From NCBI RefSeq assembly GCF_030163795.1, contig NZ_JASJOF010000008.1, forward strand, positions 62,001 to 126,000: a stretch of DNA of 64,000 bases. The letters are read 5' to 3'. A program made the translations under genes and the position numbers. The DNA comes from Roseicyclus marinus. Its GTDB lineage: Bacteria; Pseudomonadota; Alphaproteobacteria; Rhodobacterales; Rhodobacteraceae. The notes beneath the pieces were generated by a model. That model was not told where the DNA came from. It made no database searches and saw nothing but the letters and a program-made list of their open reading frames with translations. Below are positions 1 to 64,000 of this stretch, piece by piece; position 1 is the stretch's first letter, and the number at the start of each line of letters is the position of its first letter.

Positions 1-1411
1 CCTCCCAGGTGCCGCCCATGTCGACCTCGGCCGACACGATCCGCGCGCCCGGTTCCCCCGCCGGGTTCCAGGTGAAGCGCATCCCCGACACCTGAGGGAA
101 GCGGCCCGCCACTTCCTCGACCTGGCTCACGCCGTTTTCCAGCGCGGCCAGCACATCGGCGCCGGTCAGCTGAAAGGTCGCCAGCGCATTCTGGAACGGC
201 AGGACGGTAAACACCTCGCCCATCGTCACCTCGCCCGCGTCGATCGAGGCGCGCAGGCCCCCGCTGTTGGCGATAGCGATCTGGATGCCCTGGTCGGCGA
301 CGCGCTGCAGCATGGCATCGGCCACCAGATTGCCCATCGGGCATTCCATCACGCGGCAAACGCTGCGGTCGCCCTCGATGAAATCCGAGGTCTCGCCCAC
401 GGCGACGGCCATGGCGACATCGATCTCGCCGCCCAGTTCCGCGATACGGGCGGCAATCGTCTCGTCCGGCACCACGCTGGCATCGAGCAGCATTGTGTTG
501 CCATCGGCATAAACCACCTCGCCCGCGTCATCGAAGGTGACGGCCAGGTGGCCAAGGTAGCGCGAATAGGCGCCTGCCTGAACGATCGGCACCATCGCCC
601 CCTCGGGGTTCGAGATCCAAAGCGGATAGGGGCCGTCGCGGTCCGGATCGTCCTTGCTCAGATAGGTGTGCGAATGGCCGCCCACGATCACGTCCAGCCC
701 GGTGACGGCTTCGGCGATCCGGATATCGGCGGGCAGGCCCACATGGGTCAGCGCGATGATCATCGAAACGCCTTCGGCGGTCAGGGCATCCACATCGGCC
801 TGCAGCGCCGCGATCTCTTCCTCGAAGACGACACTGTCCCCGGGCGAGGAAATCTCCATCGTGTCGCGCGTCAGCGCCGAAACGATGCCGACCTGCATCC
901 CGTTCACCTCAAGCACCAGCCGGTCGCCAACCCGCCCGTTCAGCACCGGATCGGCGCTGACATCGAGGTTGCCCGACACCACAGGGAAGCTGACCGTATC
1001 GAGCAGCGGCAACAGCCCCTCGGGACCGTTGTTGAACTCGTGATTGCCCAGCGCCATCGCGTCGAAGCCGATGGCTTCCATGAACTCGGCCTCGGCCGCG
1101 CCGCGATAGGTGGTGAAGAACAGGCTGCCCTGATATTGGTCACCCGCATCCAGAACCAGCACGTTCTCGCCCGCGGCCTGCAGATCGCCGCGCAACGTGT
1201 TGATTGCCGTGGCCACACGCGCCACACCCCCGAAACACTCCCCTGCCGCTTCGTTCTCTGCCGAACAGGTCGACCCCGACCCCGAGATCGACTGGATCCG
1301 GCTGTGCAGGTCGTTGATGTGCAGGATATGCAGCGTGGTTTCCGCCGCAACCGGTGCGGCCATTGACAGGCCCGCAACCATCGCGGTGGACCCAAGGATT
1401 CGTGCAAGCAT
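1..1411 (-). CDS. Secreted 5'-nucleotidase / metallophosphoesterase, 3' part beyond the window
   Basis: This is a UshA-like periplasmic enzyme that would release phosphate from extracellular nucleotides. The predicted protein opens with a signal peptide of about 23 residues ending VAA. The metallophosphoesterase domain follows, with the metal-binding motifs HINDLHSR (near residue 32), DAGDQYQG (near 90), GNHEF (near 123) and GGHSHT further on. A 5'-nucleotidase C-terminal domain begins around residue 330 and contains the NSGGLR substrate-binding motif. The ATG at 1411 is preceded by GGGAGAG. About 470 codons are visible and the C-terminus lies off the left edge. The exact nucleotide substrate cannot be told from sequence. 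Confidence 0.9.
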   Translation of the reverse strand, partial: MLARILGSTAMVAGLSMAAPVAAETTLHILHINDLHSRIQSISGSGSTCSAENEAAGECFGGVARVATAINTLRGDLQAAGENVLVLDAGDQYQGSLFFTTYRGAAEAEFMEAIGFDAMALGNHEFNNGPEGLLPLLDTVSFPVVSGNLDVSADPVLNGRVGDRLVLEVNGMQVGIVSALTRDTMEISSPGDSVVFEEEIAALQADVDALTAEGVSMIIALTHVGLPADIRIAEAVTGLDVIVGGHSHTYLSKDDPDRDGPYPLWISNPEGAMVPIVQAGAYSRYLGHLAVTFDDAGEVVYADGNTMLLDASVVPDETIAARIAELGGEIDVAMAVAVGETSDFIEGDRSVCRVMECPMGNLVADAMLQRVADQGIQIAIANSGGLRASIDAGEVTMGEVFTVLPFQNALATFQLTGADVLAALENGVSQVEEVAGRFPQVSGMRFTWNPAGEPGARIVSAEVDMGGTWE

Positions 1412-1534
1412 TGTTGCTCTCCCGTATGTGTTGGACAGAGATCAGACTGACCGCCCCGGCGGGCCAAGTAAAGCGGAACGGTGACGCTTGCGTAACACTT
1501 GACGGCGGGTCATCCGCGCGCCAATGGAGGGCCC

Positions 1535-1870
1535 ATGCGCATCTACAAGATCCTTCACCGGGCCGAATGGGCCGACCTTGACGCCCACGGCGAAACCGCG
1601 GGCGCGCCCGTCGATGTCACGGACGGCTTCATCCACTTCTCGACCGCCGAACAGGTCGCTGAGACTGCGGCGCGCCATTTCGCGGGACAAGACGGCCTGA
1701 TCCTCGCCGCCTTCGAGGCCGAGGCCTTGGGCGAGGCTCTCGTCTGGGAACCGTCCCGCGGAGGCGCGCTTTTCCCGCATCTCTACGGGCCCTTGCGCCG
1801 CGCCGATGTGCTCTGGCACGCACCCCTGCCGCTTCAGGGCGGCAGCCATGCATTCCCAGCGGACCTCTGA
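1535..1870 (+). CDS. DUF952 family protein (111 aa)
   Basis: This small conserved protein begins MRIYKILHR and carries the [10 protein letters not shown] stretch typical of DUF952. No enzymatic role is established for the family. The ATG at 1535 follows GGAGG at 1526-1530, which favours it over an in-frame start 12 codons upstream. The stop lies four bases before the preferred start of pyrD, so the two are probably co-transcribed. Start and family are secure; function is unknown. Confidence 0.85.
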
Positions 1871-1874
1871 CAGA

Positions 1875-2927
1875 ATGTGGGAGCGTTTCGGCCTATCGGT
1901 GATGCAGCGCATGGACCCCGAGCGCGCCCATGCACTGGCCATTTCCGCCCTGCGCACCGGCCTCCTGCCCGCACCCGGCCCGGTCACCTCGCCCCGGCTC
2001 GAAACGCGGCTGGCCGGGATGGTGCTTCCCAACCCCGTGGGCCTTGCCGCGGGCTTCGACAAGAATGCCGAGGCCGTGGGCCCGCTCACCCGCGCGGGCT
2101 TCGGCTTCGTCGAGGTGGGGGCAGCCACCCCCGTGGCCCAGCCCGGCAATGCCAAGCCCCGGCTCTTCCGCCTGACCGAGGACCGGGCCGCGATCAACCG
2201 CTTCGGCTTCAACAACGACGGGATGGAGGCGATCGCCACCCGGCTCGCTACATCCCCCCGCGCGGTGCCCGTCGGCCTGAACCTCGGCGCGAACAAGGAG
2301 AGCGCCGACCGCGCGGGCGATTTCGCGCGGGTTCTCGCCCGCTGCGGGGCGCATGTGGATTTCGCCACCGTCAATGTCTCCTCGCCCAACACCGAACGCC
2401 TGCGCGACCTTCAGGGACGTGCCGCGCTTGATACGCTGCTTGCGGGCGTGATGGAGGCGCGGGCGGGTCTTGCGACGCCGATCCCGATCTTTCTCAAGAT
2501 CGCGCCCGACCTCACCCCCGACGATCTGGCCGAGATCGCCGAGGTCGCTCTGGCCCATGGCCTTGCGGGCATCATCGCCACCAACACGACACTCGCCCGC
2601 GACGGTCTTTCCAGCCGTCACAAGGGCGAAACGGGCGGGCTGTCCGGCCAGCCGCTCTTCGAGAAATCGACAAGGGTTCTCGCGCAGCTGTCCAAGCTGA
2701 CGGGCGGCAGCCTGCCACTCATCGGGGTCGGCGGCGTGGCGAATGCCGATCAGGCCTGGGAAAAACTCCGCGCGGGCGCCACGGCGGTGCAGCTCTATAC
2801 CGCGCTCGTCTATGGCGGCCTGACGCTTGCCGCCCGCATCGCCCGCGACCTCGACGCCCGCGCCCAAGCCGAAGGCATCGCCAGCCTCTCCGAGATCACA
2901 GGCACGGGAACCGGCGACTGGACCTGA
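1875..2927 (+). CDS. pyrD: Dihydroorotate dehydrogenase, class 2 (quinone-linked)
   Basis: This enzyme oxidises dihydroorotate to orotate in pyrimidine synthesis and passes electrons to membrane quinone. The 350-residue protein has the N-terminal amphipathic helices of class 2 enzymes ([14 protein letters not shown]). It also has the FMN-binding segment [16 protein letters not shown], the active-site Ser motif VNVSSPNT and the C-terminal [20 protein letters not shown]. The start at 1875 gives the usual class 2 N-terminus but has only a weak ribosome site. An in-frame ATG at 1848 with GGGCGG upstream is an alternative that would overlap the DUF952 gene. Confidence 0.95.
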
Positions 2928-2944
2928 CGCTCCGCGCTTCTCTG

Positions 2945-2996
2945 TTTCGAAAATATCCCGGGGGAATCGCCAAAGGCGATGGGGGCAGAGCCCCCC
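2945..2996. repeat. Dispersed palindromic intergenic repeat, copy 1
   Basis: Between the convergent pyrD and MATE genes lies a block reading AAATATCCCGGGGG, then a small hairpin (ATCGCC-AAA-GGCGAT), then the hairpin GGGGGCAGAGCCCCC. The same two outer modules, with a different inner hairpin, recur at 48931-48990. Repeats of this type are common between genes in Rhodobacteraceae (from memory). The paired ends could act as a transcription terminator for either gene, although no long T-run follows. Confidence 0.7.
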
Positions 2997-2999
2997 TCC

Positions 3000-4313
3000 C
3001 TACCCCGCCGCCCGCTCCAGCGCCGGGTAGCGCAGGCCCAGCGTCAGCCCCCGCAGCACGAAAAACCCTACCAGCGCCGCCCAGAGCCCGTGATTGCCCA
3101 TCCCCGGCAGCAGCAACACGACCATCACGGCATAGCCTGTGAAACTGACCGCCATCATGTTGCGCATGTCGCGCGTGCGGGTGGCCCCGATGAAGATGCC
3201 ATCGAGCATCCACGACGCCCAACCGCCCAGAACCGCCGCGATGATCCACGGCAGATAGGTCCGCGCCTCGGCCCGCACGCCCTCGGCCGTGGTCATCTGG
3301 TCGATGAACAGCCCCCCCGCCAGCATCAGCAACACCGCCATGCCCCCCGACACGACCAGCCCCCAGAAGCTCGTCAAAAGTGCCGCCCGGCGCAGCGCCG
3401 CACGGTCCCGCGCTCCCATCGCGCGCCCCACCAAAGCCTCGGCGGCAAAGGCAAACCCGTCCATCCCGTAGCTCGTCACATAGACGAACTGGATCAGCAC
3501 CTGATTGGCCGCTAGCGTCGCATCGCCGAAATCCGCCCCCAGAAACAGGAAGGACGAAAATCCAAGCAACAACAAAACGGACCGGATCAGGATATCGGTG
3601 TTGACCGATGCCATCCGCCACAGCGCCACCTTGTCGAAGACCCGCGGCCAGTCGCGCCAGTCCCGCACGCCAAAGGCCCGGCGGCACAACCACAGCCCCA
3701 GAACAAGCCCGCTCCATTCCGCGATGAACGTACCGAGCGCGACGCCCTCCACGCCCATCTCCAGCCCCATCACGAACCAGACCGACAGCACGATGTTGAG
3801 CCCGTTTTGCCATAATTGCAGGACCAGAACCGCGCCGGTGCGCTCCTGCGCGATCAGCCAGCCGGTGATGCCGTAGATCGCGATGGCGGCAGGGGCCGAC
3901 CAGATGCGCACCTGCAGATAGGCCCGCACCAGCGCCTCCACCTCTTCGCTTGCGGGCGACAGCCACAGCGCGAAGCCGAAGATCGGCGCGCGGAGCGTGA
4001 TCAACACCAGCCCCGCCGCCCCCCCGATCATCAGGACCCGCGTCAGAAGCGCGGCCACCTCGCCCCGATCACCAGCCCCAATGGCCTGCGCCGCAAGACC
4101 CACGGTGCCCATGCGCAAAAAGCCGAAGGCCCAGTAGATCGAGGTCAGGATGACAGCACCCAATCCCACCGCCCCGATGGGGGCGGGATCGCCCAATTGG
4201 CCCACCACAGCAGTATCGACCACCCCCAGAAGCGGGATGGTGGCATTGGACAAGACGACCGGCAGCGCGATCCGCAGCACCCGACGGTGGCTCAGGCGGA
4301 GTGCCTCAGCCAT
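3000..4313 (-). CDS. MATE family efflux transporter (DinF-like)
   Basis: This is a multidrug/toxin exporter of the MATE superfamily, 437 residues with about twelve hydrophobic segments spread over the whole length. The first segment, RIALPVVLSNATIPLLGVVD, matches the conserved first helix of DinF-type MATE proteins, and VGLAAQAIGAG is also typical. It is the last gene of a three-gene minus-strand operon. Its start overlaps the end of the upstream thioesterase gene by eight bases. The substrate is not predictable, although co-transcription with two acyl-thioesterase-like genes is suggestive. Confidence 0.9.
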   Translation of the reverse strand: MAEALRLSHRRVLRIALPVVLSNATIPLLGVVDTAVVGQLGDPAPIGAVGLGAVILTSIYWAFGFLRMGTVGLAAQAIGAGDRGEVAALLTRVLMIGGAAGLVLITLRAPIFGFALWLSPASEEVEALVRAYLQVRIWSAPAAIAIYGITGWLIAQERTGAVLVLQLWQNGLNIVLSVWFVMGLEMGVEGVALGTFIAEWSGLVLGLWLCRRAFGVRDWRDWPRVFDKVALWRMASVNTDILIRSVLLLLGFSSFLFLGADFGDATLAANQVLIQFVYVTSYGMDGFAFAAEALVGRAMGARDRAALRRAALLTSFWGLVVSGGMAVLLMLAGGLFIDQMTTAEGVRAEARTYLPWIIAAVLGGWASWMLDGIFIGATRTRDMRNMMAVSFTGYAVMVVLLLPGMGNHGLWAALVGFFVLRGLTLGLRYPALERAAG

Positions 4314-4815
4314 CGCGGGGCGGCATCAGGAAATGGCCCGTCGCCTGCGCGAACAGCCGTTGGCGATTGTCCTGCCAGGCCTCGACATGCACACTGGCGT
4401 AGCGCCGCCCCTGCCGGTTCACCCGCGCCCGCGCATAGGCGTCGCGCGGCAGGCCGGACCGCAGATAATCCACCGTGAAATCAATGGTCTTGGGCAGGCG
4501 CGGCAGGGTTTCGGGGCTGAGGCTCTCGGCGGCGATGCGACCGCTTTCGACATCGTCCCACAAGAGGGTAAAGGACAGTTCCATGATCGCCGTCACCTCG
4601 AGAAACGACGCGATCGCCCCCCCGTGCAGCGCGGGCAAAAGCGGGTTGCCGATCAGCTTGGGATCATAGCTCAACACGCCGGTCAACTCGTCGCCGCGAC
4701 GGTCGAAACTGACGCCCAGAAATCCGATATAGGGCACGGCCTCGACCAGTACGGCCAGCGCGCGGTCGCGGCGCTGCTTGATCCGCTCGACGGGCTCGGG
4801 CTTGCCCCGGCTCAT
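4306..4815 (-). CDS. Hotdog-fold thioesterase (PaaI-like), second of pair
   Basis: This 169-residue protein has the hotdog signature ALHGGAIASFLEVTAIMEL, where HGG is the usual active-site loop of PaaI/4HBT thioesterases that hydrolyse acyl- or aryl-CoA. A second family block is IDFTVDYLRSGLPRDAYARA. The start overlaps the stop of the upstream paralogue in an ATGA arrangement at 4812-4815, so the two are translationally coupled. The two proteins are clearly related but diverged. They may form a heteromer or act on different substrates; which is not visible here. Confidence 0.85.
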   Translation of the reverse strand: MSRGKPEPVERIKQRRDRALAVLVEAVPYIGFLGVSFDRRGDELTGVLSYDPKLIGNPLLPALHGGAIASFLEVTAIMELSFTLLWDDVESGRIAAESLSPETLPRLPKTIDFTVDYLRSGLPRDAYARARVNRQGRRYASVHVEAWQDNRQRLFAQATGHFLMPPRDG

Positions 4816-5297
4816 GGTTTGTCCCCCGATGCAGGTCGCTCGACGGTAAAGGCTCCCGTGGCCGCAGCGACGGGCCGCGATCGGTCCTCGTCCCAGGCCT
4901 CGGCCCTCACGAAGGCGACCGAGCGGGTGACATGATAGCATTCCGCCCGCGCCGTGATGCGCTGTCCGGGCGTGGCCGCGCGCATGTAATCGATCCGCAG
5001 ATCGATGGTCGCGGTGCCCGCCAAGGCCTCGGGGTGGCACATCACCGCCGCGCCCCCGCAGGTATCCATGAGCGCCGAGACCGCGCCGCCATGGATCACC
5101 CCGGTCTTGGGGTCGCCCACCAAAGCCGCCGACCATGGCATCGAGATCGTGGCCATTCCGTCGCCGATGTCTTCCAGCCGCATGTCGAGCGCGCCGGAAA
5201 ACGGGATCGCGGCAATGAACTGGCGCGCGATCCGCGCCTTTTGCGCAATCCCGTCCGCAGGGCCCGCAGCCCCGCCCTCGCCATCCCTGCCCGTCAT
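4812..5297 (-). CDS. Hotdog-fold thioesterase (PaaI-like), first of pair
   Basis: This 161-residue PaaI-family thioesterase carries VIHGGAVSALMDTCGGA, with the active-site Asp in LMDT, and the strand IDLRIDYMRAATPGQ. It is the first gene of the operon leading into the second thioesterase and the MATE exporter. It is transcribed away from the MerR gene at 5444. The ATG at 5297 is chosen because homology begins shortly after it; the reading frame continues upstream without family similarity. The ribosome site (AAAGGGA) is modest. Confidence 0.85.
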   Translation of the reverse strand: MTGRDGEGGAAGPADGIAQKARIARQFIAAIPFSGALDMRLEDIGDGMATISMPWSAALVGDPKTGVIHGGAVSALMDTCGGAAVMCHPEALAGTATIDLRIDYMRAATPGQRITARAECYHVTRSVAFVRAEAWDEDRSRPVAAATGAFTVERPASGDKP

Positions 5298-5371
5298 GCG
5301 CGTCGTCCCTTTGCTTTGCCCGTGATCTTCCCTCTGCCCGCACCGGCGCGCAAGCCCCACCAAGCCGGTCT

Positions 5372-5399
5372 TTGCAGGGACGACGCTGGCGCCTATGCT
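5372..5399 (+). promoter_or_regulatory. Possible sigma-70 promoter for the first MerR gene
   Basis: TTGCAG (5372-5377) and TATGCT (5394-5399) are separated by 16 bases, 45 bases upstream of the MerR start. Two TACCAAGG direct repeats follow at 5406 and 5418 and could be regulatory. Both are readings by eye only. Confidence 0.3.
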
Positions 5400-5443
5400 G
5401 GTCCGTACCAAGGCCGTTACCAAGGGCAGCGATCGGGGGAGTG

Positions 5444-5818
5444 ATGGGCAAGGACACCCGGCTGAGTTTCAAGGAAATGTGCGCGCGCTTCGATGTGACA
5501 CCGCGCACGCTCAGGCATTACGAATACATCGAGCTTCTGTTTCCCGAACGCGAGGGACGGGCGCGCTACTACGGCCCGCGCGAAGTGGCGCGGATGACCC
5601 TGATCCTGCGCGGCCGCCGGTTCGGCTTCGCGCTCGAGGAAATCCGCCAATGGCTCGAGATGTATGACGCCGACCCCCAGGGCGCGCGCCAGCGCGAGGC
5701 CTGGCTGGCGCTGGCCGACCGGCAATTGGCCGAACTCGACAAACGCCGCCGCGACCTCGACGAGATCATCGACGAGTTGCAGAGCCTGCGCGACCAGACC
5801 GAGGCGAGTTGGGGCTGA
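5444..5818 (+). CDS. MerR family transcriptional regulator
   Basis: This 124-residue regulator has an N-terminal winged helix-turn-helix (FKEMCARFDVTPRTLRHYE). The recognition region is followed by RGRRFGFALEEIRQWLEMYD and a C-terminal coiled coil (about residues 80-118). There are no metal-binding Cys residues, so it is not a mercury or copper sensor. It resembles the MerR proteins that control acyl-CoA catabolism genes. It is a close relative of the MerR gene at 7079, with the GT61-type gene sitting between the two. The ATG at 5444 follows GGGGGAGTG. Confidence 0.88.
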   Translation: MGKDTRLSFKEMCARFDVTPRTLRHYEYIELLFPEREGRARYYGPREVARMTLILRGRRFGFALEEIRQWLEMYDADPQGARQREAWLALADRQLAELDKRRRDLDEIIDELQSLRDQTEASWG

Positions 5819-5868
5819 GGCGGCGGGCGGGCGTTTATAGCCCTGTGTAAAAAGTGAGACTTTGTGCA

Positions 5869-6882
5869 ATGATACCGGGGCAAAGCGGCTTCCTGTCCGA
5901 TCTCAAGACAGACCTGATGAAATGGCGGCTGCAACGGTTTGGCCCCCGCCCCAAACTTTGGCATCTGCGCTGTCGCACCGTTGTGCCGCATCGCTGGGAG
6001 GGTCCCAATACGCTGCGCATGGGAAGCTATGGGCCAGATGGGCGTTTAGATCCGGAAACCGCACTTTTTCGTCGCTATCATCCTCGCAAGAAGCACCAAC
6101 TTGGACAGGCATATAACGAGATCGCGACGAATTCGCCCCGTATTGCATCCGCAGTCTTCGCCGGTCCTTTGTTTCCAGCCTTCGGACACTTTCTTCTCGA
6201 AAGCCTGGCCAGATTGTGGGCGGTTGATCGCTTTCCGGATCGCCCGATCCTCTGGAGCGTCGGACCAGGCGCCAAACAAGACAGCCTTCACCCATGGATG
6301 CGCGATATTCTCGACCTTCTTGGCGTGACGAACCCAATCCTGATGATCAATTCACCCATCATCGTGGATGAGCTGATAGTTCCAGCGCCCGGATACGAAA
6401 TCCAGTATCGTTTTGGGGCCCACCACTTCAGATTTCTCGGAAAGGTCAATCACAAGCCAGAACCGAACCGGAAACTCTGGCTATCGCGCGCAGGTGTGGA
6501 AGAGGCGGAAAACACCGGACGGACCGCGCTTGAGGAAAGCTTGACCCAACGTGGGTGGGAAGTGATGCGGCCCGAAACCATGACAATCCGTGACCAAATG
6601 GAGGCTCTTTCTTGCGCGGAGCGGATCGCGGGAGAACAGGGCTCGGCCCTACACAGCCTGATCCTGTTACGGCGACCTAAGCGTCTCCGCTTGGATGTCT
6701 TTGCACGTGACCCTGCTTTGGATGGCCACGCCATAAACGCAAATCAACATACTATCTGCGCCCGACTTGGGATCGACTATCGGTTACACAGAATGGCCGA
6801 GGAATCCGTTGAGGCCCGGAAAGGCACACGCGTTACGAAAACCTACGGGCCGCCCGAGGCCTATTTGAACAGACTGGATTGA
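5869..6882 (+). CDS. Glycosyltransferase family 61 (DUF563) protein, compositionally atypical
   Basis: This 337-residue protein resembles DUF563/GT61 glycosyltransferases of surface polysaccharide synthesis. It shows an N-terminal block around FGHFLLESLARLWAVD, a central KLWLSRAGVE motif, and the C-terminal AERIAGEQGSALHSLILL motif, where a Gly-Ser-Ala/His pocket is family-typical. Base composition is visibly lower in GC than all neighbours, with many A/T-ending codons, which suggests acquisition by transfer. It interrupts two paralogous MerR genes and no other polysaccharide gene is nearby. The start is uncertain: ATG 5869 lacks a clear ribosome site, and an in-frame GTG at 5854 is possible. 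Confidence 0.75.
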   Translation: MIPGQSGFLSDLKTDLMKWRLQRFGPRPKLWHLRCRTVVPHRWEGPNTLRMGSYGPDGRLDPETALFRRYHPRKKHQLGQAYNEIATNSPRIASAVFAGPLFPAFGHFLLESLARLWAVDRFPDRPILWSVGPGAKQDSLHPWMRDILDLLGVTNPILMINSPIIVDELIVPAPGYEIQYRFGAHHFRFLGKVNHKPEPNRKLWLSRAGVEEAENTGRTALEESLTQRGWEVMRPETMTIRDQMEALSCAERIAGEQGSALHSLILLRRPKRLRLDVFARDPALDGHAINANQHTICARLGIDYRLHRMAEESVEARKGTRVTKTYGPPEAYLNRLD

Positions 6883-6987
6883 GCGAAGGGCGCTCGAACC
6901 AACAATACCAGACCTCACAAAATTGCGCCTTCCCCAGCGTCAGCTTTCCTGACGTTTCGTCACCCTGCAAAGTGACGCGACGTTCCG

Positions 6988-7018
6988 TTTACGTCAACGT
7001 CATCCTGTCTTGTAAAGA
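6988..7018 (+). promoter_or_regulatory. Candidate MerR-type promoter with 19-bp spacer
   Basis: TTTACG (6988-6993) and TAAAGA (7013-7018) are separated by exactly 19 bases. An ACGT-N2-ACGT dyad (6991-7000) starts in the -35 box and runs into the spacer. Long 19-20 bp spacers with an internal dyad are the hallmark of promoters remodelled by MerR proteins. It lies just upstream of the second MerR gene, so autoregulation and control of the downstream beta-oxidation genes is the natural reading (inference). Confidence 0.5.
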
Positions 7019-7078
7019 TATCCCCGACTCGCACATCCAGACGGCAGAAACCCCATGTTCGACACGGAAGATCCGACC

Positions 7079-7480
7079 ATGACCGCCGATACGATGACCA
7101 TCCGCCAGATGTGCGACGCCTTCGAGGTGACGCCGCGTACCCTGCGCTTCTACGAACAAAAAGAGCTTCTGTTTCCGATCCGTCAGGGCCAGAAACGCCT
7201 GTTCACCAAGCGCGACCGCGCCCGGCTCACGCTGATCCTGCGGGGCAAGCGGTTCGGCTTCAGCCTCGAGGAAATCCGCCAGCTGCTCGACCTCTACTAC
7301 GTGGGCGACCAGCAGGCGACGCAGCTGTCGCGCACCATCGCCATCGCGCGCGACCGCCTGACCGACATGGAACGCCAGCGCGCCGAACTGGACGTGGCGA
7401 TCAATGACCTTCAGAGCCAGATGGGCCTCGTCGAGGACATGCTGGCCAGCCTCGGGGGCGCGCGCGACGCCGCCGAGTGA
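7079..7480 (+). CDS. MerR family regulator of the beta-oxidation operon
   Basis: The protein has about 133 residues. Its winged helix-turn-helix (IRQMCDAFEVTPRTLRFYE) is followed by RGKRFGFSLEEIRQLLDLYY and a long coiled coil ending near MEDMLASLGG-like sequence. Like its paralogue at 5444 it has no metal-binding cysteines. It sits 33 bases upstream of the acyl-CoA dehydrogenase gene on the same strand, so it very probably heads and controls that operon in response to an acyl-CoA. GGAAG nine bases before ATG 7079 supports this start; ATG 7055 is in frame and possible. Confidence 0.88.
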   Translation: MTADTMTIRQMCDAFEVTPRTLRFYEQKELLFPIRQGQKRLFTKRDRARLTLILRGKRFGFSLEEIRQLLDLYYVGDQQATQLSRTIAIARDRLTDMERQRAELDVAINDLQSQMGLVEDMLASLGGARDAAE

Positions 7481-7513
7481 CGCTAGAACCGACCGCCGGG
7501 AGGATTGAGGACA

Positions 7514-9289
7514 ATGCCGAGCTATACCGCCCCCACCAAGGACATGCAGTTCATCTTGCATGACGTGCTGAAACTCTCGCAGGGCACCACGCCCGGCTAT
7601 GCCGATCTCGACCGCGACTTCACCGCCGCGATCCTCGAAGAGGCGGGCAAGATCGCCTCCGAGGTTCTGGCCCCCCTGAACCCGGTGGGCGACACCGAGG
7701 GCTGCCGGCTGGAGAACGGCGTGGTCTACACCCCGCCGGGGTTCAAGGCCGCCTTCGAGCAGATGAAGGAAAACGGCTGGCCCGGCATCGACATGCCCGA
7801 AGACTTCGGCGGTCAGGGAATGCCCTATGTTCTGGGCACAGCTGTGGGCGAGTTCTTCTCCGCCGCCAACCAGGCCTTCACCATGTACCAGGGCCTGACC
7901 CACGGCGCGGCCTCGACCATCCTCGCACACGGGACCAAGGCGCAGAAAGAGACCTACCTGCACAAGATGGTCGCCTGCGACTGGACCGGCACCATGAACC
8001 TCACCGAACCGCATTGCGGCACGGATCTTGGCCTGATGCGGACCAAGGCCGAACCGCAGGCCGACGGCAGCTACAAGATCACCGGCCAGAAGATCTTCAT
8101 CTCGGCCGGCGAACACGACATGGCCGAGAACATCATTCACCTCGTCCTCGCCAAGATCCCCGGCGGACCGGAAGGCATCAAGGGCGTCTCGCTCTTCATC
8201 GTGCCGAAATTCCTCGTGAACGAGGATGGCAGCCTCGGCCCCCGCAACGGCGTCTCCTGCGGCAAGATCGAGGAGAAGATGGGCATCCACGGCAATGCCA
8301 CCTGCGTGATGAATTACGACGGGGCGACCGGCTACCTTCTGGGCGAAGCGCACAAGGGTATGCGCGCCATGTTCACCATGATGAACGAGGCCCGGCTCGG
8401 CGTCGGCATGCAGGGCGTGGCGCAGGCCGAGATCGCCTTCCAGAACGCGCTGGCCTATGCCAAGGACCGTCTTCAGGGCCGCGACATCACCGGGGTCAAG
8501 AACCCCGAGGGCCCCGCCGATCCGCTGATCGTTCACCCCGACATCCGCCGCAACCTGATGGAGCAGAAAAGCTTCGTCGAAGGGGGCCGCGCTTTCCTCC
8601 TTTGGGGCGCCACGCTGATCGACGCGGCGCATCGGTCGGGCGACACGGATGCCGATGGCCTGATCTCGCTGATGACGCCCGTCATCAAGGGCTTCCTGAC
8701 CGACAAGGGCTTCGACATGACCGTACAGGCCCAGCAGGTCTATGGCGGCCATGGCTACATCGAGGAATGGGGCATGTCGCAATATGCCCGCGACGCCCGC
8801 ATCGCGATGATCTACGAAGGCGCCAACGGCGTGCAGGCGCTCGACCTCGTTGGCCGCAAGCTCGCGCAGGACGGCGGCAAGCATGTCATGGCCTTCTTCG
8901 ACATGGTGAAAAGCTTCTGCAAGTCGGCCGCCGAAACGGACGGAATGGGCGAATTCGTCGAACCGCTCAAGCGCGCCTCCAAGGATCTGCAGACCGCCGG
9001 CATGTATTTCATGCAAGAAGGGATGAAGAACCCCAATGCCGCGCTCTCGGGCAGCTATGATTTCATGCATCTCTTCGGCCATGTCTGCCTTGGCCTGATG
9101 TGGGCGCGCATGGCCGAAGCCGCGCTCGCCGCATTGGCCGCGGGCACGGATGACCCGGACTTCCACCGCACCAAGCTCGCCACCGCGCGCTTCTACATGG
9201 CCCGGCAACTGCCGATGACCGCGACGCATCTGGCGCGCATCCAGTCGGGGGCGGAGCCGGTGATGGCGCTCGACGCCGCGAACTTCTAG
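7514..9289 (+). CDS. Acyl-CoA dehydrogenase (FadE/DmdC-like, ~590 aa)
   Basis: This FAD enzyme performs the first oxidation of acyl-CoA to trans-2-enoyl-CoA. The N-terminal helical domain is followed by the flavin/substrate region [19 protein letters not shown] and [16 protein letters not shown]. The catalytic base is in [17 protein letters not shown], followed by a C-terminal extension typical of the 590-residue subgroup. That subgroup includes DmdC (3-methylmercaptopropionyl-CoA dehydrogenase) and long-chain enzymes. Paralogues are hard to separate, so substrate is left open; the thiolase and FadB-type neighbours favour ordinary fatty acids. ATG 7514 follows AGGATTGAGG. Confidence 0.93.
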
Positions 9290-9351
9290 GCTCTGGTCCG
9301 GGCCGTGCCGACCCGGCGCGGCCCACCAAACCCCGAGGGAGGAGAACCACG

Positions 9352-9564
9352 ATGCCCAAGCGCCTGCGGCTCACCCGCCGCCCCAACATCGCGATGAGCG
9401 AGGACGGCTACCGCAAACTCCGCACCCTCTCGCAAGAGGCGGGCCTCGATGCGGGCGAGTTTCTGTCCTTTCTTTTCGAGAATTGGGGCAGCGTGATCCA
9501 CGAGGAAAAGCTCGTCGCGCGTCTGAGGCTCTTCAACTCCGAACTCGAGGAACGCAAGGCGTGA
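9352..9564 (+). CDS. Small conserved hypothetical protein (70 aa), ribbon-helix-helix-like
   Basis: This small basic protein begins MPKRLRLTRRPNIAMSEDGY, followed by YRKLRTLSQEAGLDAGEFLS. That is a short strand plus two helices, reminiscent of CopG/Arc DNA-binding folds, but the match is not strong enough to call. A very good ribosome site (GAGGGAGGAG) precedes the ATG. It lies 62 bases after the acyl-CoA dehydrogenase and probably belongs to the same transcript. Its function is unknown; a transcriptional or antitoxin-like role is only a guess, and no toxin gene is next to it. Confidence 0.7.
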   Translation: MPKRLRLTRRPNIAMSEDGYRKLRTLSQEAGLDAGEFLSFLFENWGSVIHEEKLVARLRLFNSELEERKA

Positions 9565-9614
9565 GGGGGCATCGCCTCGTCCGGGCAGCAGTTGCGGCGG
9601 CACCCGTGCGGCTT

Positions 9615-9823
9615 CCGTATTTGGGGGAAGATGAAGGGGCAAGATCAGTGCCCTGCCCGGCCGAGTGTTCGCCAGCAACGTCCGGACGCCGAGGCGCGCT
9701 GCACGACCGGGCAGGACACCTTCACCTTCCGCGGTCATCGGCTCGGCAGCCTGTACCGCACCCTCATCATGGCGCGTTAACCTTAATAGAAGGTTACGAG
9801 CCTTCATCTTCCTCCAAATACGG
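9615..9823. repeat. Inverted repeat pair in the 301-bp gap before the GST gene
   Basis: The gap 9565-9865 has no gene. It contains a 23-base inverted repeat (arms 9615-9637 and 9801-9823) with a single mismatch; each arm contains GTATTTGG and GGAAGATGAAGG. Inside lie a second inverted pair (CCTGCCCGG/CCGGGCAGG) and a TAACCTT-AATAG-AAGGTTA hairpin near 9780-9797. Arms of this length around about 160 bases look like a small non-autonomous mobile or palindromic element. Confidence 0.65.
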
Positions 9824-9865
9824 CGGCACGACGGTGGCCGCGACAGCACAGGCAGGAACAACGCG

Positions 9866-10498
9866 ATGACCAACACGCTCTATTGCTTCGGCGAATCCGG
9901 CAATGCCTACAAGGCGGCGCTGGCGCTGACACTCGGCGGCATCGACTGGACCGCGCGGCATGTCGATTTCTTCAACGGCGCCGCCCGCAGCCCCGAATTC
10001 CGCGCAATCAACCCGATGGGTGAGGTGCCTGTCCTCGACGCCGATGGTCTGATCCTGACGCAATCGGGCGTGATCCAGGATTGGGTGATGGACGAAAGCG
10101 GCCTGCTTTGCGGCGACGGGTCCAAGGCGACCCGGCGCGAAATCCTGCGCTGGACGATCTTCGACAACCAGAAGGTCTCGGGTCAGGCGGGGCCCCTGCG
10201 GTTCCTGATGAATTTCCTGCCCGTGGAAAAGCGCCCGGTCGAGGTGATCGGCTGGATGACCGGCCGCCTGAAAGCCGCGCTTCAGGTGTTGGAGGGCGAA
10301 CTTGCCACCCGCGACTGGCTTGTCGGCGATGCGCTCACCTGCGCCGATATCTCCTGCGCGGGATATCTCTTCTACGATGAACCCTTCAGCTTCGACCGGG
10401 CCGATTACCCGGCGATCTCGGCCTGGCTCGACCGCATCGCGGCGACACCGGGCTGGAAACACCCCTACGAGATGATGACGCGGGCCTTTCCCGCCTGA
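9866..10498 (+). CDS. Glutathione S-transferase family protein
   Basis: This 210-residue protein has a thioredoxin-like N-terminal half. Its glutathione-binding NPMGEVPVLD motif lies near residue 50, with LTQSGVIQDWV after it. The all-helical C-terminal half contains LVGDALTCADISCAGYLFYD, the usual GST C-terminal fold signature. It lies 13 bases upstream of the thiolase gene with the same orientation, so it is part of the beta-oxidation operon. A role there is not established; conjugating or removing reactive enoyl intermediates would be a guess. ATG 9866 was chosen because the GST fold begins there. Confidence 0.9.
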   Translation: MTNTLYCFGESGNAYKAALALTLGGIDWTARHVDFFNGAARSPEFRAINPMGEVPVLDADGLILTQSGVIQDWVMDESGLLCGDGSKATRREILRWTIFDNQKVSGQAGPLRFLMNFLPVEKRPVEVIGWMTGRLKAALQVLEGELATRDWLVGDALTCADISCAGYLFYDEPFSFDRADYPAISAWLDRIAATPGWKHPYEMMTRAFPA

Positions 10499-10511
10499 CC
10501 GGAGACGAGTG

Positions 10512-11723
10512 ATGACCGAGGCCTATATCTACGACGCGATCCGCACCCCCCGCGGCAAGGGCCGCAAGGATGGCGCGCTGCACGAGGTGACGGCGGCGCG
10601 GCTTTCGGCGGTGACGCTCAACGCGATCAAGGACCGCAACAACCTCGACGGCCACGCGGTCGAGGATGTGATCTGGGGCAATGTCACGCAAGTCATGGAA
10701 CAGGGCGGCTGCCTCGCACGCACGGCCGTTCTCGCCAGCGAGCTGGACCAGCGCATCCCCGGCCTTGCGATCAACCGCTTCTGCGCCAGCGGGATGGAGG
10801 CGGTGAACCTCGCCGCGAACCAGGTGCGGGGCGGCGCCGGTTCCGCCTATATCGCGGGCGGGGTCGAGATGATGGGCCGCGTGGCCATGGGCAGCGACGG
10901 GGCGGCCATCGCCGTCGACCCCTCCATCGCGATGGACACCTATTTCGTGCCGCAGGGCATTTCCGCCGACATCATCGCCACCGAATACGGATTTTCCCGT
11001 GACGATGCCGATGCGCTGGCCGTCGAAAGCCAGAACCGCGCCGCCCGCGCCTGGGCCGAAGGGCGTTTCGACAAATCGGTCATCCCGGTGCGCGACATCA
11101 ACGGGCTGACGATCCTCGACCGCGACGAATACCTGCGCCCCGGCACCGACATGCAAAGCCTCGGCGCGCTCAAGCCCGCCTTCAAGGAGATGGGCGAGAT
11201 GATGCCCGGCTTCGACCAGATCGCGCTGATGAAATATCCGCATCTCGAAAAGATCGAGCATATCCACCACGCCGGCAATTCCAGCGGCATCGTGGATGGC
11301 GCGGCCGCACTCCTGATAGGCAATGCCGAATTCGGCGCGGCCTACGGGCTGAAGCCCCGCGCGAGGATCAAGGCGACCGCCAAGATCGGCACGGACCCCA
11401 CCATCATGCTCACCGGCCCCGTCCCCGCGACCGAAAAGATCCTCAAGGACAGCGGGATGAGCATTTCCGACATCGACCTCTTCGAGGTGAACGAGGCGTT
11501 TTCCTCGGTCGTCCTGCGCTTCTTGCAAGCCTTCGATGTCGACCACGGCAAGGTCAACGTGAACGGCGGGGCCATCGCCATGGGCCATCCGCTGGGGGCC
11601 ACGGGAGCCATGATCATCGGCACCTTGCTCGATGAACTGGAACGCACCGGGAAAGGCACCGGCCTTGCGACGCTCTGCGTGGCAAGCGGCATGGGTGCCG
11701 CCACCATCATCGAACGCGTCTGA
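10512..11723 (+). CDS. fadA: Acetyl-CoA acyltransferase (beta-ketothiolase)
   Basis: This thiolase cleaves 3-ketoacyl-CoA to acetyl-CoA and a shortened acyl-CoA, the last step of beta-oxidation. The 403-residue protein has the nucleophilic Cys91 in NRFCASGMEAVN, the catalytic His359 in GGAIAMGHPLGATG and the second active Cys389 in LCVASGMGAA. It lies between the GST gene and the fused FadB-type gene with short gaps, so the genes form one operon. ATG 10512 follows GGAGACGAGTG. Confidence 0.95.
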   Translation: MTEAYIYDAIRTPRGKGRKDGALHEVTAARLSAVTLNAIKDRNNLDGHAVEDVIWGNVTQVMEQGGCLARTAVLASELDQRIPGLAINRFCASGMEAVNLAANQVRGGAGSAYIAGGVEMMGRVAMGSDGAAIAVDPSIAMDTYFVPQGISADIIATEYGFSRDDADALAVESQNRAARAWAEGRFDKSVIPVRDINGLTILDRDEYLRPGTDMQSLGALKPAFKEMGEMMPGFDQIALMKYPHLEKIEHIHHAGNSSGIVDGAAALLIGNAEFGAAYGLKPRARIKATAKIGTDPTIMLTGPVPATEKILKDSGMSISDIDLFEVNEAFSSVVLRFLQAFDVDHGKVNVNGGAIAMGHPLGATGAMIIGTLLDELERTGKGTGLATLCVASGMGAATIIERV

Positions 11724-11738
11724 GGGGAGTTGAGGGAC

Positions 11739-13943
11739 ATGACCGATTTCACCATGCAAGCGGACGCCGATGGCGTCGCCGTCATCACCTGGGACGTGAA
11801 GGCCAAATCCATGAACGTCCTCACGCGGGAGGCTTTCGCCCTGGTCGAGGAGTTGCTCGATGCGGCGCTGGCCGACCCGGAGGTCAAGGGCATCGTCATC
11901 GCCAGCGGCAAATCCACCTTCGCGGGCGGCATGGACCTCAATACGCTGGCCACGATCCGTGACGAAGCGGGCGACGACCCGGCGCAGGCGCTCTACGATT
12001 TCACCATGAACGGCCACCGCATCCTGCGCAAACTGGAACGCGCGGGGCTGGACCCCAAGACGAACAAGGGCGGCAAGCCCATCGCTTGCGCCATCCCCGG
12101 CACCTGCGCGGGCATCGGTACGGAAATCGCGTTGGCCTGCCACCGCCGGATCATGGCCGATGACCCCAAGGCGCGCATCGGCCTGCCCGAGATCCTCGTT
12201 GGCATCTTCCCCGGCGGCGGTGGCACGACCCGCTATTCCCGCATGGTCGGCGCGATGCAGGCGGCCCCCGTCCTCCTCGAAGGCAAGATGCTCGCTCCCA
12301 AGGCCGCGAAATCCGCGCAATTGATCGACGAGGTGGTCGCGCCCGAGGATCTGCTCGCCCGCGCCAAGGAATGGGTCCTGTCGGCCACCGACGCCGATAT
12401 CGTCAAACCCTGGGACCAGAAGGGCTGGAAGATGCCGGGCGGCGCGCCCTATCATCCGGCGGGCTTCATGACCTTTGTCGGCGCCTCCGCCATGATCAAC
12501 GGCAAGACCAAGGGCGTCTACCCGGCGGCCAAGGCGCTCCTGTCGGCGGTCTACGAAGGCGCGCTCGTCGATTTCGACACGGCGCTCCGGATCGAAACGC
12601 GCTGGTTCGTCTCGGTCCTGATGAACCCCTCCTCCTCGGCGATGATCCGGTCGCTCTTCCTCAACAAGGAGGCGCTGGAAAAAGGTGCCAACCGCCCCGC
12701 CGTTCCCGATCAAAGGGTCGCGAAACTGGGCGTTCTGGGGGCCGGCATGATGGGGGCGGGCATCGCCTATGTCGCGGCCAATGCCGGGATCGAGGTCGTA
12801 CTGATCGACGCGGCGCAGGATGCCGCCGGCCGGGGGAAAGCCCATGCCGAAAGCCTCCTCGACAAGGGGATGAAGCGCGGCAAGGTCACGCCCGAGAAAA
12901 AGGCCGAGGTGCTGGGCCGCATCCATGCCACGACCGATCATGCCGCCCTTGCGGGCTGCGACCTGATCGTCGAAGCCGTGTTCGAGGATGTGGGCGTCAA
13001 AGCCGAGGTCACGAAAATGGTGCTCTCGGTCGTGGGCCCCGATTGCATCTTTGCCACCAACACCTCCACCCTGCCGATCACCGAACTGGCCAAGGCATCC
13101 GATAGCCCTGAGCATTTCATCGGCATCCATTTCTTCAGCCCCGTCGACAAGATGGCGCTGGTCGAAATCATCAAGGGCGCAAAAACCGGGGATCGGGCCG
13201 TGGCCAAGGCGCTCGATTTCGTGCGCCAGATCCGCAAGACGCCCATCGTGGTTAACGACGCGCGCTTCTTCTACGCCAACCGCTGCATCATCCCCTACAT
13301 CAACGAGGGGATCCGCATGGTGGCCGAGGGCGTGGCCCCTGCCCTGATCGAGAATGCCGCCAAACTGGTCGGTATGCCCCTTGGCCCCCTGCAGCTGACC
13401 GATGAAACCTCGCTCGATCTGGGCGCCAAGATCGCCAAGGCCACCAAGGCTGCGATGGGCGCAGCCTATGACGATACCGTCGATCCCGTGATCTTCGGCA
13501 TGGTCGACGCCGGTCGTCTGGGCCGCAAATCCAACGCGGGCTTCTACGCCTATGACGAGAGCGGCAAGCGTCTGGGCCTCTGGGACGGTCTGGCCGACCA
13601 TTACCCCCTGGCCGCCGATCAACCCGAGCTGGTCGAGGTGCAGCACCGCCTGCTCTTCGCGCAGGTGCTGGAGGCCGTCCGCGCGCTGGAGGAAGGCGTC
13701 CTGACCGACATCCGAGAAGGCGATGTGGGCGCGATCCTTGGCTGGGGCTTTGCGCCCTGGTCGGGTGGCCCGTTCAGCTGGCTCGACATCCTCGGCACAC
13801 CCTATGCCGCGGAACGCTGCGACCAGCTTCAGGCGGCCTATGGCGACCGCTTTGCCTGCCCCGCGCTCCTGCGTGAGATGGCCGACAAGGGGCAAAGCTT
13901 CTACGGCCGCTTCGGCGCGGGCGTGGACAGCAAGGCCGCCTGA
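11739..13943 (+). CDS. fadB: Fused enoyl-CoA hydratase / 3-hydroxyacyl-CoA dehydrogenase
   Basis: This 734-residue protein combines two steps of beta-oxidation. The N-terminal crotonase domain (about residues 1-290) keeps both catalytic Glu positions, in GTCAGIGTEIALACHRR and IGLPEILVGIFPGGGG. The NAD-binding domain starts near residue 330 with LGVLGAGMMGAGIAYVAA, and the catalytic His is in FIGIHFFSPVDKMALVEI. The C-terminal dehydrogenase dimerisation domains follow. It follows fadA by 15 bases and probably forms the alpha subunit of an FadAB-type complex. The neighbouring gene at 13953 is convergent, with only nine bases between stops. FadJ naming is equally defensible. Confidence 0.94.
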   Translation: MTDFTMQADADGVAVITWDVKAKSMNVLTREAFALVEELLDAALADPEVKGIVIASGKSTFAGGMDLNTLATIRDEAGDDPAQALYDFTMNGHRILRKLERAGLDPKTNKGGKPIACAIPGTCAGIGTEIALACHRRIMADDPKARIGLPEILVGIFPGGGGTTRYSRMVGAMQAAPVLLEGKMLAPKAAKSAQLIDEVVAPEDLLARAKEWVLSATDADIVKPWDQKGWKMPGGAPYHPAGFMTFVGASAMINGKTKGVYPAAKALLSAVYEGALVDFDTALRIETRWFVSVLMNPSSSAMIRSLFLNKEALEKGANRPAVPDQRVAKLGVLGAGMMGAGIAYVAANAGIEVVLIDAAQDAAGRGKAHAESLLDKGMKRGKVTPEKKAEVLGRIHATTDHAALAGCDLIVEAVFEDVGVKAEVTKMVLSVVGPDCIFATNTSTLPITELAKASDSPEHFIGIHFFSPVDKMALVEIIKGAKTGDRAVAKALDFVRQIRKTPIVVNDARFFYANRCIIPYINEGIRMVAEGVAPALIENAAKLVGMPLGPLQLTDETSLDLGAKIAKATKAAMGAAYDDTVDPVIFGMVDAGRLGRKSNAGFYAYDESGKRLGLWDGLADHYPLAADQPELVEVQHRLLFAQVLEAVRALEEGVLTDIREGDVGAILGWGFAPWSGGPFSWLDILGTPYAAERCDQLQAAYGDRFACPALLREMADKGQSFYGRFGAGVDSKAA

Positions 13944-13952
13944 GGCCTTGCC

Positions 13953-15044
13953 CTACCCCACCCGGCAGGCGGCCAAGGCCGCCTCGTCGGGTGCAAGCCC
14001 CAGACCCGGGGCCTCCGACACCACCAGCATCCCGCCCGACATTTCGGGCGGGCGCGCCATCAACAGCCGCGCGATGCGCGCCTGCGCCCGGTGCAATTCC
14101 ACCGAACCCGCGCCCATCGCTCCGCACATCCAGTGCAGGTTGACGATATCCCAACCTCCCGCAGGCGATACCGCACACCCCCGCGCCTCAGCCGCACGGG
14201 CCAGGGCCACCGCCGCCCCGATCCCACCCGCGAAAACCGCATTGGGCTGGATCACGGCAACACCCGCCTCGGCCAGCAACTCGAACCGCTCGGGCGATTG
14301 CTCCATCTGCCCCGCCCCCAGCGGCACGATCCCCTCCGCCGCCAGCTTGGCCAGCGCATGGCGGTCATTGCCGCGCACAGGCTCCTCCAGAAAGCTCAAC
14401 CCCAGATCAGCCGCGCCCCGCGCAAATTCCAGCGCGCTCTCCAGATCCCAGCCGCAATTGGCATCCGCGATCAGCGCGGCTTCGGGCCCGATCGCCTCCC
14501 GCACCGCCCAGACCCGCGCGATATCCTCCGCCACGCTCCGCCCCTTGGCGGCGACCAGCACCTTGACCCCATGCGCCCCCGCTGCGACCTCCGCCGCGCA
14601 GGCCTCGACCAGCGCGCCCATCTCCAGCGCCGGAAAGCCGCAGGTCACATCGACCGGCGCGCCGTCCCTCACGCCTCCCAGCATCGCCGCCACGCTTTTC
14701 CCCGCGCGCTTGCCCGCAAGATCCCAAAACGCGACCTCAAGCGCCGATAGCGCCGAGATGACGACCCCCGTCATCCCCCGTGGGTTCAGCTTGCGCGCCA
14801 GCTCGGGCAGGGTGACAGGCCCCGCCAGCGCCTCGGCCACGGCCCCGTTCAACAGATGCGCCACCTCTGCCGCGCAGAACCGGCCCGTAAAGCCCTCGCC
14901 CGTGATGCCATCGCCATCCCTGACCTTGACCCGGACAAAAGTGAAACTGTCCTCGCCCGCATAGGGCGCCGGATCGCCCGGTGCCGCCCCCGCCCGATGG
15001 ACCCCCGCCTCGACCCTCAACGGCCCCGTGATCTCCGGTCCCAT
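13953..15044 (-). CDS. Enolase-superfamily enzyme (mandelate racemase / muconate lactonizing family)
   Basis: This 363-residue protein has a capping domain and a TIM barrel. Metal-ligand segments at successive barrel strands are LIADANCGWD (Asp), LSFLEEPVRGND (Glu) and VPLGAGQMEQSPERF (Glu). A C-terminal ALA(R)AAEARG-VSPAGGWD segment follows. A Lys in GVKVLVAAKGRS would be the usual catalytic base on strand two, though the classic KxK spacing is not obvious. The family covers racemases, lactonizing enzymes and acid-sugar dehydratases, and this one cannot be assigned to a substrate. GGGAGG precedes ATG 15044. It diverges from the acyl-CoA synthetase gene across a 135-base gap. Confidence 0.82.
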   Translation of the reverse strand: MGPEITGPLRVEAGVHRAGAAPGDPAPYAGEDSFTFVRVKVRDGDGITGEGFTGRFCAAEVAHLLNGAVAEALAGPVTLPELARKLNPRGMTGVVISALSALEVAFWDLAGKRAGKSVAAMLGGVRDGAPVDVTCGFPALEMGALVEACAAEVAAGAHGVKVLVAAKGRSVAEDIARVWAVREAIGPEAALIADANCGWDLESALEFARGAADLGLSFLEEPVRGNDRHALAKLAAEGIVPLGAGQMEQSPERFELLAEAGVAVIQPNAVFAGGIGAAVALARAAEARGCAVSPAGGWDIVNLHWMCGAMGAGSVELHRAQARIARLLMARPPEMSGGMLVVSEAPGLGLAPDEAALAACRVG

Positions 15045-15179
15045 CCGCACCTCCCTCTTCCCTGCGGCGGACCATAGCCGCACGAAACCCGGCCCGAAAG
15101 CCACCCCGACCCCTTTCCTTTTCTTGCGCGGCGGGCCAAGACTCGCGTCAGAATCTTTCGCAGACAACAGGGGGTGGCC

Positions 15180-16814
15180 ATGGGCTGGATGAAGGACGAG
15201 ACCGGGCTGGAAAAGCGCGCCGCCAACCATGTGGCGCTGACCCCGCTCAGCCACCTGATCCGCGCGAACCGCATCTTCACCGACCGTCCCGCCCTCGTGG
15301 ATCGCGGCTTTCGGCTGACTTATGGCGAACTCTACACGCGCGTCACCCGCCTCGCCTCGGCGCTGGCCAAACGCGGCGTAAACCCCGGCGATGTCGTGGC
15401 CGCCGTCATGCCCAACACCGCCCCCCACGTGGAGGCGCATTGGGCCGTCCCCGCCTGCGGCGCGGTGCTGAATTCCATCAACATCCGCCTCGATATCGGC
15501 ACGATCTCCTACATCCTCGACCATGGCGAGGCCAAGGTGGTGCTCGTCGACACCCAATTCCTCGGCGTGGTCGAGGAAGCCATCGCCGCGCAGGAAAACG
15601 CCGATCGCCCCCTGATCGTCGAAGTGCCGGACGAGGCGGCGGGCTATCACGCCTCGGGCCGTCACCTGACCTATGACGCGCTGATCGCCGAAGGGGACGC
15701 CGACTTCGCGTGGATCATGCCCATCGACGAATGGGAAAGCCTTGCGCTCAACTATACCTCCGGCACCACCGGACGGCCCAAGGGCGTGGTCTATCACCAT
15801 CGCGGGGCCTACCTGATCACCATGGGCACGCCGATCTCGTGGCGGATGACGTTGCACCCCACCTATCTCACCATCGTGCCGCTCTTTCACTGCAACAACT
15901 GGTGCCATGTCTGGACCATGCCCGTCGTCGGCGGCACGACCGTGTGCTGCCGCGACATCACCGCGAAAGCCATCTACGATTCCATCGCGGACGAGGGCGT
16001 GACCCATTTCGGCGGCGCGCCCATCGTGCTCAATATGCTGGTCAACGCCAAACCCGCCGACCGGCGCGCGTTTTCCCATGTGGTCGAGGTCTTCACCGCC
16101 GGTGCGCCGCCTGCCCCCGCCACCCTCGCCGCGATCGAGACCATGGGCTTCAACATCACGCAGGTTTACGGCCTGACCGAAACCTATGGCCCGGCCACCG
16201 AATGCACCTTCAAGGATGTCGACTGGGCCAATCTGCACGGCGACGACCGCGCCGCCGTCAAGGCGCGTCAGGGCGTGCCCATGCCCAACATGGACCACAT
16301 CACCGTCATGGACCCCGACACCATGACCCAGATCCCCATGGACGGCGCGGTGCTCGGTGAAATCATGATGCGCGGCAATTCGGTGATGAAGGGCTATTAC
16401 AAGAACCCCCGCGCCACGAACGAAGCCTTTGCCGGTGGCTATTTCCACTCCGGCGACATCGCCAAACAGCACCCCGACACCTACGTCCAGATCGCCGACC
16501 GCGCCAAGGACATCATCATCTCGGGCGGTGAAAACGTCAGCTCGGTCGAGGTCGAGGGCGTCTTGATGCACCATCCCGCCGTGCTCCTCTCCGCCGTGGT
16601 GGCCAAGGCGGACGAGAAATGGGGCGAGGTGCCCTGCGCCTTCCTCGAACTCAAGGAAGGCGCGACCGCGACCGAAGAGGAAATCATCGCCTTCGCCCGG
16701 CAACGCCTTGCCGGCTTCAAGACGCCCAAGCGCGTCGTGTTTCAGGAACTGCCCAAGACCTCCACCGGCAAGATCCAGAAATTCGAATTGCGCAAGATCG
16801 CCAACAGTCTTTGA
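15180..16814 (+). CDS. Acyl-CoA synthetase (AMP-forming, ~544 aa)
   Basis: This enzyme activates a carboxylic acid to its CoA thioester through an acyl-AMP. Adenylation motifs in order are LNYTSGTTGRPKGVVYHHRG (P-loop), VYGLTETYGPATEC, the hinge region FHSGDIA...ADRAKDIIISGGENVSS and the catalytic Lys in TSTGKIQKFELRK. Length and motif details fit the medium-chain/short-chain class that includes DmdB-like and plant AAE-like ligases. Placed just after the beta-oxidation operon, it probably feeds acyl-CoA into it. The start at 15180 follows GGGGTGG; an in-frame GTG lies two codons upstream. Confidence 0.92.
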   Translation: MGWMKDETGLEKRAANHVALTPLSHLIRANRIFTDRPALVDRGFRLTYGELYTRVTRLASALAKRGVNPGDVVAAVMPNTAPHVEAHWAVPACGAVLNSINIRLDIGTISYILDHGEAKVVLVDTQFLGVVEEAIAAQENADRPLIVEVPDEAAGYHASGRHLTYDALIAEGDADFAWIMPIDEWESLALNYTSGTTGRPKGVVYHHRGAYLITMGTPISWRMTLHPTYLTIVPLFHCNNWCHVWTMPVVGGTTVCCRDITAKAIYDSIADEGVTHFGGAPIVLNMLVNAKPADRRAFSHVVEVFTAGAPPAPATLAAIETMGFNITQVYGLTETYGPATECTFKDVDWANLHGDDRAAVKARQGVPMPNMDHITVMDPDTMTQIPMDGAVLGEIMMRGNSVMKGYYKNPRATNEAFAGGYFHSGDIAKQHPDTYVQIADRAKDIIISGGENVSSVEVEGVLMHHPAVLLSAVVAKADEKWGEVPCAFLELKEGATATEEEIIAFARQRLAGFKTPKRVVFQELPKTSTGKIQKFELRKIANSL

Positions 16815-16885
16815 CAGGCGATCTGCGTTGAGCCGGGGGCCACACAGGTCTATGCTGCTTCCAAACAGGGTCGAGCAGCACGCCC

Positions 16886-17902
16886 ATGACGGTACTTGAG
16901 CAATACAAGCGGCTCGAGGCGACGGGCCTCTGGCGAGAGGCACCCGACGCCCAGCGCCGCGAGGTGATCGTGTCGCTGGGTGACGCCACGCTGATGATCT
17001 CCACCTTTTCCGAGATTGCCCTGACCCATTGGTCGCTGCCCGCCATCGCGCGCCTCAACCCCGGCCGCCAACCCGCGCTCTACGCGCCCGGGGCCGAGGC
17101 CGAGGAACGGCTCGAAATCGACGATCCCGACATGATCGCCGCCATCGAAACCGTGCGCAGCGCCATCGACAAACGCCGCCCGCGCCCGGGCCGCCTGCGG
17201 CTCTGGATCGGCGCGGGGTTCGGTGCGCTCCTCTTGGGTCTGGGTGTGTTCTGGCTGCCCGACGCGCTGACGCGCCAGACTGTGGCGCTCCTGCCACCCG
17301 CCAGCCGCGAGGCGATCGGGAACCGGCTCTTGCAGGAAATCGGGCGGCTGGCGGGGCCGATCTGCACCAATCCGCGCGGATCGCTTGCGCTGAACCGGCT
17401 GGCGCGGCGCACCTTCGGCGATGTGGCCCCCCGCGTGGCCGTCCTGCCCGCCTCCATCCCCGACACTCTCGCGCTTCCGGGCGGCATTCTCGTGGCCAAT
17501 GCGGGCCTCGTCGAGGATCACGAAACCCCCGAGGTTCTGGCCGGCTACCTGCTCGCCGAGCAGACCCGCAGGACAACGACCGACCCGGTGCTCACGCTGC
17601 TGACCGAGGCGGGGCTCGGCACCACCCTGCGCCTTCTGACCACGGGCGAGATCGACAATGACACGCTCTATGCCCATGCCGTGACGCTCTTGTCGCGCGA
17701 AACCGGCCCCGTGGACGAAACCGCCCTCCTGTCGCGGTTTGCCAATGCCGGCATCTCGACCACGCCCTATGCCTTTGCGCGCGACATTTCCGGGGAAACC
17801 GTTCTGAGCCTGATCGAGGCGAACCCGATCCGAACCGGCCGGGCCGAGCCTCTCCTGCCGGATGCCGACTGGATCACGCTTCAGGATATCTGCGGCCGCT
17901 GA
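16886..17902 (+). CDS. Membrane-anchored M48-like protein lacking the HExxH zinc motif
   Basis: The 338-residue protein has one transmembrane segment (about residues 106-125, RLWIGAGFGALLLGLGVFWL). An extracytoplasmic domain follows whose order of motifs parallels M48 peptidases: LALNRLARRTFG, then TLALPGGILVANAGLVED, then ETPEVLAGYLLAEQTRR, then a C-terminal LLSRFANAGIST. Where M48 enzymes have HExxH after LAG, this protein reads AEQTR (residues 224-228); the Glu is kept but both His are lost. It is therefore unlikely to bind zinc in the usual way. The M48 assignment is by eye; a pseudo-enzyme or scaffold role is inference. Confidence 0.65.
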   Translation: MTVLEQYKRLEATGLWREAPDAQRREVIVSLGDATLMISTFSEIALTHWSLPAIARLNPGRQPALYAPGAEAEERLEIDDPDMIAAIETVRSAIDKRRPRPGRLRLWIGAGFGALLLGLGVFWLPDALTRQTVALLPPASREAIGNRLLQEIGRLAGPICTNPRGSLALNRLARRTFGDVAPRVAVLPASIPDTLALPGGILVANAGLVEDHETPEVLAGYLLAEQTRRTTTDPVLTLLTEAGLGTTLRLLTTGEIDNDTLYAHAVTLLSRETGPVDETALLSRFANAGISTTPYAFARDISGETVLSLIEANPIRTGRAEPLLPDADWITLQDICGR

Positions 17903-17911
17903 CGCCCCGCC

Positions 17912-18715
17912 TCAGGGCCGGATGACCACCAGCTGCGCCGGGATCACCTCCGCCGGGCGCGAGCGCTGTGCAAACAGCGCCATCAGCCCGCGCGGCGCAG
18001 GGTCGCTGACCAACCGACGCGGCACCGTGTTCGTCCAGACCTGTTCCATCTGCCGCTGCCCGCCCGCGAAGAACACGCCGCGATAGGGGTTCATCCGCCC
18101 GTCATCCCAAGCCGCGCGGTATCCCGGCGGCGGATCGACCTCGTAGCGCACAACCTGCCGGACTTCGCCGCCCGTGGTCCCGAGGCTGCTTTGATCCAGA
18201 CCGCGCGCGGCATCGCCGGGATGAACCGCCTGCGGGCCGCAGCGCACGCCGGGGCCCGTGAAATAGGGCCGGATGTCGGCGGGAAGGTTGGGACAATTGC
18301 CCGCCGCGGCAGGGGCCACTGGCGTGGGCATCGGACGCGGCGTGGTCGCCACCGGTCGCGGGGCCGTCGCCACGGGCCGTGGCACGGTCGCGGCGGGCGC
18401 CACGGTCGCAGGGCGGCTGGCGGCGGGCGGCGCCGCCGCGACGCTGGGCGCGGCAGCAGGCGCAGTGCCCGCGATCCGCGTCGGCGATTGGCCGCAGATC
18501 TGGCGCCGGTCACGCCCGACGCGCGGCACCCATTCCACGTTCGCGCCCACGCCGACCCGCACAAAGACGCAGCCACGGCTGTCGACATATTGCACGCCCG
18601 TATAGCTTGAAGGCGGGGTTTCGGCCGGGACGGCCTGAGCCTGCCCCATCGTCACCGTCCCCAGAAAGGCCACCACGGCCAGCGCGATACCGCGCGTCAC
18701 TCGTCTCGATTCCAT
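17912..18715 (-). CDS. Exported proline/alanine-rich hypothetical protein (267 aa)
   Basis: The protein has an N-terminal signal peptide (about residues 1-27, ending GQAQA). A conserved N-terminal block YVDSRGCVFVRVGVG ... WVPRVGRDRRQICGQ follows, then a Pro/Ala/Val repeat linker with PRPVATAPRPVATTPRP. A C-terminal block has two more cysteines (GNCPNL, VRCGPQ) and MEQVWTNTVPRRLVSD. From memory, similar Rhodobacteraceae proteins are often labelled SPOR-domain proteins, but no clear SPOR fold is visible here. It is probably periplasmic or envelope-linked. The ATG at 18715 follows GGGGGT. Its stop faces the M48-like gene nine bases away. Confidence 0.75.
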   Translation of the reverse strand: MESRRVTRGIALAVVAFLGTVTMGQAQAVPAETPPSSYTGVQYVDSRGCVFVRVGVGANVEWVPRVGRDRRQICGQSPTRIAGTAPAAAPSVAAAPPAASRPATVAPAATVPRPVATAPRPVATTPRPMPTPVAPAAAGNCPNLPADIRPYFTGPGVRCGPQAVHPGDAARGLDQSSLGTTGGEVRQVVRYEVDPPPGYRAAWDDGRMNPYRGVFFAGGQRQMEQVWTNTVPRRLVSDPAPRGLMALFAQRSRPAEVIPAQLVVIRP

Positions 18716-18784
18716 GCAAACCCCCAAGGCTGCGTTGGAAACAGACTGTCCGAAGACATTGCCCAAGTAAAGCCGCACAAACGC

Positions 18785-19417
18785 CTATTTTGTGCCAAAC
18801 ATGCGGTCTCCCGCATCCCCTAGTCCCGGCACGATATAGCCGTGGTCGTTCAAATGGCTGTCGAGCGCCGCCGTCACGATGGGCACATCGGGATGCGCCT
18901 CCTTCATCCGCGCGACGCCCTCGGGGGCCGCCAAAAGGCACAGGAACCGGATGTTGTTCGCCCCCGCCTTTTTCAACAGGTCGATGGCCGCGGCCGAGGA
19001 ATTGCCCGTGGCCAGCATCGGGTCGACCACGATGGTCAACCGATCCTCCAGCGCATCGGGCACCTTGAAATAATACTGCACCGGTTGCAGCGTCTCGGGG
19101 TCGCGGTACAGCCCGATGAAGCCCACCCGCGCATTGGGGATCAGCTCCAGAATGCCATCGAGCAACCCGTTGCCCGCCCGCAGGATCGACACAAGCGCCA
19201 GCTTCTTGCCCTCGATCGTGGGGGCGTCCATCTCGCACAGGGGCGTCTCGATCCGCTTGGTCGTCATCGGCATCTCGCGCGTGACCTCGTAGGCCAAAAG
19301 CAGGCTGATCTCGCGCAGCAATTGCCGAAACGACTTGGTCGAGGTGTCAGCCTCCCGCATCAGGCTCAATTTATGCTGCACCAACGGGTGATTGACGATG
19401 GTCAGATGCTCGGTCAT
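18785..19417 (-). CDS. upp: Uracil phosphoribosyltransferase
   Basis: This salvage enzyme converts uracil plus PRPP to UMP. The 210-residue protein has the PRPP-binding loop [19 protein letters not shown] and the family N-terminal [16 protein letters not shown]. The C-terminal [15 protein letters not shown] uracil-binding segment is also present. It is the last gene of the nucleoside operon and its ATG overlaps the add stop codon by four bases (19414-19417), showing translational coupling. Confidence 0.96.
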
Positions 19418-20400
19418 GCGCGGCTGGCCCCCAGTTTCTTGGCGATCTTGTCCTTGGTGGCCGCGTCGCAGAACGCAGCCTCCAGGGCAGTGCGGTTCAC
19501 CTCGGCGAAAACGTCCTCGTCCCAGCCGAAATGCCGGTTCAGGTTCTCGTAATCCGAGGTCATGGTGATGCCGAAAAACGGCGGGTCATCGGTCGAAACC
19601 GTGACCTTCACGCCGCGTTCGCGCAGGCGTTCGATGGGATGGCTGCGCCAATCCTTGTAGACGCCCAGAAAGACATTCGAGCCGGGACAGCATTCCAGAA
19701 CCACACCATCCTCGGCCAGACGGTCGACCAGCGCCAGATCGTCGATGGCCTGCACCCCGTGGCCGATCCGTTCGGGGTTGAGCGCGTCCAGCGCATCGCG
19801 CACCGAGGCCGCACCACCCCATTCGCCCGCATGAACCGTGATCCGCAATCCCGCCTCCCGCGCGCAGTCAAAGGCGTAGCGGAAATCGCCCGGCTTGCCC
19901 TTCAACTCGTCGCCCGCCATGCCAAAGCCCGTCAGCCAATCGCCCGCCGTTTCCGCGGCACAAACCGCGATGGGCCGCGACCGGTCCGGCCCGAAATGGC
20001 GGATGCAGGTGACGATGCCCCTGAGCGTGATGCCGTGGCTGCGCTCCATATCCTCCGCCGCCTCGCGGATCGCCTGCAGGTAATCGCGCCACGCCCCGAC
20101 ATCGCCGCCGCCGCAGAAATCGGGGCTCAGGAACGTCTCGGCATAGACCACGCCATTGGCCGCACTTTCCTCCAGCACGGCACGCGTCAGCCGCGCGTAA
20201 TCCTCGGGGCTTGTCAGAACGCTCGTCGCCGCCTCGTAGACCTGCAGGAAATGCCAGAAATCGCGGTAGGTATAGCCGCCATCCTCGCGGAAGATGCCCG
20301 ACAGGTCGACGTTCTTTTCGCGGGCCAGCCCCCGGATGAAGGCGGGCGGCGCGCCCCCTTCGAGATGCAGGTGCAATTCGACCTTGGGAATCTCTCTCAT
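19414..20400 (-). CDS. add: Adenosine deaminase
   Basis: This enzyme deaminates adenosine/deoxyadenosine to inosine/deoxyinosine. The 328-residue protein has zinc ligands in [10 protein letters not shown] near the N-terminus. It also has the [10 protein letters not shown] motif with a zinc His, the catalytic-site motif [10 protein letters not shown], and STDDPPFFG with the last metal Asp. An adenine deaminase-like activity cannot be excluded from sequence, but the nucleoside operon context favours adenosine. It lies between the 53-residue membrane protein gene (one-base gap) and upp (four-base overlap). Confidence 0.93.
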
Positions 20401-20401
20401 C

Positions 20402-20563
20402 TCACGCCCCGATCGCCCAACCGATCACCGCAATGACCAGTCCAAAGGTCACAGCCCCCCGCCACGGCGTGCGCGGCCGCCCGATGAAGGGGCCGATGTA
20501 GCGCACCGCCAGCGTGACGACGGCAAAGGTCATCGCGAAATAGACAAGTTCAGAGGCTGACAT
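20402..20563 (-). CDS. Small membrane protein (53 aa) inside the nucleoside operon
   Basis: This short reading frame begins MSASELVYFAMTFAVVTLAV and continues with RYIGPFIGRPRTPWRGAV and a second hydrophobic stretch, VTFGLVIAVIGWAIGA. That predicts two short membrane helices joined by a basic loop. It overlaps the end of deoB by 14 bases and ends one base before the add start, so it is packed as a real operon member. It is not recognised as a known family. A role as a transporter accessory or small regulator would be a guess; no nucleoside transporter gene is present in the operon. Confidence 0.7.
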   Translation of the reverse strand: MSASELVYFAMTFAVVTLAVRYIGPFIGRPRTPWRGAVTFGLVIAVIGWAIGA

Positions 20564-21779
20564 GGTCCCTCACCAGAAAACTCCGCCCCGGCCCCGGCAA
20601 GGCAAGGCCCAGATGCGCGGCAATGGATGCCCCCACATCGGCAAAGGCCCGGATGCCGATCTGCCCGGAATAGGGGCCCTTTGCAACCACCGGCACCCGC
20701 TCGCGGGTGTGATCGGTACCGGGCCATGTCGGATCATTGCCATGATCTGCGGTCAGGATCATCAGGTCATCGGGACGCAAGGCCGACAGGATCGGCCCCA
20801 GCCCCCCATCGAACCATTCCAGATGCCGCGCATAGCCCGACACGTCGCGCCTGTGGCCGTACAGGCTGTCGAATTCCACGAAATTGGCGAAGGTCAGGCT
20901 GCCTTCCGCGGCCTCGGCAACGCAGGTTTCCAGATGCGCCATCAGGTCGGCATCGGCCCCCGTCACCGCCTGCCCCACGCCCCGCCCGGCAAAGATGTCG
21001 CGGATCTTCCCGATCGTGTGGGTCTGCCGCCCCGCGCCCTGCACAAGGTCCAAGAGCGTCGGACCGGGCGGGGCCAGCGCGTAATCGTGCCGGTTGACCG
21101 TGCGCCGGTAGGCCCCCGGTTCGCCGACAAAGGGCCGCGCGATCACCCGCCCCACCCGGCGCGCATGCAACATGGGCGCAAGCCCCTCGCAAAGCTTCAG
21201 CAACCGCTCCAGCCCGAATGTCTCCTCATGCGCCGCGATCTGGAACACGCTGTCGATCGAGGTGTAGCAGATCGGCCAGCCGGTCCTTTGGTGTTCCTCC
21301 CCCAGCCGGGCGATGATCTCCGTCCCGCTGGCGTGCTCATCACCCAAGATCCCCTCGACCCCCGCCAGCCGCTTGACCTCCTCCACGACATCTTGCGGGA
21401 AACAGGGCTTGGTCTTGGGAAAATAGGTCCAATCGAAAGGCACGGGCAGCCCCGCCAATTCCCAATGCCCCGATGGCGTATCCTTGCCGCGCGACACTTC
21501 CTCGGCCGCGCCCCAAAGCCCCGACGGATCCGCGTCCAGCCCCTCGCCGCGCGCCCCCGACGCCAGCCGCAGCGCCGCGCCCAATCCCAAACCGTCCAGA
21601 TTGGGCAGCCGCAAGGGCCCGCTCCGCCCGTCCTCGGCCTCTCCCGCCGCACAGGCCGCCGCGATATGGCCCAGCGTATTGGCCCCGGTGTCGGGCAGGT
21701 CGCCGTTGAAATAGCTTCCCGCATCCGGCGCGCCGCCGATGCCCAGACTGTCCATCACCACCAGAAAGGCCCGCGCCAT
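20550..21779 (-). CDS. deoB: Phosphopentomutase
   Basis: This alkaline-phosphatase-superfamily mutase interconverts (deoxy)ribose 1-phosphate and 5-phosphate. It links nucleoside phosphorylase products to central metabolism. The 409-residue protein shows the metal-binding Asp start FLVVMDSLGIGGAPDAG, DTPSGHWELAG, the GEPGAYRRTVNRHDYAL block typical of DeoB and the C-terminal LTADHGNDPTWPGTDHTRER. The gene starts one base downstream of the deoA stop and is clearly co-transcribed with it. Confidence 0.96.
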   Translation of the reverse strand: MARAFLVVMDSLGIGGAPDAGSYFNGDLPDTGANTLGHIAAACAAGEAEDGRSGPLRLPNLDGLGLGAALRLASGARGEGLDADPSGLWGAAEEVSRGKDTPSGHWELAGLPVPFDWTYFPKTKPCFPQDVVEEVKRLAGVEGILGDEHASGTEIIARLGEEHQRTGWPICYTSIDSVFQIAAHEETFGLERLLKLCEGLAPMLHARRVGRVIARPFVGEPGAYRRTVNRHDYALAPPGPTLLDLVQGAGRQTHTIGKIRDIFAGRGVGQAVTGADADLMAHLETCVAEAAEGSLTFANFVEFDSLYGHRRDVSGYARHLEWFDGGLGPILSALRPDDLMILTADHGNDPTWPGTDHTRERVPVVAKGPYSGQIGIRAFADVGASIAAHLGLALPGPGRSFLVRDHVSL

Positions 21780-21780
21780 G

Positions 21781-23091
21781 TCAGCCGATCCTTTCGTGGA
21801 TCAGGGGCGGCACCTCCGGCGCGGTCTCGACCAATGTGAATGCCGCCCGGATGCGCCCCGCCACCGCGCGCGCGGCCTCTTCGCTCGCGGCATGGATCCG
21901 CGCAAGCGGCCGGTCGGTCTCCACCCGTTCCCCGATCCGCGCGATATCGGACAGGCCCACGGCCAGATCGATCCGGTCGTCCTGCTTCAGCCGACCGCCG
22001 CCCAGCCGCACCACCGCCTCGCCCAAGGCGCGCGTGTCGATCTTGCCCACGTAGCCGCCCTCGCGCGGGACCACATCGACCATCACCCGCGCCGCGGGCA
22101 ACCGGTCGCGCCAGCGCTCGATGAAATCATGCGGCCCGCCCAGGGCCGCGACCATCTCCCCGAACGTATCGGCCGCCTCGCCCGAGGTCAGCGCCTGCGC
22201 GATCCGCGCCTCCCCATCCGCCGCATCCGCCGCCAACCCGCCCAGCGCCAGAACCTCGCCGCCCAAAGCCTGCGTCAGCTTCGCCAAGGGCGAGGACAGA
22301 TCGCCCGACCCCAGAACCTCCATCACCGCGATCACCTCCAGCGCATTGCCCGCCGAAGCGACCAGCGGCTGGTTCATGTCCGTGACCAAGGCAGAGGTCA
22401 TGCAGCCCGCGCCATGCGCCGTGTCGACCAGCCCCTGCGCCAAAGCCAGCGCATCGGCGGGCGCGGCCATGAAGGCGCCCGACCCCACCTTCACATCCAG
22501 CACCAAGGCCTCCAACCCCGCCGCCAACTTCTTGGACAAGATCGAGGCGGTGATCAGGTCGATGGATTCCACCGTCCCCGTCACGTCGCGAATGGCGTAA
22601 AGCCGCTTGTCGGCGGGTGCGATATCTGCGGATGCGCCCACGATGGCGCAGCCCACATCGGCCACCAGTTCCTGCAGGTCATCGACCGACACCTGCGTCC
22701 GGTAGCCGGGAATGGCCTCCAGCTTGTCGAGCGTTCCGCCGGTATGCCCCAGCCCCCGCCCCGAAATCATCGGCACATAGGCCCCGCAGGCCGCCAGCGC
22801 CGGGGCCAGCAGCAAGGACGCGCAATCGCCCACACCGCCCGTGGAATGCTTGTCGATCACCGGCCCGTCGAGCCGCCATTTCAACACCTGCCCGCTTTCG
22901 CGCATCGCATTGGTCAGCATGACCCGCGCAGGCTTGCCCAGACCCCGCGTGCAGACCGCCATGGCAAAGGCTCCCGCCTGCGCATCCGTCACCTCGCCGC
23001 TGGCAAGGCCTTCGGCGAACCAGAACAGCTCGGCCTCCGTCACCCGCTCGCCGTCGCGCAGCTTGGCCAGAATGGTGCGCGCGTCACTCAC
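21781..23091 (-). CDS. deoA: Thymidine phosphorylase
   Basis: This enzyme phosphorolyses thymidine/deoxyuridine to base and deoxyribose 1-phosphate, which deoB then uses. The 436-residue protein has the phosphate-binding KHSTGGVGDCASLLLAP and the family motif MISGRGLGHTGGTLDKLEAI. The C-terminal domain (from about residue 345) holds AVVRLGGGRLKQDDRID. Its start overlaps the cdd stop by four bases. Together with cdd, add and upp it completes a route for using or salvaging pyrimidine and purine nucleosides. Confidence 0.96.
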   Translation of the reverse strand: MSDARTILAKLRDGERVTEAELFWFAEGLASGEVTDAQAGAFAMAVCTRGLGKPARVMLTNAMRESGQVLKWRLDGPVIDKHSTGGVGDCASLLLAPALAACGAYVPMISGRGLGHTGGTLDKLEAIPGYRTQVSVDDLQELVADVGCAIVGASADIAPADKRLYAIRDVTGTVESIDLITASILSKKLAAGLEALVLDVKVGSGAFMAAPADALALAQGLVDTAHGAGCMTSALVTDMNQPLVASAGNALEVIAVMEVLGSGDLSSPLAKLTQALGGEVLALGGLAADAADGEARIAQALTSGEAADTFGEMVAALGGPHDFIERWRDRLPAARVMVDVVPREGGYVGKIDTRALGEAVVRLGGGRLKQDDRIDLAVGLSDIARIGERVETDRPLARIHAASEEAARAVAGRIRAAFTLVETAPEVPPLIHERIG

Positions 23092-23519
23092 GGGGCGCTC
23101 TTCTCCGCATGGGTCATGAAGCCCGCGTCAAAGGCACCGGGCAACAGATCGGCCACAGTCGTCACCAGCGTCGCGCCCCCGGTCGTCGCCAGCGTCACCA
23201 CGACCTCGCCACCCGCGAATTCCGCCAGCTTCTGGCGGCAGCCGCCACAGGGCGGGACCGGCGCGGGGCTGTCGGCGATCACGGCCACCTCCACGATCCG
23301 CTTGTCGCCCGCCGCGATCATCGCGGCAATCGCGCCCGCCTCGGCACAGGTGCCTTCGGGATAGGCGACATTTTCCACGTTGCAGCCCAGATGCAGACGC
23401 CCCTCGACGGACCGCAGGGCCGCTCCCACCTTGAACCCCGAATAGGGCGCGTGGGCGTTGTCCCGCACCGCGCGCGCGGCCTCGATCAGGGATGGGTCGG
23501 CGGATTGGGGGGCGGGCAT
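23088..23519 (-). CDS. cdd: Cytidine deaminase
   Basis: This zinc enzyme deaminates cytidine/deoxycytidine to uridine/deoxyuridine. The 143-residue protein carries both zinc motifs, CNVENVAYPEGTCAEAGAI (His-to-Cys type site with catalytic Glu) and PPCGGCRQKLAEF. The size is that of the tetrameric class. It is the first gene of the nucleoside operon. The ATG at 23519 is preceded by GAGGAG, so a longer in-frame start upstream was rejected. The kinase gene upstream ends 72 bases away. Confidence 0.95.
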   Translation of the reverse strand: MPAPQSADPSLIEAARAVRDNAHAPYSGFKVGAALRSVEGRLHLGCNVENVAYPEGTCAEAGAIAAMIAAGDKRIVEVAVIADSPAPVPPCGGCRQKLAEFAGGEVVVTLATTGGATLVTTVADLLPGAFDAGFMTHAEKSAP

Positions 23520-23591
23520 GGCGGCACTCCTCGGGCGATGCGTCCTGCGCGCCAGTCTGTGCCGCCCGGCGCGCGGGCGCAAGGGCGGGCC

Positions 23592-25151
23592 TCAGTCCGG
23601 ATCGGGCCGCGCGGCACGATCGGCCACATAGGCAATCAGATCCTCAAGATCGGCCCGGCACGGCGCATACAGCGCCGCCAGATCCCCCAATCGCCGCCGC
23701 TTGGCCGCGATGTTCAGCACTTCGGCCAAGCGATACAGACGGTCCGCCCCCACCGCGCCCGACACCGCGATCAGGATATGGGTCTGCGCCCGGATCTCGG
23801 GCAGATCGCCCGCCTCCAGCGCCCCGTCCAGCGCCGCCAGCACCCCGCCAAGGTCGGAAATCAGCCGCGTCAGCAATTCCGCCCGGTCCGGCCCCGCCAC
23901 GGCCAACAGCGCCTCGAACCGTGCCGCGTCCATCTTCTGACCCAACGCCGGATCGCCCGCGCCGCGCCCCAGCACGTCCTCGGGTTCGGGCAGGCCCGCC
24001 GGACGCCCGGCATAGCGCAAGATCGCCCGCCCGAATTCGGCGGCCGAGGCGATGGGCTTGCCGATGATCCCGTCCGCGCCCGCGGCATAGATCGCCTCCC
24101 TGTTGTCGCGCAAGACATAGGCCGTCAGGGCCACCATCGGCAGGGCGGCACGCGCATCGCCGCGCGCCCGGACGGCCTGCATCACCTCCAGACCCGACAG
24201 GCGCGGCATCTCGATGTCGATCAGCGCGATGTCGAACGCCCGCGCCTCCACCGCCTCCAGCGCCGCGACACCGTCGCCCACCAGCACGATCTCGGCCCCC
24301 ATCCCGCCCAGCACCCGGCGCAGGATCGTCTGGTTGGTCAGGTTGTCCTCCGCCAACAGGATCGAAAGCCCTCCCAGGTCGGGCTGCGCCCCGGGTTCGG
24401 GCAGGGTCTCCGGCCCGTAGCGCAGCAGGGCCTCAGGCAGCGTCAGCCGGGCCAAGGCCCCGCCGCCGTCCGGGTTTTCCAGAACCAGCGTGCCGCCGAT
24501 CTCCCGCGTCAGTTCCGCCGCGATCCTGAGACCCAATCCACCCCCCGGCGCAAGAGCGCCCCCCCCGCCGCGCGCCGGATATGCCCCGCCCCGCGCCATC
24601 CGGTCCAGAACCGCGCGTGGATAGCCCGGCCCGTCATCGCGCACGCTCAGGATCAGCCCCGCGCCGGGTTGGCCCTCCACGACCAGCCGGACACCGCCCG
24701 CACCTGCATGGCGCAAGGCATTCGACACGAGATTTCCGGCGATCCGGTCCAACGTGACCGGCGACAGGTTCAGATGCCCGGGCAACTCGCCCCGCCGCTC
24801 GACCACGAACGCCGTGCCCGCCTCCGTGGCGCGCCCCGACCAGCGCCCGTTCAGCGCCGCCAGCCAATCGCCCAGACGCATCAGGCCTTCCGCGCGCCCG
24901 ATGACCGCCTCGCCCGCCACCGTCATCAGCGCATCGTCCACCAACCCCGCCAGCGTATCGGCGGCCGCCTGCACCCGGTCGATCTGCACCCGCGCCTCGG
25001 GCGCAAGGCGGGACCGCTCGATCAGCCGCAGGCCGCCCACCACGTCCGATATGGCCGCGCGGATATCATGTTCGAACAGGTGCAAGGACCGCAGCGCCAA
25101 CAGCGCCGCAGTCTCGGACGGGTCAGGATCGCGCGCTTCGGGATCGACCAT
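23592..25151 (-). CDS. Hybrid sensor histidine kinase with receiver and Hpt-like domains, no sensor domain
   Basis: This 519-residue soluble protein has no membrane segment and no recognisable sensory domain. A dimerisation/phosphoacceptor helix comes first, with candidate His28 in HLFEHDIRAAI (HD rather than the common HE). The ATPase domain follows (NLVSNALRHAG, VRDDGPGYP, GGGLGLRIAAEL). A receiver domain (about residues 268-385) has LLAEDNLTNQ, the phospho-Asp in ALIDIEMPRLSG, VALTAY and the Lys in IGKPIA. A C-terminal Hpt-like helix contains AQTHILIAVSGAVGADRLY. The Hpt lacks the usual HxLKG pattern. No partner response regulator is nearby. ATG 25151 follows GGAGG. Confidence 0.82.
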   Translation of the reverse strand: MVDPEARDPDPSETAALLALRSLHLFEHDIRAAISDVVGGLRLIERSRLAPEARVQIDRVQAAADTLAGLVDDALMTVAGEAVIGRAEGLMRLGDWLAALNGRWSGRATEAGTAFVVERRGELPGHLNLSPVTLDRIAGNLVSNALRHAGAGGVRLVVEGQPGAGLILSVRDDGPGYPRAVLDRMARGGAYPARGGGGALAPGGGLGLRIAAELTREIGGTLVLENPDGGGALARLTLPEALLRYGPETLPEPGAQPDLGGLSILLAEDNLTNQTILRRVLGGMGAEIVLVGDGVAALEAVEARAFDIALIDIEMPRLSGLEVMQAVRARGDARAALPMVALTAYVLRDNREAIYAAGADGIIGKPIASAAEFGRAILRYAGRPAGLPEPEDVLGRGAGDPALGQKMDAARFEALLAVAGPDRAELLTRLISDLGGVLAALDGALEAGDLPEIRAQTHILIAVSGAVGADRLYRLAEVLNIAAKRRRLGDLAALYAPCRADLEDLIAYVADRAARPDPD

Positions 25152-25223
25152 CGCGCAACCTCCGCTGGCGGTTTCCAACGAAGGATACAACCCTTCCCCG
25201 CGAAGACAAACCCTTCCGCCGCC

Positions 25224-27122
25224 TCAGGCCCCCTTGGCCGGATAGCCGATGCCGTCCAATGCCTCGCGGATTTCGTCGAGGATCGCGGGATCGTCGATCG
25301 TCGCCGGAGTCTTGAACGTCTCGCCATCGGCGATCTTGACCATCGTGGCGCGCAAGATCTTGCCCGAGCGTGTCTTGGGCAGCCGGTCGACCACCACCGC
25401 CAGCTTGAAGGCGGCAACCGGCCCGATCCGGTCACGCACCAGCTTGACGCACTCCTTGACCACCTGTTCTGGCGCGGTCGTGGCTCCTTTGTTCAGGCAC
25501 AAAAAGCCCATCGGCAATTGCCCCTTCAGCGTGTCCGAAACCCCGATCACGGCGCATTCGGCCACATCCGGGTGGCTCGCCAGAACCTCCTCCATCGCGC
25601 CTGTCGACAGGCGGTGGCCGGCCACGTTGATCACGTCATCGGTGCGCGCCATGATGTAGAGGTATCCATCCTCGTCGATCATCCCCGCGTCGCCGGTTTC
25701 ATAATAGCCAGGGAAATGCGTCAGATACGCCTTGCGGAACCGCTCCTCCGCGTTCCAAAGCGTCGGCAGCGTCCCGGGAGGCAAGGGCAGCTTGACCGCG
25801 ATGGCCCCCAGCTCTCCCGGCTTCACCGGATGGCCCGCCTCGTCCAGGATCTGCACGTCATAGCCCGGCATCGGCACGGACGGACTGCCGATCTTGACCG
25901 GCAGCATCTCGACGCCGAGCGGATTGCCCGCAATGGCCCAGCCGGTTTCCGTCTGCCACCAATGGTCGATGACCGGCACGCCCAGCTTGTCCTGCGCCCA
26001 GACGATCGTGTCGGGGTCCGCGCGCTCCCCCGCAAGGAACAGGCTCTCGAGACAGGACAGATCGTAATCCCCCACCAGCGCGCCCTTGGGATCGTCCCGC
26101 TTGATGGCGCGGAACGCGGTTGGCGCCGTGAACAGGCATTTCACCCCGTGATCGCGGATCACCCGCCAGAAGGTGCCGGCATCGGGCGTGCCCACGGGCT
26201 TGCCCTCGAACACGATGGTGGTGCAGCCGAATGTCAGCGGCGCGTAGCAGATATAGGAATGGCCCACGACCCAACCCACGTCGGACGCGGCCCAGAACAC
26301 CTCGCCGGGGTTCATGCCGTAGAGGTTCCGCATCGACCAGTTCAGCGCCACCAGATGCCCGCCCGTGTGCCGCACCACGCCCTTGGGCTGGCCCGTCGTG
26401 CCGCTCGTGTACAGGATATAGGCCGGGTGGTTCCCCTCGACCGGCACGCAATCGGCCGGTTCCACGCCATACTGGAACGCGTGCCAATCATGGTCGCGCC
26501 CCGGCTCCAGATGCGCCACTTCCTGCTCACGCTGTAAGATCACGCAGAATTCGGGCTTGTGGCGCGCGATCTCCAGCGCGCCGTCCAGCAGCGGTTTGTA
26601 ATGCACGACCCGCCCCGGCTCCAATCCGCAGCTGGCCGCGATGATGCACTTGGGCGCGCAATCGTCGATCCGGACAGCCAGTTCATTGGCCGCAAATCCG
26701 CCAAAGACCACCGAATGGATCGCCCCCAGCCGCGCGCAGGCCAGCATCGCCTCCAGCGCCTCGGGCACCATGGGCATGTAGATGATGACGCGGTCGCCCT
26801 TCTCCACGCCCTTGGCCCTGAGCGCCCCGGCAAGGCTCGCCACCCGCGCCTGCAACTCGGCATAGGTGATCTTGTGAACCGTGCCCGTCAGCGGGCTGTC
26901 GTGGATGATCGCCACCCGGTCGCCATGACCCGCCTCGACATGCCGGTCGACCGCGTTCCAGCAGCCGTTCAGCGTGCCATCCGCGAACCACTCGTAAAGC
27001 GGCGCGTTCTCGTCCGACAGGGCCCGGCTCGGCCGTGTGACCCAATCCACCCCCTCGGCGGCCTCCATCCAGAACGCCTCGGGATCGGCCTTTGCCCGCT
27101 CGTAGATCTCGGCATATCGCAT
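25224..27122 (-). CDS. prpE: Propionyl-CoA synthetase
   Basis: This AMP-forming ligase converts propionate to propionyl-CoA. The 632-residue protein begins MRYAEIYERAKADPEAFWME, a PrpE-like N-terminus. It has the P-loop LYTSGTTGQPKGVVRHTGGH, SDVGWVVGHSYICYAPL, the W-containing WWQTETGWAIAGNP and the acetylatable catalytic Lys in KTRSGKILRATMVK. The GVVRHTGGH sequence is characteristic of propionate rather than acetate ligases. The strong site GGAGGACCCCC precedes ATG 27122. No methylcitrate or carboxylase genes are adjacent. Confidence 0.9.
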   Translation of the reverse strand: MRYAEIYERAKADPEAFWMEAAEGVDWVTRPSRALSDENAPLYEWFADGTLNGCWNAVDRHVEAGHGDRVAIIHDSPLTGTVHKITYAELQARVASLAGALRAKGVEKGDRVIIYMPMVPEALEAMLACARLGAIHSVVFGGFAANELAVRIDDCAPKCIIAASCGLEPGRVVHYKPLLDGALEIARHKPEFCVILQREQEVAHLEPGRDHDWHAFQYGVEPADCVPVEGNHPAYILYTSGTTGQPKGVVRHTGGHLVALNWSMRNLYGMNPGEVFWAASDVGWVVGHSYICYAPLTFGCTTIVFEGKPVGTPDAGTFWRVIRDHGVKCLFTAPTAFRAIKRDDPKGALVGDYDLSCLESLFLAGERADPDTIVWAQDKLGVPVIDHWWQTETGWAIAGNPLGVEMLPVKIGSPSVPMPGYDVQILDEAGHPVKPGELGAIAVKLPLPPGTLPTLWNAEERFRKAYLTHFPGYYETGDAGMIDEDGYLYIMARTDDVINVAGHRLSTGAMEEVLASHPDVAECAVIGVSDTLKGQLPMGFLCLNKGATTAPEQVVKECVKLVRDRIGPVAAFKLAVVVDRLPKTRSGKILRATMVKIADGETFKTPATIDDPAILDEIREALDGIGYPAKGA

Positions 27123-27261
27123 GGGGGTCCTCCTGCCATTGTATGCCGATGTCTACAAAACACAGGGCCCTCAGGGCAATTCTGCGATAGTGCCGCATGG
27201 GGGCGCTAACGGGCCACGCCCGGAATGGCCCTGCGCGCCGATCAACCGGCCCGGTCTTCGG

Positions 27262-28602
27262 TCAGGTCTCCGCGGCAGCGGTTTCCGCATGAATCGTCAG
27301 CCACTCCGTCAGCCGTGCGGCGGGCATGGGCCGTGCGATGTGATAGCCCTGCGCCTGCGCGCAGCCGATGGCTTTCAAGAACGCATAGGCCTCGCCCGTT
27401 TCGACCCCTTCGCCCACGACCTCGAACCCAAGGCCGCCAGCCAGTTCCACGATTTTCCGCAACAAGAAACCGCTCTGGCCGGATGGCTCCACATGCAACA
27501 CGAATTGCTTGTCGATCTTGATGATATCGGCCGGGATCTGCGTCAGGTAGGCCATGTTGCTGTAACCGCTGCCAAAATCGTCGATGGCCACCGTCATGCC
27601 CAGCGCGCGGATCTGGGTCAGTGCCCGCAGCGTGGCCGCGTCATCCGCCGCGACCGCACCTTCGGTGAATTCCAGCTCCAGATGGCGGGCATTCACCCCG
27701 CGCTCGCGCAACAGACGCTGCAACTTTTGTGCGAAATCCGGCTCGCTCAGATTGTTGGGCGACACGTTGACCGACATGCTCAGCCCCTCGAACGTCTTGC
27801 TCCAGACCGCCAATTGCTGGATCGCGACATCCAGAACCTTTTCGGTCAGCGGCCGGATCAGCGTGGTGCTTTCAACCAGCGGAAACAGCTCGACCGGCGA
27901 GATCGGGCCCAGCACTGGATGCGTCCATCGAAACAGCGCCTCGACGGCCACGCAACGATCCGTTTTCAGGTCGATACGCGGTTGATAATGCAATTCGATC
28001 TGGTCATCGGCCCGCAGGGCCTCGGGTAGATCCGTGAGGATGCGAAACCCCCGCCGATGTTTCGAGTCCGTTTCCGGGTCGTAAGTGGCATAGGGTTGTT
28101 GCTTGTGGCGGCTGTCTTGCGCGGCGGTCAGCGCCGCGCGCAGGACTTCGGCTGGGTCGCTCACCCCGTATTCCAGATCGACAACCCCCACGCCCGCCCG
28201 CGACCGGACCGGGATGCCGCCGAGCTTGATCGGCTCCGCGAAACACGGGCCGATGGCTTCCACCAATCTTGTTTGCGACGCCTTGCTTTCCCCTTCGAGA
28301 ACGAAGGCGAAACTGAGCACGCTCACGTTGAACAATGTCACGCCATCCGGAAGCAGCGATCCGATCCGCCGCGCGCCCGCCCGGATGAAGTCTTCCGAGA
28401 AATCATGGCCGAGCGCGCGCAGAAGCTGGTTGAAATGCTCCGCATCGGCCAGCGTGACCAACACAAGAACGACCTTCGGGTCACCCAGATCCTCCTTGGC
28501 TGACGTACGCGACAGTTTTTCCAGAAGCTGCGTGCGATTGGGCAATCGCGTCACATGGTCGAAACGGCCAATCCATTCGGATGGCGTATCAGGCAAGGTC
28601 AT
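27262..28602 (-). CDS. EAL-domain cyclic-di-GMP phosphodiesterase with degenerate GGDEF domain
   Basis: This cytoplasmic 446-residue protein has a GGDEF-like N-terminal domain (residues about 15-180). It starts FDHVTRLPNRTQLLEKL, but the signature position reads FNVSVLSFAFVLEG, so cyclase activity is lost. The EAL domain (about 200-440) keeps the expected active-site residues: E221 in VAVEALFRW, E311 in LEFTEG, DDFGSG at 341-346, K362 in IIKIDKQFV and E398/E401 in VVGEGVETGEA. An active c-di-GMP hydrolase is expected. There is no membrane or sensory domain. ATG 28602 follows GGAAAG. Confidence 0.9.
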   Translation of the reverse strand: MTLPDTPSEWIGRFDHVTRLPNRTQLLEKLSRTSAKEDLGDPKVVLVLVTLADAEHFNQLLRALGHDFSEDFIRAGARRIGSLLPDGVTLFNVSVLSFAFVLEGESKASQTRLVEAIGPCFAEPIKLGGIPVRSRAGVGVVDLEYGVSDPAEVLRAALTAAQDSRHKQQPYATYDPETDSKHRRGFRILTDLPEALRADDQIELHYQPRIDLKTDRCVAVEALFRWTHPVLGPISPVELFPLVESTTLIRPLTEKVLDVAIQQLAVWSKTFEGLSMSVNVSPNNLSEPDFAQKLQRLLRERGVNARHLELEFTEGAVAADDAATLRALTQIRALGMTVAIDDFGSGYSNMAYLTQIPADIIKIDKQFVLHVEPSGQSGFLLRKIVELAGGLGFEVVGEGVETGEAYAFLKAIGCAQAQGYHIARPMPAARLTEWLTIHAETAAAET

Positions 28603-29027
28603 CTGGCGTCGTCTTTCCGGTAAGTCAGACACTGCACAGATACTGGCCATGTCTGGACACGCGCGGTCGGCGGGTAAATCGCGCAAAATCGCAATCGTAA
28701 CCAAACACTAGCGTCATCGCATGCCACGGCCCTCAGCGTCAAATCCCGGCTCCTGCCGATCCTTGTCGGCATCACGGGATCTTTTCCAATCGTCCATCCG
28801 GGCGGATGGCGTCCCACCTCGGAATGACCCGGGGCGATAGGCAGGCCGCGACGCGGGCCTACGGGCACGGTGGCTTTGCGGGGATCACCAAGGCCTGCCG
28901 CGGCGCGCATGACCGGAAGCGGTCAAGCACGACGGAACATCCTTTGCCACGGCGCTTTGAGCAAAATCCCCCTGCCGCATCTTCGGCACGCTGCGGCCAC
29001 AGGCGCCCGTCGGCTGCATTGCTTTCC
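28603..29027. other. 425-bp intergenic region, no gene recognised
   Basis: This stretch lies between the EAL gene start and the hydrolase stop. It must hold the EAL gene promoter. I see no coding frame with family similarity or ribosome site, no tRNA, no clear terminator and no long repeat. Short G+C-rich dyads are present but nothing stands out. Confidence 0.6.
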
Positions 29028-30041
29028 CTACCCGTTCCGAACCCGGTCGATGGCCGCAAGGATCGCATCGGGGCGGGTGTGGTGGGGCATGTGACCGACA
29101 TCCGCCAGCACCTCCAGATGTGCGCCGGGCACCTGCTGGGCCAAGCGTTCCCCGTGAACATCCAAGGGGACCGTCGTGTCCCGCGTGCCGAACACGATGG
29201 CCAGCGGCATCCGCAGCCCGCCATAGCGCGGCTCCATCGCCCTGACATGCGTCTTCAACCCCGCCACCTGCCGCGCGTTCACCATCAACCGGTCGGGGTC
29301 CAACGAAAACCCGATGCCGATATGATCCAGATACCCCTCGGGAACCGGGTTCGGCGCAAAGACGGACGCGACCGCGCGCTGCGCCCTGTCGCGGTTGACC
29401 AGACCGGTCAGAACCGGCGCGACGACGCGCCCGCCGAACCGCGTACTCACCAGATCGTACCAAAGACCGACACCACCGGGCCATGTGTTGGTCGCGCCCG
29501 CCACCGACACAAGGCCAGACACGGGGGCAGAAACCCCCTCCTGCGCATTCAGCGCCCAGGCCATCGCCACCGCACCGCCATAGGAATGGCCCAGCACGAT
29601 GGGACGCCGCACACCGAATTGCACCGCCGCCTGCTCCAGATGACGCGCCTGGACCCGCGGATCGATCCCCGCATCGCCAAGGCTCTGTGACCAGCCCAGC
29701 CCGGGCCGGTCAAAGCTGATCACGCGGTATCCCCGTTCCGCCAGCAAGGGCGCGAGTTGAAAGGTAAAGTCGCGCGCATTGCCCCCGGCCCCATGCAACA
29801 AAACGACATCGCGGCCCCGGCCCCGGATATCGGCATGCACCTCCAGATTGTTCACCAGCGCCATATGCCCCGGCGGCGGCGGCAGGCTCCGGTCGAGCGG
29901 CGGGCTTTCTGCCCCCGCCCCGTCCGCGCCGCGATCCGGCGCGGCACAGGCGGCGGCCGCCGTCACGGCACCGACCGACAGGATCCGCTTGCCAAAACCG
30001 CGCCGCGTCCAAGCCCGGCCTGTCCCGTCGTGTTGCTCCAT
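29028..30041 (-). CDS. Alpha/beta hydrolase, probably exported or lipid-anchored
   Basis: This 337-residue alpha/beta-fold hydrolase has an RRGFGKR stretch with a following hydrophobic run ending AAAACAAP. That looks like a Tat-type or lipoprotein signal. The catalytic triad is visible: the oxyanion motif LLHGAGGNARDF, the nucleophile Ser in LGHSYGGAVAMAWAL, Asp in VFGTRDTTVPLD and His in ADVGHMPHH. The substrate is unknown; epoxide hydrolase-, esterase- and haloperoxidase-like enzymes share this layout. The start at 30041 is placed just before the signal; the reading frame extends further upstream without recognisable sequence. Confidence 0.82.
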   Translation of the reverse strand: MEQHDGTGRAWTRRGFGKRILSVGAVTAAAACAAPDRGADGAGAESPPLDRSLPPPPGHMALVNNLEVHADIRGRGRDVVLLHGAGGNARDFTFQLAPLLAERGYRVISFDRPGLGWSQSLGDAGIDPRVQARHLEQAAVQFGVRRPIVLGHSYGGAVAMAWALNAQEGVSAPVSGLVSVAGATNTWPGGVGLWYDLVSTRFGGRVVAPVLTGLVNRDRAQRAVASVFAPNPVPEGYLDHIGIGFSLDPDRLMVNARQVAGLKTHVRAMEPRYGGLRMPLAIVFGTRDTTVPLDVHGERLAQQVPGAHLEVLADVGHMPHHTRPDAILAAIDRVRNG

Positions 30042-30177
30042 CTCGCCACCACCCCGTCCGTCGTCGATCTTCGCGCCCCGCCGCGCGGCATCCCATCTAG
30101 CGTGCCCCGCATGACGAGGCCCGGATGAACCACGGCAAGAGGGGCCGCGATGTTTCACCCCGCCCGGTCCAGCCGCA

Positions 30178-31410
30178 TCACGCCGCGCCGGATCGGGCCA
30201 GCGCGGCCTCCAGCCACGCCGCCGCGTCAAGCAGGCTCCGGTCGCGTCCCGGCGCGCCGACGATCTGCACGCCGATCGGCAGGCCGCGCGGTCCGCGCTG
30301 CGTCGGCAGATGCAGCGCGGGCCCGCCCAGCAACGTCCAGACCCGGCAGAAATGGGGATCACCCGTGCCTGCCTCGACCAGCGGCGCCTCGCCCTTCGCG
30401 CTCAAGGTCAGGACCCCGTCATAGGGTGCGATGGCCGCAAGCAGCCCGCCGCCAAGGCTCCGTCGCACCTCCAGCGCCGCCTCGTATTCCTCGGGCTGCA
30501 ACCGTGCCGCATCATCGAGGTAGGCGCGCAGCGCATCGCTCAAGAGACCGCGATGAACCTCCCACTCGAAGGCCAGCGCCCTGACCCCCTCCCAGCCCAT
30601 CACGATCTGCTGTGCCTCGATCAGCGCCTGCCAGCCACCGGGGTCTGGCAAGGCCGTGACGGTCGCACCCGCAGCAGCCGCCACCGCCGCCACCCGCTCC
30701 AACTCGGCCAGCACCGGGGCCTCGGCCATCGCGGCATCGGGCGTGACCCAGACCGCCAGACGCGGTGCCCGCTGCGACACCTTTGGCGCAAGATCGCTCC
30801 GCCCTGCCATCACCCCGACGAACAGCGCCGCCTCCGCCACGCTGCGCGCAAAGCCTCCGATCGTATCGAGGCTCTCCGAGAACAACGACAGACCGCTGCG
30901 GCTGATCATGCCAAAGCTCGGCTTGTAGCCCACGACGCCGCAAAAGGCCGCCGGACGGATGATGGAACCCGCGGTCTGCGTCCCCGTCGCAAGGCTGGCC
31001 CCGCCCGCCGCCACGCTCGCCGCCGAACCGCTGGACGATCCGCCCGGCGTATGGGCCGTGTCATGCGGATTGCGGGTCGGCCCCGGCGTCAGATGGGCGA
31101 ATTCCGTCGTCACCGACTTTCCGACAACCAATCCCCCCGCCGCCCGGATCGCGGCCACAGCGGCGGCATCGCGCACCGGACGCCGCCCTGCATGGATCGG
31201 CGATCCGCAGGCGGTCGGCATGTCGACCGTGTCGAAGATATCCTTGACGGCCACGACGTGACCACTCAGCGGCCCGCGCCGCGCCCCATCCTCCAACCGG
31301 CGCGCCTCGGCCAGAACACTATCCCGGTCAAGCCACGCATAGGCCTGCAACCGCCCCTCGTCCCCTTCGATGCGCTCCAGCGCAGCTTCGGCCAGCGTCA
31401 TGATGGACAT
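30178..31410 (-). CDS. Amidase signature family enzyme
   Basis: This 410-residue amidase has the Ser-cisSer-Lys triad layout: Lys56 in VVAVKDIFDT, the glycine/serine-rich TPGGSSSGSAASVAAGG (residues 121-137) and the nucleophile Ser149 in TGTQTAGSIIRPA. It is shorter than GatA and lacks GatB/GatC neighbours, so it is not part of the tRNA amidotransferase. Relatives hydrolyse small amides, including allophanate, indoleacetamide and similar compounds; the substrate is open. GGGAGGATGCG precedes ATG 31410. It is divergent from the oxidoreductase gene at 31552. Confidence 0.9.
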   Translation of the reverse strand: MSIMTLAEAALERIEGDEGRLQAYAWLDRDSVLAEARRLEDGARRGPLSGHVVAVKDIFDTVDMPTACGSPIHAGRRPVRDAAAVAAIRAAGGLVVGKSVTTEFAHLTPGPTRNPHDTAHTPGGSSSGSAASVAAGGASLATGTQTAGSIIRPAAFCGVVGYKPSFGMISRSGLSLFSESLDTIGGFARSVAEAALFVGVMAGRSDLAPKVSQRAPRLAVWVTPDAAMAEAPVLAELERVAAVAAAAGATVTALPDPGGWQALIEAQQIVMGWEGVRALAFEWEVHRGLLSDALRAYLDDAARLQPEEYEAALEVRRSLGGGLLAAIAPYDGVLTLSAKGEAPLVEAGTGDPHFCRVWTLLGGPALHLPTQRGPRGLPIGVQIVGAPGRDRSLLDAAAWLEAALARSGAA

Positions 31411-31551
31411 CGCATCCTCCCGATCTCGCGCGGATCGCGGGCGGCAGGCCCACGCATCGGCCCCCAGAGGGTAGCGCCGATTTGCCTTCCAGCCATATCC
31501 AAGCGTAAAGCACAGAGCGACGCATCAGCGAACAGGAACGGGACCGGCATC

Positions 31552-32514
31552 ATGACCGTAAAAACCACAATCATCGGCCTCGGCATCATGGGACGGCGCA
31601 TGTTGGACCACATGCTCCGGCACCCCGGCTACGAGGTCACGGCGATCTGGGACCCCGATCCGCAGTCTTGCAAGGATGCGCTGGCGCTGGCACCCGGCCT
31701 GTCCATCGCCACCTCGGCCGAGGCCGCGATCGCGGCCACGGATCTCGTCTATCTCGCCTGCCCGCCCGTGCCCCGCAAAGCCCATGCGCTGACCGCGCTC
31801 GGTTCGGGCAAGGCCGTCTTCCTCGAAAAACCGCTCGGCGTCGACATCGCCGAAAGCGAGGCGCTGGTGGCCGCCTGCACCGACAGCGGTCTTCCCGCTG
31901 CGGTCAATTTCACACAGGCCGCAGGCGCCGCCCTGACCGGTGTGTCCGAGGCCGCCCGCACCGGCGCGCTCGGCACCCTGCAGGGCGTCGATATCGTCGT
32001 CACCTACGCCGATTGGCCGCGAAGCTGGCAAAAGGCAGCCGATTGGCTGCGCTTCCGCGACGAAGGCGGCATGACCCGCGAGGTGATCTCGCATTTCCTG
32101 TTCTTTTCCGAGCGGATCCTCGGCCCGCTCACCCTCGTCTGGGCCAAGCCCTCCTACCCGGCCGATCCGACGCTGTGCGAAACCCACATGCTCGCCCGCC
32201 TCGAGAATGCGGAGGGCCTGCCGGTGACGATCATGGCCAGCGTCGGCGGCGCGCAACCGGACAGACAGGAACTGACGGTCAAGGGCTCGCTCACCAGCCG
32301 CCGGATCACCGATTTCTACGTCGATGCCCGGTCCGACGGCGGCCCCTTCACCGAGATCGCGGAGCGCCCCGCCGATCCCCGCGCCGTCAGCCTCAAGGCA
32401 CAGCTGGACGATCTGCTTCTTTGCCTTCAGGGCAAACCCAACAGGCTCGCCACACCGGCCGAGGCGCTGCGCGTCCAGAAACTCGTCGAGGCCATGTTGC
32501 ACGCCTCCGGCTAG
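31552..32514 (+). CDS. Gfo/Idh/MocA family oxidoreductase
   Basis: This 320-residue NAD(P)-dependent dehydrogenase has an N-terminal Rossmann fold (TTIIGLGIMGRRMLDHML) and the family Lys motif AVFLEKPLGVDIAESEAL (EKP). The C-terminal alpha/beta domain contains the expected His region REVISHFLFFSERILGP. Substrates in this family are mostly sugars, inositols or related polyols and cannot be told here. The TAG stop at 32512-32514 is the first three bases of a RIME-like repeat, so the natural end of the protein may have been changed by the repeat. ATG 31552 follows CAGGAACGGGA. Confidence 0.88.
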   Translation: MTVKTTIIGLGIMGRRMLDHMLRHPGYEVTAIWDPDPQSCKDALALAPGLSIATSAEAAIAATDLVYLACPPVPRKAHALTALGSGKAVFLEKPLGVDIAESEALVAACTDSGLPAAVNFTQAAGAALTGVSEAARTGALGTLQGVDIVVTYADWPRSWQKAADWLRFRDEGGMTREVISHFLFFSERILGPLTLVWAKPSYPADPTLCETHMLARLENAEGLPVTIMASVGGAQPDRQELTVKGSLTSRRITDFYVDARSDGGPFTEIAERPADPRAVSLKAQLDDLLLCLQGKPNRLATPAEALRVQKLVEAMLHASG

Positions 32515-32618
32515 AGCACGTCGTGCAAAAGTGGGAACCGGTTTTGCGCTCCCCGGACATGCGACATCAGAAGGTTGGAGACCGGCGCGTGACTGCGACT
32601 GACCGCGACGGGCTCCAA
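32512..32618 (+). repeat. RIME-like 107-bp palindromic repeat, copy A
   Basis: This element starts TAGAGCACGTCGTGCAAAAG and ends near GGGCTCCAA. It aligns end to end without gaps with 46040-45934 on the minus strand, at about four-fifths identity by eye and with an identical 28-base core (32524-32551). The core contains GCAAAA...TTTTGC arms. Length and double-palindrome layout resemble the rhizobial RIME1 element (comparison from memory). Its first bases supply the stop codon of the oxidoreductase gene. Confidence 0.8.
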
Positions 32619-32693
32619 GGGCCGCCGGGCCGTTTTCACATCTGTTGAAACAGATCGTGCGGCGCTTGCCCGACTCAGGGGACAAGGCGCTCA

Positions 32694-32737
32694 CTCCTCC
32701 CATGCCGGACAGGCATGGTGCCACCGGCACGGAGGAG
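32694..32737 (+). ncRNA. Candidate three-way-junction RNA sequestering a Shine-Dalgarno sequence
   Basis: Three stems pair perfectly and abut one another with no unpaired junction base. P1 is CTCCTCC (32694-32700) with GGAGGAG (32731-32737). P2 is CATGCC (32701-32706) with GGCATG (32712-32717). P3 is GTGCC (32718-32722) with GGCAC (32726-32730). The 3' strand of P1 is the ribosome binding site of the 18-codon ORF at 32745, so folding would hide it. A near-perfect dyad, ATCTGTT-GA-AACAGAT, lies upstream at 32640-32655. No known riboswitch family is recognised. Confidence 0.55.
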
Positions 32738-32744
32738 AACGCCC

Positions 32745-32801
32745 ATGGGCGACAAGAAACCCACGACCAAGAAAGCCGGCGGCGGCAAGCCCGGCAAGTA
32801 A
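32745..32801 (+). CDS. Tiny lysine-rich peptide (18 aa)
   Basis: The frame encodes MGDKKPTTKKAGGGKPGK and stops. It follows an ideal ribosome site (GGAGGAG, seven bases before the ATG) that can be masked by the three-way junction. The peptide has six Lys and one Asp, is rich in Gly and Pro, and has no hydrophobic stretch. It could be a nucleic-acid-binding micropeptide, a leader peptide or simply a device for translation-coupled control. Nothing in the sequence decides between these. A longer frame running through this region in another phase has no ribosome site. Confidence 0.5.
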   Translation: MGDKKPTTKKAGGGKPGK

Positions 32802-32926
32802 CGCCTGACCGACCACGGCCCCGCGTCGGGCGCGGACCGGCGCGGGGCATCCGCCTGCGACAGGCCGCCTCGGTTGCTGCGGCGCAGCATTGCCCTATTT
32901 GCCTCCTTGCGAACAGGAGACAGATC

Positions 32927-33178
32927 ATGAGCCTTGCCCCCGAAACCCCCCGCCCCCGCTACATCACCCGCCACGTCACCTACCGCCTGCCCATCATCGG
33001 CCGCATGGCGCGCGAAGTCGTCGAAGGGCCGGTGGACAACGCCTTCGCCGCCGTCATCGGCGCCGTTTCCGCCGTGGCCATCGGTGTGCTGATCTGGGGC
33101 TATCCCGCCCTGATCTTCTCGGCGCTGCTGGCAGCCGCCCTGATGCTCGTGACGCTGGTCCGCATCACGCTCGGCTGA
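32927..33178 (+). CDS. Small two-helix membrane protein (83 aa)
   Basis: The protein has a basic, proline-containing N-terminus (TPRPRYITRHVTYRLPIIG). Two hydrophobic helices follow, AFAAVIGAVSAVAIGVLIW and YPALIFSALLAAALMLVTLV. A good ribosome site (CAGGAG) lies upstream of ATG 32927. It is convergent with maeB, with only six bases between stops. The family is not recognised. It may share a transcript with the 18-codon ORF 125 bases upstream. Confidence 0.75.
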   Translation: MSLAPETPRPRYITRHVTYRLPIIGRMAREVVEGPVDNAFAAVIGAVSAVAIGVLIWGYPALIFSALLAAALMLVTLVRITLG

Positions 33179-33184
33179 GGCCCG

Positions 33185-35464
33185 TCAGCTGTAAGTGCTG
33201 ACAGGCGTCCCGGCGAGCGCCGCGATGTTGAGCAGGCCACGCGGCGTGATCGAGGGCGTCACGATATGCGCCCGGTTGCCCATCCCCATCAGGATCGGCC
33301 CGACCTCCAGACCACCCGCGCGCATCTTCAAAATGTTGCGCGCGGCCCCGGCCGCATCCGTGCTGGCAAAGACCAGCGCATTGGCCGCGCCCTCCATCCG
33401 GCTCTCGGGCAAGAGCCGCGCCCGCAAATCGCCATCCAGCGCCACGTCGACCGGCATTTCCCCCTCGTAGGTGAAATCCAGCCCCATCCCGTCGAGGATC
33501 TCCAGCGCCGCGCGCATCCGCCGCCCGCTGCCGCTGTCGAGGTTGCCGAACTGGCTCCCCGAACACAGCGCCACCTGCGGCGCGATGCCGAACCGCCGGA
33601 TATGCCGCGCGCATCCGCGCACGGTTTCCGCGATCTGCTCGGGCGTGGGTTCGGGGTGGATCTGCGTATCCGCGATGAACAACGGCCCGGTATCCGCGAT
33701 GATCAGCGACAGCGCGCCCACCGGGCGCAACCCGTCCCGGCCCAGGATCTGGTTCACGTATTTCAGGTGCCACAGGTACTGGCCAAAAGTCCCGCAGATC
33801 AGGCTGTCCGCCTCGCCACGCTGCACCATGACCGCGCCGATGGCCGTGGTATTGGTGCGCATGATCGCGCGCGCCAGATCGGGCGTCACACCGCGCCGCG
33901 CCATGATCGAATGATAGCTCTGCCAGTAATCGCGGTAGCGCGGATCGTTTTCCGGGTTCACCAGATCGAAATCCACCCCCGCCTTCAGCGTCAGGCCCGC
34001 CCGTTCGATCCGGCTCTCGATCACCTCGGGACGGCCGATCAGGATCGGCTTGTCGGTGGTTTCCTCCGAAATCGCCTGCGCCGCGCGCAGCACCCGCTCG
34101 TCCTCGCCCTCGGCAAAGACGATCCGGCGCTCTGCATTGCGCGCCGCCTCGAAAACCGGGCGCATGATCAGCGCCGATTTGAACACCGACTGGTTCAACC
34201 GCTCGCGATAGGCCTCGATATCGTCCAAGGGTCGTGTCGCTACGCCCGAGTCCATCGCGGCTTTGGCCACGGCACTGGCCACCACCCCGATCAGACGGCG
34301 ATCAAAGGGTTTGGGGATCAGGTAATCGGCCCCGAATGTCAGCTGCTCCCCCGCATAGGCGGCGGCGGCCTCGGCACTCGTCGTGGCCCGCGCCAGCGCC
34401 GCGATCCCTTCGATGCAGGCGATCTGCATCGCATCGTTGATCTCGGTCGCGCCCACGTCCAGCGCGCCGCGGAAGATGAAGGGGAAACACAGGACGTTAT
34501 TGACCTGGTTGGGGAAATCGCTCCGCCCCGTGGCGATGATCGCATCGGGCGCGACACTGCGCACCTCGTCGGGCAGGATTTCCGGCATCGGATTGGCCAG
34601 CGCGAACACGATGGGCCGCGGCGCCATCCGCGCCACCATCTCGGGCTTCAGAACGCCCGGACCCGACAGGCCCAGGAACAGGTCCGCACCGTCGATCACC
34701 TCGTCCAGCGTGCGCAGATCGGTCTTCTGCGCATAGGCCGCCTTTTGCGGGTTCATGTCGATCTCGCGCCCCTCGTGGACGAGACCGTGAATGTCGCACA
34801 ACCAGATATTCTCGCGCTTCACGCCCAGCTTCAGCAGCATGTTCAGGCAGGCGATCCCCGCGGCCCCGCCGCCCGTCGAGACGATCTTGATATCCTCGAA
34901 CCGCTTGCCCGTGACGCGCAGCGCATTGGTGGCCGCAGCCCCCACCACGATGGCCGTGCCGTGCTGGTCGTCGTGGAACACGGGGATGTTCATCCGCTCG
35001 CGGCAGATCTGTTCAACGATGAAACAATCGGGTGCCTTGATGTCCTCGAGGTTCACCGCGCCGAATGTCGGCTCCAGCGCGCAGACGATCTCGGCCAGCT
35101 TCACCGGGTCGGGTTCGTTCAGTTCGATGTCGAAGCAATCGATGTTGGCGAAAGTCTTGAACAAGACCGCCTTGCCTTCCATCACGGGCTTGGACGCAAG
35201 CGCCCCGATGTTGCCCAGACCCAGCACGGCCGTTCCGTTCGACACCACCGCCACAAGGTTCCCGCGCGAGGTGTAACGCGCCGCATTGCTCGGGTCGGCC
35301 TTGATCTCAAGACAGGCCTCGGCCACGCCGGGGCTGTAGGCACGGGCCAGATCTCGCCCGTTCGCCAAGGGCTTGGTGGCGCGGATCTCAAGCTTACCGG
35401 GCTTCGGGAACTCGTGGTAGAGCAGCGCCGCCGACCGCGCCCCGTCCTGCTTGTCTTCGCTCAT
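33185..35464 (-). CDS. maeB: NADP-dependent malic enzyme with C-terminal phosphotransacetylase-like domain
   Basis: This enzyme decarboxylates malate to pyruvate and supplies NADPH. The 759-residue protein has the malic domain (AYSPGVAEACLEIKADP), the catalytic and metal region FVEQICRERMNIPVFHDDQH-like sequence and the Rossmann motif IVSTGGGAAGIACLN. From about residue 430 it has a phosphotransacetylase-like domain (RIVFAEGEDERVLRAAQ). That domain is catalytically inactive but regulatory in studied MaeB enzymes. A perfect 14-base palindrome sits 23 bases upstream of the start. Confidence 0.95.
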   Translation of the reverse strand: MSEDKQDGARSAALLYHEFPKPGKLEIRATKPLANGRDLARAYSPGVAEACLEIKADPSNAARYTSRGNLVAVVSNGTAVLGLGNIGALASKPVMEGKAVLFKTFANIDCFDIELNEPDPVKLAEIVCALEPTFGAVNLEDIKAPDCFIVEQICRERMNIPVFHDDQHGTAIVVGAAATNALRVTGKRFEDIKIVSTGGGAAGIACLNMLLKLGVKRENIWLCDIHGLVHEGREIDMNPQKAAYAQKTDLRTLDEVIDGADLFLGLSGPGVLKPEMVARMAPRPIVFALANPMPEILPDEVRSVAPDAIIATGRSDFPNQVNNVLCFPFIFRGALDVGATEINDAMQIACIEGIAALARATTSAEAAAAYAGEQLTFGADYLIPKPFDRRLIGVVASAVAKAAMDSGVATRPLDDIEAYRERLNQSVFKSALIMRPVFEAARNAERRIVFAEGEDERVLRAAQAISEETTDKPILIGRPEVIESRIERAGLTLKAGVDFDLVNPENDPRYRDYWQSYHSIMARRGVTPDLARAIMRTNTTAIGAVMVQRGEADSLICGTFGQYLWHLKYVNQILGRDGLRPVGALSLIIADTGPLFIADTQIHPEPTPEQIAETVRGCARHIRRFGIAPQVALCSGSQFGNLDSGSGRRMRAALEILDGMGLDFTYEGEMPVDVALDGDLRARLLPESRMEGAANALVFASTDAAGAARNILKMRAGGLEVGPILMGMGNRAHIVTPSITPRGLLNIAALAGTPVSTYS

Positions 35465-35486
35465 CGCTCTCTTCCGACCCAGTTTT

Positions 35487-35500
35487 GTTTAACGTTAAAC
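35487..35500. promoter_or_regulatory. Perfect 14-bp palindrome upstream of maeB
   Basis: GTTTAACGTTAAAC is its own reverse complement, with a central CG, and ends 23 bases before the maeB start codon. This is the architecture of LacI-family operators such as those of the carbon regulator CceR in Rhodobacter (from memory). It is proposed as a repressor or activator site for maeB. Confidence 0.5.
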
Positions 35501-35555
35501 CTTCTTCTGCCAGCCCCCGGAACGCGGCGCAAGGCCGCGCATGATACCCAAAAGG

Positions 35556-36323
35556 TCACTGGAACTGCTCGCTGATCAACCGCTCCTCCAGGCCATGGCC
35601 CGGATCGAACAGGATGCGGTGCGCGACCGATGGTTCCGACCGGATTTCCACCGACACGACATTCGCCACCGACCGGCTGTCGGCATCGGCCATGACCGGC
35701 CGCTTGTCGGGCTCCACCACGTCGAACCGCACCACGGCCGTCTTGGGCAACAGCGCACCGCGCCAGCGCCGCGGCCGGAACGCCGCCACCGCTGTCACCG
35801 CCAGAACATCGGCATCGATGGGCAGGATCGGCCCATGCGCCGAGTAATTGTAGGCCGTCGACCCCGCTGGCGTGCAGACCAGCGCCCCGTCGCACACCAG
35901 CTCCTCCATCCGCACCCGCCCGTCGACGGTGATGCGCAGCTTCGACGCCTGCGGCCCGGCGCGCAGCAGGCTCACCTCGTTGATCGCCAGCATCTCGACC
36001 ACCTTGCCCCCCGTGGTCGTCGCCCGCATGTGCAGCGGGTTGATCACCGCTTCCTCCGCCGCCTCCAGCCGGTCGATCAACCCGTCTTCCTGATAGCTGT
36101 TCATCAGGAATCCGACCGTGCCACGGTTCATGCCATAGACCGGCGCGTCCAGATGCTGGGTGCCGTGCAAGGTCTGCAACATGAAGCCGTCCCCGCCCAG
36201 CGCCACGATCACATCCGCCTCCTCGGGCGGAAAGGATCCATAGCGCGCGACAAGCCGCGCCTGCGCTTCTTGCGACAGGGCCGTGTCCGATGCGAGAAAC
36301 GCGATGTTGCGCGCGGCGGGCAT
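35556..36323 (-). CDS. nadK: NAD kinase
   Basis: This enzyme phosphorylates NAD to NADP. The 255-residue protein carries the catalytic GGDG motif in VIVALGGDGFMLQTLHG. It also has YGMNRGTVGFLMN and the NAD-binding CTPAGSTAYNYSAHGPILP, both signatures of the family. It is about the length of short alphaproteobacterial NadK. Its position next to the NADP-dependent malic enzyme on the same strand, 91 bases upstream, fits shared demand for NADP(H), but the gap and palindrome suggest maeB also has its own promoter. Confidence 0.95.
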   Translation of the reverse strand: MPAARNIAFLASDTALSQEAQARLVARYGSFPPEEADVIVALGGDGFMLQTLHGTQHLDAPVYGMNRGTVGFLMNSYQEDGLIDRLEAAEEAVINPLHMRATTTGGKVVEMLAINEVSLLRAGPQASKLRITVDGRVRMEELVCDGALVCTPAGSTAYNYSAHGPILPIDADVLAVTAVAAFRPRRWRGALLPKTAVVRFDVVEPDKRPVMADADSRSVANVVSVEIRSEPSVAHRILFDPGHGLEERLISEQFQ

Positions 36324-36517
36324 GGCACCCCTCCCCTTCAGCCTCTCGTCGCACCCTCGCGCGCGCCGATCGGAAACTCAATCCTTCATCGGCGACGCCC
36401 GCGCCGCTTTCGATGCCCCCCGCGCCGCTTTGCGCCCTTCCCCGCGGGCCTTCCATCCACTAAAGGGCGGGCTAACTGTCACCCGACACCCCTAGCTGCT
36501 CCCGAGGAGGTTCGCCC

Positions 36518-37813
36518 ATGAACGCCCCCCACCGCGACGCCGGTTTCTTCACCCAAAGCCTCGAAACCCGCGACCCCGAGATTTTCGGCGCGATCCGCAA
36601 GGAACTGGGCCGCCAGCGCCACGAGATCGAGCTGATCGCTTCCGAAAACATCGTCTCCGCCGCCGTGATGGAGGCGCAGGGCTCGGTGATGACCAACAAA
36701 TACGCCGAAGGCTATCCGGGCCGGCGCTATTACGGCGGCTGCCAGTTCGTCGACATCGCCGAGGATCTGGCGATCGACCGCGCAAAGCAGCTCTTCAACG
36801 TCGGCTTCGCCAACGTGCAGCCCAATTCCGGCTCCCAGGCCAACCAGGGCGTGTTCACCGCGCTCCTGCAGCCGGGCGACACGATCCTCGGCATGTCGCT
36901 CGATGCGGGCGGCCACCTGACCCACGGGGCCAAGCCCAACCAGTCGGGCAAATGGTTCAACGCGATCCAGTACGGCGTGCGCCAGCAGGATCTCGCAATC
37001 GACTACGACCAGATCGCGGCCTTGGCCGAAGAACACCAGCCCAAGATGCTGATCGCGGGCGGTTCGGCCATTCCGCGCATCATCGACTTCGCCAAGATGC
37101 GCGAGATCGCGGACAGCGTCGGCGCCTATCTCCTTGTGGACATGGCGCATTTCGCGGGCCTCGTGGCTTCGGGCCATTACCCCTCGCCCTTCCCGCATGC
37201 CCATGTCGCCACCACAACCACGCATAAAACGCTGCGCGGTCCCCGTGGCGGCATGATCCTCACCGATGACGAGGGCATCGCGAAAAAGGTCAATTCCGCG
37301 ATCTTCCCCGGCATCCAGGGCGGCCCCCTGATGCATGTCATCGCCGCCAAGGCCGTGGCCTTCGGCGAGGCGCTGCGCCCCGAGTTCAAGGATTATCAGG
37401 CGCAGGTCATCCGCAACGCGCAGGCGCTGGCCGACCAGCTGATGAAGGGCGGTCTCGACATCGTCACCGGCGGCACAGACACCCACCTGATGCTCGTCGA
37501 CCTGCGCCCCAAGGGCGTCAAGGGCAACGCCACCGAACAGGCATTGGGTCGCGCGCATATCACTTGCAACAAGAACGGCATCCCCTTCGACACGGAAAAG
37601 CCGACGATCACCTCCGGCATTCGTCTGGGCAGCCCCGCGGGCACGACGCGCGGCTTTGGTGAGGTCGAATTCCGCCAGATCGGCGATTGGATCACCCGCG
37701 TCGTCGATGGTCTTGCCGCCAATGGCGAAGACGGCAATGCCGAGGTCGAAGCGCAGGTCCGCGCCGAGGTCGAGGCGCTCTGCGAACGCTTCCCGATCTA
37801 CCCCGCGCTCTGA
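36518..37813 (+). CDS. glyA: Serine hydroxymethyltransferase
   Basis: This PLP enzyme converts serine plus tetrahydrofolate to glycine and methylene-tetrahydrofolate. The 431-residue protein has [19 protein letters not shown] near the N-terminus, [18 protein letters not shown], and the PLP-binding Lys in [26 protein letters not shown] lies just upstream of ATG 36518. It is divergent from nadK. Functionally it pairs with the glycine cleavage operon at 46-50 kb, although the riboswitch seen there is absent here. Confidence 0.97.
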
Positions 37814-37833
37814 TCCGGCCGCCACCTGGATAC

Positions 37834-37853
37834 GGGCGGGCAACGGCCCGCCC
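37834..37853 (+). terminator. GC-rich hairpin after glyA
   Basis: GGGCGGGC and GCCCGCCC pair around a four-base loop 20 bases after the glyA stop. There is no T-run, so it may be a 3'-end stabiliser or a Rho-assisted stop rather than a classical intrinsic terminator. Confidence 0.4.
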
Positions 37854-37977
37854 AAGCGTTTGAAAAACTTGCAGCCCTCCGTCGCGCATGGCACCTTGCA
37901 GGTCGCGGCGGGGGGCTTATTTGTGGTGGGTTGTCGTCACCCCCGTGACCCAGAACCAATTTATCGAGACCGGAAAG

Positions 37978-39024
37978 ATGCAGGCTGCTTCATCCTCCCG
38001 CCCCGATGTCATGCCCGGCTACCGCGCCGAGGCCGAGCGCGAAATCCGCGCCTTTACAAGGGCTTGGACAAAACGCGACGACAGGCTTGCCGCGCTGAGC
38101 TACGGCGGCACCTTCGCGGTCTATTTCCTGACCCTCATCCTTGCCGTGCAGGCATGGCCCGTATGGTGGCTGGTCCTGCCGCTGATCGTCGTCAACGCCT
38201 TCGCGGGCGTCCGGCTTTACGTGCTGCAACATGATTGCGGCCATGGCTCGCTGTTTTCGACCAAGGCGCGCAACGACCGCGCGGGCCACGGCCTCAGCAT
38301 CTTCACGTTGACGCCCTACCGGGTCATGCAGTCGAACCACAACGATCACCATTCCCATCTCGGCAATCTCGACGAACGCGACACGACCGAGATTTTCACC
38401 ATGACGCTGCGCGAATGGGAACGCGCGGGCTTCTGGCGCAGGCTTTGGTACCGACTTTACCGCAACCCCTTGATTCTCATCCCGATTGGCGGGATTTTTA
38501 CCTATGTTCTGGCCTATCGTTGGCCCAAGAATGCAGGCCGCGTCGATCCAAGGGGCGTGATCTTGCACAACCTTGGCCTCGCGCTCTGGGTCGGGCTGAT
38601 CTGGGCGCTCGGTGGTCTGCCGGGGCTGGTGATCTATGCCGCTACCGTCTTCGTCGCGGGCTGCATCGGGGTATTCCTCGTGTATTTGCAGCATAATTTC
38701 GAGGATACGTGGTGGGATCGCAAACCCGATCTCAACCCGGCGCGTGCCGCCCTTCAGGGGTCTTCCGCGCTCGATCTGGGGTGGTGGTTCGATCTGGCGG
38801 TCGCCAACATCACCTATCACGACATCCACCATTTCAACGCCAATATCCCGAGCTACCGGCTGCGCGCCTGCCACCGCGCGCTGCGGCGCGAATACGAGGT
38901 GCCGACCATCGGCTGGGCCGAGGCCTTCCGCTCCTTCACGCTCAAATTGTGGGACGAGGATCAGGGGCGGCTTGTCCCCTTCCCGCGCCGTGAGGCATCC
39001 GCGCGGGGCATGGTCGGCGCGTGA
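37978..39024 (+). CDS. Membrane fatty acid desaturase
   Basis: This 348-residue integral-membrane di-iron desaturase introduces a double bond into acyl chains. The three His boxes are present: LQHDCGHGSLF (HxxxH), NHNDHHSHLG (HxxHH) and ITYHDIHHFNANIP (HxxHH). Paired hydrophobic segments lie around residues 47-85 and 175-235. Homologues act on phospholipid acyl chains or carotenoid-like substrates; membrane fluidity control is the likely role. The start is uncertain: ATG 37978 has its purine-rich stretch very close, and ATG 38008 is in frame just before the conserved region. Confidence 0.88.
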   Translation: MQAASSSRPDVMPGYRAEAEREIRAFTRAWTKRDDRLAALSYGGTFAVYFLTLILAVQAWPVWWLVLPLIVVNAFAGVRLYVLQHDCGHGSLFSTKARNDRAGHGLSIFTLTPYRVMQSNHNDHHSHLGNLDERDTTEIFTMTLREWERAGFWRRLWYRLYRNPLILIPIGGIFTYVLAYRWPKNAGRVDPRGVILHNLGLALWVGLIWALGGLPGLVIYAATVFVAGCIGVFLVYLQHNFEDTWWDRKPDLNPARAALQGSSALDLGWWFDLAVANITYHDIHHFNANIPSYRLRACHRALRREYEVPTIGWAEAFRSFTLKLWDEDQGRLVPFPRREASARGMVGA

Positions 39025-39227
39025 ACAAAGGGTAAAGATCCGGGGGCACGGATGAAGAGACCCTTGCTTTCCCGGCGATCCGATAATCCTTTCTCAACCG
39101 TGTCGGCACCCCGCCGAAACAGGGTCAACAATCCCTTCACGCAGGCGCGGCTTGGCAATCCTTCGTCAGGATTTTCCCCGCGCCCTTAACCTTTCGGCAA
39201 GAAAGCTCCCCGAGCGCTTACTGCACC

Positions 39228-39836
39228 TTAACCCTTTTTCGCCCCGTCCTGGGCCCGCGCCGCGACCGATTTCCGGGCCATGTCCCAATAGATCGACAGG
39301 ACCGTTTCCCGGTCGAGACGCCCGCCTTCGCGGTACCATGTCGTCACCCCGGTCAGCATGGCAATCAGCGCAAGCGTCGCCAGTTTCGTATCGGGAACCG
39401 CGAAATCACCCGCCGCCTGCCCACGTTTGAGGATCGTCTCCAACTGGTTCTCGTAGTCGCGCCGCAGCCCTTCGATCACCGCAAAATTCGCAGGGTCAAG
39501 GTTGCGTAGCTCCATGTAAGCGATGAAGACGAGGTCCGGCCGGTCAAGGTGATAGCCGATGTGATGGCGCACGAAGCTTTCCAACTGCGCCTCGGGCGGG
39601 GCGTCGGGCGGCGACCAATCTGCCAAGAGATGCTCAAGGTGATCGCGCATCAGATCGAACAAAAGCGCTTGTTTGTCAGAGGTATAAAGATAAAGCGCCC
39701 CGGCCTGTACGCCGATTTCCGCCGCGATCTGGCGCATCGAAACGGCGGCGAACCCGTGCCGCGCGAACAGCCGCAGCGCCGCCGCGCGCAGGCGCGGCCC
39801 GGTGATCTCGGCGTGACTGCCCTGTTTGCGTGCCAT
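39228..39836 (-). CDS. TetR family transcriptional regulator
   Basis: This 202-residue regulator has the TetR helix-turn-helix near the N-terminus (ALRLFARHGFAAVSMRQIAAEIGVQAGALYLY region). A variable all-helical ligand domain follows. It points toward the desaturase gene, which ends about 200 bases away on the other strand, and a palindrome lies just upstream of its own start. Control of lipid metabolism is a reasonable guess from these neighbours and from similar TetR proteins, but the ligand is unknown. Start 39836 is chosen because the N-terminal arm MARKQGSHAEITGPRLRAAA is typical. Confidence 0.88.
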   Translation of the reverse strand: MARKQGSHAEITGPRLRAAALRLFARHGFAAVSMRQIAAEIGVQAGALYLYTSDKQALLFDLMRDHLEHLLADWSPPDAPPEAQLESFVRHHIGYHLDRPDLVFIAYMELRNLDPANFAVIEGLRRDYENQLETILKRGQAAGDFAVPDTKLATLALIAMLTGVTTWYREGGRLDRETVLSIYWDMARKSVAARAQDGAKKG

Positions 39837-39851
39837 ACGTCCCAGATTATC

Positions 39852-39865
39852 TGAACAAGCGTTCA
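39852..39865. promoter_or_regulatory. Candidate TetR operator TGAAC-N4-GTTCA
   Basis: TGAACAAGCGTTCA has perfect five-base arms and lies 16-29 bases upstream of the tetR start codon. It is also 60 bases upstream of the divergent lipoprotein gene. Position and symmetry fit autorepression by the TetR protein (inference). Confidence 0.5.
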
Positions 39866-39925
39866 ATTCAAACCGGCAATTCAACCGGGATGGACGGGCG
39901 CGATGCGAGACGCTAGGCCTGTTTC

Positions 39926-40192
39926 ATGGTTGCGCGTCTCCTTGCCCCTGTCTGTCTGTTCGGTCTCGCCGGTCTTGTGGCCGCCTGCGGCCCGACCGCG
40001 CGCGAGCGCGCGAACCTGATCAGCCCCGCGGCACAGGCCGGCGAATATCCCGAAATCCAGGAAGTCGCCCCGCTTTTGGCCTCAACCGACGATCTTTTGC
40101 CCCAACAAGCCGCCGAGCGCGGGCAAAACCTGCAAGCCCGCGCCGCCGACCTGCGCCGCCGCGCCGCGATGTTGCGGCAGATGGACCTCTGA
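39926..40192 (+). CDS. Small putative lipoprotein (88 aa)
   Basis: The protein has a lipoprotein signal peptide with lipobox LVAAC (Cys near residue 21). A short helical, charged domain follows that ends RAADLRRRAAMLRQMDL. No enzymatic motif is seen. It lies between the tetR operator and hom; whether it belongs to a transcript with hom is unclear because the gap is 79 bases and hom has its own good ribosome site. The family is not recognised. Confidence 0.75.
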   Translation: MVARLLAPVCLFGLAGLVAACGPTARERANLISPAAQAGEYPEIQEVAPLLASTDDLLPQQAAERGQNLQARAADLRRRAAMLRQMDL

Positions 40193-40271
40193 CGCCGCTC
40201 GCGTTGCAGCCTTGCCGGTAAGGCGCTAACACGTGGCGAAGCGTGCTGTCTGTCCCCGGAGGAACCCGACC

Positions 40272-41558
40272 ATGACCCAACCCCTGCGCCTTGGCATTGC
40301 CGGGCTTGGCACCGTCGGTGTGGGTGTCGTCAAGATCGTGCAGCGGCAGGCCAACCTGCTTGCGCAGCGGTGCGGGCGGCCGGTGGAAATCACCGCGATT
40401 TCAGCACGTTCCCGCGACAAGGACCGGGGCGTGACCCTGTCGCGCTACGCCTGGGAGGATGATCCCGTGGCCCTTGCGCGCCGCGCGGATGTGGATGTTT
40501 TCGTGGAACTGATGGGCGGCAGCGACGGTCCGGCCAAGGCCGCGACCGAAGCGGCCATCGCCGCCGGCAAGGACGTGGTCACCGCCAACAAGGCCATGCT
40601 CGCGCTTCACGGTCAGGCGCTGGCCGAAGCCGCCGAGGCCAAGGGCCGCGTCCTGCGCTTCGAGGCCGCCGTTGCGGGCGGCATTCCCGTCATCAAGGCC
40701 CTGACCGAGGGGCTGGCGGGCAATGCCATCGGGCGCGTCATGGGCGTGATGAACGGCACCTGCAACTACATCCTGACGCGGATGGACAGCGCGGGCCTGA
40801 CCTACGAGGAGGCCTTTGCCGAGGCCGACGGGCTGGGCTATCTGGAGGCCGATCCGACGCTTGACGTGGGCGGCATCGACGCGGCGCACAAGCTGACGCT
40901 TTTGGCGTCTATCGCCTTTGGATCAAAGGTGAATTTCGATGCGATCGCGCTCGAGGGCATCGGGTCCATCACCATCGAGGATATCCGCCGCGCGGGTGAC
41001 ATGGGCTACAAGATCAAGCTTCTGGGCGTGGCGCAGATGACCGGCCGGGGGCTGGAACAGCGCATGTCGCCCTGCCTTGTGCCCGCGACCTCGCCCTTGG
41101 GCCAGCTCGAGGGCGGGACCAACATGGTCGTGATCGAGGGCGACAGCGTGGGCCAGATTGTCCTGCGCGGCGCGGGCGCGGGCGAGGGTCCGACGGCCAG
41201 CGCCGTCATGTCGGACGTCTGCGACATCGCCCGCGGCATAAGGGTTGCGACCTTCGGGCGGCCTGCAACGGCGCTTGACGATGCGCCGCCCGCAAGCGCC
41301 GCCAGCCCCGCGTGCTATTACCTGCGGATGGAACTGGCCGACCGGCCCGGCGCGCTGGCCAAGGTGGCGACGGTGCTTGGCGAGGCGGGCATTTCCATCG
41401 ACCGAATGCGGCAATACGATCACCCCGGCGACAATGCGCCCGTGCTGATCGTGACGCACAAGACCGCGCGCCCGAACCTCGACACGGCGCTGGCCGCCCT
41501 GCCCGGAACCGGCGTTCTGACCGGCGCGCCCGTGGCGCTCAGGATCGAGGAAGTCTGA
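40272..41558 (+). CDS. hom: Homoserine dehydrogenase
   Basis: This enzyme reduces aspartate semialdehyde to homoserine for threonine, methionine and isoleucine synthesis. The 428-residue protein starts with a Rossmann motif LRLGIAGLGTVGVGVV. The catalytic region contains EAAVAGGIPVIKALTEGL, MNGTCNYILTRM and EADPTLDVGGIDAAHKL. A C-terminal ACT domain (from about residue 350, LADRPGALAKVATVLGEAGI) is where threonine feedback usually acts. It heads a tightly packed chain that continues through glpX to recJ. CCGGAGG precedes ATG 40272. Confidence 0.96.
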   Translation: MTQPLRLGIAGLGTVGVGVVKIVQRQANLLAQRCGRPVEITAISARSRDKDRGVTLSRYAWEDDPVALARRADVDVFVELMGGSDGPAKAATEAAIAAGKDVVTANKAMLALHGQALAEAAEAKGRVLRFEAAVAGGIPVIKALTEGLAGNAIGRVMGVMNGTCNYILTRMDSAGLTYEEAFAEADGLGYLEADPTLDVGGIDAAHKLTLLASIAFGSKVNFDAIALEGIGSITIEDIRRAGDMGYKIKLLGVAQMTGRGLEQRMSPCLVPATSPLGQLEGGTNMVVIEGDSVGQIVLRGAGAGEGPTASAVMSDVCDIARGIRVATFGRPATALDDAPPASAASPACYYLRMELADRPGALAKVATVLGEAGISIDRMRQYDHPGDNAPVLIVTHKTARPNLDTALAALPGTGVLTGAPVALRIEEV

Positions 41559-41569
41559 GGGTCGCCGCG

Positions 41570-42271
41570 ATGGATTGGTCGGCGACCATCGACATCTATT
41601 GCGAGCGGATGGGTGCGGGGTTCTGGGCCGAACCCGTCAACGCGCTGACCAATGCGGCCTTTTTGCTGGCGGCGATCTGGGGCGCGGTGACGGCACGGCG
41701 CCTTGGCGTAACGCATTGGGTTGCTTGGGTTCTGATCTGTCTGGCCGGGGTGATCGGGGTCGGATCCTTTCTGTTTCACACCTATGCGACGAACTGGGCG
41801 GCGCTGGCCGACACAGCCCCGATCTGGACCTTTGTCGCCATCTTCGTGCTGGCGGCGATGCGCTATATCGGCGGCATGAGTCCTGCCCGCGTCGCGCGGG
41901 TTTCGGGCTTTGTCATCCTTGGCGCCGTGCTGACCGTCGCGCTTCTGGCAATGACGGAGGGCGCGGACCCAAATGCCGCGCCCGATCCGCTGAACGGGTC
42001 GGGGCAATACGCCCCCGCCCTTCTGGCGCTGCTCGTCTTCGCCGTGCTGACGCGCTGGCGCGGGCATCCGTCGGCCAATTGGATCGCGGCGGCGACGGGG
42101 GTGTTCTTGCTGTCACTGACCTTTCGGACGCTCGACCGCGACATCTGCGAGACCATCCCTCTTGGCACCCATTTCCTGTGGCACCTGCTGAACGGCCTGA
42201 TGATCGGACTGCTCTTGCAGATGTTCCTGCGCACCGCCGACCTGCCGCGCGCGGCGACGGAAGCGCGTTAG
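41570..42271 (+). CDS. Ceramidase-like seven-helix membrane hydrolase
   Basis: This 233-residue membrane protein has about seven hydrophobic segments and the ceramidase (PF05875, CREST superfamily) signature. The pieces are YCERMGAGFWAEPVNALTNA, IGVGSFLFHTYATNWAALAD with the metal His and Ser/Asp, and PLGTHFLWHLLNGLM with two further His. Family members hydrolyse amide bonds of lipids such as ceramides. A bacterial substrate is not established; sphingolipids or amino-lipids are possible. It starts 11 bases after hom, so it is co-transcribed. Confidence 0.85.
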   Translation: MDWSATIDIYCERMGAGFWAEPVNALTNAAFLLAAIWGAVTARRLGVTHWVAWVLICLAGVIGVGSFLFHTYATNWAALADTAPIWTFVAIFVLAAMRYIGGMSPARVARVSGFVILGAVLTVALLAMTEGADPNAAPDPLNGSGQYAPALLALLVFAVLTRWRGHPSANWIAAATGVFLLSLTFRTLDRDICETIPLGTHFLWHLLNGLMIGLLLQMFLRTADLPRAATEAR

Positions 42272-42345
42272 CGCCCCCATGCTGGACGTTGCCGGGCCGG
42301 GCCGTTAGACCTCTGCCAACCGCAATTGACCAAGGCCCTTTTCCC

Positions 42346-43317
42346 ATGTCGCAGACCGCCGATTTCAACGACCGTATGCTGTCCCTGGGCCTTGCCCGCG
42401 TGTCCGAGGCGGCGGCGCTGGCCTCCGCCGATTTCATCGGGCGCGGGGATGAAAAGGCCGCCGACCAAGCTGCCGTGAACGCCATGCGCGACCAGCTCAA
42501 CAAGCTGGACATCCGCGGCACCGTCGTGATCGGCGAGGGCGAGCGGGACGAGGCGCCGATGCTCTATATCGGGGAAGAGGTGGGCATGGGATCGGGGCCG
42601 GAGGTCGATATCGCGCTTGACCCGCTGGAAGGCACCACGCTGACCGCCAAGGACATGCCCAATGCCCTGACGGTAATCGCCATGGGCCCGCGCGGGTCGA
42701 TGCTTCACGCGCCCGATGTCTACATGGAGAAACTCGCCATCGGGCCGGGTTACCGCCCCGGTGTGGTCACGCTCGACATGACGCCGTCCGAGCGCGTCTC
42801 GGCCTTGGCCGCCGCGCAGGGCTGTTCGACGACCGACATCACGGTCTGCGTTCTGGAGCGCCCCCGCCACGAGGCGATGATCGAGGAATTGCGCACCACG
42901 GGTTGCGCCATCCGCCTCATCACCGATGGCGATGTGGCGGGCGTGATCCATTGCGCCGAGCCGCAGGTGACGGGCATCGACATGTATATGGGACAGGGCG
43001 GCGCGCCCGAAGGGGTTCTGGCGGCTGCCGCGCTCAAATGCATGGGCGGGCAGATGTTCGGCAAGCTCCTGTTCCGGAACGAGGATGAAAAGGCGCGGGC
43101 TAAAAAGGCCGGCATCACCAATTTCGACCGCGTCTACACGCGCGACGACATGGTGACGAAGGACGTGATCTTTGCCGCCACCGGCGTCACCGACGGGTCG
43201 ATCCTGCCCGGCATCAAGCGCGAACCGGGCTTCTTGACGGCGGAAACGATCCTGATGCGGTCCAAGACCGGATCGGTGCGGCGCATGACCTATCGCAACC
43301 CGGTGAAGCGGGCGTGA
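42346..43317 (+). CDS. glpX: Class II fructose-1,6-bisphosphatase
   Basis: This metal-dependent phosphatase converts fructose 1,6-bisphosphate to fructose 6-phosphate in gluconeogenesis. The 323-residue protein has the metal/phosphate motifs VVIGEGERDEAPML and IALDPLEGTTLTAKDMPNAL, plus the GlpX-specific LITDGDVAG and CMGGQMFGKLLF. Some homologues also use sedoheptulose bisphosphate. It lies 74 bases after the ceramidase-like gene and overlaps the next gene (GTGA). The ribosome site is weak (AAGG). Confidence 0.95.
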   Translation: MSQTADFNDRMLSLGLARVSEAAALASADFIGRGDEKAADQAAVNAMRDQLNKLDIRGTVVIGEGERDEAPMLYIGEEVGMGSGPEVDIALDPLEGTTLTAKDMPNALTVIAMGPRGSMLHAPDVYMEKLAIGPGYRPGVVTLDMTPSERVSALAAAQGCSTTDITVCVLERPRHEAMIEELRTTGCAIRLITDGDVAGVIHCAEPQVTGIDMYMGQGGAPEGVLAAAALKCMGGQMFGKLLFRNEDEKARAKKAGITNFDRVYTRDDMVTKDVIFAATGVTDGSILPGIKREPGFLTAETILMRSKTGSVRRMTYRNPVKRA

Positions 43318-43871
43318 GCGCGCTGATCCTCATCGATATCCAGGCGGGCTTCGACGATCCCGTCTGGGGCGAGAGGAACAACCCGCAGGCCGAGGCCAAT
43401 GCCGCCCGCCTGCTGGCCGCATGGCGGGGCGCGGGCGCGCCCGTCATCCATATCCGCCATCTGAGCGCGGAACCGGGCAGCCCGCTTGGCCCCGGCCCCG
43501 GCAGCGCCTTCAAGCCCGAGGTCGCGCCTTTGGCGGGTGAAATCATCTTCGAGAAATCGGTCAACAGCGCCTTCATCGGAACGGGGCTCGAGGATCATCT
43601 GCGCGGGGCGGATATCCGCGATCTGTTGATCTGCGGGCTGACCACACCGCATTGCGTTTCCACGACCACGCGCATGGCCGCGAACCTTGGGTTCAACGTG
43701 CGTCTGGCGCATGACGCCTGCGCCAGTTTCGCGGGCAATGCCCGGATGGATTGGGCCGAAGGGCTGGCCCCGCTGACGCCCGAGGCGATCCATGTGACCG
43801 CCATCGCGCATCTGCATGGCGAGTTCGCCACTGCCCTTTCCACGGATGCCGTGCTAACCCAAGGCCCATGA
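43314..43871 (+). CDS. Isochorismatase-family cysteine hydrolase
   Basis: This 185-residue enzyme of the nicotinamidase/isochorismatase superfamily shows the catalytic triad Asp8 (ALILIDIQAGFD), Lys81 (IIFEKSVNSAFIGT) and Cys114 (ICGLTTPHCVSTT). The cis-peptide region before the Cys is of the usual form. The substrate is unknown; the lack of zinc-binding His/Asp residues near residue 55 argues against a nicotinamidase. It starts with GTG in a four-base overlap with glpX and ends overlapping the recJ start, so it is translationally coupled on both sides. Confidence 0.88.
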   Translation: MSALILIDIQAGFDDPVWGERNNPQAEANAARLLAAWRGAGAPVIHIRHLSAEPGSPLGPGPGSAFKPEVAPLAGEIIFEKSVNSAFIGTGLEDHLRGADIRDLLICGLTTPHCVSTTTRMAANLGFNVRLAHDACASFAGNARMDWAEGLAPLTPEAIHVTAIAHLHGEFATALSTDAVLTQGP

Positions 43872-45610
43872 CAGCCTTTCTCGGGATCGAAACCTCGCTG
43901 ACCGGACGGTGCTGGGTCGGGCCGGACACAGAGACGGCGCGCATGGCCGCGGCCTTGGAGCAGCGCGCGGGGCTGGAGCCGGCGCTCGCCCATGTTCTGG
44001 CGCGGCGCGGCGTCACGCCCGAGGCGGCGGCGGGGTTCCTTGCGCCTGCACTGCGCGACCTGATGCCCGACCCACGATCCTTGCGCGACATGGATGCCGC
44101 AAGCGCCCGGCTGATCGCGGCGGTGGAGCGGGGGCAGCGCATCGCCATTTTCGCCGATTACGACGTGGATGGCGGAGCCTCGGCCGCGCTGCTGATCGAC
44201 TGGCTGCGCGCCCTTGGGCGGCCCGCGACGCTTTATATCCCCGACCGGATCGACGAGGGCTATGGCCCGAACGAACCCGCCATGGCGCAATTGGCCGAGG
44301 CGCATGATCTGATCCTCTGCGTCGATTGCGGAACGCTGTCGCATGGCCCCATCGCGGCGGCCAAGGGCGCGGATGTGGTGGTTCTGGACCATCACCTTGC
44401 AGGCGCGACGCTGCCCGATTGCGTGGCGGTGGTGAATCCCAACCGCCAAGACGAGGATGGCAGCCTTGCCCATCTGTGCGCGGCGGGGGTGGTGTTCCTC
44501 TTGCTGGTGGAGGCCAACCGCCGCCTGCGGGAGGCGGGGAAGAAGACCCCCGACCTGATCGCGATGCTGGACCTTGTGGCGCTGGCGACGGTGGCCGATG
44601 TCGCGCCGCTGACCGGTCTCAACCGCGCCTTTGTGCGGCAGGGGTTGAAGGTGATGGCGCGGCGCGCGCGGCCAGGGCTTGTGGCGCTGGGGGATGTGGC
44701 GCGGCTCGACCGGCCGCCCACAAGCTACCATCTGGGCTTTGTTTTGGGCCCAAGGGTCAATGCCGGGGGGCGCATCGGGGCCGCCGATCTGGGCGCGCGC
44801 TGCCTGTCGACGCTGGACCCGGCCGAGGCCGCAAGCCTCGCCAAGCGGCTCGACGATCTGAACACCGATCGCCGAGAGATCGAGGGCCGCGTGCGCGAAG
44901 CGGCGCTGGAACAGGCCGAGGCGCGGGGCCTTGAGGGCGCGCTGGTCTGGGCCGCCGAGGAGGGCTGGCATCCCGGTGTCGTCGGCATCGTCGCCGCCCG
45001 CCTGAAGGAAGCGACGAACCGCCCCGCCGTTGTGATTGGCTTCGAGGGGGATCAGGGCAAGGGGTCGGGCCGGTCGGTCACGGGCGTCGATCTGGGGGCC
45101 GCGATCCAACGGCTGGCCGCCGAGGGGCTGATCGAAAAGGGCGGCGGCCACAAGATGGCCGCAGGCCTGAGCCTGACGCGCGCGCAGCTGGAACCGGCGA
45201 TGGCACGGCTCGAGGCGCTGTTGGCGAAACAGGGCGCGGGAGAGCGCGGACCGGGAGATCTGCGCATCGACGGGCTGATGATGCCCATGGCCTGCACCGT
45301 GGCCCTGATCGAGCGGCTTGAAGAGGCGGGGCCGTTCGGGGCCGCCGCCCCTGCCCCGCGGTTCGCCCTGCCGGGGCTGCGCATCCGCCACAGCCGCCCC
45401 GTGGGCGAAGGGCATCTGAAACTGACGCTGAGCGACGGGGTGGGAACGATCGACGCGATCTGTTTCGACGCGGCCGGGCGGGGCCTCGACGCAGCGCTGC
45501 AAAACCACGGGGGCCGCGCGCTGCATGTCGCGGGTCGGGTGGAGGTGAACCATTGGAACGGACGGCAGAGCGTCCAGTTGCGGCTGGAGGATGCCGCCTG
45601 GGCCGAGTGA
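43868..45610 (+). CDS. recJ: Single-stranded-DNA-specific exonuclease RecJ
   Basis: This 5'-3' exonuclease acts in recombination and mismatch repair. The 580-residue protein has the DHH phosphoesterase motifs IAIFADYDVDGGASAALL, ILCVDCGTLSHGP and VVLDHHLAGATLPDC. The DHHA1 motif is in EKGGGHKMAAGLSLTR (GGHxxAAG). A C-terminal OB-like domain contains LKLTLSDGVGTIDAICF. The ATG overlaps the hydrolase stop. It is the last gene of the hom-to-recJ chain, a gene order familiar in alphaproteobacteria. Confidence 0.96.
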   Translation: MTAFLGIETSLTGRCWVGPDTETARMAAALEQRAGLEPALAHVLARRGVTPEAAAGFLAPALRDLMPDPRSLRDMDAASARLIAAVERGQRIAIFADYDVDGGASAALLIDWLRALGRPATLYIPDRIDEGYGPNEPAMAQLAEAHDLILCVDCGTLSHGPIAAAKGADVVVLDHHLAGATLPDCVAVVNPNRQDEDGSLAHLCAAGVVFLLLVEANRRLREAGKKTPDLIAMLDLVALATVADVAPLTGLNRAFVRQGLKVMARRARPGLVALGDVARLDRPPTSYHLGFVLGPRVNAGGRIGAADLGARCLSTLDPAEAASLAKRLDDLNTDRREIEGRVREAALEQAEARGLEGALVWAAEEGWHPGVVGIVAARLKEATNRPAVVIGFEGDQGKGSGRSVTGVDLGAAIQRLAAEGLIEKGGGHKMAAGLSLTRAQLEPAMARLEALLAKQGAGERGPGDLRIDGLMMPMACTVALIERLEEAGPFGAAAPAPRFALPGLRIRHSRPVGEGHLKLTLSDGVGTIDAICFDAAGRGLDAALQNHGGRALHVAGRVEVNHWNGRQSVQLRLEDAAWAE

Positions 45611-45654
45611 GCTGGGGCGGATCATCTTTCCTGCATCTTGCGCAAAGAATCCCC

Positions 45655-45681
45655 TTGAACCCCGCCGCGCGTTTTTCTAGA
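45655..45681 (+). promoter_or_regulatory. Probable sigma-70 promoter of tRNA-Glu
   Basis: TTGAAC (45655-45660) and TCTAGA (45676-45681) are separated by 15 bases, about 20 bases upstream of the tRNA 5' end. The spacing is slightly short, but position and box quality fit a stable-RNA promoter. Confidence 0.5.
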
Positions 45682-45701
45682 AGCCCCTCACCGCCAAGCG
45701 T

Positions 45702-45776
45702 GGCCCGTTCGTCTATCGGTTAGGACGCCAGGTTTTCAACCTGGAAAGAGGGGTTCGATTCCCCTACGGGCTGCCA
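45702..45776 (+). tRNA. tRNA-Glu (anticodon TTC)
   Basis: The cloverleaf can be folded by eye. The acceptor strands are GGCCCGT and ACGGGCT. The anticodon stem is CCAGG/CCTGG around loop TTTTCAA with anticodon TTC at 45735-45737. The T arm is AGGGG-TTCGATT-CCCCT. CCA is encoded. The first acceptor pair is G-T. A strong terminator follows about 105 bases downstream. It reads GAA/GAG codons. Confidence 0.97.
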
Positions 45777-45882
45777 CTTTTCCCCACCCGAAAACGACAA
45801 GCTACCAGAGCGCCTTGCCCTGTCCGGCTCCTTGCGTGACGGGTTTGCGCGTCCCGTCCTGCCCCGGGTTCACGCAGCAAAA

Positions 45883-45906
45883 AGCCCGGTCGCATCCGAC
45901 CGGGCT
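45883..45906 (+). terminator. Intrinsic terminator after tRNA-Glu
   Basis: AGCCCGGTCG pairs with CGACCGGGCT around a four-base loop and is followed by CTTTGTTTTC. The stem has ten pairs and the T-rich tail is in the tRNA direction. Confidence 0.8.
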
Positions 45907-45933
45907 CTTTGTTTTCAGGCGCTTGCGTCCCGT

Positions 45934-46040
45934 CTAGAGCGTGTCGCGTTCATTTGCATTCACGCGCCCCCCTCCAGCCTTTTGATACCGCATGTTCGAG
46001 GAGCGCAAAACCGGTTCCCACTTTTGCGCAACATGCTCTA
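45934..46040 (-). repeat. RIME-like 107-bp palindromic repeat, copy B
   Basis: Read on the minus strand from 46040 it begins TAGAGCATGTTGCGCAAAAG and ends CGCGACACGCTCTAG, giving imperfect terminal inverted repeats (TAGAGCRTGTYGCG). It aligns without gaps to 32512-32618. Its first three bases are the TAG stop codon of gcvP. It lies between the tRNA-Glu terminator and gcvP. Confidence 0.8.
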
Positions 46041-48875
46041 TTCCGCCGCTTCCTGATAGCTTTCCAGCGGCGGGCAGGTGCAGATCAGGTGGCGGTCGCC
46101 GTGCACGTTGTCGACGCGGTTGACCGGCGGCCAGTATTTGTCGACGCGGAAGGCACCGGGCGGGAAACAGCCCTGTTCGCGGCTATAGGCGCGGTCCCAG
46201 TCGCGGATCAGGTCTTCCATCGTGTGGGGCGCGTGGCGCAGCGGGCTTTGCTCGATCGTCATGTGGCCTGCCTCGACCTCGGCGATCTCGGCGCGGATGG
46301 CGAGCATGGCGTCGCAGAACCGGTCGATCTCGGCCTTGGTTTCGCTCTCGGTCGGTTCCACCATCAGCGTGCCTGCCACGGGCCAGCTCATCGTCGGCGC
46401 GTGAAAGCCGCAATCCATCAGGCGCTTGGCGATGTCATCGACCGTCACGCCGGCCTCGGCAAAGGGACGGGTGTCGAGGATGCATTCATGCGCGACCCGG
46501 CCGTTCTTGCCGGTGAAGAGGACGGCAAATGCCCCCTCCAGCCGCTTGGCGATGTAATTGGCGTTCAGGATCGCGACCTTGGTCGCCCGCGTCAGCCCCT
46601 CGCCGCCCATGAGCCGGACATAGGCATAGGAAATCGGCAAGATGGAGGCGGAGCCATAGGGCGCGCCCGAGACCGGGCCCGTTGCCCCGCCGGTTTCGGG
46701 ATGGCCCGGAAGGAAGGGCGCCAGATGCGCCTTGACCCCGATGGGGCCCATGCCGGGACCACCGCCGCCATGCGGGATGCAGAAAGTCTTGTGCAGGTTC
46801 AGGTGGCTGACATCGGCCCCGATCTCGCCGGGCTGGGACAGGCCGACCATCGCGTTGAGATTGGCACCGTCCAGGTAGACCTGACCGCCGAATTCATGCG
46901 TGATCGCGCAGACCTCGCGCACGGTGCGTTCGAAGACACCATGGGTCGAGGGATAGGTGATCATGCAGGCGGCGAGGTTTTCGCCCGCGGCCTCGGCCTT
47001 GGCGCGGAAATCCTCGAGGTCCACATCGCCGTTGGCCGCGGCCTTCACCACGACCACCTCCATCCCGCACATCTGGGCGCTGGCGGGGTTGGTGCCATGG
47101 GCCGAGACGGGGATCAGGCAGACCCGGCGATGCCCCTCGCCCCGCGCCTTGTGATAGGCGGCGATGGTCAGAAGCCCAGCATATTCGCCCTGCGCGCCGG
47201 AATTGGGCTGCATCGACATGGCGTCATAGCCGGTGATCTCGCAGAGCTTGGCGGACAGGTCGGCCAGCATCTGCGCATAACCCTGCGCCTGGTCAGCGGG
47301 GGCGAAGGGGTGGATGGCGTTGAACTCGGGCCAGGTGATGGGCATCATCTCGACCGCGGCGTTGAGCTTCATCGTGCAGGAGCCGAGCGGGATCATCGCC
47401 CGGTCGAGCGCAAGGTCGCGATCCGAGAGACGACGCATGTAGCGCATCATTTCCGACTCGGCCCGGTTCATGTGGAAGATCGGGTGGGTCAGGTAGGGCG
47501 TGGTGCGCAACAGCGCCTCGGGAATGGCGGGTGCCGTGGCTTTGGGTGCCAGCGCCACGTCGAAGGCGGCGCAGACGGCCTCGAGATGGGCCTCGGTCGT
47601 GGTTTCGTCCACCGAAATGCCGATCCGGTCCGAACCGACGTCACGCAGGTTGATGCCACGCGCGACAGCCGCCGCCATGATCCGGCTTTGCCGATCGCCC
47701 ACGGGCAGCGTGATCGTGTCGAAAAACGCCGAAGCCTCGGGCGTGTAGCCGCCCGCGCGCAGGCTGTCGGCAAGGCGCACCGCCTTGAGATGCACATCCT
47801 GCGCGATGGCTTTCAGGCCCTCCGGCCCGTGGAAGACGGCGTAGAAACTTGCCATCACCGCCAGAAGCGCCTGCGCGGTGCAGACGTTCGACGTGGCTTT
47901 TTCGCGGCGGATATGCTGCTCGCGCGTCTGGAGCGACAGGCGGTAAGCCTGCCGACCATGCGCGTCGATGGAGACGCCGACGATCCGGCCCGGCATGGCA
48001 CGCTTGTGCGCATCGCGGCAGGCCATGAAGGCGGCGTGCGGACCGCCATAGCCCAGCGGAACACCAAAGCGCTGCGCGGAGCCGACGGCGATATCGGCGC
48101 CCATGGAGCCGGGATCCTTGATCAGGGTCAGTGCCAAAAGATCGCCCGCGACGATGGCGATGGCCTTGGCCGCGTGCAGCGCCGCAATCTGCGCACCGGG
48201 GTCGGACAGGCCGCCGAAAGTGCCCGGCACCTGGAAGATCGCGCCGAAAACGGCGGCGGCGTCCAGCGTTTCGGGCGCACCCACGATCACCTCGATCCCG
48301 AGCGGTTCGGCGCGCGTCCGCATCACCGCGATATTCTGGGGGTGGCAGTTTTCATCGATGAAAAAGGCGCGCGCTTTGGATTTCGCCACGCGCTCGGCCA
48401 TCACCATGGCTTCCGCGCAGGCCGTCGCCTCGTCGAGCAGCGAGGCATTGGCAACCTCGAGCCCGGTCAGGTCGGACACCATCGTCTGGTAGTTCAACAA
48501 GGCCTCGAGCCGGCCCTGGGCAATCTCGGGCTGATAGGGCGTATAGGCGGTGTACCACGCCGGGTTTTCCAGCACGTTGCGCTGGATCGCGGGCGGCGTG
48601 TGCGTGTTGTAATAGCCCTGCCCGATCATCTGGACCATCGGCTTGTTCCGGGATGCGATCGCGCGCATGTGGTCGATCAGCGCCGCCTCGGACATCGGGG
48701 CCCAGTCGAGCGGCGTCTTTTGCCGGATCGAGGTGGGCAGCGTCTGGTCGATCAGATCGTCCACGCTGGCCGCGCCGACGACCTTGAGCATCTCGGCCAT
48801 CTCGGCGGGCGAGGGTCCGATATGGCGGCGGTTTGCGAAATCGGTCGGGTCGTAGGCGGTCGGCGTCCAGGGCAT
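46038..48875 (-). CDS. gcvP: Glycine dehydrogenase (decarboxylating), P-protein
   Basis: This PLP enzyme decarboxylates glycine and passes the aminomethyl group to the lipoyl arm of GcvH. The 945-residue single-chain form has [15 protein letters not shown] near the N-terminus. The PLP Lys lies in [18 protein letters not shown] in the C-terminal half. It is the last gene of gcvT-gcvH-gcvP, separated from gcvH by 123 bases that contain a palindromic repeat. The stop codon TAG is supplied by the RIME-like repeat at 45934-46040. Confidence 0.97.
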
Positions 48876-48930
48876 CAGGGTCGTCCTCTCCAGAGCGGGC
48901 GGCCAAAGGCTCTGTCCCGCGCCATCTTTG

Positions 48931-48990
48931 CTTCAGAAATACTCCGGGGGAGACGCGGCCCCGCGGGGCCGCGGCGGGGGCAGAGCCCCC
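48931..48990. repeat. Dispersed palindromic intergenic repeat, copy 2, inside the gcv operon
   Basis: AAATACTCCGGGGG is followed by a strong inner palindrome (GCGGCCCCGCGGGGCCGC) and then the hairpin GGGGGCAGAGCCCCC, matching the outer modules of 2945-2996. It lies between gcvH and gcvP, so the operon mRNA carries these hairpins. They could reduce gcvP transcription or shape RNA decay. Confidence 0.7.
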
Positions 48991-48998
48991 TTATCGCC

Positions 48999-49361
48999 TT
49001 ACTCCCCGATGTGATCCTTGTATTCGTCCTCGTCCATGAAATCGTCGAGCACGGACGGGTCCTCGATCTTGATCTTGAAGAACCACGCTTCGCCGGTCGG
49101 GTCCTCGTTCACGAGGGCCGGGTTCTCGGCCAACGTTTCGTTGATCTCGACGATCTCGCCATCCACGGGCGCGACGATATCGGAGGCCGCCTTGACGCTT
49201 TCGATCACGACGATCTCGTCGCCCTTGGCGACCTGCGTCTCGATCTCGGGCAATTCGACGAACACCACGTCGCCCAGTTGGGTCGCGGCGTATTCGGTGA
49301 TGCCGACGGTGACGATGTCGCCGTCAAGGCTCAGCCATTCATGGTCTTCGGTGTATTTCAT
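48999..49361 (-). CDS. gcvH: Glycine cleavage system H protein
   Basis: This lipoyl carrier shuttles the aminomethyl group between P, T and L proteins. The 120-residue protein begins MKYTEDHEWLSLDGD and has the lipoylated Lys57 in IVVIESVKAASDIVAPVDG. Homology starts at ATG 49361, so a start six codons upstream was rejected. It follows gcvT by 14 bases. Confidence 0.97.
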   Translation of the reverse strand: MKYTEDHEWLSLDGDIVTVGITEYAATQLGDVVFVELPEIETQVAKGDEIVVIESVKAASDIVAPVDGEIVEINETLAENPALVNEDPTGEAWFFKIKIEDPSVLDDFMDEDEYKDHIGE

Positions 49362-49375
49362 CGGGGCCTCGTGTC

Positions 49376-50491
49376 TCAACGCTTGTAGCCGGGTGGAACG
49401 AAAGGAAGCGGCACCTGCCGCGCAGGCAGGCGCTTGCCGCGCAGATCCCCGTATAGCACGGCATCGGCGGGCGTGGCGGCATCAATCAGGCCCAGCGCCA
49501 TCGGCGCGCCGAGGCTGGGGCCGAACCCGCCCGAGGTGATGCGCCCGATGGGCGCGCCGCCTTCGGGCGTGGCGTAAAGCATCACATCGCCGCGCATCGG
49601 CGCGCGGCCTTCGGGGCGCAGGCCCACGCGACGGCGCGGCGCGCCATGGGCGAGTTGGTCGAGGATGACATCGGCGCCCGGAAAGCCGCCGGCGCGCGCA
49701 CCACCCGCGCGGCGCGCCTTGCCGATCGACCAGGCCTGACCGGCCTCGACGGGAGAAATGTCTTCGTCCATGTCCTGACCATAGAGCGGCAGCCCGGCTT
49801 CGAGCCGCAGGGAATCGCGCGCGCCAAGGCCTATGGGCGCGACACGCTCATCGGCCAGAAGCGCGCGGGCAAAGCCCTCGGCCATCGCCACAGGCACCGA
49901 GATTTCGAACCCATCCTCGCCCGTGTAGCCAGAGCGCGAGATCCAAAGCTCCGCGCCCTGCCAACCCAGCACGGCGACATCCATGAATTTCATCGCCGTG
50001 ACGGCCGGCACAAGGGCTGCGAGCGCCGCCTCGGCCTCGGGGCCCTGCAGGGCCAGAAGCGCGCGATCGGTCACCTCCTCGACGTCCGAGAGGTGGGCGC
50101 GAAGGTGCGCCAGGTCATGGGCGCGGCGGGAGGCATTGACGACAAGGAAAAGATCGCCCGCCCGATGCGCGATCATCAGGTCGTCGAGAACCCCGCCCGC
50201 GGCATTGGTGAACAGGCTGTAGCGCTGCCGCCCCTCGGGCAGGCCCATCAGATCGGCGGGCACCAGACCCTCGAGGGCGTCCAGCGCCCCCTTGGGCAGT
50301 CGGACCTGCGCCATGTGGGTCACATCGAACAGCCCCGCATGGGCGCGTGTCCACAGGTGTTCGGCCATGACGCCCGAGGCGTATTGCACGGGCATGTTCC
50401 AGCCCGCGAAGGGCACGAATTTGGCACCCAATTCGGCATGAAGCGCCGCAAGGGGCAGATCGGTCAGGTCGGTGGTGGCGGTTTCGGCCAT
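49376..50491 (-). CDS. gcvT: Glycine cleavage system T protein (aminomethyltransferase)
   Basis: This enzyme transfers the methylene group from the H-protein arm to tetrahydrofolate and releases ammonia. The 371-residue protein has FVPFAGWNMPVQYASGVMAE, the catalytic Asp in HAGLFDVTHMAQV, LWISRSGYTGEDGFEISVP and the C-terminal PPGYKR. It is the first gene of the operon and lies directly downstream of the tandem glycine riboswitch. ATG 50491 follows GGGGAC; an in-frame start nine codons upstream is less likely. Confidence 0.97.
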   Translation of the reverse strand: MAETATTDLTDLPLAALHAELGAKFVPFAGWNMPVQYASGVMAEHLWTRAHAGLFDVTHMAQVRLPKGALDALEGLVPADLMGLPEGRQRYSLFTNAAGGVLDDLMIAHRAGDLFLVVNASRRAHDLAHLRAHLSDVEEVTDRALLALQGPEAEAALAALVPAVTAMKFMDVAVLGWQGAELWISRSGYTGEDGFEISVPVAMAEGFARALLADERVAPIGLGARDSLRLEAGLPLYGQDMDEDISPVEAGQAWSIGKARRAGGARAGGFPGADVILDQLAHGAPRRRVGLRPEGRAPMRGDVMLYATPEGGAPIGRITSGGFGPSLGAPMALGLIDAATPADAVLYGDLRGKRLPARQVPLPFVPPGYKR

Positions 50492-50562
50492 ATGTCCCCG
50501 TCGAGGTCTTGGGCGCATGGCCCGGCATCTGTTCGCACGCGACCAAGGCCCCGCGCCGGTGA

Positions 50563-50730
50563 TGCCCCCTCTGTCCTGTCGCCTGAGATCGTTATCCCGT
50601 CGGCGGATACGGTTTCCCGCATCACTCTCCAGAGTTTTCGTTCCGTCACAGGTCCTTCTGCCTGAGAGTTTACCGGGGCGGTTGCTCCTTCGGCCCTGAC
50701 CTTTCCGGGGTCAGCGTCTCCCTGTGACGA
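50563..50730 (-). promoter_or_regulatory. Tandem glycine riboswitch controlling gcvTHP
   Basis: On the minus strand the first aptamer reads CAGGGAGACGCTGACC, then CCGAAGGAGCAA, AACTCTCAGGCA and AGGACCTG. That is the canonical glycine aptamer order. After ACTCTGGAGAG a second aptamer follows with CCGACGGGATAACG, ATCTCAGGCGACAGGACAGAG. The gcvT start codon is about 70 bases downstream. In known systems glycine binding turns the gcv operon on. I see no clear terminator between aptamer 2 and gcvT, so control may be translational. Confidence 0.93.
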
Positions 50731-50807
50731 TGGCGGGAAAATATCAGGCCTGCGGGAGGCCGCAAGGGGCCTTGTGCATCCGCGGCGCTTTGGCCATCAA
50801 ACCCGAC

Positions 50808-51371
50808 ATGGAGCGGACGGCAGATCCCTTTTTCTTCGGCTATGGCAGCCTCGTGAACCGCGCGACGCATGTCTATGCGCCGGTGCGCGCGGCTCGGGCG
50901 CGCGGCTGGGCGCGGATCTGGCGCGGCACGTCCTTGCGGCAGGTCGCCTATCTTTCGGCCATCGAGGCCCCGGGCGTGGAGATCGAGGGGCTGATCGCGC
51001 CGGTTCCCGGCGGGGATTGGGCCGCACTCGATAAGCGCGAGGCGGCCTATGGACGCCACAATCTGCAGGAGGTGGACCATGACCTGCCCGGTCCGGCCGA
51101 GGTCATGATCTACAAGGTCGAGCCAGAGCACGTGGCCGAAGGCGGCACGCATCCGATCCTTCTGAGCTATCTCGACGTGGTGGTGCAGGGCTATCTGCGC
51201 GAATTCGGCGCGGCGGGCGTGGCGCGGTTTTTCGAGACGACCGGGGGCTGGGATATGGGCGTGCTCGATGACCGCGCGGCGCCGCGATATCCGCGCGCAC
51301 AGGTCACGAGCGACCGGGAACGCGGGATGGTCGATGCGGCGCTCAGGGATCTCGGGGTCGGGTTTCGGTAG
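50808..51371 (+). CDS. Gamma-glutamylcyclotransferase family protein
   Basis: This 187-residue protein has the BtrG/GGCT-fold start PFFFGYGSLVNRATHVY (YGSL motif). The catalytic Glu is probably in LDKREAAYGRHNL. Relatives form 5-oxoproline from gamma-glutamyl amines or glutathione; the precise substrate is open. It is divergent from gcvT across the riboswitch. ATG 50808 is preferred because homology starts there. The stop codon TAG (51369-51371) lies inside the arm of an inverted repeat. Confidence 0.85.
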   Translation: MERTADPFFFGYGSLVNRATHVYAPVRAARARGWARIWRGTSLRQVAYLSAIEAPGVEIEGLIAPVPGGDWAALDKREAAYGRHNLQEVDHDLPGPAEVMIYKVEPEHVAEGGTHPILLSYLDVVVQGYLREFGAAGVARFFETTGGWDMGVLDDRAAPRYPRAQVTSDRERGMVDAALRDLGVGFR

Positions 51372-51458
51372 GGTGTGCCTTCAGGCGCACCTATCGACAC
51401 GCCATATGAATGGGGGCCGACATTTGACGGGAGGTGCGTCTGAAGGCGCACCCTACCG
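51366..51458. repeat. Inverted repeat with 26-bp arms (GGTAGGGTGYGCC type)
   Basis: Arms at 51366-51391 and 51433-51458 pair with two mismatches. Each arm also contains a smaller palindrome (GTGTGCCTTCAGGCGCAC / GTGCGTCTGAAGGCGCAC). GGTAGGGTGCGCC-type repeats are common in Rhodobacteraceae intergenic regions (from memory). The left arm contains the TAG stop of the upstream gene. The right arm ends 33 bases before the gltX stop, so the element may terminate both convergent genes. Confidence 0.75.
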
Positions 51459-51490
51459 AAGCGTGGTCGCACCGTTCCAAGGGAGCAGCG

Positions 51491-52816
51491 TCAGAGCGTC
51501 GGCTTTTTCTGCAAAAGCCGCATCACATCGGCCATTTCCGGCCCTTTCTCGAGACCCGTCACCGCCTTTCGGAGCGGCATGAAAAGGCCCTTGCCCTTGC
51601 GGCCGGTCGCCCTTTTGACGGCTTCGGTCCATGCGGCCCATGTGCCCGCGTCATAGGGCGGTTCGGGCAGCAGCGAGAAGGCCTCGGCCACGAAGTCGCG
51701 GTCTTCCTCGGCCACCACGGGGGTCGCCCCGTCGCAAAACAGGTGCCACCAGCCGGGCAGGTCAGCGCGGGTGGTGATGTTTTCGCGCGCCACGGCCCAG
51801 AAATCGGCGGCCAGCGCATCGGGCACGCCAAGGGCCGCAATCTCGCCCGCCATCGCGGCGAAGGGGGTTTCGTTCAGGATGCGCGCGGTCAGAGGGAAAA
51901 GATCCGCCTCGTCGAATTTCGTCGGTGCGGACCCGAAATGCGCGAGATCAAAGCCCTCGGCCAGTTCCTCGATCGAAGAGGCCAAAACCACGGGCTGCGA
52001 CGAGCCCAGCCGCGCCATCAGCGACAGGAGCGCCATCGGCTCCACCCCCCGCGCGCGAAGATCGCGCAGCGACAGGGTGCCGAGGCGCTTGGACAGCGCT
52101 TCCCCCTGCGGGCCGGTCAGGAGCGAGTGGTGGGCAAAGTTGGGATGGCCCGCGCCGAGCGCCGCCATGATCTGGATCTGTGTTGCGGTATTGGTGACGT
52201 GATCGGCCCCGCGCACGACATGGGTGATGCCCATGTCGATGTCGTCGACCACGGAGGCAAAGGTATAAAGGACCTGCCCATCGGCGCGGATCAGCACCGG
52301 GTCGGAGACCGAGCCCGCGTCGATCGATAGCGGCCCGAGAATGCCGTCGGTCCATTCGATGCGTTCCTGATCGAGCAAGAAGCGCCAGACGCCCTGACCG
52401 CGTTCGGCGCGCAGCTTGTCCTTGTCGGCATCGGACAGCGCCAGCGCCGCGCGGTCATAGACCGGGGGCAGGCCCATGTTGAGCTGTTTCTTGCGCTTGA
52501 GGTCCAGTTCGGTCGGCGTCTCCCACGCCTCGTAGAAGCGGCCGGCCGCGCGCAGGCGCTTGGCCTCTTCGGCGTAGCGGTCCAGCCGGTCGGATTGGCG
52601 TTCGACACGGTCCCATGTCAGGCCCAGCCATTCGAGATCTTCCATGATCGCGTCGGCATATTCCTGTTTCGACCGTTCCGGATCGGTATCGTCGAGCCGC
52701 AGGATGAACTGCCCGCCCGCCTTTTTCGCGATCAGGTGGTTGAAGAGCGCGGTGCGCAGGTTGCCGACATGGATATATCCGGTGGGCGAGGGCGCGAAAC
52801 GGGTGGTAACGGTCAT
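51491..52816 (-). CDS. gltX: Glutamate--tRNA ligase
   Basis: This class I synthetase charges tRNA-Glu. The 441-residue protein has the HIGH-type motif RFAPSPTGYIHVGNLRTALF, RLDDTDPERSKQEY, and the KMSKS-type loop as GEALSKRLGTLSL. The anticodon-binding domain at the C-terminus is compact. Many alphaproteobacteria carry two GltX proteins, one of which may prefer tRNA-Gln; this shorter version could be either. The gene lies 5.7 kb from the tRNA-Glu gene but not in a shared transcript. ATG 52816 was chosen from the conserved N-terminus. Confidence 0.95.
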   Translation of the reverse strand: MTVTTRFAPSPTGYIHVGNLRTALFNHLIAKKAGGQFILRLDDTDPERSKQEYADAIMEDLEWLGLTWDRVERQSDRLDRYAEEAKRLRAAGRFYEAWETPTELDLKRKKQLNMGLPPVYDRAALALSDADKDKLRAERGQGVWRFLLDQERIEWTDGILGPLSIDAGSVSDPVLIRADGQVLYTFASVVDDIDMGITHVVRGADHVTNTATQIQIMAALGAGHPNFAHHSLLTGPQGEALSKRLGTLSLRDLRARGVEPMALLSLMARLGSSQPVVLASSIEELAEGFDLAHFGSAPTKFDEADLFPLTARILNETPFAAMAGEIAALGVPDALAADFWAVARENITTRADLPGWWHLFCDGATPVVAEEDRDFVAEAFSLLPEPPYDAGTWAAWTEAVKRATGRKGKGLFMPLRKAVTGLEKGPEMADVMRLLQKKPTL

Positions 52817-52882
52817 GACAAGGCCTTTGGTCAGATGCGGCGTGGTCTTTCAGATCGGGGCGGAATTGTCCATATCGGGGGC

Positions 52883-53299
52883 ATGACCGACGCCCTGCCC
52901 CCATCCGATCTGATCGCCCCCGATCTTGCCGCGTTTGAAGCGTTGGCGATGGAGGCCCTGTCCGCGCTGCCAGAACCGTGGCGAGCGGCTGCGCTTGGCA
53001 TCGTGATCCGGGTCGAGGATTTCGCAGCGCCCGAGATGCTGTCGGAGTTGGAGATGGAAGATCCCTTCGAGCTGACCGGGCTTTACGATGGGATCCCGCT
53101 CACCGAGAAATCGGTGATGGATCAACCGATGGGGCCGGACACGATCTGGCTGTTTCGGCGCGCGATCCTTGATGAATGGGCCGACCGGGGCAATGTCAGC
53201 CTAGGCGAGATGGTGGGCCATGTGCTGGTGCATGAATTGGCGCATCATTTCGGCTGGTCGGATGCCGATATCGCGCGGATCGACCCTTGGTGGGAGTGA
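52883..53299 (+). CDS. Minimal zinc metallopeptidase (zincin, HExxH)
   Basis: This 138-residue protein has the HExxH motif in VLVHELAHHFGWSDADI near the C-terminus and ELTGLYDGIPLTEKSV in the middle. It matches small zincins of the PF06262/DUF1025 type, whose physiological substrate is not known. It lacks a signal peptide and membrane segments and is probably cytoplasmic. It is divergent from gltX across 66 bases. The ribosome site before ATG 52883 is weak. Confidence 0.85.
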   Translation: MTDALPPSDLIAPDLAAFEALAMEALSALPEPWRAAALGIVIRVEDFAAPEMLSELEMEDPFELTGLYDGIPLTEKSVMDQPMGPDTIWLFRRAILDEWADRGNVSLGEMVGHVLVHELAHHFGWSDADIARIDPWWE

Positions 53300-53420
53300 C
53301 GCCCCTGCGCCAGCGCAGGGGGATTGTGCGCCACTGAAGGGCCCGGTCACGAAGCCGTGAAGGCCAAGACGCGCGCACGGCTTATGTTTCGGTGATGTTC
53401 AACACCGGAGGAACCGACCG

Positions 53421-54347
53421 ATGACAGATTTCACACGCCGCAGCCTGTTGGCATCGGGCGCGGCCCTGCCGCTGGCCGCAGCCGCCCTGCCCCGCACCGC
53501 TGCCGCAGAGGCCCCGCTGATGGGCGCGAGTTTCGCCCGCCACCGCCGGTTCATGACCGGCGGCTTCGAGGTCACCACGATCCTTGGCGGCACCACGCCC
53601 CGCGAGGAGCCGCAGGGCATTTTCGGGATGAATGTTTCGCCCGAGGAATTCGCCGCCGTCAGCGAGGCCAATTTCCTGTCAACCAACGTATCGCAATTCT
53701 ATTTCACGCCGACCGTGGTCAATACCGGGTCCGAGTTGATCCTGTTCGACACCGGCCTGAACGCGGCTGCCACGACCGAGGCGTTGGCCGCTGCAGGTTA
53801 TGCGCCCGACCAGATCGACATCGTGGTCCTGACCCATATGCACGGCGACCATATCGGCGGCATGATGACGGATGGCGCGCCGACCTTTGCCAATGCGCGC
53901 TACGTGACGGGGCAGGCGGAATTCGACCATTGGGCGGCTGCGGGCAATGAAGGCTTCGACGCCAACGTGCGCCCGATGGCCGATCAGTTCACCTTCCTCG
54001 GCGACGGGCAGGATGTGGTGACGGGGATCACCGGCATGGCGGCCTTTGGACACACGCCGGGCCACATGGTCTATCGTCTCGACAGCGAGGGTCAGGGTCT
54101 CGTGATCTTTGCCGATCTGGCGAACCATCCGGTCTGGTCGCTGGCGCGGCCCGATTGGGAAGTACGGTTCGACGCCGACAAGGCCGGAGCCGCCGAAAGC
54201 CGCCGCCGTGTCCTTGGCATGATCGCCGCCGACCGGATCCCGGCTGTGGGCTATCACATGCCCTTCCCCGCCGTGGGCTATGTCGCGCCGGGCAGCGATG
54301 GCGCGGAATTCCGTTGGGTTCCCGAAAGCGGGCAGTTGATGGGCTGA
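53421..54347 (+). CDS. Tat-exported metallo-beta-lactamase-fold hydrolase
   Basis: This 308-residue protein starts with a twin-arginine signal (TRRSLLASGAALPLAAAALP, cleavage near TAAA). The MBL domain has the dinuclear-metal motif VVLTHMHGDHIGGMM, the His in AAFGHTPGHMVYRL, the Asp in VIFADLANHPVWS and the last His in AVGYHMPFPAVGYV. Exported MBL proteins of this group include lactonase-like and N-acyl-hydrolase-like enzymes. The substrate is not predictable. GGAGGAACCGACCG precedes ATG 53421. A strong terminator follows. Confidence 0.9.
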   Translation: MTDFTRRSLLASGAALPLAAAALPRTAAAEAPLMGASFARHRRFMTGGFEVTTILGGTTPREEPQGIFGMNVSPEEFAAVSEANFLSTNVSQFYFTPTVVNTGSELILFDTGLNAAATTEALAAAGYAPDQIDIVVLTHMHGDHIGGMMTDGAPTFANARYVTGQAEFDHWAAAGNEGFDANVRPMADQFTFLGDGQDVVTGITGMAAFGHTPGHMVYRLDSEGQGLVIFADLANHPVWSLARPDWEVRFDADKAGAAESRRRVLGMIAADRIPAVGYHMPFPAVGYVAPGSDGAEFRWVPESGQLMG

Positions 54348-54370
54348 GGGGGCACCCCCGGGACAAAAGG

Positions 54371-54402
54371 AAAGGGCCGCGCGATCTGCGCGGCCCTTTT
54401 TT
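54371..54402. terminator. Bidirectional intrinsic terminator
   Basis: AAAGGGCCGCGC and GCGCGGCCCTTT pair around a five-base loop, followed by further Ts on the plus strand. It sits between the convergent MBL gene and wrbA and can serve both. Confidence 0.85.
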
Positions 54403-54420
54403 GTTCGCCGGGTTGGTCGA

Positions 54421-55011
54421 TCAGGCGAGTTTCTTGGTCAGTTCGACCTGCCGCTTGGCCTGGTGGCGGATGGCGGCCTTGACCTTGTCGGTCACTTCGC
54501 CCGGCTGGGTCGAGACGCCGTAGGGGTTGCCACCCGCCTCGAACAGCACCGGATCGGTGTAGCCCGGCGGGGTCAGGATGGCGCCCCAGTGCATCGCGGT
54601 GGTGTAGAGCGAGATCAGGGTGGTTTCCTGACCGCCATGCACGTTTTGGGCCGAGGTCATGGCGCTGAAGGTCTTGTTGGCGAGCTTGCCCTCGAACCAA
54701 AGGCCGCCCAGCGTGTCGATGAAGGCGCGCACCTGGCTGGCGACGACGCCGTAGCGCGTCGGGGCCGAGATCAGGTAGCCATTTGCCCATTCCATATCGG
54801 CATGGGTGACTGCGGGAATATCGGCGGTTTTCTCGGCCTGCGCTTTCCAAGCGTCCTGGCCTGCGACCACGTCGGCGGGCGCGGTTTCAGGAACGCGCAG
54901 GAGGCGCACCTCGGCCCCGGCCTCGCGGGCGGCTTCGGCGGCGATTTCGGCCATCTGATGGTTGGTGCCGTAGGTCGAGTAGAAGAGGATGGCGAGTTTT
55001 GCTTGGGACAT
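54421..55011 (-). CDS. wrbA: NAD(P)H:quinone oxidoreductase, WrbA type
   Basis: This flavodoxin-fold FMN enzyme reduces quinones by two electrons and protects against redox cycling. The 196-residue protein begins [20 protein letters not shown] with the FMN phosphate loop. It has [21 protein letters not shown] and [18 protein letters not shown], all WrbA signatures. The length is that of the family. ATG 55011 follows GGGAGACAG; 13 upstream in-frame codons show no similarity. Confidence 0.93.
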
Positions 55012-55134
55012 GGTGCTGTCTCCCTGTTCGCGGGTTGCGGTGTGACACACAGATGTCGCGGCGGCCCGGCGGTCTCAATTCCGCGCCGACGCAAGCGCGC
55101 TGTTCGGCGGCGCACAGCCCCGTCAGCGATGATC

Positions 55135-55686
55135 TCAGCGAAACGGTGCGCCGTGGCACCAGACGGTCAGGGAATGACGTTCGCCTGCCGTGACGGGCGT
55201 GACTCGGTGCAGGACGAAGGAGGGAAAGAGCGTGGCCGCCCCCCGCGCGCGATCGGCGGCGATGGTGTTGGCGCCCGGCATCACCTCGAGATCGCCACCC
55301 TCGTAGGCGTCGGGTTCGGACAGCTGGATCACGATGGTCAGCTTGCGCCGTTCGGCCAGCCGCCCCTCGCCGATGTCGGAATGCCAGCCGAAATGCCCCT
55401 CGCGTTCCGCGCCGTAGCGGGCGACCTGCGGGCTTTCGGCGAAATCGGTGATGTCGAAATCGAAGACATCGCGGTTGGCGGCGCGGACAAGGTCGATCAT
55501 GCGGTCCATGACCCAACCCGTCCCCTCCACCTCGTCGAGCCAGACGAGATCGGCGCGGCGCAGGTTGTGGTCGCGGGCCAGACGCACCAGCCCGGCATCG
55601 CGGGCGGGCGCATCGGCGATCAGGTCGAGCAGGCGGGCGCAATCGGTCGCGGTGAAGGCATCGCGCACGGAATGAACGGCGATCAT
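55135..55686 (-). CDS. 2-oxoglutarate/Fe(II)-dependent oxygenase (PKHD type)
   Basis: This 183-residue prolyl-4-hydroxylase-like protein has iron ligands in HFGWHSDIGEG (HxD) and the distal His in FPSFVLHRVTPVTAGERHSL. The Arg after it would bind 2-oxoglutarate. EGGDLEVMPG is typical of the PKHD group. Substrates of bacterial members are mostly unknown. It is followed after 112 bases by the CryB-type photolyase on the same strand, but a transcript joining them is not certain. Confidence 0.87.
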   Translation of the reverse strand: MIAVHSVRDAFTATDCARLLDLIADAPARDAGLVRLARDHNLRRADLVWLDEVEGTGWVMDRMIDLVRAANRDVFDFDITDFAESPQVARYGAEREGHFGWHSDIGEGRLAERRKLTIVIQLSEPDAYEGGDLEVMPGANTIAADRARGAATLFPSFVLHRVTPVTAGERHSLTVWCHGAPFR

Positions 55687-55798
55687 CGGGTCAGTCTCTC
55701 CGGAAGGGGACGGCCCGGGCCGGGTTGTTCCCGCCCCGCCGTCCTGCGGTGCAGATGATCTTGCGTACCTGTCCGGTCAAGAGGGTTTGAGCACCCCG

Positions 55799-57328
55799 TC
55801 AGACGCGCGCCCCGCGATCGAGCCGGGCGAGGAAGGTTTCGGCGCTGTCGAGCGTCGCCTTCCGCTTGTCATCCGACATGCGCATCCAGGTGCGGTACAT
55901 CTGCGCCATGCGGGGGTTCTTGCCGAAGGTCTCGCGGTGGCGATGCAGGAAAGCCCAGTAGAGATAATTGTAGGGACATGCTTTATCCCCAGACTTATCC
56001 TCAATCTCATAGGCGCATTTCTTGCAATAATCCGACATTTTGTGGATGTAGTTGCCGCCCGAGACATAGGGCTTGGAGCCCACGATGCCGCCATCGGCGA
56101 ACTGGCTCATCCCGATGACATTGGGCGCCTCGACCCATTCATAGGCATCGGCATAAACGGCCAGATACCATTCATGCACCTGATGCGGGTCGATGCCTGC
56201 GAGAAGCGCGAAATTGCCGGTGATCATCAGGCGCTGGATGTGATGGGCATAGGCCTCGTCCCGGGTCTGTTCGACGGCCCGCGAGATGCAGCGCATGTCC
56301 GTATCGGCGGTCCAGTAGAAATCGGGCAGCTTGCGGTCGTGGCCCAGCGCGTTCAGTGACGTGTATTCGGGGCCTTCGTGGAAATAGATGCCGCGCATGT
56401 ATTCGCGCCAGCCGATGATCTGGCGGATGAACCCCTCGACCGCGTTGAGGGGGGCCGCGCCGTCGCGATAGGCGGCCTCGGCGGCCTCGCAGATCTCGCG
56501 CCAGTGCAACAGCCCGGCGTTCAGATACATCGAGATGACCGCGTGGTAGAGGAACCGGTTCCCATCGAGCATCGCATCTTGATAGTCGCCAAACCTCGGC
56601 AGGGCGTTGCGGATGAAATGACTGAGCGCCTGCCGCGCCTGTCCTTGGTCTGTGGCGTACCAGAAGGGGCGCAGCGTGCCGAAATTCCCGGCAAAGCGAT
56701 CCTCGACAAGCTTCAGAACCTCTTCGACCGTTTCGTCGGGGGTGAAGTGCATCGGGCCGCCGAAGTCGATGTCATCCGGCGCGGGCTTGCGGTTGTCGTG
56801 GTCGTAGTTCCATTTGCCGCCTTCGGGCTTGTCACCGTCCATCAAGAGGCCGGTCTTGCGCCGCATCTCGCGGTAAAACCATTCCATCCGGAGTTCCTTG
56901 CGCCCTTCGGCCCAAGCGTCGAATTCCGCATGGCTGCAAAGGAAACGGTCGTCGGCAAAGAGATGGACGGGAACCGGACACTCCTCGAGCGCGGCGATCA
57001 GGCGAAATTCGCCCGGTTCGGTCGCTAGAACTTCGGTCGCGCCGGTTTCCGACGCGCGGCGGATCAATTCGCCCGGGATGGATTGGGTGTTGTCGGGATC
57101 GTCAAGCCGCGTGTAGCGCACGGACCATCCCTGCCCTTCCAATCGGGCTGCAAATTTGCGCATCGCGGCAAAGAGGAACGCGATCTTCTTGGGGTGATGG
57201 GGGACATATTCGGCCTCTGCCATGACCTCGGCCATGACGATCGTGTCGCGGTCCGGGTCGCCTTCGCGCAGCGCCGATAGGTCTTCGGAGAGCTGGTCGC
57301 CGAGAATGAGGATCAGGCGGCCTACCAC
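55799..57328 (-). CDS. cryB: FeS-BCP family photolyase/cryptochrome (CryB/PhrB type)
   Basis: This 509-residue FAD protein belongs to the iron-sulfur bacterial cryptochrome/photolyase group. It starts RLILILGDQLSEDLSAL. Four cysteines at 347 (DMRCISRAVEQ), 435 and 438 (SDYCKKCAYE) and 451 (KACPYNYLYW) match the spacing of the [4Fe-4S] ligands of Agrobacterium PhrB. Known members repair (6-4) photoproducts, and Rhodobacter CryB also affects photosynthesis gene expression. The likely start is a GTG at 57328 that overlaps the stop of the SDR gene by seven bases, so the two are coupled. Confidence 0.9.
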   Translation of the reverse strand: MVGRLILILGDQLSEDLSALREGDPDRDTIVMAEVMAEAEYVPHHPKKIAFLFAAMRKFAARLEGQGWSVRYTRLDDPDNTQSIPGELIRRASETGATEVLATEPGEFRLIAALEECPVPVHLFADDRFLCSHAEFDAWAEGRKELRMEWFYREMRRKTGLLMDGDKPEGGKWNYDHDNRKPAPDDIDFGGPMHFTPDETVEEVLKLVEDRFAGNFGTLRPFWYATDQGQARQALSHFIRNALPRFGDYQDAMLDGNRFLYHAVISMYLNAGLLHWREICEAAEAAYRDGAAPLNAVEGFIRQIIGWREYMRGIYFHEGPEYTSLNALGHDRKLPDFYWTADTDMRCISRAVEQTRDEAYAHHIQRLMITGNFALLAGIDPHQVHEWYLAVYADAYEWVEAPNVIGMSQFADGGIVGSKPYVSGGNYIHKMSDYCKKCAYEIEDKSGDKACPYNYLYWAFLHRHRETFGKNPRMAQMYRTWMRMSDDKRKATLDSAETFLARLDRGARV

Positions 57329-57987
57329 GGGATTTCGGCCCCGGCGTAATCGAAAAAGCCGCCCGATTGGTCGGGTGTCAGGCGTTCCATCACATCGCAC
57401 AGATTGGCGGCTGCCGCCTCGGGCGTCACCTTGCCGTGCTTGGGGTCGTAGCCTTCGGTGAAGGATGTGGCGACCGTGCCGGGATGGAGCGCCGAGATCA
57501 CCGCGTCGCGGTGGCTGCGCCCCAATTCGATGGCCGCACCATGCACGATCTGGTTCAGCGCCGCCTTGGAGGCGCGGTAAGAATGCCAGCCGCCGATGCG
57601 GTTGTCCCCGATGGAGCCGACACGCGCTGTCAGGACACCGGTGACGGAACGCCCCCGCTTGGGCAGGAGACGCGGAAGATGGCTGATCAGCTGCGCGACG
57701 CCGATCGTGTTCACGGCAAAGACGCGGGCCATAGTGGCCGGGTCGATGGCCGACAGTTGCTTTTCGGGCGCTGCACCCTCGGGCGCAAGGATACCGACCG
57801 AGATGAACACGGTCTGAAACGGCCCCTCCAGCGCGCCCATCAGGCGCGCGACGCTGTCCGGGTCGGTCACGTCCAACCCATCTTGAGCGCGCGACAGCGT
57901 GGTCACGCAGCCGCCGCGGGCGCGCATTTCATCTGCCACCGCGCGACCGATCCCGCCCGAGGCCCCTATCACCAGTGCATCTATCAT
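57322..57987 (-). CDS. Short-chain dehydrogenase/reductase
   Basis: This 221-residue SDR has the NAD(P)-binding motif ALVIGASGGIGRAVADEM. The catalytic Tyr and Lys are in the active-site region WHSYRASKAALNQIVHG (YxxxK), with Ser in ARVGSIGDN. The substrate is unknown. It is transcribed into the CryB-type photolyase with a seven-base overlap, an arrangement that suggests a shared light or stress response. ATG 57987 is preferred to an in-frame start 21 codons upstream. Confidence 0.9.
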   Translation of the reverse strand: MIDALVIGASGGIGRAVADEMRARGGCVTTLSRAQDGLDVTDPDSVARLMGALEGPFQTVFISVGILAPEGAAPEKQLSAIDPATMARVFAVNTIGVAQLISHLPRLLPKRGRSVTGVLTARVGSIGDNRIGGWHSYRASKAALNQIVHGAAIELGRSHRDAVISALHPGTVATSFTEGYDPKHGKVTPEAAAANLCDVMERLTPDQSGGFFDYAGAEIPW

Positions 57988-58079
57988 GGCGGGCGAGCTA
58001 TGGCGCGGCAGCGATCGGTCAATCCCCTTGACCCGATTGGGGGTTTTCATTCACGCGCGGATGGGTAAATTCCCAGCCC

Positions 58080-58193
58080 ATGACCAGTCAGGCCCATACC
58101 ACGACCCGTGCCGCGCCGTTTGCGCGCAGCGGTCTTGCCGCGTCTTCGGCGCGGCCCGCCCTGCTTGGTCTTCTGCTCCTTAGCCGCCTCTGA
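58080..58193 (+). CDS. leuL: leuA leader peptide (37 aa) with terminal leucine run
   Basis: This ORF lies upstream of leuA. Its last ten residues are LLGLLLLSRL, giving seven leucines within ten codons right before the stop, as expected of a leucine attenuation leader. A hairpin begins at its stop codon. There is no obvious ribosome site, and a possible TAAATT -10 box sits about ten bases before the ATG, so the transcript may be leaderless, as described for trpL in Sinorhizobium. Identification rests on the leucine run and position. Confidence 0.75.
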   Translation: MTSQAHTTTRAAPFARSGLAASSARPALLGLLLLSRL

Positions 58194-58222
58194 GCGTGCC
58201 TGTCGGCGCGACCGCTCAGAGG
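58187..58222 (+). promoter_or_regulatory. Attenuator-type hairpin between leuL and leuA
   Basis: CCTCTGAGCG (58187-58196) pairs perfectly with CGCTCAGAGG (58213-58222), and a small inner stem GTCG-GCG-CGAC can form inside. The 5' strand includes the last Leu codon and stop of the leader, so ribosome position would control folding. No T-run follows, so Rho or translation effects may take the place of classical termination. Confidence 0.6.
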
Positions 58223-58269
58223 AGGGACAGCGCCGGATCACACAGACACCAAGCTAAGGAAGACCTGCC

Positions 58270-59835
58270 ATGACCATCGATCCCAATCGCGTCCTCATTT
58301 TCGACACGACGCTGCGTGACGGCGAGCAATCGCCGGGCGCCACCATGAGCCACGAGGAAAAGCTGGAGATCGCGGCGCTCCTTGACGAGATGGGCGTCGA
58401 TATCATCGAAGCCGGGTTTCCCATCGCGTCCGAGGGCGATTTCGCCGCCGTATCCGAGATCGCGAAACTGGCCAAGCGCGCCACGATCTGTGGCCTCGCG
58501 CGGGCGAATTTCAACGACATCGACCGCTGCTGGGAGGCGGTGAAACACGCCAAATCTCCGCGTATCCACACCTTTATCGGCACGTCGCCGATGCACCGCG
58601 CCATCCCCAACCTGACGATGGACGAGATGGCCGAACGGATCCACGACACGGTCACCCACGCCCGCAACCTGTGCGACAACGTGCAATGGTCGCCGATGGA
58701 TGCGACGCGGACGGAATGGGATTACCTCGCCCGCGTGGTGGAAATCGCGATCAAGGCCGGGGCCACGACCATCAATATTCCCGACACGGTGGGCTATACC
58801 GCACCCGTGGAGAGCGCCGACCTGATCCGGCGGCTGATCGCCGAAGTGCCGGGCGCCGATACCGTCGTCTTTGCCACGCATTGCCACAACGATCTGGGCA
58901 TGGCGACGGCCAATGCGCTGGCCGCCGTCGCGGGCGGCGCGCGCCAGATCGAATGCACGATCAACGGTCTGGGCGAGCGTGCGGGCAATACCGCGCTGGA
59001 AGAAGTGGTCATGGCGCTCAAGGTCCGCCACGACATCATGCCCTATTCGACGGGCGTCGACACGACGAAGATCATGCAAATCTCGCGCCGGGTCAGCACG
59101 GTCTCGGGCTTCGTGGTGCAACCCAACAAGGCCATCGTCGGCAAGAACGCCTTTGCGCACGAGTCCGGTATCCATCAGGACGGGATGCTGAAATCCAAGG
59201 ACACGTTCGAGATCATGCGCCCCGAGGATGTGGGCCTGTCGGGCACGTCCCTGCCGCTTGGCAAGCATTCGGGGCGGGCCGCGTTGCGCGCCAAGCTCAA
59301 GGATCTCGGCTTCGACATGGTCGACAACCAGCTCAATGATCTTTTCGTGCGGTTCAAGGCGCTGGCCGACCGCAAGAAGGAAGTGTTCGACGACGACCTG
59401 ATCGCGCTGGTGACCGATGCTGCCGCCGCGGGACAGGCCGACCATCTGGAGCTGAAATTCCTGCGGGTGATCTGCGGGACCGAGGCACCGCAATCGGCCG
59501 ATATCACGCTGCGCGTGGGCGAGGCGGACAAGCAGGCCACCGCGCAGGGCGACGGGCCGGTCGATGCGGCCTTCAACGCGGTCAAGGCGCTCTATCCCAA
59601 CGAGGCGGTGCTGCAACTCTACCAGGTGAGTGCGGTGACCGAGGGGATGGACGCGCAGGCGACCGTAACCGTGCGGATCGAGGAGGATGGACGGATCGCC
59701 ACGGGTCAGTCGGCGGACACCGACACGGTGGTCGCCAGCGTGAAAGCCTATGTGAACGCGCTCAACCGGCTGATCGTGCGGCGCGAAAAGCTGGGCTCGG
59801 ACAAGCGCGAAGTGTCCTACAAGGACGCGGGCTGA
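58270..59835 (+). CDS. leuA: 2-isopropylmalate synthase
   Basis: This enzyme condenses acetyl-CoA with 2-oxoisovalerate in the first committed step of leucine synthesis. The 521-residue protein has the metal-binding FDTTLRDGEQSPGATMS, VFATHCHNDLGMATANALAA and GLGERAGNTALEEVVMAL. The C-terminal LeuA allosteric domain starts near residue 385. AGGAAG precedes ATG 58270. The leader peptide upstream implies control by leucyl-tRNA supply. Confidence 0.96.
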   Translation: MTIDPNRVLIFDTTLRDGEQSPGATMSHEEKLEIAALLDEMGVDIIEAGFPIASEGDFAAVSEIAKLAKRATICGLARANFNDIDRCWEAVKHAKSPRIHTFIGTSPMHRAIPNLTMDEMAERIHDTVTHARNLCDNVQWSPMDATRTEWDYLARVVEIAIKAGATTINIPDTVGYTAPVESADLIRRLIAEVPGADTVVFATHCHNDLGMATANALAAVAGGARQIECTINGLGERAGNTALEEVVMALKVRHDIMPYSTGVDTTKIMQISRRVSTVSGFVVQPNKAIVGKNAFAHESGIHQDGMLKSKDTFEIMRPEDVGLSGTSLPLGKHSGRAALRAKLKDLGFDMVDNQLNDLFVRFKALADRKKEVFDDDLIALVTDAAAAGQADHLELKFLRVICGTEAPQSADITLRVGEADKQATAQGDGPVDAAFNAVKALYPNEAVLQLYQVSAVTEGMDAQATVTVRIEEDGRIATGQSADTDTVVASVKAYVNALNRLIVRREKLGSDKREVSYKDAG

Positions 59836-59855
59836 GGCGCGCGCGAGGCTGCGGA

Positions 59856-59883
59856 CCGCGGTTTTCCATCCGGAAAACTGCGG
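59856..59883 (+). terminator. Probable terminator after leuA
   Basis: CCGCGGTTTTCC pairs with GGAAAACTGCGG (one mismatch) around a four-base loop and is followed by TTT, 20 bases after the leuA stop. Confidence 0.55.
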
Positions 59884-59992
59884 TTTGCCCGCAAAGGCGC
59901 GGAGGCGGTTCAAGATACGCACCCCCGGCGGAATGACGCTTACCGCGGCGGCATGGGGGCCTTTACGCCCCGGAGCGTGAGCGCCTATATGA

Positions 59993-61108
<1,116 letters not shown>

Positions 61109-61152
61109 CGACCCCGCCCGCCAGACCCATCCCGCCCCGCTGAAGGAGCGAC

Positions 61153-62106
61153 ATGGCCCGCGACAGTCACGACGCCGCCCATACCCGTCCCGTCCGGCGC
61201 TTGCTGGTGACGGTTCTGGTGCTGTGCCTGCTGGCGCTCGTGCTGGTTTGGCGCATCGACAATCCGCGGATCGAACGGATGCGCGCGGCCATCGTGGACA
61301 CGGTGGTGCCCAATATGGATTGGGCGTTGGCACCGGTGACGGGGCTCGCGCGGATGCTGGACGATTTCCAGAGCTACGCGCGGCTTTACGAACAGAACCA
61401 GGAATTGCGCCGCGAATTGCAGCAGATGCGCGCGTGGCGCGAGGCGGCGTTGCAGCTGGAACAGGAAAACGCGCGGCTTCTGGACCTGAACCGGGTGCAG
61501 TTGAACCCGGAACTGACCTTTGTCACCGGGATCGTGATGGCCGATGCGGGAAGCCCGTTCCGGCGGTCGGTTCTGCTCAATGTCGGCGCGCGGGACGGCA
61601 TCCTTGACGGCTGGGCGACGATGGACGGGCTTGGCGTCGTCGGGCGCATCTCGGGCGTGGGCGACCGCACGTCGCGGGTGCTGATGCTGACGGATGCGAG
61701 CAGCCGGGTGCCGGTGACGATCCAGCCCTCGGGGCAGCAGGCCCTGCTGATGGGCGACAACACGCAGGCCCCGATCCTCGATTTCATCGAATCGCCCGAG
61801 GATATCAGCGCGGGTGACCGGATTGTGACCTCGGGGGATGACGGCCTGTTTCCGCCCGGGCTTTTGGTCGGGCAGGTGGTGGAGACCACGGACAGGCGGC
61901 TGCGGGCGCGGCTGTCCGCGGATCTTGCGCGGCTGCGGTTCCTGCGCGTGATGCGCAGCCATCCGGGCACGTCGCTGGACGATCCGGGCAGTCTGATCGG
62001 CCCGCCATGGCCCCCGCCCGAGGGGTTCGTGCTGCCGCCCGGTGTCGCGCCGGTGCAGCGGCCCGATCAGGCGGCGCGGCTTGGGCGCGAGGGGGTGCTG
62101 GAATGA
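61153..62106 (+). CDS. mreC: Rod shape-determining protein MreC
   Basis: This periplasmic scaffold of the elongasome has 317 residues. It has a short cytoplasmic tail, one transmembrane segment (about residues 17-36, LLVTVLVLCLLALVLVWRID) and a coiled coil (about 75-110, LYEQNQELRRELQQMRAWRE). Beta domains follow with the MreC motif MDGLGVVGRISGVGDRTSRV. GAAGGAG precedes ATG 61153. Its stop overlaps the mreD start. Confidence 0.95.
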   Translation: MARDSHDAAHTRPVRRLLVTVLVLCLLALVLVWRIDNPRIERMRAAIVDTVVPNMDWALAPVTGLARMLDDFQSYARLYEQNQELRRELQQMRAWREAALQLEQENARLLDLNRVQLNPELTFVTGIVMADAGSPFRRSVLLNVGARDGILDGWATMDGLGVVGRISGVGDRTSRVLMLTDASSRVPVTIQPSGQQALLMGDNTQAPILDFIESPEDISAGDRIVTSGDDGLFPPGLLVGQVVETTDRRLRARLSADLARLRFLRVMRSHPGTSLDDPGSLIGPPWPPPEGFVLPPGVAPVQRPDQAARLGREGVLE

Positions 62107-62633
62107 CCGGCCTCACCTCGCCCCGGCATATCTGGGCCTACCGCGCCCTTTTTCTGGGCCTGTGCGCGGCGGTGATCGCCTACAAGCTCTTGCCGCTGAG
62201 CCTGCATGACCAGGGGCTGCCGGGGCCGGACCTGCTTTTGGCGCTGACGCTGGCCTGGCTGTTGCGACAGCCCGCCGTCGTGCCCATCGGGTCGATCCTG
62301 ATCGTGTTCCTTTTGAGCGATTTCCTGTTCCAGCGCCCGCCGGGACTCTGGACGCTGTTGGTCTTGATCGTGTCCGAAAGCCTGCGCCAGCGCCGCCTGA
62401 CGATGACGGAGTTTCCGTTCCTCGTGGAATGGTCCGCCTTTGCGGGCGCGATCCTTGCCATGATCGTTCTGGAGCGCATCATCTTGTGGGTGCTGATGGT
62501 CGACTTGCCGCCCCTTGGCCTGTCGCTCACTCACGGGATTGTCACCGCGGCGATCTACCCGCTTGTCGTGGCTGTCTCGAAATTCCTGTTCGGCTTGCGT
62601 AAGATCGGGCCAGCCGAGGCTGAGGCATTGTGA
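62103..62633 (+). CDS. mreD: Rod shape-determining protein MreD
   Basis: This 176-residue inner-membrane protein has about five hydrophobic segments, including IGSILIVFLLSDFLFQRPPG with the Asp/Arg/Pro-Pro pattern common in MreD. It is coupled to mreC by an ATGA overlap at 62103-62106 and followed four bases later by mrdA. Assignment relies on membrane topology, this motif and its place in the operon, because MreD is poorly conserved. Confidence 0.92.
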   Translation: MTGLTSPRHIWAYRALFLGLCAAVIAYKLLPLSLHDQGLPGPDLLLALTLAWLLRQPAVVPIGSILIVFLLSDFLFQRPPGLWTLLVLIVSESLRQRRLTMTEFPFLVEWSAFAGAILAMIVLERIILWVLMVDLPPLGLSLTHGIVTAAIYPLVVAVSKFLFGLRKIGPAEAEAL

Positions 62634-62637
62634 CCGC

Positions 62638-64000
62638 ATGAAGCGCACCCAGAAAGACACGACGGACAGCGCGCGCCAAATCGGGCGCCGCAGCCTTGTC
62701 GTGGGCGGGCTGTTCGTCGCCACCGGCGGGGTGCTTGCCGCGCGGATGCGCTACCTTCAGGTCGAGCGGGCCGAGGATTTCCGGATGCTGGCCGAGGAGA
62801 ACCGGATCAATATCCGGCTGCTGCCGCCCGCGCGCGGCCTGATCTTTGACCGGGGTGGCGTGCTTCTGGCGGGCAACGAGCAGAATTACCGGATCACGCT
62901 GGTGCGCGAGGACGCGGGCGATGTGGACGCCGTGCTGGCGGAATTGGCGCGCATCGTGAACCTCGACATGGTGGCGCTGGACCGCGCGCGTCAGGAAATC
63001 GCGCGCCGCCCGCCCTTCGTGCCCGTCACCATCGCCGACCGGCTGAGCTGGGCGGAATTGAGCGCCGTGGCGGTCAATGCCCCCGCCCTGCCCGGGGTGA
63101 CGCCGGAGGTGGGCCTGAGCCGGATTTATCCGATGGGGGGCGATTTTGCCCATGTAGTGGGCTATGTCGGCCCGGTTTCGGATTATTACCTCGAACAGAC
63201 GGGAGATACCGATCCTGTTCTCCAGATCCCGGATTTCCAGGTCGGGCGGAACAATGTCGAGGCGCGGCTGGAACACCGCCTGCGGGGCAGCGCCGGAACC
63301 AAGCGCGTCGAGGTGAACGCCGGCGGCCGCATCATGCGCGAACTGGACCGCGACCCGCCCGATCCGGGCGCGGATGTGCAGTTGACCGTCGATGCGGGCT
63401 TGCAAAACTACGTCGAGGCGCGGCTGTCGGGCGAAAGCGCGGGATCGGTGGTGATCGATTGCCAGACCGGCGAGATCCTGGCGCTGGCTTCGGCCCCGAC
63501 CTATGACCCCAACCTCTTCGTGCGCGGGATCTCGACCGCGTCGTGGAACGCCTTGAACAACGATGCCTATCGCCCGCTTGCGAACAAGGCGACGCAGGGG
63601 CTTTATCCGCCCGGCTCGACCTACAAGATGATCGTGGCGCTGGCCGCGCTCGAGGCGGGCATCATCAACCCCGAGGAGACCGTGGGTTGCCCCGGCCACA
63701 TGGATGTGGGCGACCGACGGTTCCATTGCTGGCGGCGCGGTGGGCATGGCCGGATGGACCTCGTGCAGGCGCTTGCCCAAAGCTGCGACGTCTATTTCTA
63801 CGATATCGCGCAGCGGGTGGGGATCGAGGCGATCACGGCCATGGCGCGGCGGCTGGGCTGCGGCGTGCGCCACGACCTGCCCCTGTCGGGCATCGCCGAG
63901 GGTCTTGCCCCCACGATGGAATGGAAGGTGCAGAACCGCGGCGCGGCCTGGGTGGTGGGCGATACGCTCAACGCCTCGATCGGGCAGGGTTTCGTCCTGT
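62638..64000 (+). CDS. mrdA: Peptidoglycan transpeptidase PBP2, 3' part beyond the window
   Basis: This class B penicillin-binding protein cross-links peptidoglycan in side-wall growth. The visible 454 residues include an N-terminal membrane anchor (about residues 19-36), the pedestal domain with LLPPARGLIFDRGGVLLAGN, and the transpeptidase domain. The active-site Ser327 is in GLYPPGSTYKMIVALAALEA (SxxK, Lys330) and the SxN-type motif is in LAQSCDVYFYDIA. The KTG motif lies beyond the right edge. ATG 62638 follows the mreD stop by four bases. Confidence 0.95.
   Translation, partial: MKRTQKDTTDSARQIGRRSLVVGGLFVATGGVLAARMRYLQVERAEDFRMLAEENRINIRLLPPARGLIFDRGGVLLAGNEQNYRITLVREDAGDVDAVLAELARIVNLDMVALDRARQEIARRPPFVPVTIADRLSWAELSAVAVNAPALPGVTPEVGLSRIYPMGGDFAHVVGYVGPVSDYYLEQTGDTDPVLQIPDFQVGRNNVEARLEHRLRGSAGTKRVEVNAGGRIMRELDRDPPDPGADVQLTVDAGLQNYVEARLSGESAGSVVIDCQTGEILALASAPTYDPNLFVRGISTASWNALNNDAYRPLANKATQGLYPPGSTYKMIVALAALEAGIINPEETVGCPGHMDVGDRRFHCWRRGGHGRMDLVQALAQSCDVYFYDIAQRVGIEAITAMARRLGCGVRHDLPLSGIAEGLAPTMEWKVQNRGAAWVVGDTLNASIGQGFVL

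Follow-up and report, generated by a model that had tools for sequence, protein, structure and literature searches.

A putative stand-alone microprotein gene with a covarying leader hairpin in Roseicyclus marinus and other Rhodobacterales

Within the window, that is the complete stretch of 64,000 nucleotides of Roseicyclus marinus DNA that was analysed, a short open reading frame (ORF) encoding MGDKKPTTKKAGGGKPGK looks like an undescribed bacterial gene for a strongly positive protein of 18 residues. The evidence consists of the coding conservation of the ORF, its synteny with two genes which we take, from knowledge of their sequences, to be prpE and maeB, the covariation of a hairpin in its leader and an excess of pairing around its start codon. 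We regard it as fairly probable that the locus gives rise to a short regulated mRNA for a stand-alone, disordered and polycationic microprotein of 16–21 residues with a charge of +5 or +6. The interest of the locus lies in this conserved microprotein gene, probably unannotated, and its constrained leader, and not in the junction switch which an initial annotation of the sequence had proposed in front of the ORF.

Coding conservation of the microgene

A DNA search of 61 genomes, the own genome and 12 congeners among them, retrieved the region from position 32636 onward in four of the 12 congeners (G002, G003, G010 and G011); a fifth congener, G005, matched the upstream repeat only. In the four congeners the ORF is kept nearly letter-for-letter, together with the Shine-Dalgarno sequence, a 40-base upstream stretch and the GC-rich hairpin 3' of the ORF. 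A sequence model built from the window and these four congeners (R1) was searched against 394 genomes of the family and gave matches at E-values up to 0.1 in 182 of them, many of which are probably due to chance. Of the 29 best foreign R1 loci, the same kind of ORF is present in 22 and absent from seven.

Furthermore, a pattern search across 84,980 species, each represented by one genome, yielded 16 loci, every one of which contains the ORF. The titles of the records that contain these 16 exact matches all carry Rhodobacterales names (Oceanicola, Silicimonas, Primorskyibacter, Sedimentitalea, Roseovarius, Pontibaca, Albibacillus, Maritimibacter, Pseudooceanicola, Actibacterium, Antarcticimicrobium and Rhodobacteraceae). 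Albibacillus and Silicimonas were placed in this order by a taxonomy look-up, and the remaining genera belong to it as well. Pseudooceanicola onchidii and Silicimonas algicola, both culturable and with known genomes, are among the species that contain the gene. As far as named, the microgene loci are all Rhodobacterales, and nine of the 16 pattern loci match loci from the window's own family without a difference over 300 bases, which puts the window in this order as well.

A second model which includes the leader hairpin (R2) reached at least 37 bits in 29 of the 394 family genomes, many of which had supplied sequences to the model and one of which (G067) encodes another small protein. Across the 289 genomes searched in the class, the match in the own genome scores 59.1 bits and the next best 29.6 bits. 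In its own genome the microgene is a single copy, no other R2 match lying above 17.3 bits. On annotated plasmids no copy was found by tblastn with a 20-residue member, a search in which the low-complexity filter may hide matches, and a DNA query of 32515-33180 matched there to the upstream repeat only.

After the removal of repeats, 35 distinct loci encode 32 distinct peptides. These have 18 residues in 25 of the 35 loci and 16, 17, 19, 20 or 21 residues in the others. The typical peptide reads MGDKKxKPxKPGTKTVKK, and M1, D3, K5, K10 and K18 are invariant in all 25 peptides of 18 residues. The net charge is +5 or +6 in all 35 loci, which agrees with the basic micropeptide initially described, and the protein is probably disordered and polycationic.

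On the codon level, 888 of 1498 single-step differences among the 35 loci are synonymous compared to 336 expected, a figure that is strong without amounting to a formal test, since the sequence pairs are not independent. The mean difference at codon positions 1, 2 and 3 is 0.248, 0.270 and 0.378, respectively. From the homologues and the synonymous excess, the 18-codon ORF (ATG at 32745) is very probably a real gene, as had been claimed. The codon differences indicate selection on the encoded amino acids of a short ORF that has its own ribosome site, as expected of a stand-alone microprotein gene.

The leader, its two hairpins and the putative promoter

The features of the locus are collected in Table 1.

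Table 1. Features of the microgene locus in window coordinates
Feature	Position	Strand	Basis or remark
Dyad ATCTGTTGAAACAGAT, putative operator	32640..32655	.	Centre 97 bases before the ATG; function predicted
Putative -35 TTGCCC	32666..32671	+	CTTG invariant in five genus sequences; by eye
Putative -10 CTCACT, poor consensus match	32690..32695	+	Predicted from position relative to TNNGAT-like hexamers of homologues
Three-way junction of the initial annotation	32694..32737	+	Letters confirmed; not conserved in four congeners
Probable transcription start	32702 (about 32701-32703)	+	Spacing from putative -10; hairpin then at the 5' end
5' hairpin TGCCGG-ACA-GGCA-TGG-TGCC-A-CCGGCA	32703..32729	+	Fold of 32702-32756; core in register with homologues
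Shine-Dalgarno GGAGGAG	32731..32737	+	GAGGA invariant in five genus sequences
Start-codon hairpin CGCC-CATG-GGCG	32740..32751	+	Four pairs in the window; AUG in the loop
Microprotein ORF MGDKKPTTKKAGGGKPGK	32745..32801	+	Homologues in 35 distinct loci; mostly synonymous codon changes
GC-rich hairpin after the ORF, 12 pairs, loop of 7	32818..32848	+	Terminator-like without T-run
Small membrane-protein-like ORF, 84 codons with stop	32927..33178	+	Also in two congeners without the microgene
maeB (malic enzyme-like), convergent neighbour	33185..35464	-	ORF; neighbour in 38 of 43 stretches

In MAFFT alignments, a hairpin of the general form GGC-NNNNN-GCC lies 18–24 bases upstream of the ATG in most loci, and its core in the window is GGC-ATGGT-GCC (32712-32722). 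Pairing was counted in an alignment of 28 of the 35 loci (A5), which omits L002, L004, L032, L040, L049, L050 and L052. Here, 85.6% of the cells are paired compared to 74.6% after shuffling, with 0 of 500 shuffles as high; seven of the eight pairs are changed on both sides, and slid partners give 37.9–53.1%. Since the A5 sequences had been trimmed at the best hairpin, the count was repeated on 27 sequences trimmed at a constant distance from the ATG (A4), which include all seven loci omitted from A5. In this alignment, 79.0% of the cells are paired compared to 70.4% after shuffling, again with none of 500 shuffles as high, seven of eight pairs are changed on both sides and slid partners give 32.0–51.4%. 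RNAalifold on A5 returned only five pairs, at -3.95 kcal/mol and with a covariation term of -0.28.

These counts support the structured leader of the initial annotation, via the covarying 5' hairpin rather than via the proposed junction. As far as the alignments indicate, the structure that covaries is this hairpin, which shares some bases with the junction in another pairing. The window itself is an atypical member. In the simple register it pairs at the core only and is extended by different pairs (TGCCGG with CCGGCA), and in the best fold of 32702-32801 the leader is instead paired with codons of the ORF.

A second hairpin surrounds the start codon. The bases flanking the AUG are complementary over up to eight pairs, the typical form being GTTGCC-ATG-GGCGAC. 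At least five pairs are present in 14 of the 35 loci compared to 1 of 122 control ATGs, and the summed score of 405 lies above the maximum of 261 in 2000 letter shuffles. When the upstream octamers were dealt among the loci, this score was reached three times in 2000. Ten of the 35 loci score 6 or less, and the 3' side of the hairpin is also coding and nearly invariant.

A Shine-Dalgarno-like sequence was scored in 32 loci. If these are folded from the hairpin on, its mean unpaired probability is 0.54 and exceeds 0.5 in 18 of the 32, and therefore a fully open ribosome site is not general. In the window, the mean unpaired probability of the Shine-Dalgarno sequence is 0.00 for an RNA starting at 32694, 0.64 for 32702-32801 and 0.98 for 32702-32756. 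An RNA starting near 32702 would thus be predicted to leave the ribosome site open in the local fold. Since a consensus promoter scan of 32400-33300 gave no promoter, this start is one that we infer. In several homologues, TTG and TNNGAT-like boxes read by eye (for example TTGGAT in L034) would likewise place the RNA start at the hairpin.

Upstream of the putative promoter, the dyad noted in the initial annotation (ATCTGTT-GA-AACAGAT) is present 38 bases before the junction and forms part of the unit. A weaker dyad lies at -96 in the congener L002, and in L003, L004 and L006 the dyad is imperfect or absent. Among the homologous loci, 16 of 35 contain CGAC-N5..10-GTCG compared to 0.15 expected from mononucleotide shuffling. 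In the ten loci where this motif is also the best inverted repeat, its centre is located 96 to 99.5 bases upstream of the ATG. The natural reading is that the dyad would be the site of a regulator. At the other end of the unit, the GC-rich hairpin after the ORF is present in five genus sequences; a terminator scan did not list it.

In the reading which we consider fairly probable, a regulator might act at the dyad, about 54 bases before the transcription start, and a weak promoter would yield a short mRNA, about 150 bases in length. The 5' hairpin, located at or very near the end of this mRNA, would protect the 5' end. The Shine-Dalgarno sequence would be displayed between this hairpin and the small hairpin with the AUG in its loop, and the mRNA would end after the GC-rich hairpin 3' of the peptide ORF. 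The peptide itself most likely binds a polyanion, which could be RNA, ribosomes, DNA or an acidic protein surface. Transcription and its start site, the regulator, the stability of the RNA and the function of the peptide are thus what we infer from the arrangement of the locus.

A small regulatory RNA, in which the conserved hairpins act and the ORF is incidental or a second function, would also explain the short unit with its structured ends, its intergenic position and the covarying hairpin. However, codon changes are mostly synonymous and the ORFs of 16–21 codons keep their frame, charge and ends, which argues for selection on the peptide. Besides the ribosome site, no conserved unpaired seed was noticed. 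The one sub-threshold match to the sRNA SorX, at L033:1497-1571 on the plus strand of that locus (26.2 bits compared to 46.6, E 0.039), is antisense to the microgene. A regulatory RNA is therefore an unlikely explanation.

Autoregulation is likewise improbable. Here, the basic peptide would bind its own two-hairpin leader and shut off its own translation. Such a mechanism would suit a polycation encoded beside a conserved two-hairpin ribosome site, all the more as part of the start-codon hairpin lies in codons of the peptide, but the loop sequence of the 5' hairpin varies among the loci (AUGGU, GCGGU, AUUCC and ACAGG).

Through weaker R2 matches, longer small basic proteins were found that have a similar hairpin. 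Five loci (L102, L106, L134, L146 and L151) encode K/P-rich proteins of 29–43 residues and have a like hairpin or the prpE-maeB site; L106 encodes 29 residues between prpE and maeB, and L102 encodes 43 residues beside maeB. These longer K/P-rich proteins may connect the peptides of 18 residues with a larger family.

Furthermore, small basic proteins with an NRGNREAKKPK core were observed in 23 of 120 family genomes (L105, L156 and L167-L191). Among the 21 readable loci, out of 23 given and 25 matched, a hairpin with a score of at least 17 lies upstream of the ATG in 11, a count made with no null, and the hairpin of L105 is nearly the same as that of the microgene. These proteins resemble the microgene peptides in being small and lysine-rich, in occurring in the same bacterial family and in often having a hairpin before the ribosome site. 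In contrast, they have 41 or more residues, another conserved core and other genomic places. The microgene peptides, with their 16–21 residues, are shorter than the relatives of 41–44 residues, and an NRGNREAKKPK-like core is absent from all 35 of them. It is conceivable, but doubtful, that one two-hairpin leader, consisting of a 5' hairpin, an open Shine-Dalgarno sequence and a start codon in the loop of the second hairpin, is common to a set of small, strongly basic Rhodobacterales proteins, the prpE-maeB and the NRGNREAKKPK ones among them, with the peptides binding such hairpins and regulating the translation both of themselves and of one another.

The three-way junction and the genomic site

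The initial annotation had centred on a perfect three-way junction that hides the ribosome site. Its letters and coordinates are right: the outer stem CTCCTCC/GGAGGAG pairs 32694-32700 with 32731-32737, the second stem CATGCC/GGCATG pairs 32701-32706 with 32712-32717 and the third stem GTGCC/GGCAC pairs 32718-32722 with 32726-32730. The stems of 7, 6 and 5 pairs abut with zero unpaired junction bases. When perfect three-way junctions with zero linkers were searched for (at least five Watson-Crick pairs in each stem, loops of 3–10), this one was found on the plus strand of the window and none on the plus strand of ten first-order Markov copies. The minus strand gave one match, whose place was not printed and which is probably the complement of the same site. 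As a pattern the junction is thus rare, as had been argued, but the pattern had been picked after it was sighted. Folding is stronger than chance for 32690-32741 (z -4.96) and for 32640-32801 (z -2.76).

The predicted energies do not single out the junction as the preferred structure: an extended hairpin that retains its outer stem is equally stable (-27.7 compared to -27.4 kcal/mol). In the alignment of the window with the four congeners, the junction pairs are formed in 64.0% of the cells compared to 63.8% after shuffling, and 1 of 18 pairs is changed on both sides. This rules out the junction as a conserved structure. The congeners retain the ORF and their stems lack compensatory changes, the very outcome that had been named beforehand as speaking against the proposal, and a functional switch is not supported. 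The conserved core GGC-ATGGT-GCC is incompatible with the second and third stem, which would break it. The strand CTCCTCC (32694-32700) is specific to the window and represents a local peculiarity of this genome; it probably lies upstream of the RNA start and would be absent from the RNA.

A switch which conceals the ribosome site until a signal opens it is therefore very unlikely, even though its junction is perfect and rare by chance. The hidden ribosome site holds insofar as the Shine-Dalgarno sequence is fully paired in an RNA that begins at 32694, and this pairing, which an RNA thermometer would also require, is seen in the window only if the RNA includes 32694-32700, that is the window-specific strand which probably lies 5' of the RNA start. 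Even then the junction need not form, since the equally stable extended hairpin closes the site as well. In this way, a conspicuous fold seen in a single genome can be misleading, with relatives that keep the gene and use another fold.

The genomic site was compared in 43 stretches with the ORF, eight of them repeats. Both prpE and maeB are seen in 33 stretches, prpE only in five and maeB only in five, so that maeB stands beside the microgene in 38 of 43. Both genes are always on the strand opposite to the microgene, which mostly lies between a divergent prpE and a convergent maeB.

In the window, as in four other stretches, prpE is not in view. Where relatives have prpE, an ORF that appears oxidoreductase-like by eye is located (31560-32514). 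An interspersed repeat of about 100 bases, of the GTGCAAAAGTGGGAACCGGTTTTGCG type, occurs at 32515-32615 and, on the minus strand, at 45937-46037, with 11 further matches in the own genome and 14 in G005. Its first copy abuts the upstream region of the microgene and lies at the border of the oxidoreductase-like ORF, as if the site had been rearranged. The repeat may be related to BjsR3, a repeat described as terminator-like in PMC5082802.

In 30 chosen genomes, mostly without a model match, maeB was found in 29, with prpE in the same stretch in 25 of the 29. The microgene is absent from 28 of these 29 maeB flanks in genomes chosen as non-hits or weak hits, six congeners included; the one positive is a 30-codon version in G016. 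The simplest reading of this patchy distribution would be an old gene that has been lost many times. The constant site beside prpE weakly suggests a link to propionate or central carbon metabolism.

The membrane-protein gene pointed out as a neighbour in the initial annotation is indeed found in the window's genus, but elsewhere the site is a different one, with 33 of 43 stretches showing prpE and maeB. The membrane-protein-like ORF is probably a separate gene; it is conserved in the genus and present without the microgene in the congeners L116 and L117. Control of a downstream gene by the microgene as a leader peptide through attenuation, for which this co-directional ORF would be the target in the window's genus, is highly improbable, since most stretches offer no co-directional target with maeB convergent on the opposite strand in 38 of 43, two congeners have the membrane ORF without the microgene, the GC-rich hairpin lies between both ORFs and the peptide has no runs of one regulatory codon.

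Comparison with known families and systems

No Rfam family reached its gathering score in 32400-33300 of the window or in 18 homologous loci. A known RNA family is ruled out at these thresholds, and the initial statement that no known riboswitch family is matched stands. Pfam and NCBIfam gave no family for three members of 20–21 residues and one of 30. This protein family scan covers at least 20 residues, and the 18-residue peptide of the window is below its limit; families this small are therefore easily missed. A description of the microgene was not found in the literature searched, mainly open-access main texts. The main-text passages of PMC4809877, PMC5107571 and PMC5082802 do not list the locus, and their sRNA supplementary tables may still do so.

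If translated, the microgene would rank with the smallest bacterial protein families that are conserved, stand alone and have a leader supported by covariation. Its position next to prpE and maeB is fixed in many Rhodobacterales of marine and soil origin, and the clear constraints on codons and structure make its function testable by deletion.

Within the related genus Rhodobacter, Pos19 of Rhodobacter sphaeroides is also a small coding RNA. As described in PMC5036791, it has 219 nt and belongs to the RpoE regulon, a description which sets it apart from the microgene.

Hairpins at the 5' terminus of mRNAs, such as that of ompA, protect the 5' end. The microgene hairpin resembles these in its predicted position at the 5' end, just before the ribosome site.

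In kind, the microgene is comparable to the stand-alone microproteins of bacteria. Similar to these, it would have its own short transcription unit, shows conserved codons with synonymous changes and is missed by family libraries. In contrast, its peptide of 16–21 residues is strongly enriched in K, P and G and is not a membrane peptide.
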